From assembly GCF_001690275.1 (NCBI RefSeq), contig NZ_LZGW01000017.1, positions 124,001-188,000 on the forward strand: DNA of 64,000 nucleotides. The letters are read 5' to 3'. The stretch's first letter is position 1. Each line of letters begins with the position of its first letter. Under the pieces are notes generated by a model. It was not told where the DNA came from. It saw only the letters and a program-made list of their open reading frames with translations, and did no database searches. Position numbers and translations under genes: made by a program. Source of the DNA: Gilliamella sp. WF3-4 (GTDB lineage: Bacteria > Pseudomonadota > Gammaproteobacteria > Enterobacterales > Orbaceae). This document shows, in pieces, positions 1 to 64,000 of the stretch.

Positions 1-1134
1 GTGCGCAGTACCTAAAAATAAGCCATATTCACCCTTTTGTAACTGATCACGTAAAGCACGATAAGCAATTGCGCCATGTGGTTCGGATAAATAGCCTTTT
101 TGATCGAGTTCACAAACGGTTTGTTTAGCAACTTCATCAGAAACCGCCGCATGAGCCAGTGATTTAAGATCCCAACCTTCACGCTGATAAATTTCTTCAA
201 TTCTAGGCCAGTTATTGGGTTGACTAACATCCATTGCATTAGATAGCGTTGCAATTGTTGCATGTGGTTCCCATTTACCAGTTTCTAAATATCGAGGTAC
301 TGTATCATTCGCATTAGTTGCTGCAATAAAACGCTTAATTGGTAAGCCCATGGTTTTTGCAAGTAGCCCAGCGGTTAAATCACCAAAGTTGCCACTTGGA
401 ACAGAAATAACTAATTGCTCACGTTGTTTGGGGGGTAATTGAGCGTAAGCTTCAAAATAGTAACATATTTGAGCGAGTAATCGGCTGATATTGATCGAAT
501 TAGCAGAGTTCAAACCAATTTTAGTTTTTAATTCTTCATCATCAAATGCCTTTTTCACTAATGCTTGGCAGGCATCAAAATCACTTTTGATGGCAATGGT
601 ATGAATATTATCACCAAGTGTACAAAAGAGTTTTTCTTGTAATGGGCTGATTTTTCCTTCAGGGTATAAAATAACGGCCCGAATATTCGGCAAATGATAA
701 AATGCATGGGCGACAGCTGCGCCTGTATCGCCAGATGTCGCAGTTAAAATAGTGATTTTTTTATCTGCTGCTACTTGAACTAATGCTTGTGCCATAAATC
801 GCCCACCAAAATCTTTAAATGCTAGTGTGGGACCATGATAAAGCTCTAATGAGCCAATATCTGCTTCAACGGATGTTATGGGGGCAGGAAATTGAAAAGC
901 ATTTTTAACTAGTCTGTACATATCATCACTGCTAATTTCATCACCAATAAAAGCAGATAATATTTTGGCGCTACGAGTAACAAAATCAAGATTTAATAAT
1001 GATTCAATTTCGTTTATGGAAAATTTAGGGAGTTCTTGGGGAAAGAATAGGCCTTGGCCTTTTCCTAATCCTTGTTGTACCGCTTGAGAAAAACTAACTT
1101 GTTCTGAATGATCTTTTAAGTTATATAATTTCAT
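1..1134 (-). CDS. thrC: Threonine synthase, C-terminus cut off by window edge
   Basis: PLP enzyme that converts O-phosphohomoserine to threonine, the last step of the pathway. The frame reads from an ATG at 1134 without a stop to base 1, giving 378 codons. The E. coli enzyme is about 428 residues, so roughly 50 C-terminal residues lie outside the window. Seen: the N-terminus MKLYNLKDHSEQVSFSQAV, the PLP-lysine segment TLAFKDFGGRFMAQAL, the conserved stretch LNSANSINISRLLAQICYYF, and GEYGLFLGTAH at the window edge. It follows thrB after a 114-base gap containing a hairpin, whereas in E. coli thrB and thrC nearly abut. The frame is open throughout. Identity is very secure. Confidence 0.97.
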   Translation of the reverse strand, partial: MKLYNLKDHSEQVSFSQAVQQGLGKGQGLFFPQELPKFSINEIESLLNLDFVTRSAKILSAFIGDEISSDDMYRLVKNAFQFPAPITSVEADIGSLELYHGPTLAFKDFGGRFMAQALVQVAADKKITILTATSGDTGAAVAHAFYHLPNIRAVILYPEGKISPLQEKLFCTLGDNIHTIAIKSDFDACQALVKKAFDDEELKTKIGLNSANSINISRLLAQICYYFEAYAQLPPKQREQLVISVPSGNFGDLTAGLLAKTMGLPIKRFIAATNANDTVPRYLETGKWEPHATIATLSNAMDVSQPNNWPRIEEIYQREGWDLKSLAHAAVSDEVAKQTVCELDQKGYLSEPHGAIAYRALRDQLQKGEYGLFLGTAH

Positions 1135-1170
1135 AATTATGTTCCGGTTATCTTTAATCTTTAATCTTTC

Positions 1171-1204
1171 ACTTTTACTGCTATCAGCTTGAACAGTAAA
1201 AAGT
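1171..1204 (-). other. Hairpin in the thrB-thrC gap
   Basis: Arms ACTTTTACTG (1171-1180) and CAGTAAAAAGT (1194-1204) pair almost perfectly, with one extra A, around a 13-base loop. On the thr transcript it lies between the thrB stop and the thrC start. No strong U-tract follows in the minus direction, so it is more likely a processing or stability element than a full terminator. A short direct repeat of TCTTTAA lies just beside it (1151-1168). Confidence 0.45.
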
Positions 1205-1248
1205 TAACGTATTTTTTAGATTTAGTCCTGTTTTTATAATAAATAAAC

Positions 1249-2187
1249 TTAAATAATTCTTGCGCCTAGGGGATCTATTTTACAAATATGGGTAAAGCCT
1301 TCATCATTTTGTAAATAACAATGTTTAAGCAGTAATTCAATTTGTTGTGCCGTTTCAAGTTGATCTGCAATGACAAACATTGTTGGACCTGAGCCAGAAA
1401 TTCCCGATGCTAGAGCTCCGAGCTGTTTGACCCGTTTTTGTATTTCATCAAAGCTAGGTAATAATTGTTTGCGGTAAGGTTCAGCAATATTATCAACAAG
1501 CATTGCCGAAGCCAATTTAGGTTGTTTGGTATAACAAGCATGCAAAAAACCACCCACATAGCGACCGTGTGCTACGCAATCCGCTTTTTGATATTGAGCC
1601 GGTAATATTGCTCGTGCTTCAGCGGTTGAAACCTTAATACCGGGGTATGCCATCACCCAATACCAATCTTCAAAATGAGGTATTGATTCGCTAATTATGC
1701 CTATTTCATCAAGGATAAGTTGCATTCCACCTAAATAGCAGGGTGCCACATTATCATAATGCACGCTACCCGAAATGCGTCCTTCAAGCTTCCCCATCAT
1801 TGTAAGCATTTCAAACTCATTAAATGGTTTATCAAAAAACTCATTTAAGGCAACAAATGCGCCAACCACAGAGCAAGCACTTGATCCTAATCCCGAACCT
1901 ATTGGCATATTTTTTTCAAGAGTCATACTGACGGGCAATGTTTTACCCATTGCTTGACAAAAATACTGCCAGCATTGATAAACAATATTGTTTTTGGGAT
2001 CATTGGGGAGGTTTTTCACAAATGAGCCTTTGCTAGTTAACAAAAATTTGCTAGCAGGTTCAACAGTGATACAATCGCCAAGCATCACACCACTAATAGG
2101 GCTAATTGCTGCACCTAATATATCAAAGCCAACACTAATATTAGCCATTGATGCAGGCGCATAAACAGTTAAAGATTTATGATTCAT
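1249..2187 (-). CDS. thrB: Homoserine kinase
   Basis: GHMP-family kinase that phosphorylates homoserine to O-phosphohomoserine for ThrC. It is 312 residues, the usual length. The GHMP ATP-binding loop [10 protein letters not shown] is at residues 95-104, the N-terminal substrate strand [15 protein letters not shown] is at 8-22, and the C-terminal [14 protein letters not shown] motif of the family is present. The ATG directly follows the thrA stop codon with no intervening base, which suggests translational coupling. It is the second gene of the thrABC operon and is controlled by the leader attenuator at 4804-4924. Confidence 0.97.
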
Positions 2188-4644
2188 TTAGCCTCCTATT
2201 TTGCCTGATGTGGTACGTAAAATATCAGCAAAAACACCCGCAGCGGTAACATCATTACCAGCGCCATAGCCTCGTAATACGAGTGGTATAGGTTGGTAAT
2301 AACGCGTATAGAAAGCTAAGGCATTTTCACCATTTTTGACTTTATAAAGAGGATCTTCGCTATCAACGGCTTCAATCTTAACATGGCATTGCTTGTTTTC
2401 TATACTGCCAACATAGCGTAGAACTTTGCCTTTTTTTGCGGCTTGTTCTGATTTTTCTTTAAACACGGCATCCAATTGTGGCAATTGTTTCATAAACTCA
2501 TCAAGGCTACCTTGTGTATACTCAACAGGTAGAACAGATTCGACATTGATTTGATCAAGCTCTAATTGTAATCCTGCTTCTCGAGCTAAAATTAATAGTT
2601 TTCTCGCCACGTCAGTGCCTGATAAATCATCACGAGGATCAGGTTCAGTAAAACCTTTCTCTTTAGCCAATTTAGTTGCTTCAGACAATAACATGCCTTC
2701 ATCAAGTTTACCAAAGATGAAAGAAAGTGAACCTGACAATATACCTGAAAATTTAATAAGCTCATCCCCTGCATTGAGTAGATTTTGTAAGTTTTCAATA
2801 ACAGGTAATCCAGCGCCAACATTAGTATCGTACTGGAATTTTCGTTTACTTTTTGCCGCTTCTTGGCGTAAACGCAAATAATAAGCCATTGAACTGGTAT
2901 TGGCTTTCTTATTTGGCGTGACGACATGAAAGCCATTAGCTAAAAAGTCCGCATATTTATCAGATACTTCACTACTTGATGTACAATCGACTAGAATGGG
3001 GTTGAGTAATCGATTATTTTTAGCAAACTCAATAATTCCGTCTAACGTGTAACTATGTTCACTTTGTCTGATTTGATCTCGCCAATTGGTCAGATCAATA
3101 CCATCACGGTTAAGGATATTATGTTTAGAATTAAATAGCCCACAGACACGAAGATCGATCTGTTTGTTTTTTAGCCATTTTTGCTGACGATTAATTTGAT
3201 CAATAAGCGCACCACCAACGCCACCAACACCAATAACAAATACATCAAGCATTTTGTCCGTACCAAATAACATTTGGTGAGCAACTCTTACGCCCATTAT
3301 GGCAACATCATTATCAACCACAACAGAAATTGAGCGCTCAGATGAACCTTGTGCAATAGCGACAATATTAATATTCGCTCTGGCTAGGGCTGTAAAAAAG
3401 TTAGCTGATAAGCCTCGTAATGTACGCATACCATCACCGACAACTGAGATAATTGCTTGTTTTTCAATGACTTCAATAGGTTCAAGTAAACCATCTTTTA
3501 GCTCCAGGAAAAATTCATCATTTAATGCCTCTTCAGCTCGGCTGAGCTCAGTTTGTGGTACACAAAAACTAATACTATATTCTGATGAAGATTGGGTAAT
3601 AAGCACCACTGAAATGCCGGCATAAGACATGGCAGAAAAAACGCGAGCCGACATACCCACCATGCCCTTTAAGCCAGGGCCAGAGACGTTAATCATTGCC
3701 ATATTATTTAAATTAGTAATGCCTTTTACTGGTGTTGTTGAATCAACAACATTGGCACCGATTAATGTACCTGGTGCATCAGGATTATTTGTGTTTTTAA
3801 TTAAGCAAGGAATTTGAAATTGAGCAATAGGTAAAATCGTTCTTGGGTGAAGAACTTTGGCGCCAAAATAAGAAAGCTCCATTGCCTCTTGATAAGATAG
3901 AGTCTTAAGGAGTTTTGCATCAGGCACAGTACGGGGATCACAAGTATAAACACCATCGACATCAGTCCATATTTCACAACTATTAGCACGCAGACACGCA
4001 GCTAGTACCGAGGCAGAGTAATCCGAACCATTACGCCCGAGAGCAACGAGCTCACCTTTATCATTACCCGCAGTAAAACCAGGCATTAAAATTATATGAT
4101 TTTGGGGAATATGCATTTCACTAAGTCGGCGTGAAGACTCTGCAATATCGACGGTTGATTCTAAATAGTTGCCTTCAGCAATTAGCATTGCTACTGGGTT
4201 TATTACAGTAACTAAATGCCCCTTAGCCTTAAGCAGTTCTTCCATAATGGCAATAGAGAGTTTTTCGCCACGGCAGATAATTGATGCATTAATGCTATCA
4301 GGGCATTGGCCTAATAAAGCGATCCCCTTAAGTAGTTGCTTAACATTGTTTAATTCATCAAGTGCAAAGCGCTTCATCTGTTCATAAGCAAAATTAGGTT
4401 GTGCTTTTGCAATTCCTTCTAGTAAATTAGCAAAGATTTTTTCAGCATCACAGATATTATTTTGTATATCCTGCCCAGCAACCGTTTTTTCTACCATTGC
4501 AACTAAATGATTAGTAATTTTAGCTGGTGCGGATAAAACCGTTGCGTTTTGCTCTTGTTTAGCATTATTTTCGATAATCTCTGCAACGCGTAAAAAACGT
4601 TCTGCGTTAGCGACAGATGTTCCTCCAAATTTTAAAACTTTCAT
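2188..4644 (-). CDS. thrA: Bifunctional aspartokinase I / homoserine dehydrogenase I
   Basis: It catalyses the first and third steps from aspartate to threonine: aspartate phosphorylation and reduction of aspartate semialdehyde to homoserine. It has 818 residues (E. coli 820). Aspartokinase domain: [13 protein letters not shown] at residues 5-17 and the substrate region [15 protein letters not shown]. Two ACT regulatory segments follow (one around [18 protein letters not shown], the second around [18 protein letters not shown]). The homoserine dehydrogenase domain starts near residue 466 with the NAD(P) loop [11 protein letters not shown]. The paired ACT domains imply feedback control by threonine as in E. 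coli. It is first in the operon, and transcription is probably controlled by the upstream attenuator. Confidence 0.97.
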
Positions 4645-4803
4645 ATCACACCTTTACTTATTGTTCTAATTTATGCCTGTTACCATTCAAAATACCTTTT
4701 ACCTAAAAACATCAGTGGTTTAAAAGTAGTAATAAGAAATCAAAATATTAAAATTTTATCTTTCTTTACTCTTATGGTTTTTGAACCTGTTTTTATAAAA
4801 ACT

Positions 4804-4860
4804 AAAAACCCGCCTATTTTGGCGGGTTTTTTATATTTTCAAGGAAAAATTAACCCGCCC
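4804..4860 (-). promoter_or_regulatory. thr operon attenuator (antiterminator/terminator)
   Basis: Three segments, read in the direction of transcription. A is GGGCGGGTT (4860-4852), B is AACCCGCC (4828-4821), and C is GGCGGGTTTTT (4814-4804), followed by a T-rich tail. B:C forms a terminator with loop AAAATA. A:B forms an alternative 8-base-pair stem that excludes it. Segment A spans the last codons and stop of the leader peptide at 4850-4924, so a ribosome finishing the peptide would mask A and let the terminator form, while a ribosome stalled on the Ile or Thr codons would leave A free. This is the classical amino-acid attenuation logic. The pairing is seen in the sequence; the regulation is inferred. 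Confidence 0.85.
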
Positions 4861-4924
4861 TATATTGAATAATAGTGCTTAAGGTGCTAATAATGTTTGA
4901 AATCATCATTATCATTTTCATCAT
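4850..4924 (-). CDS. thrL: thr operon leader peptide
   Basis: A 24-codon reading frame upstream of thrA. It contains six Ile codons, two Thr, three Ser and five Met, and includes the stretch SNIISTLSTII. It ends in AGG-GCG-GGT-TAA inside the attenuator. E. coli ThrL is 21 residues, rich in Thr and Ile, and also ends in an Ala-Gly pair. An AGGA element sits just before the first ATG (4924). The second ATG (4921) has the better spacing and may be the true start. The Met-rich N-terminus is unusual and could add methionine sensing, which is speculative. The frame is too short for routine gene finders. Confidence 0.85.
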   Translation of the reverse strand: MMKMIMMISNIISTLSTIIQYRAG

Positions 4925-4966
4925 TTTCCTAATTAAATTTATTTTTTAAACGCTAAAAACAAAACA

Positions 4967-4992
4967 GCCTGACATTTTCATGTCAGGCTGTA
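4967..4992 (-). terminator. Rho-independent terminator after the 4996-5325 gene
   Basis: Perfect inverted repeat CAGCCTGACA / TGTCAGGCTG with a six-base loop. On the minus strand it is followed by TTTTGTTTTT. It lies immediately after the stop codon of the small unknown gene and just upstream of the thr leader, so it insulates the thr operon. Confidence 0.85.
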
Positions 4993-4995
4993 ATT

Positions 4996-5325
4996 TTAAA
5001 AAAACTTTTTGCTATTTTCGTACTCATTAACAACTTTATTCAATGCTTGATAGATACTTTCAGTATCTTGCTTTTTTAACGCTTCATCAAGAATATTAAG
5101 ATACGATAACATTAGCTTTTGATTGTCTTCTGCAAACTTTGGTGAAATTTCCTGATCTTCATATAGCATGACATAAGTGCGTGCAAATCCAAAAATCAAA
5201 AAATAGACCGCTGCATTTTTTGTATCTTCTTGAATTAATGTTTGCATAGCGTTACGCAGTTTTACATAACTGTCTGTGCCTGGTAAACTTGCCGCAAATG
5301 TTTTAGTTACTTCAGTAAATACCAT
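4996..5325 (-). CDS. Small protein of unknown function
   Basis: I do not recognise this family. The best start is the ATG at 5325 (MVFTEVTKTF), giving 109 residues, because a GAGG element lies nine bases upstream. The frame could be extended to a TTG at 5340, but that extension includes the ribosome binding site. The protein looks mostly alpha-helical and soluble, with no signal peptide or membrane segment. A charged stretch lies near the middle (YEDQEISPKFAEDNQKL) and Lys/Glu-rich helices at the end. It is a single gene with its own strong terminator, between ydfG and the thr operon, which share no obvious function with it. It is probably a real gene, conserved in close relatives. Confidence 0.7.
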   Translation of the reverse strand: MVFTEVTKTFAASLPGTDSYVKLRNAMQTLIQEDTKNAAVYFLIFGFARTYVMLYEDQEISPKFAEDNQKLMLSYLNILDEALKKQDTESIYQALNKVVNEYENSKKFF

Positions 5326-5470
5326 TACGATTAACCTCAATCAAAACCACAAGAAAAAAGAATAGCAACCCTAAAGCAGAAGTGCAAGCCTATTTTGTTC
5401 TTCAAATCTATTTTTTATTATTAAAGGGAGCGAGCATTTATAATTTACCTCCACAGTCAATACGTTTTAA

Positions 5471-6226
5471 TTACTCACTTTCTTTGTAAAGTGCTAATCC
5501 TGCTGGAGCTTGAGCAACTGGCATTATCTCTAGTGAATTGACATTAAAATGTGCTGGCGTATTAACTAACCAAGAAATGGTATTTGCAATATCTTCTGGT
5601 GTTATATAATCAATACCTTTGTATACAGCGGCTGCTTGATCATTATTGCCATGAAACCTGACATTAGAAAATTCAGTGCCTCCACATAACCCTGGTTCAA
5701 TATTGGTGACTCTGATTTTTTTTCCTAAAAGATCAGTGCGTAAATTAGCGCTAAATTGTTTTACAAATGCTTTTGTTGCACCGTATACATTTCCACCTTT
5801 ATAAGCATAGGTACCAGCTACTGAGCCAATATTAATAATGTAACCAAAGTTGCGCTCAACCATACTAGGTAAAATTTGATGAGTTAAATGAATTAATCCC
5901 ATTATATTAGTTTGAATCATTGTTTCCCAATCATTGAAATCAGCTTGGTAAGCTGGTTCTAATCCTAAAGCCAATCCTGCATTGTTAATTAAAATATCGA
6001 TAGGTTGAAATGCTTTAGGAAGCTGTAACAATATTGATTCTATTGCATCTTTTTTTGTAACATCCAAAGTTAAAAAGGTAAAGTTTATTCCTAATTCATC
6101 TGCTAATTTTTGTAACTTATCTCCACGTCGAGCAACACCAATCACTTTATAGCCGTCAGCAACGAGCTTACGACAAATTGCTTGACCAAATCCGGATGAA
6201 GCACCTGTAACTAAAGCGATATTCAT
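5471..6226 (-). CDS. ydfG: NADP-dependent 3-hydroxy acid dehydrogenase (SDR family), YdfG
   Basis: Short-chain dehydrogenase of 251 residues. In E. coli, YdfG oxidises L-allo-threonine, L-serine and 3-hydroxy acids and reduces malonic semialdehyde. Seen: cofactor loop TGASSGFG at 7-14, Arg residues at 33-34 (ARRGDK) that favour NADP, NNAG at 81-84, and the catalytic Ser135 and Tyr148-x3-Lys152. The segment EPGLCGGTEFSNVRF matches YdfG closely. It appears monocistronic, with about 180 bases upstream containing the uspA terminator. Substrate assignment rests on family similarity. Confidence 0.9.
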   Translation of the reverse strand: MNIALVTGASSGFGQAICRKLVADGYKVIGVARRGDKLQKLADELGINFTFLTLDVTKKDAIESILLQLPKAFQPIDILINNAGLALGLEPAYQADFNDWETMIQTNIMGLIHLTHQILPSMVERNFGYIINIGSVAGTYAYKGGNVYGATKAFVKQFSANLRTDLLGKKIRVTNIEPGLCGGTEFSNVRFHGNNDQAAAVYKGIDYITPEDIANTISWLVNTPAHFNVNSLEIMPVAQAPAGLALYKESE

Positions 6227-6374
6227 AATAAGCCTCCTTATCGGTTAAACAACGGTTTACGTATATTTCCATAAACTGTGATATGCATAAACAAAAAAGA
6301 TACAAATAAAAATAGAGTAAAGCACATAATTTCTTGAAATGATTTTACAAAATATTTATTTAATACCTAAAAAA

Positions 6375-6395
6375 AACCCGCTAATTAAGCGGGTT
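6375..6395 (-). terminator. Terminator of uspA
   Basis: Inverted repeat AACCCGCT / AGCGGGTT around a five-base loop. On the minus strand it is followed by a run of T residues (complement of 6369-6376). It starts about 14 bases after the uspA stop codon. Confidence 0.85.
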
Positions 6396-6408
6396 GATAT
6401 TTAATATT

Positions 6409-6861
6409 TCATGTAGCAGGTTCTTCTGCGGGTTCTTCATCTTTCAATGGAACAATCAATGTATCGATATGTGTATTATTAATAAGTTGACGAGCAGAAG
6501 ACATTAACTTACTCCAAAAGTCTTGATGATGGCCACACACGACAAGATCAGCGCCATATTCGTGAATTGCTTCAATTAATACTTGGTCAAATTCTCCATT
6601 TCCTGAAAGAGTATGAGCAATAGGATAACCCGCATCGTCGGCCAATTTATTTAAAGCAACGTGCGCATCTTGAGTAATTCGGTCTTTCATATCATTCATA
6701 TTAATATCAACCAAACCAGTATAAAGATCTGAATAATTAATACCAACATGAATCAATGATATTTGAGCATTATATGGTCTAGCCATAGAAACAGCTTTTT
6801 CGACAAGAACTTCACTTTCAGGTGATAAATCTACTGCGACTAATATATGTTTATAAGCCAT
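6409..6861 (-). CDS. uspA: Universal stress protein A
   Basis: Cytoplasmic dimeric stress protein of 150 residues (E. coli 144). The N-terminus [20 protein letters not shown] and the C-terminal block [20 protein letters not shown] are nearly identical to E. coli UspA. The only notable difference is an extended acidic tail ending EEPAEEPAT. Like E. coli UspA, it lacks the canonical G-2x-G-9x-G-S/T ATP-binding motif of the ATP-binding Usp class. It lies directly downstream of pitA on the same strand. In E. coli the two genes are also neighbours (with uspB between), so the linkage is conserved. No uspB is visible here. Confidence 0.95.
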
Positions 6862-6926
6862 GATATTTTACTCCTTCCTATTTTTAAAGCCCAAATAAAT
6901 TGAAAACCAGTTCTCTATTTTTACTC

Positions 6927-8441
6927 CTAAATTAATTTTTGAGCAAGCCAAAAAAGTGATCCAGATAGCAAAATTGAAATTGGAAGTGTTAAAATCCAAG
7001 TTAATGCGATACTTTTGATTGTTTTACTTTGTACTCCACCACCATCAACAATCATCGTTCCAGCAACTGAGGAAGAAAGAACTTGGGTTGTTGATACTGG
7101 CATGCCAGTATAGCTTGCAATTCCAATTGATAAAGCTGTTGTGATTTGTGCTGATACTCCCTGAGCATAAGTCATGCCTTTTTTACCAATTTTTTCACCA
7201 ATAGTAATAGCTACACGGCGCCATCCTATCATTGTTCCAACTGCCAATGCTGAAGCTACGGCAACGATAATCCAAACAGGCGCATATTCGACAGTTTTAA
7301 GCAGATCATTATTCAAAGATTTTAAATATTGTTTATCTTCTGGTGTCACGTTAGGTTGTTTAGCAACATGCGAAACCGTGTCAGATAAACAGAGTAATAT
7401 ACGTCTAGTTTGTGAACGTTGTTCTACCGTAAGTGACTGATAATCACTAATTTTATTGAATAAATTATTAGCAATCGCTAATGTGGTATATGAACGCGAA
7501 TAATCACAATGATATTTATTCAAGTCGCCTTCTGGAACACTCGTATCTAACAGTGGTTGTTTACCTATTATCGTTGTTAAATCGTCATTATGGGTAACAA
7601 AATACTCTTGAATATTGTGAATAGCATTACGAGTATTTGTAATATCATAGGTAGATGCACTCATGTTAACAATAAACCCTGCTGGAGCTATGCCCATCAA
7701 CACTAACATCAATAAGCCAATACCTTTCTGGCCGTCATTGGCTCCATGAGAAAAACTTACGCCAGCAGCCGAGATAATGAGCATAATACGAATCCAAAAA
7801 GGAGGTTTCTTCTTGCCATAGAGTTTTTCACGTTGCTCTGGCGTCATAAATATTCGCTCGCGTTTTTTACTACTTTTTTTACTTTGTCCTTTACGAGTCC
7901 AATATTTTCGTAGTAAAAATATCATTAGACCTGCAATCACAAGGCCAACAGCAGGGGAGACAATCAATGATAAAAAGATATGAATCATCTTAGGAATATT
8001 AAGGGCATTTATTATTGATGTATCCATAATAAATGCGTTAGCAATTGCCACGCCAATAATCGAACCAATTAGGGTATGTGAGCTTGATGCAGGAATACCT
8101 ACATACCATGTTCCAAGATTCCAAATAATGGCTGCAAATAAAATAGAAAAAACCATTGCAAGCCCATGAGCAGAACTTACATTAAGTAATAAATCAGTTG
8201 GCAATAGATGGACTATAGCATAAGCAACACTCAGTCCACCAAGTAGAACACCAAAAAAGTTGAACATGCCCGCCATAAAAACAGCGAGTTGTTCTTTTAA
8301 TGCTCTTGTGTAGATTACAGTCGCAACGGCATTAGCTGTGTCATGAAATCCATTAATTGCTTCATAAAAAAGGACAAAAAACAGCGCCAAAAATAAAAAT
8401 AGAATGGTCGAAAATTCTAATTCAGCAAATAGAGGTAACAT
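6927..8441 (-). CDS. pitA: Low-affinity inorganic phosphate transporter
   Basis: Inner-membrane metal-phosphate:H+ symporter of the PHO4/Pit family. The start is the ATG at 8441 ([11 protein letters not shown]), giving 504 residues against 499 in E. coli. The open frame runs on to 8552, but that part overlaps the upstream gene and encodes nothing Pit-like. Both signature repeats are present: [11 protein letters not shown] in the N-terminal half and [12 protein letters not shown] in the second half. A long cytoplasmic insert (about residues 205-250) is rich in Lys and Arg. About ten hydrophobic segments are visible. The gene lies 68 bases downstream of yfeH and is followed by uspA. Confidence 0.93.
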
Positions 8442-8509
8442 AATATATCTTTCTGTTGTTAATATCCCCCCTATTATCCTTGAGAATAGGGTAATGAGCA
8501 AAACAAATT

Positions 8510-9481
8510 TTAAATTTTTCGTTTTGCATAACGCTCCGCTAAAATGGCACAAACCATTAATTGAACTTGATGAAAAATCATTAATGGTAAAATGATTATC
8601 CCTGTTATAGACATTGGGAAAATAATACTAGCCATTGGAATACCACTTGCTAAACTTTTTTTCGAGCCACAAAATACAATAGTAATTTCGTCTTCTTTAC
8701 TAAAGCCAAGTAATCTTGAAACATAGGTTGTTATTAACAAGACAATAGTTAATAACATAATAGAGTAAAAAATAATTTCTAAAAGTGATAAAAAGCTAAT
8801 TTGAGACCAAATGCCATTTGCGACGGCATCACTAAAGGCAACATATACAACTAATAAAATTGAGAGGCGATCAATTTTAGAAATGGTACTTTTATATTTA
8901 TCCATCCATTTACTAATGAAATGCCTTGATAAATGACCCAGTATAAATGGCAACATAAGTTTAAGCATGATAGAGATAATAGCATCTAGCATATTCATAG
9001 AATTCGAGGCTTGGGTATGCATCAATAAGCCAACCAAAATAGGGGTAATAAATACGCCTAAAAATGTTGACGCTGAGGCGCTACAAATAGCCGCAGCAAC
9101 GTTACCTTTTGCTATGGAGGTAAAGGCTATAGCGGATTGAACAGTTGCGGGTAGTACACAAAGATAAACAAAACCTAAATAAAGATTTTGCGGTAAAAAA
9201 GTGGGAACCAATATTTGCATCATTACTCCTAGAACAGGAAAGATAACAAAAGTGGTCATAAAAATAACTAAATGTAATCGCCAATTTTTTATACCAATAA
9301 CAATCGCTTGGAAAGAAAGCTTGGCACCGTGCATAAAAAAGAGCAAGCCAATAGCAAAGGTAGTCAGATTTTCAAAAAAAACTTTAGTCTGCCCTTTACA
9401 TGGTAAAAAACTAGCTGTAATTACGACACAAATTAACGTTAACAGAAATGGATCGATTTTAAAACGTTGTAGGATATTCAT
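8510..9481 (-). CDS. yfeH: Bile acid:sodium symporter-family transporter, YfeH-like
   Basis: Multi-pass membrane protein of 323 residues (E. coli YfeH about 332) in the SBF-like/DUF4137 branch. Seen: [20 protein letters not shown] near the N-terminus, the conserved [20 protein letters not shown], and [20 protein letters not shown] with the family's FCGSKKSL motif. The real substrate of this branch is not settled, so the bile-acid label reflects homology only. The C-terminal coding end overlaps the false N-terminal extension of pitA. The start ATG at 9481 lies 69 bases from the rpoD stop, with a terminator in between. Confidence 0.88.
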
Positions 9482-9510
9482 AGTTTTGCTTTTAGTCTAA
9501 TTAGTAAAAA

Positions 9511-9536
9511 AAATCGCCACGATTGTGGCGATTTTT
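9511..9536 (-). terminator. Terminator of the rpsU-dnaG-rpoD operon
   Basis: Inverted repeat ATCGCCAC / GTGGCGAT with loop GATT, flanked by A-rich and T-rich runs on both sides, so it can act in either direction. It begins about 14 bases after the rpoD stop. Confidence 0.85.
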
Positions 9537-9549
9537 ATAGGTAATAACT

Positions 9550-11391
9550 TTATTCTAAGAAACTACGAAGCACATCGGAACGGCTTGGATGGCGCAACTT
9601 ACGCAAGGCTTTAGCTTCAATTTGACGAATACGTTCACGAGTAACATCAAATTGTTTACCCACCTCTTCTAACGTATGGTCTGTATTCATATCTATACCA
9701 AATCGCATACGTAATACTTTCGCTTCTCTTGGCGTTAGCCCTGATAAAATATCACGTGTTGCACTACGCAAGCTTTCAGATGTCGCTGCATCTAACGGTT
9801 GCTCAAGAGCGGTATCCTCAATAAAATCACCTAAATGCGAGTCTTCATCGTCCCCAACTGGTGTTTCCATTGAGATTGGCTCTTTAGCAATCTTAAGTAC
9901 CTTACGAATTTTGTCTTCTGGCATTTGCATTCGTTCGGATAACTCTTCAGGCGTTGGTTCACGACCAATTTCTTGTAACATTTGGCGTGAAATACGGTTT
10001 AATTTATTGATTGTTTCAATCATATGTACCGGAATACGAATTGTTCTTGCTTGGTCAGCAATTGAACGAGTAATGGCTTGCCTTATCCACCAAGTCGCAT
10101 AAGTCGAGAACTTATAACCACGACGATATTCAAATTTATCGACCGCTTTCATCAAACCAATATTACCTTCTTGGATAAGATCCAAGAACTGTAATCCACG
10201 ATTCGTATATTTTTTTGCAATGGAAATAACTAAACGCAAGTTAGCTTCCACCATCTCTTTCTTAGCGCGGCGGGCTTTGGCCTCGCCAATAGACATCCGT
10301 CTATTAATATCTTTAATTTGTTCAATAGATAGGCTAGTTTCTGTTTCGATTTGTTGCAATAAGTTAACCTGAACTTGGATTGGTTCTTCAAACTGTTTCA
10401 AACTTACAGCAAATGCGCCTTTAGCTGTGAGCGCTTTTTCATACCAGCTCATGTTATTTTCGTTACCGGTAAAATACGTCATAAACTGTTTTTTCGGCAT
10501 TTTGCATTGTTCAACACAAAGCTTCATAATCACGCGTTCATGTGCTCGGACTCGCTCCATCATACTGCGCATATTATTAACGAGAATATCAAACTGCTTA
10601 GCGACTAAACGAAATTGCTTGAATATTTCTGATAGATTTTCGATCTCTTTTTGTGCTTTGTTATGAGCTCGGCCATATTTTTTGATCGCATCAGACGTTT
10701 TATCGTGTTGCTCTTTTAATTCAGCAAATTTAGCTCTGGCAACTTCAGGATCAATAGAAACATCATCATCGGTTGAAGAGTCTCCTTCTTCATCCTCATT
10801 TTCATCGTCACTATCATCAATTTCAATTTCAGATTCACTAACTTCTAAATCTTCTGGCAATTCGTCTGTCACTTCTTCAGCATTTGGGTCAACAAAGCCT
10901 GTAATCAAATCAGATAAACGAACTTGGCCACTTTCGATTAAATTATATTGCTCTAAAAGATAAGTAATTGCTTCTGGATATTCTGATACTGAAGTTTGAA
11001 CTTGATTGATACCATCTTCAATACGTTTAGCAATATCAATTTCGCCTTCGCGTGTTAGTAGTTCAACCGCGCCCATTTCTCGCATATACATACGAACAGG
11101 ATCAGTTGTTCTACCAATTTCTGATTCAACATTAGATAATACTAAGGCAGTTGCAGCTTCAACAGCCTCTTCATCAGGGACATTATCTGAAAGTAATAGT
11201 TCATCAGAGTCTGGGGCTTCTTCAAGCACTTGAATCCCCATGTCATTAATCATTTGGATAATATCTTCAATCTGATCTGAATCAATAATCTCTTCCGGCA
11301 AGTGATCGTTGACATCAGCATAGGTTAAATATCCTAGCTCCTTACCTCGAATGATCAGGAGTTTTAGCTGTGATTGAGAATTTTGCTCCAT
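9550..11391 (-). CDS. rpoD: RNA polymerase primary sigma factor 70
   Basis: Housekeeping sigma factor, 613 residues, the same length as E. coli. Region 1.1 is at the N-terminus. An acidic stretch (about residues 180-212, rich in Asp and Glu) lies in the non-conserved region. Regions 2.1-2.4 include [19 protein letters not shown] and [20 protein letters not shown]. Region 3 begins [12 protein letters not shown]. Region 4.2, with the helix-turn-helix, is [20 protein letters not shown] near the end. It is the last gene of the macromolecular synthesis operon. An 81-base gap after dnaG carries a strong hairpin. Confidence 0.98.
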
Positions 11392-11429
11392 AAAAGGTAT
11401 CCACTTTAGTTATTTGGTCATCTATATTA

Positions 11430-11462
11430 TATATGTAGACTAATAGTTGGAGTCTACATATA
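11430..11462 (-). other. Twelve-base-pair hairpin in the dnaG-rpoD gap
   Basis: Perfect inverted repeat TATATGTAGACT / AGTCTACATATA with a nine-base loop. It lies 39 bases upstream of the rpoD start. There is no T-run after it on the minus strand. In E. coli the dnaG-rpoD junction is an RNA-processing site that lowers dnaG message relative to rpoD. This structure is a natural candidate for the same role, which is an inference. Confidence 0.65.
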
Positions 11463-11472
11463 GCCTATATAT

Positions 11473-13254
11473 TTAGTCTTTTCTTGATAAAACAAGTATT
11501 AAAGTCGCCAATTCTTTTTTCTCTGCGGCACTTAAGCCAGAGACTCTCTCTTTTGCGATCAGTTCATCTTGCCTTTGGGCGAGTATATTATCATACAACT
11601 CTTTTAAAGTATGTGAAAAAGTTGAGCTTATTTCATCATCTTGATAATGGTGCTCCCATGTTGATAAACGGCTTAACTGTTTGTAAAACGGCCTGTCTAT
11701 GCATTCTGTTAATATTTGTGCTGTTGTTATATTGGGATAACGTTGGCATAATTCAAGCAATTCGATAAAAATCTCAATTCCAGCCATGTTAACTTGACGA
11801 ATTGCATTGAGATCAGAAACTTGCTCAGCAAGATTTGGGTATTGAAGTAATAAACCAATTAAAATGCGCATCGTAGTTAATTTTATTTGTGTTCTAGGTG
11901 TATTTTCATTGGCTTTTTCATCTTTTTTAGAACGATTTTCATTTAACAATTGTTCTAGTTGAGAAACATCAAGTAAACCTAAATAATTACCTAATTTTTG
12001 TAATAAATTTAATCTGAAAGCTTTTGCTCTAATTTGATCAAGCAACGGTAAAGCTAGCGAACTTAATTTCGCTTTTCCTTCAGCCGTTTTTAAATCAACT
12101 TGCTTTAAAAGCTCATCAAATAAAAATTTTGATAGATTTGGCGCTTCATTTAAATATTTTTCAAAACCCTCTTTACCAACTTTACGCACAAAAGTATCCG
12201 GATCTTCATCTTGAGGTAAAAAAGCAAAGGTAATTTTCTTTCCATCGATTAAACAAGGTAATAAAACGTTCAAAGCTCGCCAAGCAGCGTTTCGTCCAGC
12301 ATTATCACCATCATAACAAAATATGACCGAATCTGTAGCTCTAAACAGTAATTTAATATGTTCTTCTGATGTTGCCGTGCCTAAAGCGGCAACAGCATAA
12401 TCAATGCCATATTGAGCAAGCGAAACCACATCCATATAACCCTCAACCACTACAAGTTGCTGAGGGTTACGATTAACCTCAAGTGTTTCATAAAGTCCAT
12501 ATAACTGAAAACCTTTATGAAAAATAGGAGTTTCTGGCGAATTAATATATTTTGCAGGATCATTAATGATAGTTCGCCCACCAAATGCTATAACATTTCC
12601 TTGCCTATCTCGAATAGGAAACATGATTCGCCCGCGAAAACGGTCATATTGGTTATGGCTATCATTGGTTACTAACATACCCGCTTGCTGATAAAGTGCA
12701 GCTTCAGCTTTTGTTTTAACCACATTTTGTGATGTTAATCGCCATTCATTAGGCACAAAACCAATTTTATATCTGGCGATAATTTCGGCATTAAGCCCTC
12801 TTTGTTCAAGATATTTATGGGCTTCTATGGATGTTGGCAAGGCCAATTGCTGTTGATAAAAATTAGTAATTTTAGCCATTAATGCATACAAGTCACGGCG
12901 CACATTTCTAGATTCGATATGCTTTGATTGATCTATTTGACTATTATCAGTATCAATATAAGGTACCTGAATACCTTGCATGCTAGCTAATTCTTCAATA
13001 GCTTCAGGGAAAGATAACCGTTCATATTGCATTAAAAAATTAACAACAGATCCAGAGGCACCGCACCCAAAACAATAATAAATCTGCTTTTTCTCATTAA
13101 GTGAAAAAGAGGCGGTTTTCTCATCATGAAAAGGGCAACAACCAAAATAATTATTCCCTTTTTTTTTCATTTTGACGCGCTTGCTAATGACATCCAAAAT
13201 ATTGGTTCGAGCAATTAGATCTAAGGTGAAATCGCGAGGAATAAAACCTTTCAT
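11473..13254 (-). CDS. dnaG: DNA primase
   Basis: It makes RNA primers at the replication fork. It has 593 residues (E. coli 581). Domains: an N-terminal zinc-binding domain (GCCPFHDEKTASFSL then YYCFGCGASGSVVNF, residues about 38-75); a catalytic core with the conserved RFRGRIMFPIRDRQGNVIAF; a TOPRIM segment (VVVEGYMDVVSLAQYGI and FCYDGDNAGRNAAWRAL); and a C-terminal DnaB-binding helical domain from about residue 440. It is the middle gene of the operon, with hairpins before and after it that could set its low expression. Confidence 0.97.
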   Translation of the reverse strand: MKGFIPRDFTLDLIARTNILDVISKRVKMKKKGNNYFGCCPFHDEKTASFSLNEKKQIYYCFGCGASGSVVNFLMQYERLSFPEAIEELASMQGIQVPYIDTDNSQIDQSKHIESRNVRRDLYALMAKITNFYQQQLALPTSIEAHKYLEQRGLNAEIIARYKIGFVPNEWRLTSQNVVKTKAEAALYQQAGMLVTNDSHNQYDRFRGRIMFPIRDRQGNVIAFGGRTIINDPAKYINSPETPIFHKGFQLYGLYETLEVNRNPQQLVVVEGYMDVVSLAQYGIDYAVAALGTATSEEHIKLLFRATDSVIFCYDGDNAGRNAAWRALNVLLPCLIDGKKITFAFLPQDEDPDTFVRKVGKEGFEKYLNEAPNLSKFLFDELLKQVDLKTAEGKAKLSSLALPLLDQIRAKAFRLNLLQKLGNYLGLLDVSQLEQLLNENRSKKDEKANENTPRTQIKLTTMRILIGLLLQYPNLAEQVSDLNAIRQVNMAGIEIFIELLELCQRYPNITTAQILTECIDRPFYKQLSRLSTWEHHYQDDEISSTFSHTLKELYDNILAQRQDELIAKERVSGLSAAEKKELATLILVLSRKD

Positions 13255-13290
13255 GATAAATTTTAACCAATTTTGCTGTTACAGAAAGGC

Positions 13291-13319
13291 AACAAGCCGT
13301 ATTAAAAATACGGCTTGTT
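13291..13319 (-). terminator. Partial terminator-like hairpin between rpsU and dnaG
   Basis: Perfect inverted repeat AACAAGCCGTAT / ATACGGCTTGTT around a short A-rich loop. On the minus strand the following bases are GCCTTTCTG rather than a clean U-tract. E. coli has a leaky terminator (T1) at the same place that reduces transcription into dnaG. This hairpin is the obvious counterpart. Confidence 0.7.
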
Positions 13320-13396
13320 AGAATTCTTTATATTAGAAGATAACAAATTGATTTTAATATCAATTCCAATTTTCAGTATAAATAATTTTAAAACTA

Positions 13397-13624
<228 letters not shown>

Positions 13625-13732
13625 TCAAATTTGTTTAATATCACAAGGGACTAAAATTTAGTGCGTAATTTTACTCCTAATCGATATATGTTGTAAAGTA
13701 AAAAATAGAATTATTATCAGACTACAAATTAA

Positions 13733-14806
<1,074 letters not shown>

Positions 14807-15048
14807 CAATATTTGTTTAAATGTTGATAAATCCTTTTCTAATTCAAGGTGATTATATAAAGAAGCTAAATTAATTAGCAGTTTTGTTGTTTGTTTATAA
14901 TACTTTTATAAACAAAAGTTACCTTTTATCAATATGCAACAACACTGAAAGCCCAAAATAAGCCATGTTGTTTTTATTTCGGCTCGCTAAGATTCTCTTA
15001 TTTTAAAAAAGATTTGAGTTATCAACTAAAATAAGCGAGCCGATGTAT
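14807..15048 (+). repeat. Non-coding stretch with two inverted repeats after hemB
   Basis: I see no gene here. TTGTTTATAA / TTATAAACAA (14891-14915, five-base loop) is a perfect AT-rich hairpin 85 bases after hemB and may end its transcript. A second, larger structure pairs CGGCTCGCT (14980-14988) with AGCGAGCCG (15034-15042), then TATTTTA with TAAAATA after a ten-base bulge. It could be an old mobile-element end next to the decayed transposase, or a terminator. GGGAAAAA / TTTTTCCC (15049-15087) forms a third hairpin. Confidence 0.45.
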
Positions 15049-15084
15049 GGGAAAAATTGATTAAATCATCAATTAGTATTTTTT

Positions 15085-15362
15085 CCCAGTTTTGGGCGAT
15101 TGACTCATTGTGGGATGAGTAGCTCCAACTTACCATCATCGTCAATGAGCATAGCTTTTAGTTGTAGCCATTACGCTGATCGCAGATGGCTGCCTAATTT
15201 TTTATGATATTTATCATGGCATAACTATTCGTCCATCTCTGAATTAAGGCGCTTTTCGATAGCCAGTTTATTAAAAATAACCATTAACTTATCTAAGTCG
15301 TCTTGAGTTTTTCTATTGTTAGCTAATTTTGCTAGTAGATATTATGAATATTTTTTATCCAT
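15085..15362 (-). pseudogene. Decayed N-terminal fragment of an IS256-family transposase
   Basis: Reading the minus strand from the ATG at 15362 gives MDKKYS, a stop, then YLLAKLANNRKTQDDLDKLM, then VIFNKLAIEKRLNSEMDE and a stop. The same frame goes on with HDKYHKK and later LIDDDGKLELLIPQ. This follows the start of IS256/Mutator transposases (a helical region, a ...ALNAEMDEHLGY-like block, then an EDGELEL-PRDR block). At least four in-frame stops are present, and similarity ends near 15085, well before the catalytic DDE core. It is an old dead remnant. Family assignment is from motif memory. Confidence 0.7.
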
Positions 15363-15574
15363 TTTTATTTGTCTGTTTTTTATATTACAATATGTTAACA
15401 ATAAGCAAATACACAAAATTATTTACAAGATCGATAAAATTTTAAAGCTACGCTAAAATTTGGAATTACATATTTTTTAAATGTGCTATGGCAATTAAAT
15501 CCAATGTTAATAACTAAGTAAACTTGCTAATTTTGGTTATTACAAGAGCCATAACCCAAATAAAGGTATATGAT

Positions 15575-15979
15575 ATGAGGCACATCATTTATCGTTCTGA
15601 TGTTAAACCGACACTCAAACAAGCAATTACCCTTTATCGTCATTGTTCGTTAGGTGAACGTCGTCCTCTTACCGATACTGCGCGCTTTCAAGCTATGTTA
15701 GATAATGCTAATTTGGTGATAACCGCTTGGCATGATGAGAAATTGATTGGCATTGCGCGTTGTTTAACTGATTTTGTTTATATTACTTATTTGGCAGATC
15801 TTGCAGTGGATGAAAATTACCAACGACAAGGTATCGGTAAGCAATTAATTCAAGAAGTGAAAAACAATACTGGTAAATCATGTTCAATTACTCTACTGGC
15901 TGCACCACAGTCAGTTGATTATTATGCTTATATCGGTTTTAATGCGCATCCTTCCGCTTGGATTTTAAGAGAAAATTAA
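15575..15979 (+). CDS. GNAT-family N-acetyltransferase
   Basis: Acetyl-CoA-dependent N-acetyltransferase of about 134 residues. The ATG at 15575 (MRHIIYRSDVKPTLKQA) is preferred because AAAGG lies eight bases upstream. The longer frame from 15524 starts at a weak TTG. The acetyl-CoA loop is seen as LAVDENYQRQGIGKQLIQEV, where QRQGIG matches the Q/R-x-x-G-x-G/A signature. The end YYAYIGFNAHPSAWIL is typical of small GNAT proteins acting on amines or amino acids. Substrate unknown. The stop is followed one base later by the yceF start, so the two are co-transcribed. Confidence 0.85.
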   Translation: MRHIIYRSDVKPTLKQAITLYRHCSLGERRPLTDTARFQAMLDNANLVITAWHDEKLIGIARCLTDFVYITYLADLAVDENYQRQGIGKQLIQEVKNNTGKSCSITLLAAPQSVDYYAYIGFNAHPSAWILREN

Positions 15980-15980
15980 A

Positions 15981-16562
15981 ATGAGAATCATCTTAGCATC
16001 AACATCTCAATCACGTAAAAAAGTGCTTGAAAAATTAGCTATTCCTTTTGAATGTGTGCCACCGATTTGTGACGAGACGCCACTTAAAGGCGAATCAGCC
16101 GAGCAGTTAGTCGTTCGTTTAGCCCAAATGAAAGCACAATCATTAGTTACTAGCTATCCCAATAGTTTAATTATTGGTTCAGATCAGGTGGGGGTGTTAG
16201 ACGGTAATATTGTTTGTAAACCGCATACGGTTGATAATGCCCGCAAACAGCTTCGACAAAGCAGTAGTAAAGCTTTCTATTTTTATACTGGTATGACAGT
16301 AATTAATACCAAAACTCAACAACAAACCACCATTTGCGAACCGTTTAAAGTGACCTTTCGACATTTAACTGATTCAGAAATTGATGCCTACATTAGCAAA
16401 GAGATGCCTTTACAATGCGCTGGTAGTTTTAAATGTGATGAGTTAGGTATTACCTTATTTGATAAACTAGAAGGTAATGATATTAATTCGTTAGTCGGGT
16501 TACCACTGTTAAAACTAAATAAAATTATGATTGAAATGGGTTGTAATCCACTATTGTTGTAA
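15981..16562 (+). CDS. yceF: 7-methyl-GTP pyrophosphatase (Maf family, YceF)
   Basis: Maf-type nucleotide pyrophosphatase, 193 residues, that hydrolyses modified nucleotides. It begins with the Maf signature LASTSQSRKKVLEKL (S-x-x-R-x-x-L-L), followed by CDETP (DE-x-P). The central acidic motif IIGSDQVGVLDG has Asp and Gln where the catalytic Asp is expected. CAGSFKCDELGITLF and DINSLVGLPL match E. coli YceF rather than YhdE, which favours the m7GTP-specific branch. It is coupled to the upstream GNAT gene, unlike E. coli where yceF lies near rluC and rpmF. Confidence 0.92.
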   Translation: MRIILASTSQSRKKVLEKLAIPFECVPPICDETPLKGESAEQLVVRLAQMKAQSLVTSYPNSLIIGSDQVGVLDGNIVCKPHTVDNARKQLRQSSSKAFYFYTGMTVINTKTQQQTTICEPFKVTFRHLTDSEIDAYISKEMPLQCAGSFKCDELGITLFDKLEGNDINSLVGLPLLKLNKIMIEMGCNPLLL

Positions 16563-16616
16563 AGCAAACAAGTTAAATTCCCCCATTTTGACTTAGCGTT
16601 GTGTTAATCGACTTAT

Positions 16617-17282
16617 TTAATCAATAAATTTTCCAGCCGACATTTTCAAAATTGTTTGGCTATAACTAGCTACATCATTATCATGGGTGACAATTAATAA
16701 GGCTGTGCCTTGCTGGTTAATTTCGGTTAATAGTTGCATGATATCCGCCGAGCTTTCGTCATCAAGATCACTGGTTGGTTCGTCAGCTATAATGATTTGT
16801 GGACGACAAATTAATGCACGTAAAATAGCAACTCTCCGCATTTCACCACCAGACATATTGGCGGGATAAGCATCTTGTAAATAACTTATTTTAGCTTTTT
16901 TAAGTAGGCTTTGTGCGTAACTTAGGCTGTTATCATTGGAACGCTTAGTTAAATAGAAAGGCAAGCGGATATTATCTAGTGCGGTTAAATTAGGGAGTAA
17001 ACTACTACCTTGTGGAATATAACCAATATGTTGATTGCGAAATGCCGATACCTGTTGATCATTAAGTTCAAATAAGTTGGTTTCATTAATGGTGATTTTG
17101 CCTTGTGTTGGTGTGAGTAATCCTGCAATCATGTTGAGTAATGTTGTTTTACCGCTACCCGATTTACCCATAATGCAAATAAAGTCATTTTTTTTCATTG
17201 AAAAACTGACATTATTTACTGCTGAAAAGGTTTTTTTGCCACGGTAATAATCTTTACGTAGATTTTTAACATTTAGTAACAT
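16617..17282 (-). CDS. ABC transporter ATPase (MacB/LolD type) of the iron locus
   Basis: Cytoplasmic ATP-binding subunit, 221 residues. Walker A is GKSGSGKTT, the signature is MSGGEMRRVAILRAL, and Walker B is IIIADEPTSDLD. The H-loop THD is near the end. It is the last gene of the ten-gene minus-strand cluster. Its start overlaps the stop of the upstream permease by one base, so the pair is translationally coupled. The sequence class (LolD/MacB) normally works with FtsX-like permeases, as here. Its role in the P19/FTR1 system is by association. Confidence 0.88.
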   Translation of the reverse strand: MLLNVKNLRKDYYRGKKTFSAVNNVSFSMKKNDFICIMGKSGSGKTTLLNMIAGLLTPTQGKITINETNLFELNDQQVSAFRNQHIGYIPQGSSLLPNLTALDNIRLPFYLTKRSNDNSLSYAQSLLKKAKISYLQDAYPANMSGGEMRRVAILRALICRPQIIIADEPTSDLDDESSADIMQLLTEINQQGTALLIVTHDNDVASYSQTILKMSAGKFID

Positions 17283-18493
17283 TATTCGCCCTCTCTAAGC
17301 GTACTGTAAGTATCAAATTTAGTCATAGATAATGCACTATAGGTACTTGATAACGGGGCAATGATTAACGTAAGAATAAAAACTATTATTGCATATAATA
17401 GTGCATCAAATAATGAAATATTCATACACGGCAAACCGATTGATTGACAAATTAATAGGCTAAATGCATAGAGTAACACTGTTGCGATTACGATGCCGGC
17501 AATGCCACCTAATGCACTGATTATTAGAGATTCTCGTAACAACATTTTGACTAGATCACGGCGTGAAGCGCCTAATATTCGTAATAAACTGATTTCGCGT
17601 TTTCGTTCATTAAGTGAAGATGAAAAAATAACAAAGATCACAATAATTGCCAGAATCCAAAAAATAGCCGATAGACTATAAACAATAGTTGAAAAGCTGG
17701 TTAACCATTTAGATATATTGCTTAACATGCCTTTAGTCATGATAAAGTCAATATTATAGTCAATAGCATATTTAGGCATAATTTGATTAACAATGTCTTT
17801 AGACTGATAATCAGAATTAACTTTGATAAAAATTGACGAAGCATAATCTGCAAAATGGTCAATATCGCCCTCAATTAACTTAGCTTCTTTCATTAATGAT
17901 TGCGCTGCTTGCATGGTCATAAATACTGACGTGTCGAAGCCCATACCGGTACTATCCATTTTTGCAGCGATTTTAAATGGGTGATTAAAAAACATGATTT
18001 CACTACCTACATTAGCACTAATTTTTGAACCGACAACGACTTGATTGTCAGTAAGAGGCGCTGAGAGTTGTGATTGCAACCAAGGTTTAATCACAAAATC
18101 ACTATGCTGATCAAAACCAATTAATTGGACTTTAGATGAACAACAACCTGCATTTAGCGATGCAATAAACAGTTGTGGCGAAATCGCATTGATGCCTTTG
18201 ATTGCTTTTATCTTATCGATCAAATCAACTTTTAAATAAAAACTACTCGGTTCACCACGCAATAAGGCAACTTCTAAATTTTTTTCATAACCATGGGGGA
18301 CAATAAGAATATCAGCTCCTAACCGATTAGCCATGCCAGTAATACCCAAGCTAAGGTTTTTCATTAGCACGCTACCACCAAACAGTGTTGCAGAAAAAAG
18401 CATGATAATGATAATCAAACAGCAACTGCGAAATGGTCGTCGCTGTATATTGCGCCACGCTAAATTTGCCATAGTGATCGGTTTTTCTTGCAT
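17282..18493 (-). CDS. FtsX-like ABC permease of the iron locus (third permease)
   Basis: Inner-membrane permease of 403 residues with one N-terminal membrane segment (LIIIIMLFSATLFGGSVLM), a large periplasmic MacB-type domain (about residues 50-260) and three C-terminal membrane helices. FtsX signature text: SSSLNERKREISLLRILGAS. The periplasmic part contains a Cys-Cys pair (NAGCCSSKVQLIGF), and PCMNISLF follows a late helix, both possible metal ligands or disulfides. It is adjacent to and overlaps the ATPase at 16617. Together they form the second ABC pair of the locus. It starts with MQEKPITMANLAWRNI. Confidence 0.87.
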   Translation of the reverse strand: MQEKPITMANLAWRNIQRRPFRSCCLIIIIMLFSATLFGGSVLMKNLSLGITGMANRLGADILIVPHGYEKNLEVALLRGEPSSFYLKVDLIDKIKAIKGINAISPQLFIASLNAGCCSSKVQLIGFDQHSDFVIKPWLQSQLSAPLTDNQVVVGSKISANVGSEIMFFNHPFKIAAKMDSTGMGFDTSVFMTMQAAQSLMKEAKLIEGDIDHFADYASSIFIKVNSDYQSKDIVNQIMPKYAIDYNIDFIMTKGMLSNISKWLTSFSTIVYSLSAIFWILAIIVIFVIFSSSLNERKREISLLRILGASRRDLVKMLLRESLIISALGGIAGIVIATVLLYAFSLLICQSIGLPCMNISLFDALLYAIIVFILTLIIAPLSSTYSALSMTKFDTYSTLREGE

Positions 18494-18565
18494 GTTAACT
18501 TCCTGCTGGTGTAATTAAAAAGTATCTTTTTTTATGCCGAATAAAGATAAATAAGCGTTTAGCCT

Positions 18566-19069
18566 TTAAAAGTTAAATTGTCGATTTTTAGTCTTTTTAT
18601 TTAAATAATAAGTGTTAATGATAGCAATAATAAATAATAAACTAGATAATAACACTAAGGCTGGTTTTGCCCCCATATTACATCGCATCATTTCGTTAGA
18701 GCAAACGCCAATTAAAATGGTTGGAATTGCTATGGCTAATAACGAAATACAGGCAAGTGCCATACTTAATCCCATGCGAACAAAGGCAGTACTGCTAATT
18801 AATAGCAATGTGCCAATAGTTATCACTAAACAACCAATACCGATTTCAGCTCTGGCTGTCCAAAAACATTTCATGATTTTTCCTGTACTAGCATGCATGT
18901 GCCCACTATGCGCAAGCTCACTACTAGTGCTACTCATTGTATCAATCGGTGTGGTTACAGCTTCAGGCGGTGGACAAACTGGCAATATATATAATGGAAA
19001 TAAAATAATTAACACACCAATAACGATAAAAATACTTGACGAAATAATACGATTTTTCATATACGACAA
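18566..19069 (-). CDS. DUF4418 family membrane protein
   Basis: Small four-helix membrane protein of 167 residues. DUF4418 proteins occur in P19/FTR1-type iron loci, and their exact job is unknown to me. Seen: an N-terminal helix followed by a periplasmic loop with Cys-Pro-Pro-Pro, a His/Met-rich patch HSGHMHASTGKIMKCFW, then TARAEIGIG. A later CSNEMMRCNMGAKPAL loop holds two Cys and several Met. The Met, His and Cys density suggests metal binding at the periplasmic face, which is inference. It sits between the two ABC modules. Confidence 0.8.
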   Translation of the reverse strand: MSYMKNRIISSSIFIVIGVLIILFPLYILPVCPPPEAVTTPIDTMSSTSSELAHSGHMHASTGKIMKCFWTARAEIGIGCLVITIGTLLLISSTAFVRMGLSMALACISLLAIAIPTILIGVCSNEMMRCNMGAKPALVLLSSLLFIIAIINTYYLNKKTKNRQFNF

Positions 19070-19080
19070 CCCATTGTTGA

Positions 19081-19740
19081 TTAGTTGTTTATAACACGCG
19101 CAATTTTGCCGTGCTCAAGTACTACTGTAGTTTGAGCATGTTTTGACACTTCTGGAGAGTGAGTAACGACTATTATTGTGCTACCTTCTTCGTGTAGCTG
19201 ATGCAGTAAATTCATGACCATCGTTTCATTACTTTCATCTAGATTACCAGTTGGCTCATCGGCCAAAATTAATTTGGGGTAATTAATCAATGCTCTGGCA
19301 ATACATACACGCTGCTGTTCACCGCCTGATAGCTGCCTTGGTAAGTGTTTAGCTCGTGCAGCAAGCCCAACTCGTTCTAATGCTTGCATAGCTTCTTTTT
19401 CATCAACCATGCTGTGATAATATTGTGCAACCATCACATTTTCTAAAGCAGTTAAATATGATACTAAGTGAAATTGTTGAAATATTAGTCCTATCTTATC
19501 TCGGCGAATTTCGGTCAATTCGGGCAAAGAAAGTTGAGTAATATCTTGCCCATCCAAAATGACTGAGCCCAATGAAGGCTTATCCATGCAACCAATGATA
19601 TTCATCAAAGTGGTTTTACCACTGCCTGATGGTCCCATAATTGATAACCATTTGCCTTCTTCAACCGTTAGATTCACTTCAGACAGCGCATGGAGCGAAC
19701 CATAAATCTTAGACACATTGTTTACTTCGAGTATATTCAT
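19081..19740 (-). CDS. ABC transporter ATPase (LolD/MacB type) of the iron locus
   Basis: ATP-binding subunit, 219 residues. Walker A is GPSGSGKTT, the signature is LSGGEQQRVCIARAL, and Walker B is LILADEPTGNLD, followed by an H-loop VTHSPEV. It lies ten bases downstream of a permease gene and probably drives the pair of permeases at 19751 and 20911. It shares the family of the other ATPase in the cluster but is clearly a separate copy. Confidence 0.9.
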   Translation of the reverse strand: MNILEVNNVSKIYGSLHALSEVNLTVEEGKWLSIMGPSGSGKTTLMNIIGCMDKPSLGSVILDGQDITQLSLPELTEIRRDKIGLIFQQFHLVSYLTALENVMVAQYYHSMVDEKEAMQALERVGLAARAKHLPRQLSGGEQQRVCIARALINYPKLILADEPTGNLDESNETMVMNLLHQLHEEGSTIIVVTHSPEVSKHAQTTVVLEHGKIARVINN

Positions 19741-19750
19741 ACTTTATATC

Positions 19751-20893
19751 CTATTCGCCACGCAACACTAACGCAGGCTCTATTTCAAGTGCACGTTTTA
19801 CTGGAATTAAACATGCAATGACTGTTACTATCGTTGAAATAATAATCGTGGTTGGGATTAAATAAAACTCAATAATAACGGAGCGCCCAAACACACTACT
19901 GCTTATGATTTGAGCAAAAATAAGCCCGCAAATAGCACCTATAATTCCTCCTACGACACCTAAAACTAATCCTTCAGCTAAAAACTCTTTGGCAATACTT
20001 ATATTATTTGCGCCTATTGCTTTTTTAAGACCAATTTCTTGACGGCGCTCCATAACCACTGTCATCATGGTGGTAGCAACACAAATCATGGTAAGTATCA
20101 GCACGATAAAAGTAACTAAGTAAAGTAATGAAGATAGTTTACCTAATACCGAAGATTCCGATTTTATTACCCATTTAATTAAATGAGGCTCAAGTGTTGT
20201 CATTTGGTTTTTAATGACTTCAATGTAGTGTTGTAACTCAGATTCTGTTGCAGTAATACTGACTTCAATAACTTCAGCTTGTTCGTTTTCTTCAAGTAGT
20301 TGTTCTAGCGCATGCAAGTCAATAAAGATAAAACCATCTTCTGCCCGTCCTGTTTTAACAATACCCGTAATTTTAAGTTCTTCATCAAAACGGGAATCTT
20401 GTTTTGATTTGCCCAAAATGGGCATAGTGTTGCCAACGGTTAATTTTGCAAAATTAGCAATATCGGTACCAATAAGTATTTCATGTGAATTTTGCGGTAA
20501 TGTTCCTTCAATACGCCAATAGGGGCTGGTTTTAGTAATTTGTTTAAAGTCTGTTCCCACAATCGTATAAGGTTGCTGATTGCTACGAATTAAATCATAA
20601 CGAAATGGCGTGACGCCAAGCAATTTATCTTTTGGTAGAAGGTTTACCGCTTTATTGACATCAGCTATTGCCACAGTTGGTTGATTATTAGTTGGCAATA
20701 ATAGAAGATTGGCGCCATAAGAACGGAATTCTTGTCCCATTTGCCGTGGTATATCATAACAAAGTGTAATCATACCAAGCAGTACAGTCGCACCTATGGC
20801 AACACCAAGTAAAGCAATAGTGATGCGCGAACAACGGCGAATAAGCGAACTCAGCACCATTTTAATGATAAAGCGTTTATTGTTATTGATCAT
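19751..20893 (-). CDS. FtsX-like ABC permease of the iron locus (second permease)
   Basis: Inner-membrane permease of 380 residues: an N-terminal membrane helix, a periplasmic MacB-core domain, and three C-terminal helices with the FtsX motif MERRQEIGLKKAIGA near residue 284. The ending PVKRALEIEPALVLRGE is typical of MacB/FtsX permeases. The gene lies 17 bases after its partner permease and ten bases before its ATPase. Proposed role: a half of an efflux- or cargo-type ABC complex working with P19 and FTR1, by locus association with the Fet systems of Campylobacter and E. coli F11. Confidence 0.87.
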   Translation of the reverse strand: MINNNKRFIIKMVLSSLIRRCSRITIALLGVAIGATVLLGMITLCYDIPRQMGQEFRSYGANLLLLPTNNQPTVAIADVNKAVNLLPKDKLLGVTPFRYDLIRSNQQPYTIVGTDFKQITKTSPYWRIEGTLPQNSHEILIGTDIANFAKLTVGNTMPILGKSKQDSRFDEELKITGIVKTGRAEDGFIFIDLHALEQLLEENEQAEVIEVSITATESELQHYIEVIKNQMTTLEPHLIKWVIKSESSVLGKLSSLLYLVTFIVLILTMICVATTMMTVVMERRQEIGLKKAIGANNISIAKEFLAEGLVLGVVGGIIGAICGLIFAQIISSSVFGRSVIIEFYLIPTTIIISTIVTVIACLIPVKRALEIEPALVLRGE

Positions 20894-20910
20894 AATACTT
20901 ACCTTTCATC

Positions 20911-22197
20911 TTATCGGCCATGTAACACATCGGTTGGGCGTAAAAACATCATAATACGTAATGCGGGTAAGCTACCTAAAAAAGTGATTAGGCAAACCAT
21001 AATTATAACTAACGGAACAATGATCATTTTAGGTTCAACAAATGAACCAAATACGGTATAACCTATAATTTGCGCAAAACCAAGGCCAATAAAATAACCC
21101 AAAATGCCGCCGAGTAAGGCAATAATCAAAATTTCAGTGAGTATTAACATAGCAACAGCCGTATTGGTTGCGCCAAGCGCTTTTAATAAACCAATTTCGG
21201 TACTTCGCTCTATTACATTGGCTGTTACCAAATTCGAAATAGCTAGAGCAGAACAAACTAGTGATAAGATAGTGAGGAATAACATTAATAATTGCGTTTT
21301 TTGTAAAATAGAGCCTTCAGACTCGGCAACCTGCATAATGGCCTTTACACGCACATTGGGCATTAACTCTTCCAATTGATAAGCAATTGAGCTGATATAA
21401 GCGGTGCAATACCATGTATCCCACTCTGTTCTGGATAAGCTATTTGGATCTTGTGCTGCTTTTCTGGCAAGTTCGTTTTCAGGTGTGGTTAATGCGCTGA
21501 CTTCAACTCGTTCAACCAATCCTTTTTTATTAGCAAGATCTTGTGCCACAGGTAACGAAACAAAAAGCTGCGTATCTTCAATTCCACCACTATGAAAAAT
21601 ATTATTAATTTTCAATGTGATCTTTTTATTTGTTTGAGGTGAGACGATATCGATTGAGTCTCCTAGCTCTAAATTCCACTGTTTAGCAATAGATTCCCCT
21701 ACCATAACGGCTTGTATATTATCATCTGTTATAGTGTTACCTTCAATTGCCCACCATGACTTCATGGCTAATATACCTGTATCAACTTGATCACCTGTCG
21801 GTATATTAAGGTGTTTATTAAACCAAGTTCCAACTACTGTAACAGGTTTATCGTTAAAAATAGCTTGAGTTGTTAAAAAAGGCGCAAAATCAACAATATT
21901 GTAAGCCCAAAAAATCATTTTAATTTTCACAAGATCTTCTTGCTTAATATATTGTAATGTCTGTTGCCTACCATTATTGTCGAGTTGATACATTTCATTA
22001 ATAATGGCATTACCACGAGGAACAATGTTTAAATTAGCACCATAAGCTTTTAATTCTTGATTAACTTTATCGCCAACATCAAACATTACATTTAACATAG
22101 CAGTAGCAAGCGAAACACCTAAAGCGATAGTTAAAGCAATAAGCAAGACTTTCTTTTTTTGGCGAACTAACACGCTTATTAACATTCTGCTAAACAT
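20911..22197 (-). CDS. FtsX-like ABC permease of the iron locus (first permease)
   Basis: Permease of 428 residues. The N-terminal membrane segment begins VRQKKKVLLIALTIALGVSL. A periplasmic domain follows (about 40-290), then three helices with the FtsX motif VIERSTEIGLLKALGA. It ends PALRIMMFLRPTDVLHGR. It lies 24 bases after the DUF2318 protein gene and directly before the next permease, so it is the first ABC gene of the cluster. The two adjacent permeases are related but not near-identical, which suggests a heterodimer. Confidence 0.87.
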   Translation of the reverse strand: MFSRMLISVLVRQKKKVLLIALTIALGVSLATAMLNVMFDVGDKVNQELKAYGANLNIVPRGNAIINEMYQLDNNGRQQTLQYIKQEDLVKIKMIFWAYNIVDFAPFLTTQAIFNDKPVTVVGTWFNKHLNIPTGDQVDTGILAMKSWWAIEGNTITDDNIQAVMVGESIAKQWNLELGDSIDIVSPQTNKKITLKINNIFHSGGIEDTQLFVSLPVAQDLANKKGLVERVEVSALTTPENELARKAAQDPNSLSRTEWDTWYCTAYISSIAYQLEELMPNVRVKAIMQVAESEGSILQKTQLLMLFLTILSLVCSALAISNLVTANVIERSTEIGLLKALGATNTAVAMLILTEILIIALLGGILGYFIGLGFAQIIGYTVFGSFVEPKMIIVPLVIIMVCLITFLGSLPALRIMMFLRPTDVLHGR

Positions 22198-22221
22198 TAT
22201 CCAATTCCTTTTAATACGTTT

Positions 22222-23472
22222 TTATTTAAAACGACTTTTTTCTGCTTCAAGATTAGCAGGACGGATCACCATGTTACCATCAATAATTTCATATTTAAGT
22301 GGTACAGGATTACAACCACCAGGAAATCCAATTGTGGCAATATTCATCACTACATCACATAAAATACAAACCACTTGATCACCCCGTTGGTAATAACCAC
22401 TTGCTCCACAAATATCACAAGCATCAAATCCAACACCATAAGCATTATCGCTTTTTTTTATGATAATAAAGCGAACTAAGGTACCATCGGTTGCTTGGTA
22501 GCCATAACGATGTAAATTACCATCATTGACTTTATCAAGAGAAATAACAATTAATCCATCACTATTAGGCGATATTGGTTCTGCTGGTGTAAGTTCTACT
22601 CCTTTTTCAAAAATATAACGAGCACGCGTTACGGTATAAGCGGTTATCGCCGAACCTGCCATAATCAATAGCGCATTTCTTCTATCGTTGCACAATTGCG
22701 CTTTAAGTTTGCGAATTTGAGCAGGGTTGCTGCCTACTAATGAGGTGGTTTTTGACTTTATGAACAAGATTAAAGCTAAACCAAGCACAATTGCCATAAA
22801 AATAAAAGTGAAGCAATTAACATGGCTAAGGATAAAAATGACTAATTCCATCATCCATGGTTGTGATGAAATAAAGCGCCTAACAATTAGAATTTGTAGA
22901 ATATTAATACTGTTTTGGATAGTGAAAATAATGATAGACAGTGAAGTAATGACAAAAACAAATTTAGCAGATAAGCGATCGCAGACGCGGTAAATAAATA
23001 ATCCTGTTAGCAAAACAACAAGCAAAGAAAAACTATAACCAACCCATTTAAACAAGTAATCATTATTAAATATAGAATCCATCCCGACTGAAAATTCGAA
23101 TGGATAGAGTATTAAATTGGGTAAGAACTGGGCACTTATCGAGCCGATACCAAGCGTAAATAGGAGTGAAAATAAGATTATGCCAACGCAGTTATCAATA
23201 GTTTTTTGTAAGTAAATGCTAGCCATTAGTGGTATAGCAATTATAACCCAAAGCGTAATTACTCCAAGATCATAAAACTCACGAACCGCGAAGCCAGTAT
23301 TACGTTTTAAAATGGCATAAATCAATGATGCTATCAATCCCAATATAAAACCGAACAAAATATTCTTTTTACCATAAGGAAAGGTTGATTTTACAATCGC
23401 TGCACTTAATAGTGCCATCATCATTACAGGAACGAAAGTATTATCGGTAATATTAATAAGATATTGAAGCAT
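22222..23472 (-). CDS. DUF2318 (Fe-S-containing) membrane protein
   Basis: Protein of 416 residues with about ten predicted membrane helices and a C-terminal DUF2318 domain. That domain carries CDIC (352-355), CILC (369-372) and a further Cys in GGCNPVP (387), a likely metal or iron-sulfur site facing the periplasm. DUF2318 proteins are regular members of P19/FTR1 clusters. A role in electron transfer to or from the iron carrier is often supposed but not proven. A strong hairpin (23503-23520) separates it from P19. Confidence 0.85.
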   Translation of the reverse strand: MLQYLINITDNTFVPVMMMALLSAAIVKSTFPYGKKNILFGFILGLIASLIYAILKRNTGFAVREFYDLGVITLWVIIAIPLMASIYLQKTIDNCVGIILFSLLFTLGIGSISAQFLPNLILYPFEFSVGMDSIFNNDYLFKWVGYSFSLLVVLLTGLFIYRVCDRLSAKFVFVITSLSIIIFTIQNSINILQILIVRRFISSQPWMMELVIFILSHVNCFTFIFMAIVLGLALILFIKSKTTSLVGSNPAQIRKLKAQLCNDRRNALLIMAGSAITAYTVTRARYIFEKGVELTPAEPISPNSDGLIVISLDKVNDGNLHRYGYQATDGTLVRFIIIKKSDNAYGVGFDACDICGASGYYQRGDQVVCILCDVVMNIATIGFPGGCNPVPLKYEIIDGNMVIRPANLEAEKSRFK

Positions 23473-23502
23473 ATTTATTGCCTAGCTATTCCAAATGTTA
23501 TT

Positions 23503-23520
23503 GGTGAGCACAAGCTCACC
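23503..23520 (-). other. Hairpin between the P19 and DUF2318 genes
   Basis: Perfect repeat GGTGAGC / GCTCACC with a four-base loop, extended by partly paired flanks (TTA/TAA). No U-tract follows, so it is more likely an mRNA stabiliser or processing signal. It could keep the upstream part (nitroreductase, FTR1, P19) more abundant than the ABC part. Confidence 0.55.
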
Positions 23521-23571
23521 ATAACTGATGATCAATTATTAAATATAATTATACTTAGTTTTTTCTAATAA

Positions 23572-24135
23572 TTACCATGCACGCGGGATATAATCAAAGT
23601 CCCAAGAAACTTCGATTGGCTTTTTCCAAAAACGCCCCTCGACACCTGTTTCTTTATCTACGTGTAACAAATAACCTTGCTTTTCTGGATTTTCAATAAT
23701 AAATGTAACTTTATATTTACCAGCACCGTCAAGCTTAATATTATTACCATAATGAGGACCATCCGATGCATTCATTGGCATAAAGTTACCTTCGATAGCT
23801 TTATCACTGCCTTGTTTTTGAATTTTATATTTAACGGTTAAATAAGGTACAAAATCACCGACACCATAACCTAAATTATTACCTTCAGCAGCTGAGATAT
23901 CCGCTTCAATATGCATATCTGATTTTGATGCAGGAAGCCCCCCCATACTAGCTGGCTCCATATCCACTGGTTGAAAATAAACAGCACCAATGTGTAATGG
24001 GCCAACAGTGACTTCATCACCAATTGGAAACTCCTCAAATCCTTTTTGTTCACCTGGTGTTGGCGCCGCTGCGTGAACAAATGAAGATAAAGCAAGCATT
24101 GAGGCAATACTCGCTGATAAAACTAATTTTTTCAT
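23572..24135 (-). CDS. Periplasmic iron/copper-binding P19 protein (FetP-type)
   Basis: P19 family, 187 residues. The start is the ATG at 24135, with AAGGAG upstream. The frame also extends to a GTG at 24150, which I reject because it contains the ribosome binding site. A signal peptide covers residues 1-22 (ending SFVHA). The metal-site elements GPLHIGAVYF, PVDMEPASMGG, SDMHIEADI and GPHYGNN supply the His and Met residues known to bind Cu and Fe in Campylobacter P19 and E. coli FetP. It is known to work with an FTR1 permease. It lies directly downstream of FTR1. Confidence 0.93.
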   Translation of the reverse strand: MKKLVLSASIASMLALSSFVHAAAPTPGEQKGFEEFPIGDEVTVGPLHIGAVYFQPVDMEPASMGGLPASKSDMHIEADISAAEGNNLGYGVGDFVPYLTVKYKIQKQGSDKAIEGNFMPMNASDGPHYGNNIKLDGAGKYKVTFIIENPEKQGYLLHVDKETGVEGRFWKKPIEVSWDFDYIPRAW

Positions 24136-24242
24136 TGAAAACTCCTTCACGTTGTTTTTGACTACTTTTTATTTTCATAATATTTATGCAATATTCTAAC
24201 CATACATTCCAAATGGTTTGAATTAAATAATATTAGTCATGC

Positions 24243-25445
24243 TTACCATTTTTTATTTTTATGGTTGCATTGAAATTTGTAATACATAACTGACACTAAC
24301 ACAATAAATACCATAACAACTTGTGGTAATAAAGTTTCGATTGTTGGGTAAATACCTAATACTTCAATAGAGTGCACAAAATCAACAGGCGTAACAGTAA
24401 TAATATCTGCTTCTTGGAGTTCTTTTACTCCACCTCCAGCAAAAGCTATCGCCATGATATACATCAAAATACTCGTGCCTATAAAGAAAGGTCTGATTGG
24501 TAACTTCATAGTACCAAAACGAATAACAACAAAAATAATTGCAAGAACAATCGTTCCTATCACAAGTCCATACCAAACCATATGTATGTGTTCTTTAGCT
24601 TCAGTAATCATGGCTTGATAAAATAAGATTGTTTCTGCTCCTTCCCGAAAAACAGCTAGAAAAGCAGCGAAACCTAAAGCTAAACAACTACCAGATGAAA
24701 CAGCAGTTTGTACTTTTCCTTCAACATAACTCTTCCAAACCTCAGCTTCTGCCTTTGAAAACATCCAATTACTAATAAAAAATAACACTATCGTTGCCAA
24801 AAGCATAGCGACGCCTTCAATAATTTCTTGATTTGCACCACTGATATCAAACACAGTATAAAGGGCAATAGCAGCTAAAATACTGGCAAAAACTGCAACA
24901 ACTGCGCTCATATATACCACCTTGAGCATAGCAATATTACCAGAACGCACTAAATAAGCTGATATTGCTGCAATCACTAAAATAGCTTCAAGACCTTCTC
25001 GAAAGATGATAATAAACGATGCGAATAAAACACGCCAGCCACTCTCTTTTTTACCATCCAATTCGTTAGCATCTTGATGCAACATTTTTAAAATAGTGTC
25101 AATTTCTGCTCGAACAACTTTATTGGGAGCACCATTTGTCATTAATCGTTTAATTTTAGCAAATTGGTATTCAGTATCAGTGCCTCGTTTGCCCGAAATA
25201 TAAGACATAACAGCACGCTCAACACCATGTTTTTCATAAAAGCCAAAATAAGCTTCATTAACGCGGGCTTTTGCACGTTCAGCATCTGTCATGAAATAGA
25301 TATCATAAGCATCATTTAAAATTTCATCCATTTCATCAACAATGGCATTCCAACTTTCATACTTTTTTGCTTGTGCATAAGAGGTTGGCGCAAAAGCAAT
25401 TAAGCTTGCAATAAATAATAAAACCAGTGTTAAATATTTTTTCAT
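24243..25445 (-). CDS. FTR1-family iron permease (FetM-type)
   Basis: High-affinity iron permease, 400 residues. A signal peptide (to about residue 25, TSYAQA) and a periplasmic helical domain of about 110 residues precede seven membrane helices. The two essential REXXE motifs are REGLE at 149-153 and REGAE at 267-271. This architecture is that of E. coli FetM and the Campylobacter P19-linked permease rather than of EfeU. The next gene downstream encodes P19. It presumably moves iron delivered by P19 across the inner membrane. Confidence 0.93.
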   Translation of the reverse strand: MKKYLTLVLLFIASLIAFAPTSYAQAKKYESWNAIVDEMDEILNDAYDIYFMTDAERAKARVNEAYFGFYEKHGVERAVMSYISGKRGTDTEYQFAKIKRLMTNGAPNKVVRAEIDTILKMLHQDANELDGKKESGWRVLFASFIIIFREGLEAILVIAAISAYLVRSGNIAMLKVVYMSAVVAVFASILAAIALYTVFDISGANQEIIEGVAMLLATIVLFFISNWMFSKAEAEVWKSYVEGKVQTAVSSGSCLALGFAAFLAVFREGAETILFYQAMITEAKEHIHMVWYGLVIGTIVLAIIFVVIRFGTMKLPIRPFFIGTSILMYIMAIAFAGGGVKELQEADIITVTPVDFVHSIEVLGIYPTIETLLPQVVMVFIVLVSVMYYKFQCNHKNKKW

Positions 25446-25462
25446 AATTATTTAATTGCCTT

Positions 25463-26101
25463 TTATTTTCCTAATATCAGCATACCAAGAGGCTTGCGAT
25501 CTTCAGGCAATTCTAGTGCTTGAATTATGGCATCTGACTTGATGGAATGAATATAACGAGCATTTAATTTCAATGCTGCCGCAGCTAAATAAGCATTCTG
25601 ACTCATTGCGCCAACAGCAGTATAATTAAAGTGAGCACTTTCTTCGGGATTTATATCAGCCAATACATTAGCATCTGACACAAAAATTAATGAATAGGCG
25701 GCTCGCTTAGTAAAATTTTGCAAACCAATGTCGGCGCGAATATCTTTATTATTAATTTCTCTTAAATAATGACCTTCCCACTCATATAAAAAAGTGCCTT
25801 TTTCACCAGCAATATAAATTCGTACATAAGGAGGCTTACCTTTAACCATTGGTACTGTCCATCCTGTTTTACCTCGGTTCAACCCACTTGCTGCCCAAAG
25901 CACTTGTGAAAGTTCCTCATCAGAAATCTTACCAGTAGGAAACCCGCCACCAGATGTTGAAGCACGTTTTTTTAAGCTTTCAAATAAGCTCATTCCATCT
26001 TTTATTTGTGGCTTAGGTAATGAAATATCGGCATAACATAACGCGAAAGGAATCAACGATGATAATAGAATTAAAGCTAATTTTCGTACATAACACGACA
26101 T
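25463..26101 (-). CDS. Exported nitroreductase-like protein heading the iron locus
   Basis: It has 212 residues and a clear signal peptide (about 1-24, ending ALCYA). The mature part resembles flavin-dependent nitroreductases of the SagB/ThcOx side: LSQVLWAASGLNRGKTGWTVP near residue 66, then SAHFNYTAVGAMSQNAYLAA and ending PLGMLILGK. Members of this fold bind FMN and reduce small molecules. An exported one at the head of an iron-uptake operon suggests a ferric or flavin-linked reductase, but this is inference. It is the first gene after the candidate Fur box and lies 17 bases before FTR1. Confidence 0.8.
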   Translation of the reverse strand: MSCYVRKLALILLSSLIPFALCYADISLPKPQIKDGMSLFESLKKRASTSGGGFPTGKISDEELSQVLWAASGLNRGKTGWTVPMVKGKPPYVRIYIAGEKGTFLYEWEGHYLREINNKDIRADIGLQNFTKRAAYSLIFVSDANVLADINPEESAHFNYTAVGAMSQNAYLAAAALKLNARYIHSIKSDAIIQALELPEDRKPLGMLILGK

Positions 26102-26165
26102 AGTAATACCTAATTATTTGACATTATTGGCGATATCTTATTGCTAACGGTTTCAATTATCAACA

Positions 26166-26184
26166 TCAAATGCTAATAATTATC
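26166..26184 (-). promoter_or_regulatory. Candidate Fur box of the P19/FTR1 locus
   Basis: The minus strand reads GATAATTATTAGCATTTGA, which matches the 19-base Fur consensus GATAATGATAATCATTATC at roughly 13-14 positions, with the first six perfect. It lies 65 bases upstream of the nitroreductase start, in the gap shared with the divergent sulfatase-fold gene. Iron repression of the cluster would fit its content. Confidence 0.55.
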
Positions 26185-26346
26185 ATTTGATATATGAAAA
26201 GTCTGCTTTTGCCATTAGCACTTTTCAAGTTAGGCTATGAAGATAATGTGATAAATTAAACAGCATTAACCGATATTTTTATTTTTTTATGTATTGAGTA
26301 TATACTTTAGCAAAATTGATTTTTGAGAAATTGAGTAACAAATCTT

Positions 26347-27789
26347 ATGCCATTATCGACATTCATTGTTTTACCTCTTTTTATTATCACAATTGTTTTT
26401 GCCTCGCTCTTTAAAAAGAAAAAATGGCAATTTTTAATCGTAACTTTATTAACGATTTTTATTGTAATGGAGCTAACTTCTATCTACTTTAGTGGTGGAT
26501 TTATTGATTATCAGTTTTATGTGAATTTAAATATAAATGATATTATAGAAGGGCTATTTATTTTTAAATTGCAAGCAGTTTTGGTCATTGTAGTCTTTTT
26601 TTCTTTCATTTTTTTACTATTAAAACTCGCTAATTGGTGTAAAGGGAAATGCCGATTATTGCCTCGTGCGTTACTCGCTGTTATCGCTATATTTTCAATT
26701 AGTTACCACAATGGACCATTAAGCCGGTTATATGAAATATATCAGGTTACTAGTGCTCCGCGCGAACCATTTGAGCAAGCATTGCAATCACTCAACATGA
26801 CTAATTACACCAATAAAAACCAGCTTGTTAGTCAACAAGGTAAAAATATTATTGTGTTATCATTAGAATCGTTTGAACAAGGTTTTCTCGACTTTGAAGA
26901 TATTACACCTAATTTACGGCATCTTCGCCAAGATTATACTTTTTTTACCAATATGCCAATGAGCCCTGGAAGCACTTGGACGACTGCTTCCATGTATACT
27001 TATATGACAGGCATGCCATTTTTAATTGGCGGTTACACAACATCCCCATTAATGCGTGCAAACCAAACAAACTTAGTTAGTTTGGGTGATGTGCTAAAAC
27101 AAGCTGGATATCAAATCCGTTATGTGATGCCTAGCCCTGATTTTGCTGGTATTGGGCATACTGCTGAGCTTTTGGGTATGCAAGTCATTTCGGAAAAAAA
27201 TTACGTTGGGCAATACCCAGCAGCACCATTTGGATTATATGACAAAGATATTTTTGATGTTGCGCAAAAACAGATTACACAAATGCGTCAAAATAACCAA
27301 CCATTTGCCTTATTTGTATCAACCGTTTCAACTCATGCTCCAAATGGTTTTGATGACGAAAGAATGAAATCAATTATTTCACCCAAACCAGATAATATGT
27401 CTTTTGTTGCTGCTTCATTAGATCATAATTTAGGGTTATTTATTCAACAATTAAAAGATGAAGGGGTATTAGAAAATACTGTATTTTATATTTTCCCAGA
27501 TCATTTAATGATGGGATCTGGCACGCCAACCATTAATCGCCTTTCACAAAAAGAGCGCAAGCTTTATCTATTAACTAACGCAAGTATACAAGATCTACAA
27601 AAAACACCCGATCAAACCATTTACCAAATTGATTTGCCTCGTTTAATTTTAAATGGGGCACAAGTTGCAAGTAATGGCAAATTTCTAACTGACTATTTAT
27701 CTGCCCCTAATTTTGATAAAAAACAGTTTATTGAAAAAAATAAAGCCAATATCGCAACGATCAATAATTCAGCACAGGTATTTAAATAG
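26347..27789 (+). CDS. Membrane sulfatase-fold transferase (LTA synthase / OpgB-like)
   Basis: It has 480 residues: four or five N-terminal membrane helices (to about residue 125) followed by a periplasmic alkaline-phosphatase-fold domain. Seen: NIIVLSLESFEQGF (metal-binding Glu), the nucleophile region SPGSTWTTASMYTYMTG (a Thr expected to carry the phospho-intermediate), FALFVSTVSTHAPNG, and YIFPDHLMMGSG (Asp-His metal ligands). LTA-synthase-type proteins of Gram-negatives move phosphoglycerol or phosphoethanolamine onto glycans. The exact acceptor here is unknown. It is divergent from the iron locus. Confidence 0.78.
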   Translation: MPLSTFIVLPLFIITIVFASLFKKKKWQFLIVTLLTIFIVMELTSIYFSGGFIDYQFYVNLNINDIIEGLFIFKLQAVLVIVVFFSFIFLLLKLANWCKGKCRLLPRALLAVIAIFSISYHNGPLSRLYEIYQVTSAPREPFEQALQSLNMTNYTNKNQLVSQQGKNIIVLSLESFEQGFLDFEDITPNLRHLRQDYTFFTNMPMSPGSTWTTASMYTYMTGMPFLIGGYTTSPLMRANQTNLVSLGDVLKQAGYQIRYVMPSPDFAGIGHTAELLGMQVISEKNYVGQYPAAPFGLYDKDIFDVAQKQITQMRQNNQPFALFVSTVSTHAPNGFDDERMKSIISPKPDNMSFVAASLDHNLGLFIQQLKDEGVLENTVFYIFPDHLMMGSGTPTINRLSQKERKLYLLTNASIQDLQKTPDQTIYQIDLPRLILNGAQVASNGKFLTDYLSAPNFDKKQFIEKNKANIATINNSAQVFK

Positions 27790-27798
27790 GTGCCGAAA

Positions 27799-28416
27799 AT
27801 GGGGGGTGATACATTGCTTTTAGTTGGCTCGACCAGTTTTTTAGGGATGATTTCGCCTGGGTCTGATTTCTTTTTAGTGTTAAAAACAGCTTAAATTATC
27901 GCCGAAAAACAGCGTTATTTACTTGTTTAGATGTGATCACGGCTATTTTGATTCATATTAGCTATTGCGTTGCCGGTCTTGCGGTGCTGATTGGCACCAT
28001 TCCATTGCTCTATAACACGCTACGCTATACTGGTGCCACTTACCTTATATGGCTTGGCTTTAAAGCATTATTTGCCCATAATGCGACCACTTGCTTAGTT
28101 GGCAAACAACCAACCAACTAAGCAGCTAATTTCAGCAAAATTGGCTTTTATGCAAGGTTTTTTATGTAATCTACTTAACCCTAAAGCAACGTTATTTTTT
28201 CTGGCAATTTTTACGCAAATGCTTGATGCTGAATCATCAATGATTGATAAACTTATCATTGCATTTATCATTTGGATTGAAGCCTTTTTTTGGTGGCCTT
28301 TTGTGGTGTTTGTTTTTCAAAATCAAACAATACAATGGCGTTATTTTAAAATTCAATCTATTTTCGATAAATTATTCGGTAACATTTTAATTACATTAGG
28401 CGTAATAGTTGCTTAA
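27799..28416 (+). pseudogene. LysE/RhtB-type amino-acid exporter broken by two frameshifts
   Basis: A LysE family exporter is about 205 residues, and the span here is 618 bases. Frame 1 gives MGGDTLLLVGSTSFLGM, then ISPGSDFFLVLKTA and a stop. The next part, NYRRKTALFTCLDVI through YCVAGLAVLIG and YLIWLGFKALF, is in a second frame. The last part, KLAFMQGFLCNLLNPKATLF to the stop at 28416, is in a third. The family's ISPGPDF and NPKA motifs are both present, so it was a working gene once. A CTTAAAGT / ACTTTAAG hairpin at its end (28411-28435) may be its terminator. Confidence 0.85.
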
Positions 28417-28636
28417 AGTTGCTTTCGGACTTTAAGTTACTCTAATGTTATGAACTCATATTTACTTTCAACCACCTGTTTACCTGAAAGGTTTTGACAA
28501 AAAGACTTTCTTTTTTGAATATTCGCTCGTTAATTGTTAAACTGATAACAATTATAACTTTTATAATCGATTGCTTTTATTTACCGATTATACATTCACC
28601 GGACACTGATTTTTTTATTCGACAGGCTAATTGAAA

Positions 28637-29599
28637 ATGGATAAATTATTACAATATGGTCGAGAAGTTCTTGAACTAGAGTTACAAGAAGCGGAAAAGT
28701 TACCTAACCGGCTTGGTAAAGATTTTATTAATGCATGCCAGCTTATCTTAACCACCAAAGGTAAGGTTGTTGTTTCAGGTATTGGAAAATCAGGACATAT
28801 TGGAAAAAAAATTGCTGCATCGTTAGCAAGCACGGGCAGCCCCGCTTTTTTTATGCATCCTTCGGAAGCATTGCATGGCGATTTAGGCATGGTAACAGCC
28901 AATGATGTGGCTATTTTAATCTCTTATTCCGGACGGGCAAAAGAATTTAATATTATTCTGCCTATCCTCGCTGCAATGAATGTACCTGTAATTGCAATTA
29001 CTGGCGGAGTTGATTCACCATTGGCTAAATCAGCTCAAGCTGTTTTAAATATTTCGATAGAAAAAGAAGCCTGCCCAATGGGATTAGCGCCAACATCAAG
29101 CTCAACCAACACATTATTGATGGGTGATGCGCTGGCGATTGCTGTAATGCGAGCTCGAGGTTTTAGAGAAGAAGATTTTGCTCGTTCCCACCCAGCAGGT
29201 AGTTTAGGTGCTAAATTACTTAATCATGTCAGAGATGTGATGCGAACAGGCGATCGAATACCTAAAGTTCCACAAACAGCAACGGTTCTTGAGGCTATGC
29301 TAGAATTAAGTCGAACAGGTGTAGGTTTAGTTGCAATCTGTCAGAATAATAATAAAATAATTGGAGTATTTACCGATGGCGATTTACGTCGGTTATTATT
29401 GAAAAATGGTACATTACAAGATAGTATTTTGGATGTTATGACTAGCCCTGGATACCTTATCCCTGATAATTGGAAAGCGGTTGAAGCATTAAAATCCTTT
29501 AATGATCATAATATTACCGCTGCACCAGTCGTTAACAATGAGGGTGAATTAGTCGGTGCTTTAAACATTCATGATTTGCATCAAGCTGGTATTAGCTAA
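28637..29599 (+). CDS. kdsD: Arabinose-5-phosphate isomerase
   Basis: It interconverts ribulose-5-phosphate and arabinose-5-phosphate, the first step to Kdo for lipopolysaccharide. It has 320 residues from the ATG at 28637. An alternative TTG two codons earlier is less likely. The SIS domain has VSGIGKSGHIGKKIAASLAS and the catalytic-region EACPMGLAPTSSSTNTL and RSHPAGSLG. Two CBS repeats follow (VMRTGDRIPKVPQTATVLEA and VMTSPGYLIP...). The gene stands alone and is not next to lpt or kdsC genes as in E. coli. It lies 184 bases before aroK. Confidence 0.92.
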   Translation: MDKLLQYGREVLELELQEAEKLPNRLGKDFINACQLILTTKGKVVVSGIGKSGHIGKKIAASLASTGSPAFFMHPSEALHGDLGMVTANDVAILISYSGRAKEFNIILPILAAMNVPVIAITGGVDSPLAKSAQAVLNISIEKEACPMGLAPTSSSTNTLLMGDALAIAVMRARGFREEDFARSHPAGSLGAKLLNHVRDVMRTGDRIPKVPQTATVLEAMLELSRTGVGLVAICQNNNKIIGVFTDGDLRRLLLKNGTLQDSILDVMTSPGYLIPDNWKAVEALKSFNDHNITAAPVVNNEGELVGALNIHDLHQAGIS

Positions 29600-29783
29600 A
29601 ACTATTAATAAATACCTATTGCCAAAAGGTACTATCTATTGAGATAATTACCGACCTAAATTTTTGTCGTTAGACGGAGATCAAAGAAAAAGTTACACAA
29701 TTGAATTTTGCATGATTTTTAATCAATTCAAATTGATGTTGTGTTGTATATTTTAACCAAAATTAATAGATGATGAAACTACA

Positions 29784-30305
29784 ATGGCAGAAAAGCGAAA
29801 TATCTTTCTAATTGGCCCTATGGGGGCAGGAAAAAGCACAATAGGCCGACAAATTGCGCAACAGTTAGGCATGGATTTTTTTGACTCAGATCAAGAGATT
29901 GAGAAACGTACTGGAGCCGATATTGCATGGATTTTTGACCTAGAAGGAGAAGAGGGATTCCGTGCCAGAGAAGAGAAAGTCATTAACGAATTGACTGAAA
30001 AACAGGGCGTAGTTCTGGCAACTGGTGGTGGTTCTGTCTTATCAAAAGAGACACGCAATCGATTGTCAGCGCGTGGAATTGTTGTTTATCTTGAAACAAC
30101 CATTGAAAAACAAATGGCAAGAACACAAAAAGATAAACGTCGTCCATTACTGCAAGGCGGTAACACACCTCGTGAGCTTTATGAAGAACTTGCAGGTGAA
30201 CGTGAACCTCTTTATGAAGAAATTGCCGATATTACCATTAAAACTGATGAACAAAGTGCCAAAGGTGTTGCCAGTTATATTATTGATAAAATAGAACAGA
30301 TTTAA
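29784..30305 (+). CDS. aroK: Shikimate kinase I
   Basis: It phosphorylates shikimate with ATP in the aromatic amino acid pathway. It has 173 residues, the normal size. The N-terminus [20 protein letters not shown] holds the P-loop at residues 11-19. The shikimate site [13 protein letters not shown] has the conserved Asp pair. LATGGGSVL and the lid region [11 protein letters not shown] follow. In E. coli it is followed by aroB, then damX. Here the next gene is the damX homologue after only 67 bases, so aroB has moved or been lost from this place. Confidence 0.96.
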
Positions 30306-30372
30306 GCAACTTATTTTGGAAGTAATAGCTATTAATGAAGTAATAAACCTTTTTATAGGTTAAGGAGTAAGT

Positions 30373-31161
30373 ATGCGTGTAGATAAAGATGACCGTTATA
30401 TTTCAGAGCAACCGAGTAAGGACTCTACGCCTTCACTAAAGTTGCTAAACCTTCTTCAAAATTTTCCAAAGAAAAAGTTAGTTATCTTCGGTTCGATAGC
30501 CATTATTTTTCTATTATTGCTTGGCTTGACTATTTTTTACTCTTCTCGCGAAAATGAAGTAACAGCATTAACACCACCTACCGTTAATGATGTTACGGCA
30601 ACAGAAGAAACTAACAGTTTGATTTCGAATGGACAAAGTGGTGCGGTTGTTAATGGATCTCAAACTGAAAGTTCTGATAATACAGATGATAGTTTAAGCT
30701 CAATAGATAATCTAAATTCTGAGGTTAAGGGACACTCTAATACTATTACAACACAAAATAGAAGAACTAACGCTGGTATTTCTAATAATATAAATATTTC
30801 ACAATCAACTAATACTAAGAAAAATAATAATGATCATGATAAGAAAACAGTTAATCGTAAAGAAGAAAAAACTGATTTAGGAAAAAAAATTAAAATAAGT
30901 AATGATCATTATGTTATTCAGCTAAGTGCATCCAAATCAGTTGAGGGTTTGAAAAAATTTATTAAACAAAACAATATAACTAATTACCATATATATAAAA
31001 CTGAATATAGTTCAGGAACGTGGTTTATTTTAGTAAAAGGTGATTATTCATCAGCTAATGAAGCACGTAAAGCTATTAAATCTTTACCATCAGCACTCTT
31101 AAAAGATAAACCATGGGTTAAATCGGGTGCGGTTGTTAATAAAGAAAAAATAGAAAAATAA
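30373..31161 (+). CDS. damX: SPOR-domain cell division protein, short DamX homologue
   Basis: Inner-membrane protein of 262 residues (E. coli DamX 428). A short cytoplasmic N-terminus precedes one membrane helix at about 35-57. A low-complexity linker rich in Ser, Asn and Thr follows, then a C-terminal SPOR domain from about residue 177 (DHYVIQLSASKSVEGLKKF, with the GTWFILVKGDYSS core). SPOR domains bind denuded septal glycan, and DamX works in division. The linker is much shorter than in E. coli, and the AAA-related N-terminal part is absent. Its position before dam matches E. coli. Confidence 0.85.
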   Translation: MRVDKDDRYISEQPSKDSTPSLKLLNLLQNFPKKKLVIFGSIAIIFLLLLGLTIFYSSRENEVTALTPPTVNDVTATEETNSLISNGQSGAVVNGSQTESSDNTDDSLSSIDNLNSEVKGHSNTITTQNRRTNAGISNNINISQSTNTKKNNNDHDKKTVNRKEEKTDLGKKIKISNDHYVIQLSASKSVEGLKKFIKQNNITNYHIYKTEYSSGTWFILVKGDYSSANEARKAIKSLPSALLKDKPWVKSGAVVNKEKIEK

Positions 31162-31209
31162 TAAGTAATATCGTTTATTTATCCAATCAACGACAAATAG
31201 GAGTATCCG

Positions 31210-32031
31210 TTGAAGAAGCAACGAGCCTTTTTAAAATGGGCTGGAGGAAAGTATGAGCTTGTGGACACAATCAAACGGTATCTTCCAGAAGGCGATCTAT
31301 TGATTGAGCCTTTTGTCGGAGCTGGTTCTGTGTTTTTAAATACAAACTACGAAAACTATATTTTAGCGGATATCAATCAAGACTTAATTTCACTATATAC
31401 CTTGTTACAATCAACTCCAGATCAATTTATTCGTGATCTCAGATTGCTTTTTACTACTCAAAATAATCAACCTGATGCGTTTTATCAGCTTAGAGATGTA
31501 TTTAATCATAGTAAAGATCGATATTTTAGATCATTATTATTTGTTTATTTAAACCGACATTGTTATAACGGCCTATGTCGTTATAACAATAGTGGATTAT
31601 TTAATGTGCCATTTGGGCGTTATAAAACCATTTATTTTCCTGAAAAAGAACTTTATTTTTTTGCAGAAAAAGCACAAAAAGCGAAATTTATTTGCGCACC
31701 TTATCATGAGGTCATGAAGAAGGCAGAAAGAAATTCGGTTATTTATTGTGATCCGCCCTACATATCCCCAAATCAATCAGTAGGGTTTACAGCTTATTAT
31801 TCAAATATTTTTGGATTTGAAGAACATAAAAACTTGTCGAAATTGGCTGAAACTATAGCATATAAAAAAAATATACCCGTGCTAGTATCTAATCATTATA
31901 CTGATTACACAATGACTCTTTATAGCAAAGCAAGCGAGCTTTATCGCGCAGAAATGCGTCGTTCAATTAGCTGTGCAGGTGAGGGTCGTAAAAAAATTGA
32001 TGAGATTTTAGCGCTCTATAAAAAGTCATAA
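31210..32031 (+). CDS. dam: DNA adenine methyltransferase (GATC)
   Basis: It methylates adenine in GATC for mismatch repair, replication timing and gene regulation. It has 273 residues. The start is a TTG at 31210, with AGGAG six or seven bases before it. The peptide from there, KKQRAFLKWAGGKYELVD, aligns with E. coli Dam from its first residue, so TTG is the true start. Seen: the SAM motif FLKWAGGKY (7-15), EPFVGAGSVFLN, ADINQDL and the catalytic DPPY (181-184). RRSISCAGEGRKKIDE near the end corresponds to the DNA-contact tail. It lies between damX and rpe. Confidence 0.95.
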   Translation: MKKQRAFLKWAGGKYELVDTIKRYLPEGDLLIEPFVGAGSVFLNTNYENYILADINQDLISLYTLLQSTPDQFIRDLRLLFTTQNNQPDAFYQLRDVFNHSKDRYFRSLLFVYLNRHCYNGLCRYNNSGLFNVPFGRYKTIYFPEKELYFFAEKAQKAKFICAPYHEVMKKAERNSVIYCDPPYISPNQSVGFTAYYSNIFGFEEHKNLSKLAETIAYKKNIPVLVSNHYTDYTMTLYSKASELYRAEMRRSISCAGEGRKKIDEILALYKKS

Positions 32032-32070
32032 TCAGGCTTGAATATAAAATGAGTTATCATGAGGTAGGTT

Positions 32071-32748
32071 ATGAGAAAATTTATTATTGCTCCATCAATA
32101 TTGTCAGCTGATTTTGCGCGCCTTGGTGAAGATGCACAAAAGGTCATTGACGCTGGAGCCGATGTTATCCATTTTGATGTTATGGATAACCATTTTGTAC
32201 CTAATCTAACAATGGGAGCGATGTTTTGTAAAGCACTGCGAGATTATGGCATTAGCGCACCTATTGATGTGCATTTGATGGCATCTCCTGTTGAAGAGCT
32301 AATAGTCTCATTTGCTAAAGCTGGTGCTACTAATATCTCTATTCATCCAGAAGCGACGATTCATTTAGATCGTTCATTACAATTAATTAAAGATCATGGT
32401 TGTACGGCAGGTATTGTACTAAATCCAGCCACACCACTGGATTATTTAGATTATGTCATGGACAAAATTGATATTATTTTGTTGATGAGCGTTAATCCTG
32501 GCTTTGGGGGGCAATCTTTTATTCCCGCAACCTTGAAAAAATTACAACAAGTTAAACAACGTATAATTGCATCAGGATTAAATATTCGTTTAGAAATTGA
32601 CGGTGGGGTAAAAGTAGAAAATATTGCTGAAATAGCTAAAGCAGGTGCAGATATGTTTGTTGCTGGTTCGGCGATCTTTAATCAGCCTAATTATAAAACA
32701 GTTATTGATGCAATGCGTAAGGAGCTAGCAGGAGTTATACATGAATAA
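32071..32748 (+). CDS. rpe: Ribulose-phosphate 3-epimerase
   Basis: Pentose-phosphate enzyme interconverting ribulose-5-phosphate and xylulose-5-phosphate. It has 225 residues with a TIM-barrel sequence. Signatures: [35 protein letters not shown] (metal-binding His and Asp), [21 protein letters not shown], and [11 protein letters not shown]. It ends with an eight-base overlap into gph, and the gph ATG lies inside the last rpe codons. Order dam-rpe-gph-trpS is as in E. coli. Confidence 0.97.
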
Positions 32749-33436
32749 ACTAGACAATATTCAAGCGATAGCATTCGATTTAGATGGTACATTAGTTGAT
32801 AGCGTACCAGGGCTAGCATTGGCGACACAAAATATGCTAGCGGAGTTGAATTTACCAACCATCAGCAATGAGCAGATCAAAAATTTCGTTGGTAATGGTA
32901 TTGATGTCATGCTAGAACGTGTTTTTAAAGCCATTAGTATTGAGCCATCAAAAGAACTATTCGCCAAAGCCAAGATATTATTTAACCAACATTATGATAA
33001 AGTCATTGATGCCGAAACTAGGCTGTTTCCGAATGTTAAAGAAACTTTAAAAGTGCTTTATGATAATCATTATCCACTTGCATTAGTGACCAATAAGCCA
33101 GCCCAATTTTTACCTGCATTACTAGCGTCACTAGGTATAAAAGAGTTCTTTTCGCTAGTGCTTGGCGGTGGAGATGTGATTAAATTAAAACCACACCCAG
33201 CGCCTTTGTATCAAGTAATGGCGAAATTTGGATTGTTTAGCGATCAGTTACTTTTTGTTGGTGATTCGAAAAACGATATCACTGCTGCGCAAAATGCCAA
33301 CTGCCCAACTGTTGCCTTAAGCTATGGCTATAACTATGGCGTTTCAATTGCTACTAGCAATCCCGATTTTTTATTTGACGATTTTAAAGATATATTAACA
33401 ATTCTACCTCAGCCAAAAACTGATGCAAAAAAATAA
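32741..33436 (+). CDS. gph: Phosphoglycolate phosphatase
   Basis: HAD-superfamily phosphatase that removes 2-phosphoglycolate, which arises from DNA damage repair. It has 231 residues. Motif I is [10 protein letters not shown] (residues 12-21), motif II is LVTNKP, motif III has the Lys in KLKPHPAP, and motif IV is [12 protein letters not shown]. The cap domain (about 22-100) is of the Gph type. It is translationally coupled to rpe by overlap. Confidence 0.95.
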
Positions 33437-33459
33437 TGAGTATAAATTAGGAATAAATT

Positions 33460-34455
33460 ATGAGTAAACCGATTGTATTTAGTGGCGCTCAGCCATCAGG
33501 GGAACTAACACTTGGCAACTACTTAGGTGCTTTAAAAAATTGGGTGTCTTTGCAAAACGAATATGATTGCGTTTATTGTATTGTTAATCAGCATGCAATT
33601 ACCGTACGTCAAGATCCAAACAAATTACGTAAAGCCACATTAGATACACTAGCGCTTTATTTAGCTTGTGGTATCGATCCACAAAAAAGCACTATTTTTG
33701 TACAATCGCATGTGCCTGCACATGCAGAGTTAGGCTGGGCTTTAAATTGCTACACCTATTTTGGTGAACTCAGCCGTATGACGCAATTTAAGGATAAGTC
33801 ATCACGCCATTCAGAAAATATCAATGCAGGGCTATTTGATTATCCTGTGCTTATGGCTGCTGATATTTTACTCTATCAAGCAAACTTAGTTCCTGTTGGT
33901 GATGATCAAAAACAGCATCTTGAACTATGCCGTGATATTGCTATGCGTTTTAATGCGCTTTATGGTGATATTTTTACTGTTCCTGAACCTTTTATTGCCA
34001 AGGTTGGTGCGCGCGTTATGTCATTGCAGGAGCCGGCTAAGAAAATGTCTAAATCAGATGAAAACCGTAATAATGTGATTGGGTTACTCGAAAATCCAAA
34101 AGACATTGAGAAGAAAATTAAACGTGCGATGACTGATTCTGATGAACCACCTGTAGTACGCTATGATCTTAAAAATAAAGCTGGTGTTTCAAATCTACTT
34201 GATATTTTAACTGGTGTGACAGGTAAACCTATTGCCGAGCTTGAAAAAGAGTTTGAAGGTAAAATGTATGGTCACCTCAAAACAGAAGTTGCAACGCAAG
34301 TCATTGACATGCTAACTACCTTGCAAGCTAAATATCGTGAGTATCGTGACGATGAGCATTATCTATTTTCAATCATGCAAGATGGGGCTGAGAAAGCACG
34401 TTCAAAAGCCGAGCCAACGTTGAAAAAAGTCTATGATGCAATCGGGTTTGTATAA
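33460..34455 (+). CDS. trpS: Tryptophanyl-tRNA synthetase
   Basis: Class I synthetase that charges tRNA-Trp. It has 331 residues (E. coli 334). The N-terminal [18 protein letters not shown] carries the HIGH-equivalent [25 protein letters not shown] forms the Trp pocket, and [11 protein letters not shown] is the KMSKS loop. The gene starts 23 bases after gph with its own ribosome binding site and ends the dam-rpe-gph-trpS run. Confidence 0.97.
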
Positions 34456-34563
34456 TTGCAAAATCAATAACAGATTGCGACTAAAAAATGAATGATATGC
34501 AATGGCTTTAATATACTAAGTAAATGGATAATGGTTAAAGCCATCTAAATATATAGGCTAGTT

Positions 34564-35925
34564 ATGAAGATTATTATTCTTGGTGCAGGACAAACAGGTA
34601 GTGCACTTGCGGAATATCTTGTTACCGAAAAACAAAACGATGTTACTGTGGTGGATGAAGATCATGATAGATTGCAATCGCTACAAGAGCGTTTTGATTT
34701 ACAGGTAATTTGTGGAAAATCATCCTATCCTCAGGTATTAGAAAGTGCTGGCGCTGAATCGGCCGATATGCTTGTTGCTGTAACTAACTCTGATGAAGTC
34801 AATATGATGGCCTGCCAAATTGGTCATGTCTTATTTAGTATTCCACAAAAAGTGGCTCGCATTAGAGCGCCTGAATATAATGATGAAAATTATCCTTTTT
34901 TCAATAAAGACTGTATTAATATCGATCATATTATTGCCCCAGAAAATCTTATCACTAATCATATAAGTCAATTAGTTCAATACCCTGGCTCATTGCAATT
35001 TGCTTCTTTTTATGATAACCGAGTGTGTCTAGTGGCGGTAACGGCTTATTATGGCGGTGCTTTAGTTGGCAGTGAATTATCCGAGCTCAAAGAACATTTA
35101 CCTCATGTTGAAGCGCGAGTGGTTGCTATTTATCGTAAAAACCGCTTTATTCGTCCGCTTGGCTCAACCTTGGTTGAAGCGGGAGATATGGTGTATTTTA
35201 TTACGCCACCAGTTAATATCAAAGCTGTAACCAGTGAACTACAACGATTAGAAAAACCTTATAAGCGAATCATTATTAGTGGTGGTGGTAGTGTTGCTGT
35301 CGCTTTAGCAAAGCGTTTGGAAAATGATTACCAAGTCAAGTTAATTGAACGCAATGCTGAGCGAGCCGAACTCATTGCCGAGCAACTGGTTAATACCACA
35401 GTGTTGCATGGTGAGTCATCCGATCAAGAATTACTTTCACAAGAGCAAGTCGAACTTACCGATCTTTTTATTGCAGTCACTGGTGACGATGAATCCAATA
35501 TCATGTCATCTATGCTTGCCAAAAGAATGGGCGCAAAAAAAGTGATCGTACTAATTCAACGCCAAGCCTACCTTGAATTGATTAATGATAGTGTGATTGA
35601 TATCGCAATATCGCCACAACATGCCACCATTTCAGAACTATTAAGTCATGTAAGACAAACTGGTATGGTTAAAGTCGTTTCGCTAAGGCAAGGCGAATCT
35701 GAAATTGTCGAAGTGGTTGCCAAAGGCAATAATGATACATCAAGACTGGTGGGTAAAAATATTAATGGCTTAAAACTACCTTCAGGCGCAACAATTGGAG
35801 CTGTTGTTCGTGGTGAAGATGTGATTATTATTAATACTGATTTGATGATAGAAGATAATGATCATCTAATCATCTTTTTGCCAGATAGAAAGGCAATAAC
35901 AGATATTGAAAAGTTATTACAATAG
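34564..35925 (+). CDS. trkA: Trk potassium uptake protein TrkA
   Basis: Peripheral regulatory subunit of the TrkH/TrkG potassium channels. It has 453 residues (E. coli 458). Two copies of an RCK_N plus RCK_C unit are visible. The first nucleotide loop is MKIIILGAGQTGSALAEYL and the second is RIIISGGGSVAVALAKRLE (about residue 235). RCK_C ends such as GDMVYFITPP and DNDHLIIFLP close each half. It binds NAD(H) and controls channel gating. It stands alone here, whereas in E. coli trkA follows rsmB and fmt. Confidence 0.95.
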   Translation: MKIIILGAGQTGSALAEYLVTEKQNDVTVVDEDHDRLQSLQERFDLQVICGKSSYPQVLESAGAESADMLVAVTNSDEVNMMACQIGHVLFSIPQKVARIRAPEYNDENYPFFNKDCINIDHIIAPENLITNHISQLVQYPGSLQFASFYDNRVCLVAVTAYYGGALVGSELSELKEHLPHVEARVVAIYRKNRFIRPLGSTLVEAGDMVYFITPPVNIKAVTSELQRLEKPYKRIIISGGGSVAVALAKRLENDYQVKLIERNAERAELIAEQLVNTTVLHGESSDQELLSQEQVELTDLFIAVTGDDESNIMSSMLAKRMGAKKVIVLIQRQAYLELINDSVIDIAISPQHATISELLSHVRQTGMVKVVSLRQGESEIVEVVAKGNNDTSRLVGKNINGLKLPSGATIGAVVRGEDVIIINTDLMIEDNDHLIIFLPDRKAITDIEKLLQ

Positions 35926-35970
35926 CTTGTTAAAAACTGATAGTCAGTTCATAATGAATGAGTAAATTTT

Positions 35971-36054
35971 GACTCGGGGTGTTTTTTGTTTTGACAAAAA
36001 ACTGAGATTTTACCCGTTGAACCTGATCTGGATCATGCCAGCGTAGGGAAGTCT
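35971..36054 (+). promoter_or_regulatory. TPP riboswitch (thi box)
   Basis: The conserved aptamer elements appear in order: GACTCGGGGTG opening P1/P2, ACTGAGA at 36000-36006, ACCCGTTGAACCTGATCTGG, ATCATGCCAGCGTAGGGAA, and AGTC closing P1 with GACT. This is an almost textbook class I TPP aptamer. It lies 69 bases upstream of thiM and should shut down thiMED expression when thiamine pyrophosphate is plentiful. Confidence 0.97.
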
Positions 36055-36117
36055 AAGCCGTCTTAGTTTTAATTTGGCAAATTCTTCCCAATATTTTAGT
36101 TCTAAAATAACAGGGAA
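36046..36117 (+). promoter_or_regulatory. Translational expression platform of the TPP riboswitch
   Basis: CTTCCC (36084-36089) can pair with GGGAAG at the 3' edge of the aptamer (36046-36051). Its TTCCC part (36085-36089) can instead pair with GGGAA of the thiM ribosome binding site (36113-36117). In the second case an inner stem ATTTTAG / CTAAAAT extends the hairpin. When TPP holds the aptamer closed, TTCCC would be free to hide the ribosome binding site. Without TPP, it would pair upstream and open the site. The pairing is seen; the switch is inferred. Confidence 0.7.
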
Positions 36118-36122
36118 TAAAT

Positions 36123-36911
36123 ATGTTAGACAATAAGCCATTTCAATTAGTACAAGCAACGCCTTTTATCCATCATGTAAAACAACAAAACCCATTAGTG
36201 CATTGTATTACAAATGATGTCGTGCAAAATTTTACCGCAAATGTGTTACTCGCTATTGGCGCATCACCAGCAATGATTATTGCCAAGCAAGAGGTGGAAT
36301 CATTTGTCGCCATTGCGGATAGTTTATTGATTAATATTGGCACCATTAACAGTAGCACAGCCAAAAGTATGTTATTAGCAACAACCCAAGCTTTGCAAAC
36401 ACAAACTCCATGGGTACTTGATCCTGTCGCTGTGGGGGGGGCGCTTGATTATCGAACTGAAATTGTACGTCAATTACTATCATTAAAGCCAACAGTCATA
36501 CGCGGTAATGCATCAGAAATATTAGTACTAAATGGTGAAAATGGAGCATCGAAAGGACCTGATGGTCAAAACTCAACGACATCTGCTGTACATGCAGCCA
36601 AAGCACTTGCACAAAAATATCAAACGATTGTTGCAATGACGGGGGATATTGATTATATCACTAACGGCAACATCTTATATAGCATTACTGGTGGGGATAT
36701 TGCTTTAACAAAAGTAACAGGAACAGGCTGTGCACTATCTGCTATGGTAGCTGCTTTTATTGCCAATTCACCAGATCCTTTATCAGCTACCGCCTCAGCT
36801 TGTTTTATGATGAAAAAAGCAGGTCAACGTGCCAATAAACAGCAAGGATTAGGTACCTTTGCGGTATCATTACTAGATCAACTATCTCTATTTAATTCAT
36901 TACATCAATAA
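36123..36911 (+). CDS. thiM: Hydroxyethylthiazole kinase
   Basis: It salvages the thiazole half of thiamine by phosphorylating 4-methyl-5-(2-hydroxyethyl)thiazole. It has 262 residues, ribokinase-like fold. Seen: NPLVHCITNDVVQNFTANVL, LDPVAVGGALDYR, RGNASEI, and the catalytic anion-hole motif KVTGTGCALSAMVAAF. It is first gene of thiM-thiE-thiD, behind the TPP riboswitch. Only salvage and coupling genes are present in this operon. De novo genes thiC, thiG and thiH are not in the window. Confidence 0.95.
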   Translation: MLDNKPFQLVQATPFIHHVKQQNPLVHCITNDVVQNFTANVLLAIGASPAMIIAKQEVESFVAIADSLLINIGTINSSTAKSMLLATTQALQTQTPWVLDPVAVGGALDYRTEIVRQLLSLKPTVIRGNASEILVLNGENGASKGPDGQNSTTSAVHAAKALAQKYQTIVAMTGDIDYITNGNILYSITGGDIALTKVTGTGCALSAMVAAFIANSPDPLSATASACFMMKKAGQRANKQQGLGTFAVSLLDQLSLFNSLHQ

Positions 36912-36919
36912 GGGACAAG

Positions 36920-37561
36920 ATGAAAAAGCAATTAGATTTAACGCTTTATTTGATCCTTGATCCATTATTATGTGGTGGTATTAGTGGCATGGTAAATACC
37001 ACAAAAGTTGCTGTTTCTAATGGGGCAACTGCAGTACAGTTAAGATCTGAACATAAGTTTAGCGGTAAAGATTGGTATTATGCCGCATTAGCATTGAAAG
37101 AAGCGCTGAATGAAACGCCCGTACCACTGTTTATTAATGATCATGTCGATATTGCTTTAGCCGTTGATGCCGATGGTGTACATATTGGACAAAGTGATCT
37201 TCCTGTTGATGTTACTCGTCAATTAATTGGCAGAGATAAATGGTTAGGATTTTCGATCGCTAATCGACGGCAACTTGATAGCGTTCCATGGCATAAGGTT
37301 GATTATATTGGTATTGGTCCTATCTTTCCAACAGCAACGAAAAAAGGTGCAGCAGTAGCACTGGGAACCGAACAATTAATTGAACTAATAGAACTAAAGC
37401 AATGTCCTGCTGTAGCTATTGGCGGTATTGATGAAAATAATGTGACTAACGTTATTCAAACAGGTATCGACGGCGTTGCTGTGGTTTCAGCTATTTGTGG
37501 TAAACAAGATATTGAGCAAGCGACGTTATCGCTCATTACTCAAATCAAGAAGGCTAAATAG
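36920..37561 (+). CDS. thiE: Thiamine-phosphate synthase
   Basis: It joins HMP pyrophosphate and thiazole phosphate into thiamine monophosphate. It has 213 residues, TIM barrel. Seen: AVQLRSEHKFSGKDWYYAAL near the N-terminus, LFINDHVDIALAVDADGVHIGQSDLP with the Mg-binding Asp residues, IGIGPIFPTATKKGA, and AIGGIDENNV. It starts eight bases after thiM with AGGGACAAG as ribosome binding site. ThiD follows after a gap of ten bases. Confidence 0.95.
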   Translation: MKKQLDLTLYLILDPLLCGGISGMVNTTKVAVSNGATAVQLRSEHKFSGKDWYYAALALKEALNETPVPLFINDHVDIALAVDADGVHIGQSDLPVDVTRQLIGRDKWLGFSIANRRQLDSVPWHKVDYIGIGPIFPTATKKGAAVALGTEQLIELIELKQCPAVAIGGIDENNVTNVIQTGIDGVAVVSAICGKQDIEQATLSLITQIKKAK

Positions 37562-37571
37562 GGTATACATT

Positions 37572-38366
37572 ATGACAACAATTGCATTAACCATTGCTGG
37601 GTCAGATCCCAGCGGTGGCGCAGGAATTCAAGCCGATTTAAAAACTTTTTCGGCACTCGGGGCTTATGGCATGTCAGTTATCACTGCATTAACGGCACAA
37701 AGCACACGAGGGGTTGATGCGGTATTAGCTATTACCCCTGAATTTGTTGCAGCTCAATTCAATACGCTATATCAAGATATTCAGATTAATAGTGTAAAAA
37801 TGGGAATGCTAATGAATAAAGAGATAGTTATAGCTGTTCACCACCTTCTTAGCACAAATTCTATTCCTGCTATCGTCTTAGATACTGTAATGATAGCTAA
37901 AGGAGGACATCCCTTGCTCAAATCTGATGCCATAACTGCTATTCGTGAGTTATTATTACCCTTAGCAACCATTGTTACTCCTAATATTCCTGAAGCAGCA
38001 GCACTACTTGATTGTGGTGAGGCCAAAAACGAAGATGATATGCAAAAGCAAGGGGATGAATTACTCAAATTGGGTTGCAAAGCGGTTTTAATGAAAGGCG
38101 GGCATTTGTTAGGTAGTCAAAGCCCTGATTATTTGATAACCGAAGATAATGTAATAAGAATAACTTCTCCACGAATTCAAACTAAAAATACTCACGGAAC
38201 AGGTTGCACACTATCTGCAGCAATTACCGCATTATTACCCAAATATAATTTAGTAGAAGCCGTAATGCAGGCTAAAAATTATTTGCAAGGAGCCATTAGC
38301 CATGCTGATAATTTAAATATTGGTAACGGAATTGGCCCAACACACCATTTTTACCGTTGGTGGTGA
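37572..38366 (+). CDS. thiD: Hydroxymethylpyrimidine / phosphomethylpyrimidine kinase
   Basis: It makes HMP pyrophosphate by two successive phosphorylations. It has 264 residues from the ATG at 37572 (MTTIALTIAGSDPSGGAGIQ). The longer open frame starting at 37476 overlaps thiE and carries no homology. Seen: the IAGSDPSGGAGIQADLKTFS substrate loop, TPNIPEAAALL, VLMKGGHL and the catalytic KNTHGTGCTLSAAI. The last 60 codons exist a second time, in decayed form, at 39157-39324 as part of a tandem duplication. Confidence 0.95.
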   Translation: MTTIALTIAGSDPSGGAGIQADLKTFSALGAYGMSVITALTAQSTRGVDAVLAITPEFVAAQFNTLYQDIQINSVKMGMLMNKEIVIAVHHLLSTNSIPAIVLDTVMIAKGGHPLLKSDAITAIRELLLPLATIVTPNIPEAAALLDCGEAKNEDDMQKQGDELLKLGCKAVLMKGGHLLGSQSPDYLITEDNVIRITSPRIQTKNTHGTGCTLSAAITALLPKYNLVEAVMQAKNYLQGAISHADNLNIGNGIGPTHHFYRWW

Positions 38367-38438
38367 TAGCACAATAAATAGTCTAAAAGGGATTTAAGTT
38401 GTCAGCTATTACATATAACAACAAATCCCATATTTCAA

Positions 38439-38897
38439 CTAATGCAAATCTTTTGCTTCACTTGTGCTACAGGTAAGTGTTCCTTTTTTTCCTTGTTCAT
38501 CTTCAAAATAATCAGCCCAACAACTTTTCATTGATAAATCAATTTTTTTTATTAGCTCAATTCTACTGCCATTATAAGAGCAACTAACATAATAAGGTTC
38601 AACATCAGCTTTAAAATCGACTTCCCATATTAACTCATGTTTCTTACCTTCAACTAATCCTTTTGCTGGTTTTAAACTGACCTTTCTAGAAGGTTTACCG
38701 TGATAAACAATCATGCTACTAAACGATACCGTTAAACTATTTATATCATCAGAAACCTCCCATCCATTAGGCCTGTTTTCAACTTTTTCTTTAACCTTGA
38801 TGTTTTGTGGACAATCAATTTGATAGGCATTAACAAAAAAAACCGCTCCAAACCAAGCTATAATAGCTAGAGTAACACTCAATATTTTCCTTTTCAT
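38439..38897 (-). CDS. STY0301-family secreted protein, copy 1
   Basis: It has 152 residues with a signal peptide (about 1-24, ending FFVNAY). The mature part has CPQNIKVKEKVENRPNGWEV, later VEPYYVSCSYNGSRIELI and MKSCWADYF, ending with a Cys in LTCSTSEAKDLH. The four or five Cys probably form disulfides in the periplasm. This pattern is that of the small STY0301-type proteins of enteric bacteria, whose function is not established. About 80 percent identical to the copy at 39515-39970. It faces thiD and is separated from it by a shared terminator-like hairpin. Confidence 0.75.
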   Translation of the reverse strand: MKRKILSVTLAIIAWFGAVFFVNAYQIDCPQNIKVKEKVENRPNGWEVSDDINSLTVSFSSMIVYHGKPSRKVSLKPAKGLVEGKKHELIWEVDFKADVEPYYVSCSYNGSRIELIKKIDLSMKSCWADYFEDEQGKKGTLTCSTSEAKDLH

Positions 38898-39156
38898 ATT
38901 ATCTATCCTTCTAACAATTACCTATTAATAAAAAGATAAAAGCATTCTAAGATTTCAAAAAATCATGCTAATATCTTAAATAAAAACAATTATAATTATT
39001 TATAAGTCATTAAGCTATTTTCACCATGTTATCTAAATTAAACGAGTTTTTTATTATTTCTGTTTTGGAGTAAGTTTTTAGCAAGGTAGCATGACGGAGA
39101 TATCGCCAAAAAAGCCCTATACCATAAAATAAGACTCATCACTATCATACAAAACT
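38898..39156. other. Intergenic region upstream of STY0301 copy 1, with duplication junction
   Basis: No gene seen. It holds the presumed promoter of copy 1. The junction between the two copies of the 1-kb duplication lies near 39100-39110, shown by AAAAAGCCCT resembling the CAAAGCCCT segment inside thiD (38119-38128). Confidence 0.5.
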
Positions 39157-39324
39157 CAAACTAAAAATATCCACGATACGGATTGTACACACTTTACCAA
39201 AAGTGCAGTATTATTTCCCCAATGTAGCAATCTAGAAGAAGCCATAAAACATTTGCAAGGGGCAATTAATTTAACCATTGGCAAACGTATTGAGCCTACA
39301 CATTATTTTTATCAATGATGGTAA
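39157..39324 (+). pseudogene. Duplicated thiD 3'-end fragment
   Basis: Shared text with the end of thiD: CAAACTAAAAATA (39157-39169 and 38178-38190), then TGCACACT/TGTACACACT, AGAAGAAGCC/AGTAGAAGCC, ATTTGCAAGG and a matching terminal block ending in a stop at the same aligned place (39322-39324). It lacks 21 bases (seven codons) of the original. There is no start codon or kinase core, so it cannot be functional. It marks the second copy of the tandem duplication. Confidence 0.85.
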
Positions 39325-39514
39325 CAAATAAATGATTAGCATTAAGTTGATTTAAGACGTTTTATATAATTCTATGAAAAGTATTATTAGAACATTAAAA
39401 CTTAAATTAAAATAATGTATTGAAAAAATAAACTAGGGTTTAAAATTTTAGTGGGATTTGAGTTATCGGCTATTACATATAACAATACATATAACAACAA
39501 ATCCCATATTTCAA

Positions 39515-39970
39515 CTAATGCAAGTCCTTTGCCTCACTTGTGCTACAGGTAAGTGTCCCTCTTTTTCCTTGCTCATCTTCAAAATAGTCAGCCCAGCAAC
39601 TTTTCATTGATGAATCAATTTTTTTTATTAGCTCAATTCTGCTTGTACTGTAAGCGCAACTAACATAATAAGGTTCAACATCTGTGTGGTAATTAACTTC
39701 CCATATTAACTCATGTTTTTTACCAGCAACCGTTCCTTTTGCTGGTTTTAAAGCACCCATTCTAGAAGGGTTATCGTAATAAACAATCATGCTATGAAAA
39801 GAGCTACTCAGGCTATCTTTATCAGAAACCTCCCATCCATCAGGCCTGTTTTCAACTTCTTCTTTAACTTTGATGTTTTGTGGGCAATCAATCTGATAAG
39901 CATTAACAAAAAAAACCGCACTAAACCAAGCCATAATAGCCACAGTAACACTCAATATTTTACCTTTCAT
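39515..39970 (-). CDS. STY0301-family secreted protein, copy 2
   Basis: It has 151 residues, a paralogue of the protein at 38439-38897. The signal peptide (ending FFVNAY) and all Cys positions are conserved. Differences cluster in the middle (residues about 50-75 and 90-100), while the ends are nearly identical. The reading frame is intact, so both copies may be expressed. The direct repeat ACATATAACA occurs twice just after the stop codon, inside the hairpin region. Function unknown. Confidence 0.75.
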   Translation of the reverse strand: MKGKILSVTVAIMAWFSAVFFVNAYQIDCPQNIKVKEEVENRPDGWEVSDKDSLSSSFHSMIVYYDNPSRMGALKPAKGTVAGKKHELIWEVNYHTDVEPYYVSCAYSTSRIELIKKIDSSMKSCWADYFEDEQGKRGTLTCSTSEAKDLH

Positions 39971-40148
39971 AGTCTATATCCTTTTCACAATAGCTTATTA
40001 ATAAATAGATAAACGCATTCTAGCATTTTCCAAAATATGCTGATACTTTAAACAAATTTTTTGTTATTTCTTTTTTTAAGGTAAAATTTCAGCAAGGTAG
40101 CATAACAAAGATGCCTAAGAAACCTAGTGCTATCAAATATAGAGATAG

Positions 40149-40352
40149 TCAGTTCGCAGTTCCAACAAACTCATAATCAGCCTCATTAATCGCAGTGATA
40201 GCGGCTTCTTGCGTAATGGAACTATTTTCGATAGCAACTTGGCGCTTAGTTAAATCAACGGTCACTTTTGCGTTTGGGTCAATGTCATTAATCGCTTTTG
40301 TTATCATTTTCACACAATGCTGGCAATTCATATTATCGACTATCAATTTCAT
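40149..40352 (-). CDS. Heavy-metal-associated domain protein (CopZ-like metallochaperone)
   Basis: Small cytoplasmic metal carrier, 67 residues from the ATG at 40352, which has GAGAGA nearby upstream. The longer frame to 40397 adds 15 unrelated residues. The HMA motif is MNCQHC (M-x-C-x-x-C) at about residues 8-13, and the chain has the usual beta-alpha-beta-beta-alpha-beta pattern. Members pass Cu(I) or similar ions to a P-type ATPase. None lies beside it, so its partner must be elsewhere. It is next to the end of the tandem duplication. Confidence 0.88.
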   Translation of the reverse strand: MKLIVDNMNCQHCVKMITKAINDIDPNAKVTVDLTKRQVAIENSSITQEAAITAINEADYEFVGTAN

Positions 40353-40494
40353 AAAAATCTCTCTATTCCTAATGTTATTTAATAAACAACCAAACAAAAT
40401 ACCTATTTATAACACTAATTTTATTTGATTACATTTAGTTTTTTTCATAAAGATGATAATATTTACTTCCTTTTTACACTTATAACAAAATATT

Positions 40495-41433
40495 ATGATG
40501 AAAAAAATAAAATATTCTTTATTGTGGATTTGCAGTTTAATCCTTGTTGGCTGTTCTGAACCTAGTTCTATCGAGCGTTGGATTGACAACCCTACTGCTA
40601 ACGAAATAAAAGTCACTATTGATGGTAAAGAATTAACTATTCCAGCCAAATCGGGTGTTAATTATACATTTGAATACGGCAAACATACCTTATCGTATAA
40701 TAATGATGACTTCAATTTTGTTGTAAAACCGGCTCAATTTGGAAAATTAGGTCTTATTAACCCAACACAAAGTAACTATTATTTATACACAGTCATCTAT
40801 TCAACGTCTGAGTTGAATGATGAAGAATACGAAAAGATTTTAAGAGAAAAAAGAGAAATCAATAACATTCCAGCCATTATTGATGGTAAAGCGCAAGAAA
40901 TAGAATTGCCAGCAAAATTAATCAATGATGTATTTATTGAACACAGCCAATATCATTGGGATTATTCTTATGATCAACCTTTTCCAAAAGAAATAACCCA
41001 AGACCTAAAATTGAAGAAAAACCAATCTTATCAAGAACGTTTTAGAAAATTATATCGTGAAAGCGACTTTATTGAATTCTTAAAAGAAGATGAAAAAGAA
41101 GACATTAGCTTCCCTTACAATCCTAAAAAGTTCAGTGAGATAAGCCAATATGTTATTCCTAAGATTGACTTAAATAACATAAAATGCGAAGCAGGTCGTC
41201 AATATATGGAAAGCCTATTAAATGACTGGAATCACCTTATGACATTAAAAGGTAGTGATTTTAAAAAACCATACGACAATTTGGCATCAAATGATGCAAT
41301 GGCTAAAAGTTATCGCTCAAAAGAAAAATGTACAGAAGAAAACGATCCTGAGAAAAGTTACAGTAAAGAATTGGGGAAATTCGTTGATGCTCTTCGAGAT
41401 ACTCGCGATGTTAACTTTTATGTGATCAAATAA
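40495..41433 (+). CDS. Lipoprotein of unknown function
   Basis: It has 312 residues. The signal peptide ends with the lipobox LVGC, so Cys20 should be lipidated. I do not recognise the rest. It starts with a beta-rich stretch (NEIKVTIDGKELTIPAKSG and YGKHTLSYNNDDFNFVV). A charged helical C-terminal half follows, with many Lys and Glu and two Cys (IKCEAGRQY, KEKCTEEN) that may form a disulfide. It could start at either of two adjacent ATGs. It stands alone, with a strong terminator after it. It is probably an accessory gene. Confidence 0.7.
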   Translation: MMKKIKYSLLWICSLILVGCSEPSSIERWIDNPTANEIKVTIDGKELTIPAKSGVNYTFEYGKHTLSYNNDDFNFVVKPAQFGKLGLINPTQSNYYLYTVIYSTSELNDEEYEKILREKREINNIPAIIDGKAQEIELPAKLINDVFIEHSQYHWDYSYDQPFPKEITQDLKLKKNQSYQERFRKLYRESDFIEFLKEDEKEDISFPYNPKKFSEISQYVIPKIDLNNIKCEAGRQYMESLLNDWNHLMTLKGSDFKKPYDNLASNDAMAKSYRSKEKCTEENDPEKSYSKELGKFVDALRDTRDVNFYVIK

Positions 41434-41461
41434 TAGTCCTTGATCATTTTCAAAAAATCGA

Positions 41462-41489
41462 AAAAGAGGTTGCGAAATAACCTCTTTTA
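41462..41489 (+). terminator. Terminator of the 40495-41433 lipoprotein gene
   Basis: Perfect repeat AAAAGAGGTT / AACCTCTTTT with loop GCGAAAT, followed by AAAAAG rather than T. The A-rich and T-rich flanks allow use in either direction. It starts about 28 bases after the stop codon. Confidence 0.7.
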
Positions 41490-42023
41490 AAAAGAGTAAA
41501 ATCATTTTAAACGGTTTTATGCCTCGAGAGCTTACAGACAAGTGTTCTTCCTATTTTTATCTCAAGGATAAAAGGCTAAAATTTTACTTTTTATGTTGTT
41601 TTATTAATTAAAATTCTTCACGCCTACTATTTACATCTTATAAAAAAATAACTATGATACGCACCATTATTAACTGCAAAGGAGAATTGATTATGATTTG
41701 TTTAACTAACCTTTGCAGGCTTATCGCAAAATAATTAAGTAGTAACACTTCTCATTTTTACTTCAATTCATTTTGCTGATCTTAGCCTGCCAATATAACC
41801 TATACCCAATACTTAAAGATAATTTTGCTTTACATTGTTAAAGTAAGCGTTGTTTTGGATTAACAATAATTAACTGTTGTGATCAAATCAATGTTAAGTG
41901 CAAAGCTGAATTTTATATGTATTATTTTAATTTATAACGTTTTTTACATGTAATTTATTCAAAAAATTTGTCTTTATACATCATCAGGGTATAACAATAA
42001 TATTGATTAATATGGATTGATAT
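41490..42023 (+). other. Intergenic region with hairpin-embedded micro-ORF
   Basis: The only structure I see is at 41674-41718: CTGCAAAGG and CCTTTGCAG pair perfectly (nine base pairs) around a 27-base loop. Inside it, AAAGGAG precedes an ATG at 41693 that opens a 13-codon frame, MICLTNLCRLIAK, stopping at 41734. The stem covers part of the ribosome binding site. The rest is AT-rich with no gene and must hold the promoter of rtcB-prfH. Confidence 0.4.
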
Positions 42024-43112
42024 ATGGACAATTCTATACAGGTGCTATCTGACAAAGCATCATATATTGCATCAAAAAACACATGGATTGAAGGCGTGGC
42101 TATTGAACAGCTACTGGCAACCGCTAATTTGCCGAATATGGTTAAAGTTGTGGGCATGCCAGATCTTCATCCGGGAAAAGGCTACCCTATTGGCGCTGCT
42201 TATTTAAGCCGTGAAATCATCTACCCAACTTTAATTGGCAGTGATATTGGTTGTGGTATGGGTTTTTGGCAAACTGAAATCAATATAGCTAAATTGAGTA
42301 TTGATAAATTGGAACGGCAAATTGGTAATATTGATCAGTCAAATACTCATCATAAATACAATCTTGGTACAATTGGTGGTGGTAACCATTTTGCTGAATT
42401 ACAAAAGGTCAGTAAAATTTGTGATGAGTCGTTATTTAATGATTACCAACTCAATGCTAAGAAGTTGTTTTTATTAGTGCACAGTGGTTCAAGAGGATTA
42501 GGTCATGCGATTTTACAAAATCAATTATCGCGTTTTGGTAATCAAGGTTTACTTGAAAACAGTCCTGAAGCATTAGACTATCTAGCTAAGCACGATAACG
42601 CAATAGCATTTGCTAGATTAAATCGTCAAGTTGTCGCTGAAAGATTAATGGCAAACCTAAATACACAAGGGGTTGAAGTGCTAAATGGTTGTCATAATTT
42701 TCTCGAAAAAGTCATGTTGAGTGGTCAGACGTATTGGTTGCATCGTAAAGGCGCCTCTTCAGCAACAGATGAATTAGTGATTGTACCCGGATCGCGTGGG
42801 GATTATAGTTATTTAGTTAAGCCAATACAGCATGAAAATCTTCTTATGTCATTAGCCCATGGTGCGGGGCGTAAATGGCGTCGGGCCGACTGTAAAGGCA
42901 AGTTAGATAACCGCTATTCAATGCAAGAACTTAAACGAACCAAATTGGGGAGCCGTGTCATTTGTGAAGATAGCAGCTTAATTTTTGAAGAGGCGCCACA
43001 AGCTTATAAATCAATTGAGAGTGTAATTGAATCGATGCAACAAGCAAACATTGTTAAAGTGATCGCACAACTTACTCCAATATTGAATTATAAAACACAA
43101 GGAGGTCATTAA
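42024..43112 (+). CDS. rtcB2: RtcB2-type RNA ligase
   Basis: GTP-dependent RNA ligase that joins 2',3'-cyclic or 3'-phosphate ends to 5'-OH ends. It has 362 residues, shorter than the RtcB1 class (about 408). Metal and catalytic parts seen: Asp74/Cys77 in [18 protein letters not shown] (about 118-126), [12 protein letters not shown], and the guanylylated His at about 279 in [10 protein letters not shown]. It ends with one base of overlap into prfH. The rtcB2-prfH pairing is a known ribosome damage system: the ligase reseals 16S rRNA cut in the decoding centre. Confidence 0.92.
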
Positions 43113-43726
43113 TGGCATTGCTCTTTTTTTCATCTGCCAAAGGGCCTGCTGAATGCACTTTAGCTGTTGCGAAAGCCGTAACGCAATTTCTAAATGAAGC
43201 AAGTAAATTATCAGTAACAACCGAAATAGTCGAAAGCGTATTGGGCGATAAGCCCAATACTTTCCGTTCAGTGCTTATTTCAATTGAAGGCTTACAGTGT
43301 GATCAATTAATACAGCGTTGGCTTGGAACCGTACAATGGATTTGCCAAAGCCCATATCGACCAGCACATAAACGTAAAAATTGGTTTATAGGCATTACCT
43401 GCTTACAAAACCCTTCACAAATAATGGATAGTACTATTGAATTTACGACGATGAAATCATCGGGCGCTGGTGGCCAGCATGTCAACAAAACCGAATCTGC
43501 CGTTCGTGCAACACATATCGCAACGGGTATTAGTGTCAAAGTACAGACCGAACGAAGCCAACATGCCAATAAGCGATTAGCGAAATTATTATTGGTGCAT
43601 AAACTTGCTGAATATGAAAATAATTTACATCAGCAGAATAAAACTATACGCCAGCAATTTCATTACTCAGTACCAAGAGGTAACAGTAGTTTAGTTTTTT
43701 ATGGCAAAGGATTTCATGAAAAATAG
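43112..43726 (+). CDS. prfH: Peptide chain release factor homologue PrfH
   Basis: Release-factor-like protein of 204 residues. The catalytic GGQ is at 120-122 in [17 protein letters not shown]. It lacks the full codon-recognition domain of RF1/RF2. [18 protein letters not shown] and [20 protein letters not shown] match E. coli PrfH. PrfH frees peptides from ribosomes whose decoding centre has been cut, after which RtcB2 can repair them. Its ATG overlaps the rtcB2 stop codon, so the products are made in step. A 12-base-pair hairpin ends the operon. Confidence 0.93.
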
Positions 43727-43736
43727 AGTAACCATA

Positions 43737-43768
43737 TTATGTAGATAACATATTTATTATCTACATAA
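43737..43768 (+). terminator. Hairpin ending the rtcB2-prfH operon
   Basis: Perfect repeat TTATGTAGATAA / TTATCTACATAA with loop CATATTTA, eleven bases after prfH. It has no clear T-tract, so it may be an RNA end stabiliser or a weak terminator. Confidence 0.6.
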
Positions 43769-44081
43769 ATCAATATTTATCATAGAGTAAAGATAGGGTC
43801 GCTACAACATTCTCACATAGTCTTTCCACCTTATCGTTATATAATGCCATTTTGTACAAGGATGGTGTATTTAACTATAGCAAAAAAGCAGACGTATAAT
43901 TTATCCTCTGTTATAATCGCTTTCTTTTTGAACTTAATGCTATGTTTTGAAGTACATTTTAGAATTATTTTAAATCGCCTTAATTTTATCGATTTTTTTT
44001 AGCACAAATAGCAAAAAAAGAATATGTTAATATTTAAGGTTAAAAATTAATAGTTAATCGGCTATTTATTGAAAGGAATTA
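43769..44081. other. Intergenic, AT-rich, nothing further identified
   Basis: I see no coding region, RNA gene or repeat. A TATAAT at 43913-43918 could be a -10 element for the downstream AI-2E-family gene, but no convincing -35 partner stands out. Confidence 0.3.
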
Positions 44082-45119
44082 ATGACCATGATACTTGATA
44101 ATAATCAAAAATTAGGACTTTTTTGTCTTACATTATTTTCTGTTTTTTTCATTATTTTAATGCAAGTTCATTTAATGCCTGCAGTGATTGCAGGTTTATT
44201 AACTTATACCTTAACTCAGAAATTAGATGATTTCTTATCGCGAAAAATGATGCGCTTTAGCCATCGATCAAAATTAGTTTCGGTATTAGTCCTAACGACT
44301 CTGATTATTGGTATTTTTATTGGTGGTTTTTGGTATTTATTTGCTTGGTTTGTTGACATGGCTAAGCATCCTACCGAAACGTTAACAAATATGAAATTAG
44401 TGGTAAACAATGTAATAAATAGTCTTCCACCGAGTATTACTCATTATTTGCCAGATGATTTAGATGAAGTTAAATCCACGATAATGGTTTATCTTAAAGA
44501 TCATATATTCTACCTACAATCTATCATTAAAAAAGTATTTCACGATTTAATCATATTAATTGTGGGAATGATTATTGGGTTAATTCTTGGTTATAAAGAA
44601 AATCAACGTAACGTTGATGACAACAAAGTTGTACAAAGACCACTAACTAAAGCCTTAAAAGCAAGTTTAAACCGATTAGTTGTCGTATTCCAGTATGTTG
44701 CTATGTCACAAGTTGTGATTGCATTATTTAATACAATAATGACGTCTATTTTGTTATTTATTATTCTGCCTGTGTTTGGTATTCATTTACCGTTTAGCAA
44801 AAGTTTAGTCTTAGCCACATTTGTTTTTGGACTTATTCCAATTATTGGAAACTTAATTGTTAACGCATTAATCTTTGTTGTTGCATTTACAGTATCATTC
44901 ACTGTTGCGATGGCGATTATTGTTTATTTAATTTTAATTCATAAAATGGAATATGTACTTAATGCCAAAATAGTTGGAACAAAAATTCATGCAGGCATCT
45001 GTGAATTATTAATTGCGATGTTATTTTTAGAAACACTTTTTGGTGTGATTGGTTTAATCTTTGCACCTATTTTTTATGCATTTATAAAACTATCGTTAAA
45101 AGAGTTGGAAATTATTTAA
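44082..45119 (+). CDS. AI-2E family (PerM/YdiK-like) membrane protein
   Basis: Inner-membrane protein, 345 residues, with about eight membrane helices in the UPF0118/AI-2E exporter arrangement: two helix pairs (to about residue 90), an amphipathic region (95-150), and C-terminal helices. Family text: YVAMSQVVIALFNTIMTSIL, FGLIPIIGNLIVN and IVGTKIHAGICELLIAMLF. Members have been linked to autoinducer-2 export or Na+/H+ exchange. The substrate of this one is unknown. The start has GAAAGGAATTA upstream. It is a single gene. Confidence 0.8.
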   Translation: MTMILDNNQKLGLFCLTLFSVFFIILMQVHLMPAVIAGLLTYTLTQKLDDFLSRKMMRFSHRSKLVSVLVLTTLIIGIFIGGFWYLFAWFVDMAKHPTETLTNMKLVVNNVINSLPPSITHYLPDDLDEVKSTIMVYLKDHIFYLQSIIKKVFHDLIILIVGMIIGLILGYKENQRNVDDNKVVQRPLTKALKASLNRLVVVFQYVAMSQVVIALFNTIMTSILLFIILPVFGIHLPFSKSLVLATFVFGLIPIIGNLIVNALIFVVAFTVSFTVAMAIIVYLILIHKMEYVLNAKIVGTKIHAGICELLIAMLFLETLFGVIGLIFAPIFYAFIKLSLKELEII

Positions 45120-45191
45120 TTTAAATATAATCAATATGTTGCATATTAGCGGTGATTTCATTTACGTAGACAACTATTTACAATAAATCTA

Positions 45192-45466
45192 TTACTGGGT
45201 AATCATATCTCGAATATTACCCAGCATGAATATGCTAACGAATGCCGTATTAATATTCGCATAGAGATATAACGGATATAGTTTGCCTTTCCCAAAAATA
45301 ATATAGTGAAGAGTCGGCAATGCTTCATGATAAAAATAAAAGAGGATTTGAATACAAGAAAAGACAAAACAAGAAAAAACAAGTTAATTGTATCCATAAA
45401 TGAAAAGAAGCCGTTCATTACCAAAGAATAATTAACTATAACGCCTAACAACCCAATAAGGCACAT
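45192..45466 (-). pseudogene. Remnant of a small membrane protein gene, frameshifted
   Basis: The minus strand begins MCLIGLLGVIVNYSLVMNGF at 45466, followed by a hydrophobic stretch. Near 45340 the sensible reading moves to another frame: FYFYHEALPTLHYIIFGKGK, then LYPLYLYANINTAFVSIFML, ending GNIRDMITQ and a stop at 45192. Both parts look like membrane protein, and joined they would give about 90 residues. I do not recognise the family. The first part alone is an 87-codon open frame, which I think is only partly real. Confidence 0.4.
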
Positions 45467-45715
45467 AAATCATATTTGCTTCCTATTGAATACATGTAGC
45501 GTAATTTTCTATACCAAGTGTGAACTCATTATGGCGTATTTATGTGCTAATTTTTAATTTTATCAGTTTGAGCAATAGCTAAACACAAAATGGCTCTATA
45601 TTTTTGAGTCGTATCGGAATGTAAATTTACCCATACAGTAAAATCAGGAAACTAAAAGTAATACTCTATATGCTAGCTAGTTTATTACTTTTGATTCCTG
45701 ACTAAATTGATAATT
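45467..45715 (-). terminator. Intergenic with long inverted repeat after pqqL
   Basis: TCAGGAAACTAAAAGTAATA (45644-45663) pairs with TTACTTTTGATTCCTGA (45685-45701) apart from a small mismatch. This gives a stem of about 16 pairs a few bases after the pqqL stop. On the minus strand it is followed by TTTTACTG. It is probably the terminator of the yddB-yddA-pqqL operon. Nothing else is seen in this gap. Confidence 0.6.
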
Positions 45716-48514
45716 TTATTGATTCGAATTATCGGCCTTTTTAGGTAATAAAGTGAAAATTTTTGGATTTTTACCTAATAATTGTGTAGCTAAATGGTTC
45801 GTATCTTGTAATGTAATGGCTTCAATGAGATTGGCTGGCATATTTAACTCATCAAAGTGACTGCCATCAGCCGCAGTTTGTGCCATTGCGGTTAACCAAT
45901 AAGTAGAACTGGCCTTTTTTTCTTGGTAATTAAGTAACCATGATTTCTTTGCTTGCTGTAACTCATCTAAAGTCACGCCATTACGCGCTACAGATTGAAT
46001 TACCTCATCAGCCAACACCGTTATAGCATGGGCTTTGTCAGGGGCAGTCGTAAAGTTTAGCCTCGCTAAATAATAGGAAGTCGGATATTTGATCAGTTGC
46101 TGCGAAAAAATAATGGTATAGACGCCAGAGGCCTGCTCTCTAACATAATAACGTAATCTTAAATTAATAATATAGTCAATCAGTTCAAGATTAAGTTGAT
46201 CACGTAGCTGCCATGGTTTTTGCGCTGAGTAAAGTATACTAACCATCGATTTATCGCTACTAGCCATAGGGTATGTTTTTTGCATTGATTGATGAATTGG
46301 TATGATACCGTTATCTATCCATCCGTCTTTTTTATCAGTAGTAGGTAGACCCGCAAACCAATATTCAACTAATGGTTTAATTTCATCAATATTAAAACGT
46401 CCAGAAATAATAATATTGGCCGATGGTGATAAAGCAAATGCACGTAAATAGTTTTGCTTCAGTTGATCTGCTGAAAAATCCCTCCAAGCACCATCAGGTG
46501 AAACTAACAAACGATCACCATGATTAAAGGCATTTTGATTGATTAAGTCTAAAAACTGCCTTTCAACGGGTTGTTTGGAATAAGCTAAGCTTAATTGTTG
46601 TTTGGTTTGGGCTAATTGTTGGGGGGCAAAATTAGCGGCGGTTAATTTCAAATAAAATAATTTAAATAATGATGCTAATTGATCATTCGGTGCCTTTCCG
46701 CGTAAACCATGATAAAGCAGTTCGGCATAAGGGGAAACACTAACTTGGTGTTGCCGACTAAATTGGTTTAATTTTGCTGAAGTATACGTTCCATAACCAC
46801 TATCTTCCGCCAATCTTTGTGACCAACGCATAATACCTAATTGTTGATCGCTATCAAGAGATAATCCCCCAGGGATCTGTAATAACATTTCAACATCACC
46901 TGATAAAGTATTATCAGGGCGTGCAATAACTCGAAGCCCATTGCTTAATTGCCATTCATATGCATTGATTTCACTAATATTGTGGGTTGCTGTAATTTTT
47001 CCTTGTAATGCAGGCTTGATATCAAGGTTAACTTCTTCTTTCTTAAATGGAAACTTTCCTAACTGAGTTTGCCTAATCGTTTGCCATAATTGTTTGATTT
47101 GCTCGGCGTTAACCGAATTTTGATCACTATCTGGACCAATAACTGCAATCCGTAAATTAGCGCTGTTTAGTCGCTCACCCACTATTTTTTGCAGATCGCT
47201 TGCATTAAGTGTTTTTAATATTTGTGTTGTTTGAGTTAATTGTTGTGTTTTATTTTGTATAGGCAAACTATTTGTAATATTGTTAACTAATTGATTAGCT
47301 AAATAATCATTTTGATAGTTAATTTCATTTTCTGCCTGTTGTTTTAATTTTGTTAAAATTTGGTTTTTAACTTGTTGCAATTCTATTTCTAATACAGGGC
47401 TGGTTGACATACGTTGTACTTCGGAAAACAGATGCCTCATTGTCTCTAAATACTGTTGATCTTTTGGCTGTGCAAAAAGAAGGTATTGCATACGTTTGTT
47501 ATCAAATAAAATACCTTGTTGATTAATTTGAGCGCTAGGCAATATTTGATTTTCTACTAACAATGATAGCCGATGATTAAGTAACGTTAGCCAGACTAAA
47601 TCAAAAATATCTTCTTTTATTCCTTGAGGTGTATTTAAAGCTGTGGGTAAATCACGTTGTAATGCGATTTGTATTAGTCGTTGCCCTTGTTCGCGATCAA
47701 GGATAACTTTAACTAGTGGCTCGTTTTGTGGTGAAAAAGCTCTTAATTGTGGAATATCAACTGGTGCATCACCTCGTGAACGCTGACCAAAAAGTGTATT
47801 AATCCATTGTTTAGCTGATTTAGTATCAAAATTTCCTACTGCAACTAAGCTCATTCTTTGTGGCTGATACCAATTGTTATAGAACGTTTTTGCTTCCTGA
47901 ACGGGCGCGTTTTTTATGATATCTAACGAACCAATTGGGGCTCGATTAGCGTATAAACTTCCATGATAACGTAGTTCATCTAAGAGGGTATTAATGCGGT
48001 AAGCCACGCCTTGCCGTAAGCGCCACTCTTCAATGATAACATCGCGTTCACTTTCATAATCTTGTTGTTCAAATGAAATATGATAAGCCCAATCCGATAA
48101 TACGGTTAATCCTTTTTCTAATTGTAGAGCTTCACTAGTAGGTAACGATAAGCGATATACCGTTGAATTAAAGCTGGTGGCGGCATTAATGTGAGTTCCC
48201 AAATGGATTCCATATTCTTCTAGCGATTTAAAACTAGATTTATTAGGAAAATTTTTTGTCCCCTTAAATGCCATGTGTTCAACAAAGTGAGCTAAGCCTA
48301 GTTGATTTTCATTTTCTTGCAATGAGCCACTGTGCACAATTAATCTTAACTCTAATCCTGCTTTTGAGCGAGGTTGTAGATAGACAGTTAACCCGTTGTC
48401 TAATTGATAAGTTTCTATCGTAGGATCGGATTCAATTAGCGTATTTGACCAGCATAAATGGGGAAAACTAAGCAATAGGGAAAAGAAAATATAGTATAAA
48501 AAATTTTTTAACAT
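45716..48514 (-). CDS. pqqL: M16-family periplasmic zinc protease, PqqL-like
   Basis: It has 932 residues (E. coli PqqL 931) and a signal peptide (about 1-23, ending LCWSN). The inverted zinc motif HFVEH is at 76-80, followed by the downstream Glu in ERDVIIEEWRLR. Two M16 halves are present: the first is active, and the second (from about residue 500) lacks the motif as usual. PqqL and its relative FusC degrade imported iron proteins such as ferredoxin in the periplasm. Last gene of a TonB receptor / ABC / protease operon in the same membership as E. coli yddA-yddB-pqqL. Only five bases separate it from yddA. Confidence 0.92.
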   Translation of the reverse strand: MLKNFLYYIFFSLLLSFPHLCWSNTLIESDPTIETYQLDNGLTVYLQPRSKAGLELRLIVHSGSLQENENQLGLAHFVEHMAFKGTKNFPNKSSFKSLEEYGIHLGTHINAATSFNSTVYRLSLPTSEALQLEKGLTVLSDWAYHISFEQQDYESERDVIIEEWRLRQGVAYRINTLLDELRYHGSLYANRAPIGSLDIIKNAPVQEAKTFYNNWYQPQRMSLVAVGNFDTKSAKQWINTLFGQRSRGDAPVDIPQLRAFSPQNEPLVKVILDREQGQRLIQIALQRDLPTALNTPQGIKEDIFDLVWLTLLNHRLSLLVENQILPSAQINQQGILFDNKRMQYLLFAQPKDQQYLETMRHLFSEVQRMSTSPVLEIELQQVKNQILTKLKQQAENEINYQNDYLANQLVNNITNSLPIQNKTQQLTQTTQILKTLNASDLQKIVGERLNSANLRIAVIGPDSDQNSVNAEQIKQLWQTIRQTQLGKFPFKKEEVNLDIKPALQGKITATHNISEINAYEWQLSNGLRVIARPDNTLSGDVEMLLQIPGGLSLDSDQQLGIMRWSQRLAEDSGYGTYTSAKLNQFSRQHQVSVSPYAELLYHGLRGKAPNDQLASLFKLFYLKLTAANFAPQQLAQTKQQLSLAYSKQPVERQFLDLINQNAFNHGDRLLVSPDGAWRDFSADQLKQNYLRAFALSPSANIIISGRFNIDEIKPLVEYWFAGLPTTDKKDGWIDNGIIPIHQSMQKTYPMASSDKSMVSILYSAQKPWQLRDQLNLELIDYIINLRLRYYVREQASGVYTIIFSQQLIKYPTSYYLARLNFTTAPDKAHAITVLADEVIQSVARNGVTLDELQQAKKSWLLNYQEKKASSTYWLTAMAQTAADGSHFDELNMPANLIEAITLQDTNHLATQLLGKNPKIFTLLPKKADNSNQ

Positions 48515-48519
48515 CGAAT

Positions 48520-50250
48520 TTAAACCTTAGATATAAACACAGTCTCAAACTCGGCATTTTGCTGTGCCAATTTTTGTATTGGTGAAATAGCCGTATCATC
48601 TAAATTGATGACTTGTTTAACATGATTTTGTATTGGTTGATGAGAAATAAAGATCATCGCGCTTTCTGGTAATTTTTTCTGTAATAGCGAAATAAGTTGA
48701 TAGACACTTGGTAAATCCAGTGCCGAAGTTACTTCATCTAACAAGATTAGTTCGGGTTTGTTAAGCAACACCCTAGCAAACATTAAACGTTGTTGTTCAC
48801 CACCTGATAAACGGTTCCCCCAATCACTTTCGGTTTCTAGCTCATGACTCAATTTATCTAGCCCAACTAATGATAATGTTTCAAGCAACTTTTGTTGTGT
48901 AAAGTTTTTTGAGCAAGCAGGGTAAGCCAATAAATTATCCAACCTATCGTAACTAAGGCGTATTTTTTGTGGGATCCACAGATAATTATCTGTACGTTGA
49001 ATAATACCTTGATAATTTGTCCAAAAACCACTAATGGTTTTTAATAGTGTTGATTTACCTATACCCGAACGTCCTTGAACCAATAACGTATCGCCTTTAG
49101 TTAACTGGATATGAGTCGATAATAGGACTTGCTGATTATCTGCACTTTTTAATATTACCTGCGCATCAAGTAGCGTATCATTATGGGTAGTTTGAGTAAT
49201 TGTATTTTCAGGTAATTCATCTAAAAGCCGAACGAAATGATAAAGCCTTGTTACTGTCGCTTGCCAAATTGCAATATCTCGATATGCATAAATAAACCAA
49301 CTTAATGCCGAGGAAACCTGCATAAATGCTTGTCGAATTTGCATCAAGCCACCTAAATTAATTAAGCCAGCAATAAAAGCAGGTAATGCAAAAAAAATCG
49401 GCGCTAAAGAAGATACTTGTTGGTAACCTACACTAAAAAATGAAAGATTTCTTTCATAATTCATCAAATTTTGCCAATTATGAATAATGGTTGTAAATTT
49501 GTTTTTTAACCTAGTCGTTTCTTGTTTTTCACCATGTTGGCCAGCGATTGCTTCGCTAGATTGGTAACAATGAATCAATGTCGCTCGGTAATTAGCTTCG
49601 CTTTGCTGTTTTTCGATATTAATTTTATGTAAAGGTTTACCTATAGCATGAGTACAAATAATTCCTAATAATGTATAGATAGCACAAGCAAAAACCATAT
49701 AACCAGGGATATGAATATCTATCGATAGTAAGGTAAAGGAAATAGCACCAGATAGTGTCCATAAAATGGCAGTAAAGGAGATTAATGTCATAAACGAACG
49801 CAAAAATGAAAGTAATAAATCTAGTGATTGTTTAATCAGTAAATTGATATCTTCAGCAATACGTTGATCGGGGTTATCAAGTTCAACTTGTTTTATTTTA
49901 AGATGATAGTGATGAGAATGTTTGGATAACCATTGCTTAGTTATTTTTTCTGTCATATGGTAACGCCAAATTATTAATAGCTTCTTTTGTAAATAATCAG
50001 CGTACACAACGACCAAAATCATCATAATAATAAGAATAATAAAATCGCCCAATAAACGATAAAGATTTTGCTCGTTTAAAGCTTGTAGTGCATTATAAAA
50101 ATCTCCATTCCATTGGTTTAATTTAACATTAAACCATACAGTAGATAAACTTAAAGCGATAACACTAAGTAATAATAACCAAGCCATTTTTGATGCTGAA
50201 GAACACCAAAATGGCTTTACTAAATATAAGAATTGTTTAATTTTTTGCAT
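48520..50250 (-). CDS. yddA: ABC transporter permease/ATPase fusion, YddA-like
   Basis: It has 576 residues (E. coli YddA 561). An N-terminal membrane domain of the SbmA/BacA-like exporter type (to about residue 330) is fused to an ATPase. Walker A is VQGRSGIGKSTLLK, the signature is RLSGGEQQRLMFARVL, and Walker B is LILLDEVTSALD. The cargo is not known for this class. In this operon it would logically move peptide or iron products across the inner membrane, or export a factor. It lies between the TonB receptor and the M16 protease. Confidence 0.87.
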   Translation of the reverse strand: MQKIKQFLYLVKPFWCSSASKMAWLLLLSVIALSLSTVWFNVKLNQWNGDFYNALQALNEQNLYRLLGDFIILIIMMILVVVYADYLQKKLLIIWRYHMTEKITKQWLSKHSHHYHLKIKQVELDNPDQRIAEDINLLIKQSLDLLLSFLRSFMTLISFTAILWTLSGAISFTLLSIDIHIPGYMVFACAIYTLLGIICTHAIGKPLHKINIEKQQSEANYRATLIHCYQSSEAIAGQHGEKQETTRLKNKFTTIIHNWQNLMNYERNLSFFSVGYQQVSSLAPIFFALPAFIAGLINLGGLMQIRQAFMQVSSALSWFIYAYRDIAIWQATVTRLYHFVRLLDELPENTITQTTHNDTLLDAQVILKSADNQQVLLSTHIQLTKGDTLLVQGRSGIGKSTLLKTISGFWTNYQGIIQRTDNYLWIPQKIRLSYDRLDNLLAYPACSKNFTQQKLLETLSLVGLDKLSHELETESDWGNRLSGGEQQRLMFARVLLNKPELILLDEVTSALDLPSVYQLISLLQKKLPESAMIFISHQPIQNHVKQVINLDDTAISPIQKLAQQNAEFETVFISKV

Positions 50251-50307
50251 TTTTATGCGGCAGTAAAATTTATATTATTGCGAAAAAAGTATAACGTTTT
50301 ATGTAAA

Positions 50308-52833
50308 TTAGAAGTCATAACCAACTTGAATCCAAAATTGGCGACCAGGAGCATAAGCATTGACAATTCTGTCATTACCTGCCGCATCAGCACCATAAAC
50401 ATAACGATCGGTAACATTTTTTTTATTTAAAATATTATTAATTTCTACAGAAAAATTAGCACCTTTAGCAAAAGTTGGCGCCCAACCGAGTTTAGCATCC
50501 CAACGAAGCGTACTGGCAAAGCGTTCTTTTTCGTATTTTGCCATTTTATCCCCCGTATTTGGATCGATGTGATATTGGTTACTATAACGAACCGCTTGAT
50601 TTCGCGGGCTTTGCCATTGTAGTAAGTTGTAAAACGTTAAATCATAGTCTGGAATTTTGCTTGTCAGTTCGAAATTGATCTTAACGGGAATATTAAAATC
50701 GGTTGCAGGTAAATCAGATGCTTTAATTATTCTACCGTTATACCAAACTTTATCATGGCGAACATTATTTGCGGGATCATAATGCGCATAACCTAGCTCT
50801 TTAGGTGTATTGCTTTCACTTTTTTGCCACGAGATTGAAGCCGATGCAGTATGTTCAGCGTGATAAAATTCGATAGGTAGTCTATTTTTTACCACTAATG
50901 ACAAAGTATCATGCGTACTGCGCCCAGAGTTATCAAAGGTTCGAATGTTTGATCGACCATTATCATATTTAGGGCGACTGCGAACTTCATCATAACTTTC
51001 ACGATGTACATATTGTAATTGCCATAGACTGTTTTTTACAACCTGCTCAAAACCTAAACTAATTTCATCATTATAAGGTGTAGAAAGCGAATTAAGCCCT
51101 TCAAAATCAGTTGAGCTTATCCAATCTTCATCAACTTGTCCTGGTGTACAAAAGTAATAGCAGTTCTTTAATCCCGCATTTTGTGCACCATATAAAGCAT
51201 AAGCCATCATAGTACGGCCATAATAGCGGTTGATTCCAGCAGTTAATACAGTATTACCGTTACCAAAGGTGTCTAAACTTGTCACAAATCTTGGTGCTAG
51301 GTTGACGTCTTTAATAAAATTATCATAATCAATACGTATTCCAGGACGGACTGTTAAGCGACCGTATTTGATCGTGTCATCGGTAAAGAATGCGTAATTA
51401 TCGTAACTTGCTTGATAATGGCCAGCTTGGAAAACCGAAGCATGATCGGCATAAGAGAGCCAAGGGAGGGCGTCCCATGTGCCAGTATAGGTGTAACGAT
51501 AAAAATCTTCATTTCGAATATAACGCGCTTTGGTTTTTGCTAGTTCGAATCCGATAGAGGGTTCATGCGTGGTATCCAACCAAGAAATTGGTTTAAAATC
51601 AAGTTTTGTCTTTAATCCCCAATTATCTTGTTTAGTGGTTAAATTACCAACGCCTCCCGAATGATATTGCACGGGGTTACGCCAATCAGAATAATCAACC
51701 AATGTAATAAAATAGTTTTGATCGTTGGTTCTTTTATCTTCTAGCTTTTGATAACTTGTTGTCAAATCTAATTTGGCAAAATCAAACTCATGCAGTAATT
51801 GCAAGGCCATACTTAAGCCATTATGCTTAGTATTGTAACCAGAATTAGCAACGGTTGCGGCAAATGAGTAATTGTTATATTGTGAATAATTGGTAGAAAA
51901 ATTTACTGATGTTTGGTTTGTTGCATACCAAGTAAATTTAGATGAATAGTTATTTGAAACACGTGTTTGGTTTTTCATACCGCCGTTTTTTCGAATTTCA
52001 ATCAGATCTTCACCATCTAATAATAATGATGGACCTTGATAAGAGACAGAAGAGATATCAGATTCTCTTCTTGATGCGGCAAACATTACACCTAAATCGT
52101 CAGTAAGACCTGTTTCAAACCAACCGCCAAAACTTTGTTTACTGTACTTAGGTTGAAATCGACTCGGATGACTGGCATCATTGGCGGAACTATCAAATTT
52201 AATCGCTGGATCGACATGAGTTTTATTCCATGAAGATTGGGTTTTACGATAAAAAATATTACCATTAGTTTCATGATTCCAACGACGGCTAATTACATCT
52301 ACAACACCACCTGTAAATCCACCATATTCAACGGGGATATTATTGTCATATAATTTAATTTCATTAATTAAGCGGCTATCAATATAAAGACCTTGTTCAT
52401 CGCTATCAACACGCGTATTGGTTATGCCTAATCCTGGATCGACTGGATCGACATCATTATTAAAGCTTACACCATCTAATTGATAATTATTTTGATAGCT
52501 GGTATTGCCATGAATCGAGATATCGGCAGGCTTAATTTCACCTTGCGTCATGCCGTTGTTACTGCTATTCGACATTTGTATCGCAGGCAAAGTTTTCAAT
52601 ACATCCGTGATATTACCATCGCCCGTATTTGATTGATTGATTTTATTTGAATCAATTGCTTGAGAGGTTGATAATTTAGCTGAGGGCGCTGTTACAATAA
52701 TGACGTCATCGTCTTTTTTGTCATCTTCGCTTTTTTCAGCTATCTGTTGGTCGATCTGATTTGGGCTGGATAATGCTGTTGGGTTATAACTAATTAAAAA
52801 CAGGGGTAAAGCCGATACTACTACTTTTTTCAT
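50308..52833 (-). CDS. yddB: TonB-dependent outer-membrane receptor, YddB/FusA-like
   Basis: The start is the ATG at 52833 (MKKVVVSALPLFLISYNP), with AAGGA upstream, giving about 841 residues. The open frame begins 29 codons earlier in the Fur-box region. The signal peptide is followed by an acidic patch and a TonB box-like VIIVTAP. The plug domain has QLDGVSFNNDVDP and EYGGFTGGVVDV. A 22-strand barrel follows and ends with YAPGRQFWIQVGYDF. A Cys pair (CYYFC) sits in a surface loop. With PqqL and YddA it should import and process an iron-containing protein or large ligand. Confidence 0.87.
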   Translation of the reverse strand: MKKVVVSALPLFLISYNPTALSSPNQIDQQIAEKSEDDKKDDDVIIVTAPSAKLSTSQAIDSNKINQSNTGDGNITDVLKTLPAIQMSNSSNNGMTQGEIKPADISIHGNTSYQNNYQLDGVSFNNDVDPVDPGLGITNTRVDSDEQGLYIDSRLINEIKLYDNNIPVEYGGFTGGVVDVISRRWNHETNGNIFYRKTQSSWNKTHVDPAIKFDSSANDASHPSRFQPKYSKQSFGGWFETGLTDDLGVMFAASRRESDISSVSYQGPSLLLDGEDLIEIRKNGGMKNQTRVSNNYSSKFTWYATNQTSVNFSTNYSQYNNYSFAATVANSGYNTKHNGLSMALQLLHEFDFAKLDLTTSYQKLEDKRTNDQNYFITLVDYSDWRNPVQYHSGGVGNLTTKQDNWGLKTKLDFKPISWLDTTHEPSIGFELAKTKARYIRNEDFYRYTYTGTWDALPWLSYADHASVFQAGHYQASYDNYAFFTDDTIKYGRLTVRPGIRIDYDNFIKDVNLAPRFVTSLDTFGNGNTVLTAGINRYYGRTMMAYALYGAQNAGLKNCYYFCTPGQVDEDWISSTDFEGLNSLSTPYNDEISLGFEQVVKNSLWQLQYVHRESYDEVRSRPKYDNGRSNIRTFDNSGRSTHDTLSLVVKNRLPIEFYHAEHTASASISWQKSESNTPKELGYAHYDPANNVRHDKVWYNGRIIKASDLPATDFNIPVKINFELTSKIPDYDLTFYNLLQWQSPRNQAVRYSNQYHIDPNTGDKMAKYEKERFASTLRWDAKLGWAPTFAKGANFSVEINNILNKKNVTDRYVYGADAAGNDRIVNAYAPGRQFWIQVGYDF

Positions 52834-52901
52834 ACAAAAACGATCCTTGGGAAATACAGACAAATATAATAGTAATAGATTTATTGCCAATTTATATTTA
52901 A

Positions 52902-52922
52902 TAATGATATTTATTATCATTA
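52902..52922 (-). promoter_or_regulatory. Fur box upstream of the TonB receptor operon
   Basis: Palindrome TAATGATA / TATCATTA with a five-base centre. It closely follows the Fur consensus of repeated GATAAT/ATTATC hexamers. It is 69 bases before the chosen yddB start. Iron repression of the receptor-ABC-protease operon is the straightforward reading. Confidence 0.8.
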
Positions 52923-53652
52923 AAGCAAAATATTTATATTTGTCAACTAAAAGAGTTAATTTGTAGTTCGTTCTATCTGATTAAGGCTTACTTTAAAAAT
53001 ATCAAAAAAACGCCAAGTATTAGAAAAAGCCACCCAAGAAAAGTATTGAACTATGATAGTTAAGTTGGCTAATGCCAAAGTTATTTTTTTATACATTACC
53101 CATTGTGCTCTTTGGTCAATTTACAGATAAAGTTACGGGATATGCTTGGAAAAACTTATTGATTCGGTTAATTTATCTCGTGGAAATTTATGATTTTCTA
53201 TCAAGTTTGAGCATTCAACAGATAAGATCTTGCCCTTTTGGGAAGAAATTTCCCTAGATTTAATTATTTTAGGCTTGTGTTGGTGGATTAATATCCCAAC
53301 TTATCTTTTAGGATCTAATGCCTCTAGCGTGGCGTGAGTGCTAAAACTTCGGGTTTGATGATAAGGTAGGTTTTAGCATTATATATCGTTTTGCCCAAAT
53401 CACTGTTAAAGATTCCAGCTAAGTAAGATAGGGGATAATCTAAACATTCTTTGTATCCTTTGTCTTTCCAATTAAGTGACACTCAGAAATTAGAAAAATA
53501 GCAACAATATTTATGCTTGCTTTTATATACTATAATAAATTTTAAAAAAACACGTTTACAAAATACTAGCGATTTACTTATACTTTCTATCTATTTAATA
53601 ATAGAAAAGCTCGAATTAAAGTAAATACAAGTTGTAGAAAAGGATTTAGAAC
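52923..53652 (+). other. Intergenic, with possible decayed ORF and a hairpin
   Basis: A 61-codon frame at 53072-53257 (MPKLFFYTLPIVLFGQFTDK...) is hydrophobic. A second frame overlapping its end reads ILPFWEEISLDLIILGLCWW then INIPTYLLGSNASSVA, stopping at 53336. The change of frame suggests remains of one membrane gene, but I cannot name it. TGCTAAAAC (53339-53347) and GTTTTAGCA (53370-53378) form a nine-pair hairpin right after, perhaps its old terminator. No other gene is seen before 53653. Confidence 0.35.
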
Positions 53653-55278
53653 GTGCTAAGGAATAGTTGTTTGGTTGCCAGCCATAAATTATTGGTAAAA
53701 ATAAAAGAAACATTAACTAATTTAAGCGTTTTTCACCTACAAATACTTTTCGACTTTTATTCTAAAACGACAAGATTGTTGTCTTTTTCATTAACACCAA
53801 TATTTATTGGCATTAGCTTGTTATTAACGACTTATGTCAATAGAGCAATCGCCTTAAGTTCAGAAGTTATTCATGTTGCCGAAACTACCAATGTGATTAA
53901 TGGTACTGCGCCTTATTTAAGTTTTGATGGCGGGAAAACTAAAATATTAGGCGTTGATGATATTTTTTGGATGAGCTATCAAGTTGGTAATCAAACTTTT
54001 CGATATACACTCGATAATAATACTTCGTCACAACAGAATCCTATTTTGTTACCTGAATCGATTAAAACGTTTGCCGATATTAATTCGATTATCCCCAAAA
54101 ATTATCCAATACCCGAGTGGGCAGAAGATAATGGGCAACAAATAGAATTTAATAGCCGTTATGATAGACAATATTTTTTTGATGATGATGGCGATGAAAT
54201 TCTGAGTGGTGCCGGTATGGTTTCGCTAAAAATATTTGATGAAGCAGATGATTATGGTAGTGATGATTTGGCCGAGTGGGGAGAGCGCAGCTATAAACGT
54301 AGTGACCTTATTGATCCTTGTCGTTATAGCTATAGAATGGTTTTACTATCTAGCATTTCTTCAGTTTTGAGTAAGTTTGGTGTGCCATCTAGAAGATCAT
54401 TTGGAGCAACTGTCACGGAAGATGAGTGGAATGATGATCCATGGGCATTTGAGGATCGATTGGTTTTACATATTAAGCCTGCTGTTTCCAATCCTTATGC
54501 ATGTTGGGCATATCCACTTACTCAACCAACCCCACACAGTGAGCATATAGGTAATGAATGGGTAGCGTCCGATCTGTATAGGGAGTCAGGGGCAAAAAAA
54601 GGATATCAACTTCAAAATATTAATAGCCCTTCAGCTAATTTTCCAACCACGGCAGGCGATTCATTTCCGTTTAATTTAACAGTCGCAGGGTCTTTTCCTC
54701 ATGAACTAAGCTACAGTAAGCAGCCTAAGGATTCAATTATTAATTTAACTATTAGAAAAGCAGAAGAATTTAGATATTATGGAAATTACCCTAATGAAGC
54801 GACAATTACGCTATTAGGACCAAAAGCAGGGCAGCCAAATACGTCGTTTTCTCCCACAACGTTTATTATTTATGCTGATCAAGCGCAAACTAAACCTATA
54901 TATAGTTTTACAATTAACAAATGGTTTATTTTATTAGAGGATGGTAAACGAACATTTAAAGAAAGTAGAGAGTATTGTGAAAGCATTGGGTACCGCCTTC
55001 CTACTGTACCTGAATTAACCAATGTTAAAAATGTTGAGCTAAATTGGCATCAAGGATACCCTACTGGCAAAGAAGGGTTCTCTAAGGTACAACTTGGAGG
55101 GGGAATCATTCCAGAATGGGGCTCTGATGTTTTTAGGCTAGATCGTCATATTTATAGAAAATTTTGGTCGAATAATCGCCATAAGAATGATAACTACTAC
55201 TTAGTTGATGCTTATGGATTGATATTTTCAGAACCAATAACAGAACAAATTGGCTATGCACTTTGTATTTCACCGTAA
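53653..55278 (+). CDS. Large exported protein with C-terminal lectin/Lcl-like domain, function unknown
   Basis: It has 541 residues. The start is a GTG at 53653, with AAAAGGA nine bases upstream. A 42-residue leader precedes a hydrophobic segment (about 43-62), then a long extracytoplasmic part. The middle has an acidic calcium-binding-like stretch (YFFDDDGDEIL) and WSNNRHKNDNYY-type aromatics. The end, TFKESREYCESIGYRLPTVP then ELTNVKNVELNW and YALCISP, resembles the C-terminal domain found in intimin/invasin-like adhesins and DUF1566 lectin-like modules. It may be a surface adhesin or its short relative. No beta-barrel is visible in it. Confidence 0.6.
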   Translation: MLRNSCLVASHKLLVKIKETLTNLSVFHLQILFDFYSKTTRLLSFSLTPIFIGISLLLTTYVNRAIALSSEVIHVAETTNVINGTAPYLSFDGGKTKILGVDDIFWMSYQVGNQTFRYTLDNNTSSQQNPILLPESIKTFADINSIIPKNYPIPEWAEDNGQQIEFNSRYDRQYFFDDDGDEILSGAGMVSLKIFDEADDYGSDDLAEWGERSYKRSDLIDPCRYSYRMVLLSSISSVLSKFGVPSRRSFGATVTEDEWNDDPWAFEDRLVLHIKPAVSNPYACWAYPLTQPTPHSEHIGNEWVASDLYRESGAKKGYQLQNINSPSANFPTTAGDSFPFNLTVAGSFPHELSYSKQPKDSIINLTIRKAEEFRYYGNYPNEATITLLGPKAGQPNTSFSPTTFIIYADQAQTKPIYSFTINKWFILLEDGKRTFKESREYCESIGYRLPTVPELTNVKNVELNWHQGYPTGKEGFSKVQLGGGIIPEWGSDVFRLDRHIYRKFWSNNRHKNDNYYLVDAYGLIFSEPITEQIGYALCISP

Positions 55279-55618
55279 TCTTTAAACGGCAGCCGCACAG
55301 CAACAACAACGAGTGATTTAACACAGATAGAGTAATACTTTGTAGATAGAAAGGTAATATTAAAATGATTTATTTTGGTTTAGGAGCGACGTTATGATAT
55401 ATGTAGTAACAGAAACAACTAATTAATGCGTAAGAGCAACTAACCATAAAATAATTTTTATTTATATCATAGTGCCAATATGTAATGATAATTCAAATCT
55501 AGGATTTAAAGATTTAGCTTGTGATGTATTGTTCAATATTGCATTGTTTAGGCATGGTTACCGCTGTAAAAAACGTTCAGAAAACCTATTGATTTTATTG
55601 AAGTTTTTTGGGGCGGAA
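55279..55618. other. Intergenic, no gene identified
   Basis: Only a ten-codon frame is seen, MIYVVTETTN (55395-55427), with GGAGCG before it. It is too short to call. It may be the start of a lost gene. Confidence 0.3.
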
Positions 55619-55641
55619 TTAACCGCCGTGTAGGCGGTTAA
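55619..55641 (-). terminator. Hairpin after rlmKL
   Basis: Perfect repeat TTAACCGCC / GGCGGTTAA with loop GTGTA, touching the rlmKL stop codon. The following minus-strand bases (TTCCGCCCC) are not a U-tract, so it may act as a stabiliser or as a weak terminator. Confidence 0.6.
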
Positions 55642-57762
55642 TTATTGATGCTTCACAATAAAACAGCAGTGGATTTGCTTGTTACGTTTAAAATCAAGCG
55701 AAAGCGTTTTATTGGTAATTTCTTGATAGGTAAGTCCTAGATTTTGCATACCACTGCTATCCATCTTAAAACCACGTTTATTATTCGAAAAGAGGATAGT
55801 GCCATTAGGTTTTAGCAAGCGTTTTAGATCCGCCATTAATTTTAGGTGATCTCGTTGCACATCAAAGGTATTATTCATACGTTTGGAATTCGAAAATGTT
55901 GGCGGATCGATAAAAATTAAGTCGAATTGTTCATCGGATTGAGATAAATAAAGCAAACAGTCAGCCTGAATTAATCGGTGCTTTTTACCTGTTAAACCAT
56001 TTTGTTTTAAATTACGATCTGCCCATTCTAAATAGGTGCGTGACATATCAACGGTAGTGGTTGATTTAGCACCACCAAGTCCTGCATAAACAGTTGCACT
56101 CCCTGTGTAAGCAAATAGATTTAAAAAGTCCTTGCTAGCACTCATTTCACCAATCATTTTGCGTGCTAAGCGATGATCTAAAAACAGTCCTGTATCTAAA
56201 TAATCGGTAATATTGACCCAAAATTGGGTTTTTTGGCGATTAATGGCGTATTCATGGACTAAAAAATAATCCTGCTTTTGCCCTAATTTTTGGTATTGTT
56301 GTTTACCTTTTTGTTTTTCTCGGGTTTTTAATACTAGTTGATCGGCAGTCAGATTAAGCTCTGACATGGTGGCATTGATAATATCAAATAGCCGTTGCCG
56401 TGTTTTTTGTGGATCAATATTTTTAGGGGCGGCGTATTCTTGTATAACTATTTTATCTTTATAGCGATCAATAGCAACATTATATTCGGGTAAATCTGCA
56501 TCATAAAGTCGATAACATTCAAGTTGTTCTTGAGCAGCCCATTTTTCCAGTTTTTGTTTATTTTTGCGTAACCGATTTGCAAAGTCGGCAGCCGGCACCG
56601 TTGGGTTCGTGATAGGTTGTTGAGCATCACGCTTAGCAATGGCATAATTTTTTTGTATACAGTCGAGAGGGCCATTTTTGGCTTTAAATTGTCTATCTGC
56701 TCGCATTTGTAAACAATCTAATAGTTGCGGTGCACCACTAAATAGTGATAATCGCCAACCACCAAAGTGTTGTTTAATTTGTCGACCGAGAGCAGTATGT
56801 AAAGCAATAAGTGCGGGCTCGCTTTCTAGCCGCTCGCCATAAGGTGGATTACTGATAATCATACCTGTTGTTTGCATTGGTAATGGATTAGTAAGTTGTG
56901 TTACATCTTGTAAAGCAAAGGTAATTAAATCGCCCACACCGGCTTGGATTGCATTTTGTTTGGCTCGCTCAAGTACGGTAGGATTATTATCGTAACCAAT
57001 AAAAGGAATATTGGGTTTACAGGCATTATGTTTTGCTGAAAATAATAACTCATTCCATAGCGTTGGATTAAATCCTTTCCATGCAAAAAATCCCCATTGT
57101 TTGCGTTGTAATCCTGGTGGGATTTTTGACGCCATCATAGCGGCTTCAATCAGTAGCGTGCCTGAGCCACACATGGGGTCAAGCAACGGTTCATCACTCA
57201 GCCAACCTGAACGCATAATAATGGCGGCAGCAAGGGTTTCTTTTAATGGTGCTTGCCCTGTCTGCTGACGATAACCACGTTCATGTAAGCTATTGCCACT
57301 TAAATCTAAAGATAAGGTGACTCGGTTTTTATTTAAATACGCATGAAGTCGAATATCTGGATCTTGTTTAGCAACATTGGGGCGTTCGTTAGTATGGCGT
57401 AAAAAGTGATCAACAATGGCATCTTTGATCTTAAGTGCGCCATATTGACTATTGCGAATAAATTCGTTAACACCAACAAAGTTGATCACAAAAGCGTTAT
57501 CGACCGCAAAAATATCTGTCCATTTAATATTAAATACACAAGAATAGAGATCTAAATCACTATAAATATCAAATTCAGCTATTGGCAACAAAATGCGTGA
57601 GGCTAAACGAGACCATAATAATGATTGATATAATGTTTTTTCATCAGCATCAAAATAAACTCCACCTTGGGTAATTTTACAGTTGGGTGAGCCTATTTGT
57701 TCTAACTCTTTTTTTAATAACTCTTCAAGCCCACGAGATGTGCTGGCAAATAGCGTTTTCAT
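55642..57762 (-). CDS. rlmL: 23S rRNA guanine methyltransferase RlmKL (G2069-N7 / G2445-N2)
   Basis: Bifunctional enzyme of 706 residues (E. coli 702). A THUMP domain lies at about 45-155. The N-terminal RlmL methylase domain has [14 protein letters not shown] and [10 protein letters not shown] (N-P-P-Y for N2-guanine). The C-terminal RlmK domain has [20 protein letters not shown] and [17 protein letters not shown]. It modifies G2445 and G2069 of 23S rRNA. It is a single gene with an ATG at 57762, and the 259-base gap beyond it toward mtlR is AT-rich and empty. Confidence 0.96.
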
Positions 57763-58021
57763 GTATAATCCACTTTACAATAAAATTGCAGGCATTATAC
57801 CGACTAATTGCAATAGTGGGAAATAAAGGCAACGCTTATATCTATTTTTGTTAATCAAAATTTATTAGCTTTTGACAAAAGCGTTTAAACAAAAGGGTAA
57901 GTTATATATTTTGATTATGATTTTTTGTAAAATTAAATACAAATTCGTTTTCATTGTCATAATAATTTTTATATAAAAATGTTATAAATTAAATAAAAAT
58001 CTTAATATCAATTAACGATTG

Positions 58022-58573
58022 TTATGGAAAGTAATCTAATTTTTGTTTATTACTGATGCGTAAAGTGAGATCGGTAATTGCGATGATTAATGCAGAGCGG
58101 ATCATTTGTTGATAACGATTTTGATACATAGATGACTTTAAACCATCTACAATTCCTGCCGCTTTTTCATGCTCTTGCTTGTGATCCCAATTAGGCGGTA
58201 AAACCATGTCATGCAATAAGCTAATCGGTCCTAAAATTTCATCATCAAGATAAGTATATTTTTTTTCATCGTTATCTAATTCATCTAAAATGGCCATGAG
58301 TAGCTCAATATCTTCAAACTCTTCGCGTGTAATAATACCTAGCACATATAACAGTTTTAAACAAACAGAGGTATCATTCAACGGTCCATTTTTACCCATT
58401 AACGAGGGGATAACAAATTTTATTGCGTGCGGTTCTTTACGAAAGGCTTTTTGGATTAAATGGTTAACGCTATCACTAATCAGATTAATTGCAACAGCCA
58501 ACAAGCTGTGAATATCAGCCTGTTGGTTGAGTTTTTCTAAAATAGTATCTTCTTGTAATATCGTTCCTGACAT
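58022..58573 (-). CDS. mtlR: Mannitol operon repressor MtlR
   Basis: All-helical regulator of about 183 residues from the ATG at 58573. A TTG four codons earlier, overlapping mtlD, is a less likely start. Characteristic text: FRKEPHAIKFVIPSLMGKNG, LKLLYVLGIITREEFEDIEL and DDEILGPISLLHD, matching E. coli MtlR. MtlR has no DNA-binding domain of its own and is thought to act with another partner. It follows mtlD closely and is the third gene of mtlADR, as in E. coli. Confidence 0.9.
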   Translation of the reverse strand: MSGTILQEDTILEKLNQQADIHSLLAVAINLISDSVNHLIQKAFRKEPHAIKFVIPSLMGKNGPLNDTSVCLKLLYVLGIITREEFEDIELLMAILDELDNDEKKYTYLDDEILGPISLLHDMVLPPNWDHKQEHEKAAGIVDGLKSSMYQNRYQQMIRSALIIAITDLTLRISNKQKLDYFP

Positions 58574-58577
58574 TTTT

Positions 58578-59741
58578 TTATACAAATTGACGATTTTGCA
58601 TTGCAGTATAAAGTTCTTCTACCTTTTGAACAATAATATTGTTGTTTTCAATACCTGAAATTTCAGTAAATGCGGCTTTTACCCCTTTATTAGCAATAAG
58701 ATCTGCAAGTTCAACGGCTTGTTCATCGTCATCATTACGATAGTTCAGCGCAGCGGCAATACCAATCAATAAATTAGTATTTTGTACTTGATACTCAAAA
58801 GTGCCAAGTAATGGTTTAATTAAACGATCATTAACGCCCAATTTTCTTATTGGTTGACGGCCCACACGTGCTGTATCATCTTGTAAATAAGGATTTTCAA
58901 AACGAGATAAGATTTTTTCGATATAGGCTATATGTTTTTGATCATCGAAATTATAACGTTTGATAAGAACTAGACCGCTTTCTTCCATTGCACCCCGTAC
59001 GATTAAACGAATGCGTTCATCTAAAATAGCATCTCGAATCGTTGCAATATTATGATAAAACCCTAAATAAGCCGTAATGGCATGGCCTGTATTTAAAGTA
59101 AATAACTTGCGCTCAATAAATGCCATTAAATTATCTACTGGCTCCATGCCTTTTATGTGTGGAATTTTGCCAATAAACTGTGTTTCATCGACGATCCATT
59201 CCGAAAATGTTTCAACCGTTACTTCTAAAATGTCGCCTGTTTTTGATGTGGCTGGTGGGACAATGCGATCTACCGCTGAATCCACAAAACCTATATGGGT
59301 ATTTACCCATTCATGCAACTCTACTGGTAATGTTTTAAAAATTTCTTGTTTAAAATGATGGGTACCTTTCACCATATTTTCGCAAGCAATAATGTTTAGC
59401 GGTTTAGCATTACCTTGCTTATGGCGAGCAATAATGCCTTGTGCAACGATGGTGGCAATGCGTGCTAGAATTTGCGGTCCTACGGCTGTTGTTAGTAAGT
59501 CAACTTTTGCTATATGGTCGATAACTTCACTTGATGTGCTATTAATTGCGTCAACATTTTTAACTATTTCGGTTGTCGATTGCTCGCCAACAACATTAAC
59601 TGGATACTCATGACGTTTAGCGATATCATCAATAATTTGTTGATTGACATCGGCAAACGTAACATGCACACCAGCATCTGACAATAATTTACCAATAAAA
59701 CCGCGTCCAATGTTACCTGCGCCAAAATGTAATGCTTGCAT
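58578..59741 (-). CDS. mtlD: Mannitol-1-phosphate 5-dehydrogenase
   Basis: It oxidises mannitol-1-phosphate to fructose-6-phosphate with NAD. It has 387 residues (E. coli 382). The N-terminal NAD loop is [31 protein letters not shown] and [19 protein letters not shown] with the catalytic Lys/His region [12 protein letters not shown] follow. It lies 78 bases downstream of mtlA in the same operon. Confidence 0.97.
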
Positions 59742-59819
59742 AATAATTAACCTTTATTTGAGTTTAAATTTAAAAAGAGAAAATTAAATCCCATATTTTC
59801 GGGATTTAATCAATATTGT

Positions 59820-61700
59820 TTAGCTTAATATTGCTAAAACTTCTTCAACGTTATTTGTTGTCGCTAGTTTGGCAATAATTGTTTCATCATCTAATGCATT
59901 AGTCAGTTTTGCTATTACATCAAGGTGTTCATTATTGCGAGCAGCAATACCGATCACGATTTTTGCTTTATCGTCTTCTTCGTGACCAAATTGCACACCT
60001 GAAGGGTATTGGCAAAATACAATTCCTGTTGTAATGACATCATCTTTTGCTTCAATCGTACCATGAGGAACAGCAATTGATTCACCAAGGTAAGTTGATG
60101 TAAGTTGTTCACGTTCAATCATGGCTTCTATGTAGTCCGGTTTCACATAACCATTATCGACTAACTGTTGACCTGCAAAACGAATCGCTTCTTCTTTATT
60201 TTTAGCGGTCAACCCTAAAAAGATATTTTTTTCTGATAATTTAAAGAGCGGGGTATTATCTGTGGATGTATTGTTTACAAGTATTGCTTTTTCTTCTGCT
60301 ATGCTAGAATTTTGCGAGCTTAAAAGATCAACTACGAGCTGGCTATATAGTTGGCTATCTAAAAAGTTAGTTAATGAAATATGATGTGCGTTTGGCGCAT
60401 GTTGTTTGGCTCGATCAGTTAAGTCTTTATGCGTAATAACGATATCAACATCGTTTGGAAGATTATTAATCGCTAAATTAGTGACAAAAATATCCAAATT
60501 GGCATCTTGAACTTTTTTGCGTAATACTCCTGCACCCATAGCACTTGAGCCCATTCCTGCATCACAAGCCACAATGATTTTTTTCACTTTCGCAAGGTCA
60601 AGTGTGCCGTTCATCATGCCTTTTGCTTCGCTTTTCATTGCAGAGATATTGGATTTTGCATCTTCAAAGCTTTTGTCTGCTTCTTTGGTTGTCTTTAATA
60701 AAATAGCTGAAGTGATAAACGTAACCATTGTTGCCGCAATGACAGAAAAAATGACACCAAGCATTGATGATTTCGGCGTTACGGCAAGAACGGCAATGAT
60801 TGAACCTGGTGATGCTGGTGAGCTTAACCCTGCACCAAATAGTGTTAAAGTAAATACGCCTGTCATTCCACCTAAAATCACTGCAATAATAAGGCGAGGA
60901 TTCATTAATACATATGGAAAGTAAATCTCGTGGATCCCACCAAAAAAGTGAATTATTGCTGCACCACTGGCTGAACTTTTGGCTGAGCCTTTACCAAAAA
61001 ACATATAGGCTAATAATAACCCTAATCCAGGACCAGGGTTTGCTTCAATTAAAAAGAAAATCGATTGAGAATATTCAGCCGCTTGTTGAATACCTAACGG
61101 TGAGAATATGCCGTGATTAATTGCGTTATTTAAGAAAAGAATCTTAGCGGGTTCAATAATGATAGAGGTTAAAGGCAATAAATTGTGTTCAACCAAAAAA
61201 TTAACAGCAATAGTTAATTTACTTGATGCTACAACGACAGAAGGGCCAATTGCAAAAAATGAAAGTAATGCTAAAAGCATACCAATAATACCAGCAGAAA
61301 AGTTATTCACTAACATTTCAAAGCCACTTTTGATTTTGCCATCGACAACTTTATCAAATTGTTTAATTACCCAACCACCTAAAGGACCAACTATCATTGC
61401 CCCTAAAAACATCGGAATATCTGAGCCCACAATGACCCCCATTGTTGTGATTGCACCAACAACTGCGCCACGTTCTCCGTGAATTAATTTACCCCCAGTA
61501 TAACCAATCAAAAGTGGTAATAAATAAGTAATCATAGGGCTAACTAGCTTGGCAATAGTTTCGCTTGGATACCAGCCTGTTGGAATAAATATAGCAGTAA
61601 TAAATCCCCAAGCAATAAACGCACCGATATTTGGCATTACCATATTACTTAAGAAACGCCCAAAGTTTTGAACTTTCAATTTGATATTTGAGGTTGTCAT
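59820..61700 (-). CDS. mtlA: PTS mannitol-specific EIICBA
   Basis: It takes up and phosphorylates mannitol. It has 626 residues (E. coli 637). The IIC membrane domain (about 1-335) includes NNAINHGIFSPLG and IHFFGGIHEIYFPYVLMNPR. IIB has the phosphocysteine in IIVACDAGMGSSAMGAG. IIA has the phosphohistidine in SIAVPHGTIEAKD near residue 555. All three domains are present in one chain. It is first gene of mtlADR. Two CRP sites lie upstream, as expected for catabolite control. Confidence 0.97.
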   Translation of the reverse strand: MTTSNIKLKVQNFGRFLSNMVMPNIGAFIAWGFITAIFIPTGWYPSETIAKLVSPMITYLLPLLIGYTGGKLIHGERGAVVGAITTMGVIVGSDIPMFLGAMIVGPLGGWVIKQFDKVVDGKIKSGFEMLVNNFSAGIIGMLLALLSFFAIGPSVVVASSKLTIAVNFLVEHNLLPLTSIIIEPAKILFLNNAINHGIFSPLGIQQAAEYSQSIFFLIEANPGPGLGLLLAYMFFGKGSAKSSASGAAIIHFFGGIHEIYFPYVLMNPRLIIAVILGGMTGVFTLTLFGAGLSSPASPGSIIAVLAVTPKSSMLGVIFSVIAATMVTFITSAILLKTTKEADKSFEDAKSNISAMKSEAKGMMNGTLDLAKVKKIIVACDAGMGSSAMGAGVLRKKVQDANLDIFVTNLAINNLPNDVDIVITHKDLTDRAKQHAPNAHHISLTNFLDSQLYSQLVVDLLSSQNSSIAEEKAILVNNTSTDNTPLFKLSEKNIFLGLTAKNKEEAIRFAGQQLVDNGYVKPDYIEAMIEREQLTSTYLGESIAVPHGTIEAKDDVITTGIVFCQYPSGVQFGHEEDDKAKIVIGIAARNNEHLDVIAKLTNALDDETIIAKLATTNNVEEVLAILS

Positions 61701-61791
61701 AATATAAATCTTTCCTTCTTGATTGATATAACTATTATGTGATTATTGTAGAAGGATTTAGTTATTTAATTCATCAAAAATAATCGATAAA

Positions 61792-61851
61792 TGTGATGCA
61801 TATCACGTAGTTAAACCTAGGTATTTTTTATTTTTTGTGATTTAAATCACA
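61792..61851 (-). promoter_or_regulatory. Two CRP binding sites upstream of mtlA
   Basis: TGTGATGCATATCACG (61792-61807) and TGTGATTTAAATCACA (61836-61851). The second is a perfect match to TGTGA-N6-TCACA, the first differs at one base. Centre-to-centre spacing is 44 bases, about four helix turns. They lie 92 and 136 bases from the mtlA start. E. coli mtlA also has several CRP sites. Confidence 0.85.
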
Positions 61852-62340
61852 CTTTTTCTGTTATTAGTAAAATCGGTTATTAAATAAAATGGCTAATTGC
61901 GAATAGCGCGTGTTTAGAACATTCGAGTTGTTATACATTATTTTTTATCATCAAATAGGATAGAAGATAAGAAGTGTTTGTGTATTAAGATCATTTTATG
62001 ATTGGCATTAATATCACAAAAAGTTCGTTGAAATTAACTAATAAAACGGTCTCTTGCCACTTTAGGCTTATTACAGTGTGATATTAGATTGCGTTATTCA
62101 AATTATAATTATTATGTGGTTGGATGCATGATTATTTATTGTACAGCAGGAGGTGGGAATGACATATGACCAAACGTTTCTTGCCCTATTAATTATATAT
62201 AAAAAATGTTGGCTGAACTTGTTCAATTCAAACCAACATTAATGTCAGAGCTTAGTAAAGATTAGAACTTTACTTTATTATCGCATTGATTACTAATAAC
62301 TAATAAGAAAAAAAGTCGCAATACTACAAAATTTATAGTA
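61852..62340. other. Rest of the mtlA upstream gap, with micro-ORF and hairpin
   Basis: A plus-strand 27-codon frame starts at 62159 (MTYDQTFLALLIIYKK...) with an excellent AGGAGGTGGGA before it and stops at 62242. AATGTTGG (62205-62212) and CCAACATT (62233-62240) pair across its end. It could be a small protein or a transcript end, and I cannot choose. The remainder is AT-rich with no gene. Confidence 0.35.
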
Positions 62341-62344
62341 GATA

Positions 62345-62377
62345 TTGCTATTTCTTTTTCAAAAAAAGTTATAGCAA
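62345..62377 (-). terminator. Terminator of the phosphoethanolamine-transferase-like gene
   Basis: TTGCTAT (62345-62351) pairs with ATAGCAA (62371-62377), and inner CTTTTT/AAAAAG strengthens the stem. It starts a few bases after the stop codon of the 62381 gene. Confidence 0.6.
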
Positions 62378-62380
62378 CAA

Positions 62381-63982
62381 TCAATCATCATTAGAAATTT
62401 TTAAAAAAGGCATAACGCTGCCATTAGGCATAAAAACACGATCATTATTTTTTTCTTTATTCAAAATAGTTTGATCAACATCATATCCCAAAAGATTAGA
62501 TAAAATATATTTATTCATCAATCCACTTAAATAACCGGTTGGACTTCGAAATGACTCTATAAATTGACAGTTATAGCGATCATTTGTTGATATAAACATA
62601 AATGGAATTAAAAATTGGTCAATGTGATTACCAATTCCATGCCCTACATTAACAATCTCGCCATGATCCGAGGTATAAATTAAGGTATAATTATGGCTGT
62701 ATTTGTTAATAACATCGTACAACGCTTTCACTGTACGATCCGTGTGATGGATGGTCAGATCATATTTTTCAGCATCAGGTAAAGCTTGCTTATCAATTTC
62801 ATCATAATTTTCATAAGGTTGATGGCTGCCTTGTAAATGTACGAAAATGAATTTTTTCGGTGAATTATCTTTTTGAAGCGTATCCTCTAATAACCGACTT
62901 AAATAAACATCAAGCGTATTTTTACCAAAAGCGACAACATCACTCTTACGTGCAATAAAACCATATTTAGTTTCAAATGAACTTTTAATCTCCTGACCAG
63001 GTGAGGCTAGCCAATAGGTTTTGTAATGATTGAATTTAGCCATTTCAATAATTGACTTATTATTAAATAAATTATCATCGCTTTCTGGAACATTAAATGA
63101 AAGAGTTAATGGTAAAGAATCCTTTGTAAAAGCGGCTGCTGAGTGGCTATTTTGAATAATACAAGCACCATTTTGGCTAAAAATATTGGTCATAAAAGGC
63201 GTTGTTTGTTTATGGTAGCCATAGGTGCTGTATCGAGTTACTAATGAGGCTTCCCCCATGATTAATACCACTAAGTCGTTATCGGTTTTATTTGGCGGTA
63301 AAAGAATCGCTTCGTTAAATTTTTCAATCTCATTTGTACTAGAATAGATGTTTGTTGATGCAAAACTAGCTAAAAGGTAGGATAAATTGCCTACAGCAGC
63401 GGGATATGTAACACGAAATAATGTTGCACTATTTTTATAGTAACCTCGTTTAAAGTCACGAGTGAAAGATGCGTTTTTTGCTATAATCAATGTTATCATA
63501 GAAAAACTAATTATATAATAAAATAAAGGAATAATCGGTTTAAATTTAACAGTAATTATTTTTCTAAAAATAAATAAAATAAGGGCAGTTGCAATAAATG
63601 CGGGAACTATTATGACTAAAACTTGTTTAGACATTGATAATGCTTCATTAGCATTACTTTCGACAATAGAATCAAGTATACCTACTGATATTATTTCTCC
63701 ATAATAAATGAAATAACTAATTTCGGATAAAAACAGGAATAGAAATAGTGTGCTAATCCCAACAATAAAATAATGGCGATTATAAACACCTATGTGCACA
63801 AGTACAATAAAACATAATGTTGTTATCCAGTCTATATAAAATAGTAGATTTTTAAAAACAGATTTATTAAACAGAATATCGGATTTTGTTATAACGATAT
63901 AAGCCCAAATAGCACTAAGAGCGGTGTAAACTAGCAATAAAATTAGCCGTTGATTATTTTTTATAATTTTACATGTTTTCAT
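62381..63982 (-). CDS. Phosphoethanolamine-transferase-like membrane protein (sulfatase fold)
   Basis: It has 533 residues: five N-terminal membrane helices (to about residue 215) and a periplasmic alkaline-phosphatase-type domain. Zinc-site parts seen: VVLIMGEASLVTRYSTYGYH (Glu), a candidate Thr nucleophile in AAFTKDSLPLTLSF, TSDHGEIVNVGHG (Asp-His) and GNHIDQFLIPFMF. FVHLQGSHQPYENY matches the EptA/CptA family. Such enzymes add phosphoethanolamine to lipid A, core sugars or glucans. The acceptor cannot be told from sequence. Modifying lipid A would give cationic peptide resistance. It has an intact start (ATG at 63982) near the window end. Confidence 0.85.
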   Translation of the reverse strand: MKTCKIIKNNQRLILLLVYTALSAIWAYIVITKSDILFNKSVFKNLLFYIDWITTLCFIVLVHIGVYNRHYFIVGISTLFLFLFLSEISYFIYYGEIISVGILDSIVESNANEALSMSKQVLVIIVPAFIATALILFIFRKIITVKFKPIIPLFYYIISFSMITLIIAKNASFTRDFKRGYYKNSATLFRVTYPAAVGNLSYLLASFASTNIYSSTNEIEKFNEAILLPPNKTDNDLVVLIMGEASLVTRYSTYGYHKQTTPFMTNIFSQNGACIIQNSHSAAAFTKDSLPLTLSFNVPESDDNLFNNKSIIEMAKFNHYKTYWLASPGQEIKSSFETKYGFIARKSDVVAFGKNTLDVYLSRLLEDTLQKDNSPKKFIFVHLQGSHQPYENYDEIDKQALPDAEKYDLTIHHTDRTVKALYDVINKYSHNYTLIYTSDHGEIVNVGHGIGNHIDQFLIPFMFISTNDRYNCQFIESFRSPTGYLSGLMNKYILSNLLGYDVDQTILNKEKNNDRVFMPNGSVMPFLKISNDD

Positions 63983-64000
63983 AATTATTTCTTATTCCTT

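Follow-up and report, generated by a model that had tools for sequence, protein, structure and literature searches.

In Escherichia coli K-12 (NC_000913.3), thrA is preceded by thrL, a short leader with many Thr and Ile codons that is followed by a spacer and a B:C terminator, and the Thr/Ile specificity of this attenuator is established (Lynn et al. 1987). The element that we describe here lies in a 64,000-nucleotide stretch of DNA from Gilliamella sp. WF3-4, which at its full length we call the window, and it has the same layout; in both cases the leader ends in Ala-Gly-stop, and these codons form segment A. The two peptides differ in composition: internal Met is absent from ThrL of E. coli, where Thr outnumbers Ile, whereas in the window leader Ile outnumbers Thr and Met is present as well. 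For the Pasteurellales, Vitreschak et al. reportedly predicted in 2004 a Thr/Ile/Met attenuator of thrA, and the window resembles that case in having a single ThrA together with Met codons in the thr leader.

The set of enzymes that the operon works alongside also differs, in that E. coli is described as having a second homoserine dehydrogenase, MetL (PMC4239095), whereas none was found in the Orbaceae tested. In Alteromonadales, MetJ control of thrABC has been predicted (Leyn et al. 2014, PMC4239095), which likewise couples methionine status to thrABC. That control acts through a protein and its operator, however, and in 32 Orbaceae regions we found no tandem MetJ box (≤3 mismatches) before thrA, though MetJ itself is encoded by 30 of 30 genomes of the genus. 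A similar thr leader is described for Vibrio natriegens, where both ThrA and MetL are present (PMC12925634), and Shewanella is predicted to have thr attenuators (PMC3223726); for the Orbaceae, we saw none among the papers listed in our searches of the openly licensed literature. Methionine control of the thr operon is not a new idea, and the Orbaceae would extend the Pasteurellales prediction. A possible novelty is the rule that links Met codons in the leader to a single homoserine dehydrogenase beyond the Pasteurellales.

The leader and its alternative hairpins

The genes thrA and thrB are directly consecutive on the minus strand, and the stop codon of the leader lies 205 bases upstream of thrA (Table 1). 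The earlier note, which gave no strand for the attenuator, had read a leader of 24 codons with six Ile, two Thr, and five Met; these counts are confirmed on the minus strand, with the start included among the Met codons. Two ATGs could serve as that start. The Shine-Dalgarno-like AGGA is spaced 2 nt from the first and 5 nt from the second (4921..4919), and the leaders of relatives align with the second. Because of this spacing and this alignment, we regard the second ATG as the likelier start, so that the leader of the window probably has 23 codons and three internal Met.

Table 1. Features of the thr leader region and operon, in window coordinates
Feature	Position	Strand	Basis or remark
Leader peptide ORF MMKMIMMISNIISTLSTIIQYRAG	4924..4850	minus	ORF reading and alignment with relatives
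Shine-Dalgarno-like AGGA	4930..4927	minus	sequence, aligned in relatives
Segment A GGGCGGGTT	4860..4852	minus	overlaps final leader codons and stop
Segment B AACCCGCC	4828..4821	minus	partner of A or of C
Segment C GGCGGGTT	4814..4807	minus	terminator 3' arm, then T run
Intrinsic terminator, B:C and T run	4804..4831	minus	terminator scan and folding
Candidate anti-Shine-Dalgarno segment ATTTTTCCT, after leader stop	4842..4850	minus	complementary to leader Shine-Dalgarno region 4920-4933; weakly supported
thrA, bifunctional aspartate kinase/homoserine dehydrogenase I	2188..4644	minus	NF006959, 1307 bits, cut-off 726
thrB, homoserine kinase	1249..2187	minus	TIGR00191, 346 bits, cut-off 168
Probable thrC, continues past window edge	1..1134	minus	reading frame and position; name inferred
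114-aa gene 5' of thr leader	4996..5340	minus	same direction as thr operon

The leader was said to end inside a segment A able to pair with B, with B alternatively pairing with C to make a terminator, and both folding and the terminator scan bear this out. Segment A covers the last codons and the stop. A terminator consensus scan finds B:C as a hairpin of 11 pairs on the minus strand, and terminator-like sites number 3 in 4500..5400 against 0.3 expected from shuffles. The fold of 4804-4830 reaches -16.3 kcal/mol and that of 4804-4852 reaches -17.4 kcal/mol, with 0 of 200 shuffles equally stable in either case; when C is left out, A:B folds at -14.2 kcal/mol (3 of 200 shuffles equally stable), and when A, B, and C are all present, B:C prevails. 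The Rfam model RF00506 (Thr_leader) scores 28.6 bits here (E 0.0089), below its gathering cut-off of 55, which is why the element is not filed under that family. Pairing of A with upstream codons, which could keep A covered when nothing translates, was also considered and rejected: across 29 distinct Orbaceae regions it averaged 0.56, no more than the 0.55 of shuffles would lead one to expect. The basic A/B/C switch needs no upstream pairing that holds A.

The 3' edge of a ribosome lies about 12 nt beyond its A-site codon. With the edge assumed there, stalls at Ile11, Ile12, Thr14, and Thr17 would leave A open, in agreement with the earlier reading. The accompanying suggestion that a ribosome stalled at the late Ile codons would partly cover A applies to Ile19, where it would cover the first bases of A, but not to Ile18, which would just leave A free. 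The stall geometry of the leader is thus plausible.

The region 5' of the leader holds a 114-aa gene whose product matches no family in Pfam or NCBIfam at E 0.001. A strong hairpin with a T run at 4964-4991 (minus strand) is the apparent terminator of this gene; it ends ∼33 nt 5' of the Shine-Dalgarno site of the leader and is also found, with changes, in the Gilliamella upstream regions read, two of which cut it short. At ≤3 mismatches, its 5' part occurs a single time in the genome. No clear thr promoter was seen between this hairpin and the leader, and a search of window positions 4645 to 4990 with ≤2 mismatches allowed gave no MetJ box.

A segment after the leader stop might add a further layer by pairing with the Shine-Dalgarno site and shutting off leader translation. 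Pairing of the post-stop ATTTTTCC with the leader Shine-Dalgarno is present in the minimum-energy fold of window positions 4804-4945, and in relatives, L018 for example, the helix can be as long as 12 bp. The pairing is stronger than with shuffled spacers (0.05 level) in 19 of 34 regions; in the window itself it is no stronger, 0.705 of shuffles being as strong. Own partners exceed permuted partners over 27 distinct Orbaceae pairs (p 0.029), and the same test gives p 0.24 within Gilliamella alone and p 0.10, 0.85, and 0.90 in families f9, f22, and f26, respectively.

Conservation in the Orbaceae and other relatives

The start of thrA was recognized in 124 of 130 loci, which represent 102 distinct regions. 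By our leader-finding rule, 92 of these 102 carry both a leader and a terminator, and a looser reading makes leaders visible in several of the remaining 10. Among the 36 distinct Orbaceae regions, 35 have a homologous leader and terminator under the same rule; in the 36th (L033), the leader was read by eye and has a divergent end. Four families (f3, f12, f14, and f20; e.g., L040, L047, and L048) show no credible thr leader by the rule used, and their attenuator may have been lost, replaced, or become too divergent.

The alignment across related genomes that the earlier note had called for shows the leader frame and the stems to be kept across Orbaceae and other Enterobacterales. The earlier note had proposed to test there for conserved Ile, Thr, and Met codons and for covarying stems. 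Among 24 distinct Gilliamella leaders, with positions counted back from the end of the peptide, every one has Ile at -7 and Thr at both -8 and -11, and 23 of 24 have Ile at -13 and at -14, but no Met column is conserved and the covariation amounts to one triplet. In an alignment of A, B, and C from 49 regions, of 70 distinct ones, standard pairs make up 97.1% of the 343 cells of A:B and likewise 97.1% of the 343 cells of B:C; after sliding, the maxima are 51.6% and 58.3%, respectively. Changes on both sides of a pair are confined to one triplet, U-A-U to C-G-C, and number 21 and 17 cells; this change largely separates lineages and so may reflect few events. In 89 of 98 genomes, segment A fits the B of the same genome more closely than it fits the B segments of other families on average. 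Taken with the position upstream of thrA, the conserved frame, the Ile/Thr core, and the A:B:C arrangement support the reading of the element, made from sequence, as a ThrL-type attenuator of the thr operon in Gilliamella-type Orbaceae.

Methionine codons and the number of homoserine dehydrogenases

The earlier note had also raised the idea, from the Met codons near the N-terminus, that methionine supply is sensed. This idea gains comparative support from the single enzyme, an ilv control, other families, and MetJ boxes in one of these families, but not from any conserved Met column in Gilliamella, and it does not reach significance in the most stringent phylogenetic tests. The homoserine dehydrogenase domain (PF00742) occurs once in 7 of 7 Orbaceae tested, the genome of the window included, and both biosynthetic threonine deaminase (ilvA) and homoserine succinyltransferase (metA) occur in 30 of 30 genomes belonging to the genus. 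With a sole homoserine dehydrogenase and both of these enzymes present, one ThrA should supply threonine, isoleucine, and methionine. An internal Met is found in 30 of 30 leaders of the genus that can be anchored on a Shine-Dalgarno site (L022 could not be anchored), and in 27 of 31 genomes when the most downstream start is used, which leaves 4 of 31 without any.

The best-surviving alternative is an ordinary Thr/Ile attenuator whose Met codons are neutral ATN relatives of Ile in a loosely constrained N-terminal part, and we consider it a tentative possibility that falls short of probable. Consistent with it, Met positions vary while the Ile and Thr columns are conserved; the commonest Met position in Gilliamella, -19, is reached in 11 of 21, which are partly start codons under the rule used. 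Leaders of a second operon in the same genus speak against it. The 24 distinct Gilliamella thr leaders hold 37 internal Met against 125 Ile, whereas 15 distinct ilvG leader peptides, likewise Ile-rich, hold 1 Met, at the very end, against 86 Ile (Fisher p 5e-7, with rows that are not independent). Such a difference is not easily put down to drift among ATN codons. Of 20 regions upstream of a probable ilvG in the genus, 19 gave an Ile-rich leader of this kind. In the genome of the window (L273), the probable ilvG is preceded by the leader peptide MKFSLKLVLINIIIVSVVIIPTRGRFLN and then by a GC-rich hairpin with a T run, which is likely a second attenuator of that genome.

Other families bear on the same question. 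Family f9 was judged to be Pasteurellaceae-type by counts of the Pasteurellaceae uptake word, which reach 1270 in G043 against 47 in the reversed control, with no enrichment in G200 (47 vs 31) and G209 (29 vs 39). Its leaders carry an internal Met in 29 of 30 single-enzyme and in 4 of 4 two-enzyme cases, and the Met of the two-enzyme genomes is what neutral codons would allow. In f9, the Met codons stand within the control run and at its end, whereas in Gilliamella they stand mostly in its first half.

Family f7, which we guess to be perhaps Alteromonadales, has single-enzyme genomes, with leaders like MKTIISTTGMMTTTLNRAVVG, side by side with two-enzyme genomes, with leaders like MKIKTTTFTTIIITTNPSG. 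We call a Met embedded when Ile or Thr lies within two codons on both sides, a rule chosen after the leaders had been inspected and thus partly post hoc, and by this rule 27 of 30 single-enzyme but only 1 of 19 two-enzyme f7 leaders have one, a contrast that neutral codons would not predict. The f7 leaders were found in 45 of 60 regions, and the two-enzyme side is under-sampled because the 15 misses comprise 12 two-enzyme and 3 single-enzyme regions. Embedded Met is found in 11 of 14 Orbaceae and in f9 in 24 of 28 single-enzyme and 4 of 4 two-enzyme leaders. Over all families, the tally is 64 of 74 single-enzyme against 12 of 64 two-enzyme genomes, an association conditional on having a leader, since f3, f12, f14, and f20 gave no credible leader and their genomes, with one hit each at 1e-60, would count as single-enzyme. 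Tandem MetJ boxes (≤3 of 16 mismatches, where shuffles average 6.5) precede thrA in 25 of 32 single-enzyme against 4 of 28 two-enzyme f7 regions (L334-L393), so that from these operator-like sites the f7 thr operon appears to be under methionine control by a second, unrelated route, through MetJ.

Whether this association outlasts shared descent depends on how strictly descent is modeled, and we used a quick ThrA tree as a stand-in for species relations. On the tree of 138 rows, which offers 8 independent contrasts on well supported branches and 9 on all, independent pairs gave on average 3.0 for and 0.2 against (median sign-test p 0.25). A PGLS of the embedded count over the same rows gave p 1.7e-14 at the fitted lambda of 0 and p 0.36 at lambda 1, and p 0.049 at lambda 1 once f9 was set aside. 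For f7 alone, the embedded count gave p 2e-8 at the fitted lambda of 0 and 0.076 at lambda 1, and embedded presence gave p 0.059 at a fitted lambda of 1. With the simple internal-Met count on 97 rows, pairs ran the same way in 0.9 and the other way in 0.1 of 5, and PGLS gave p 2.6e-6 at the fitted lambda of 0.15 and p 0.50 at lambda 1. Over all rows, the nonsignificant results at lambda 1 and in independent pairs are what neutral Met codons would lead one to expect, whereas the single-enzyme association in several families is not.

These comparisons draw on leaders from 100 of 122 upstream regions, reduced to 98 when G140 and G073 were dropped as false. Starts were assigned by Shine-Dalgarno score in most rows and, in the added f7 rows, as the first ATG ≤26 codons from the end. 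Homoserine dehydrogenase domains were counted in 80 of 103 genomes; the other f9 genomes were called single from one hit at 1e-60, and the Gilliamella tree rows that lack a domain count were called single from having no second full-length hit among the matches listed. One genome, G286, is two-enzyme by virtue of a separate 349-aa homoserine dehydrogenase, and another, G126 (fragmented, with one enzyme found although its family otherwise has two), enters the leader counts and is left out of the trees. As read from these genomes, the evidence that Met codons are tied to a single homoserine dehydrogenase is good but not conclusive.

The cluster of ATGs at the N-terminus could instead be a redundancy of start codons that guards leader translation against the loss of one. 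The window has two adjacent ATGs, and L023 and L029 have lost the usual one and must start at a further one, as such a redundancy would have it. Internal Met also occurs far from the Shine-Dalgarno site, however: 8 of 24 distinct Gilliamella peptides have one at -6, and L003 is among the leaders with one at -17. The Met codons of the Pasteurellaceae-type and f7 leaders, moreover, lie inside the control run near the terminator, and all of these positions make start redundancy an unlikely account. That B:C merely terminates transcription from upstream, beside a leader ORF that arose by chance, is highly improbable: the upstream gene (5340..4996) does run in the same direction, but it already has its own terminator-like hairpin (4991..4964), and the leader frame, its core, and the stop inside A are kept in the Orbaceae regions read.

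Proposed mechanism and its meaning for the Orbaceae

The explanation that we favor, with moderate confidence, is a thr attenuator that works by stalling at Thr and Ile codons and whose Met codons probably sense methionine as well. A ribosome would translate the 23-24 codon leader behind RNA polymerase. When threonyl- and isoleucyl-tRNA are plentiful, it would arrive at the stop inside A and cover A, upon which B:C would pair and the terminator would halt transcription before thrA. If the ribosome instead stalled at the conserved Ile-Ile, at either Thr, or at Ile, A would be free, A:B would form, and with no terminator the operon would be transcribed; we infer this stalling and read-through on Thr or Ile shortage by analogy. 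A shortage of methionine would stall the ribosome too, at Met codons before and within the Ile run. We consider a methionine input probable, if less certain than Thr/Ile stalling, because no homoserine dehydrogenase other than ThrA was found and MetA is present in the genus.

We also lean, though only narrowly, toward a wider reading, in which methionine is a third control amino acid wherever ThrA is the sole homoserine dehydrogenase, a state that Orbaceae, Pasteurellaceae, and part of f7 would have reached or kept independently through Met codons among the Thr and Ile codons, with f7 adding MetJ operators. Our results add the Orbaceae, bee-gut symbionts among them, to the bacteria with a thr attenuator; in the window, the Rfam model misses this form of it. 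They suggest a testable rule, namely that the amino acids encoded in a leader follow the branches that the regulated enzyme must supply. Plasmid tools are available for the Orbaceae (PMC10209150). If methionine is indeed sensed, leader codons would predict whether ThrA is the sole enzyme, and vice versa; if methionine is a third control amino acid, the leader codons would indicate which aspartate-pathway branches the operon has to supply.
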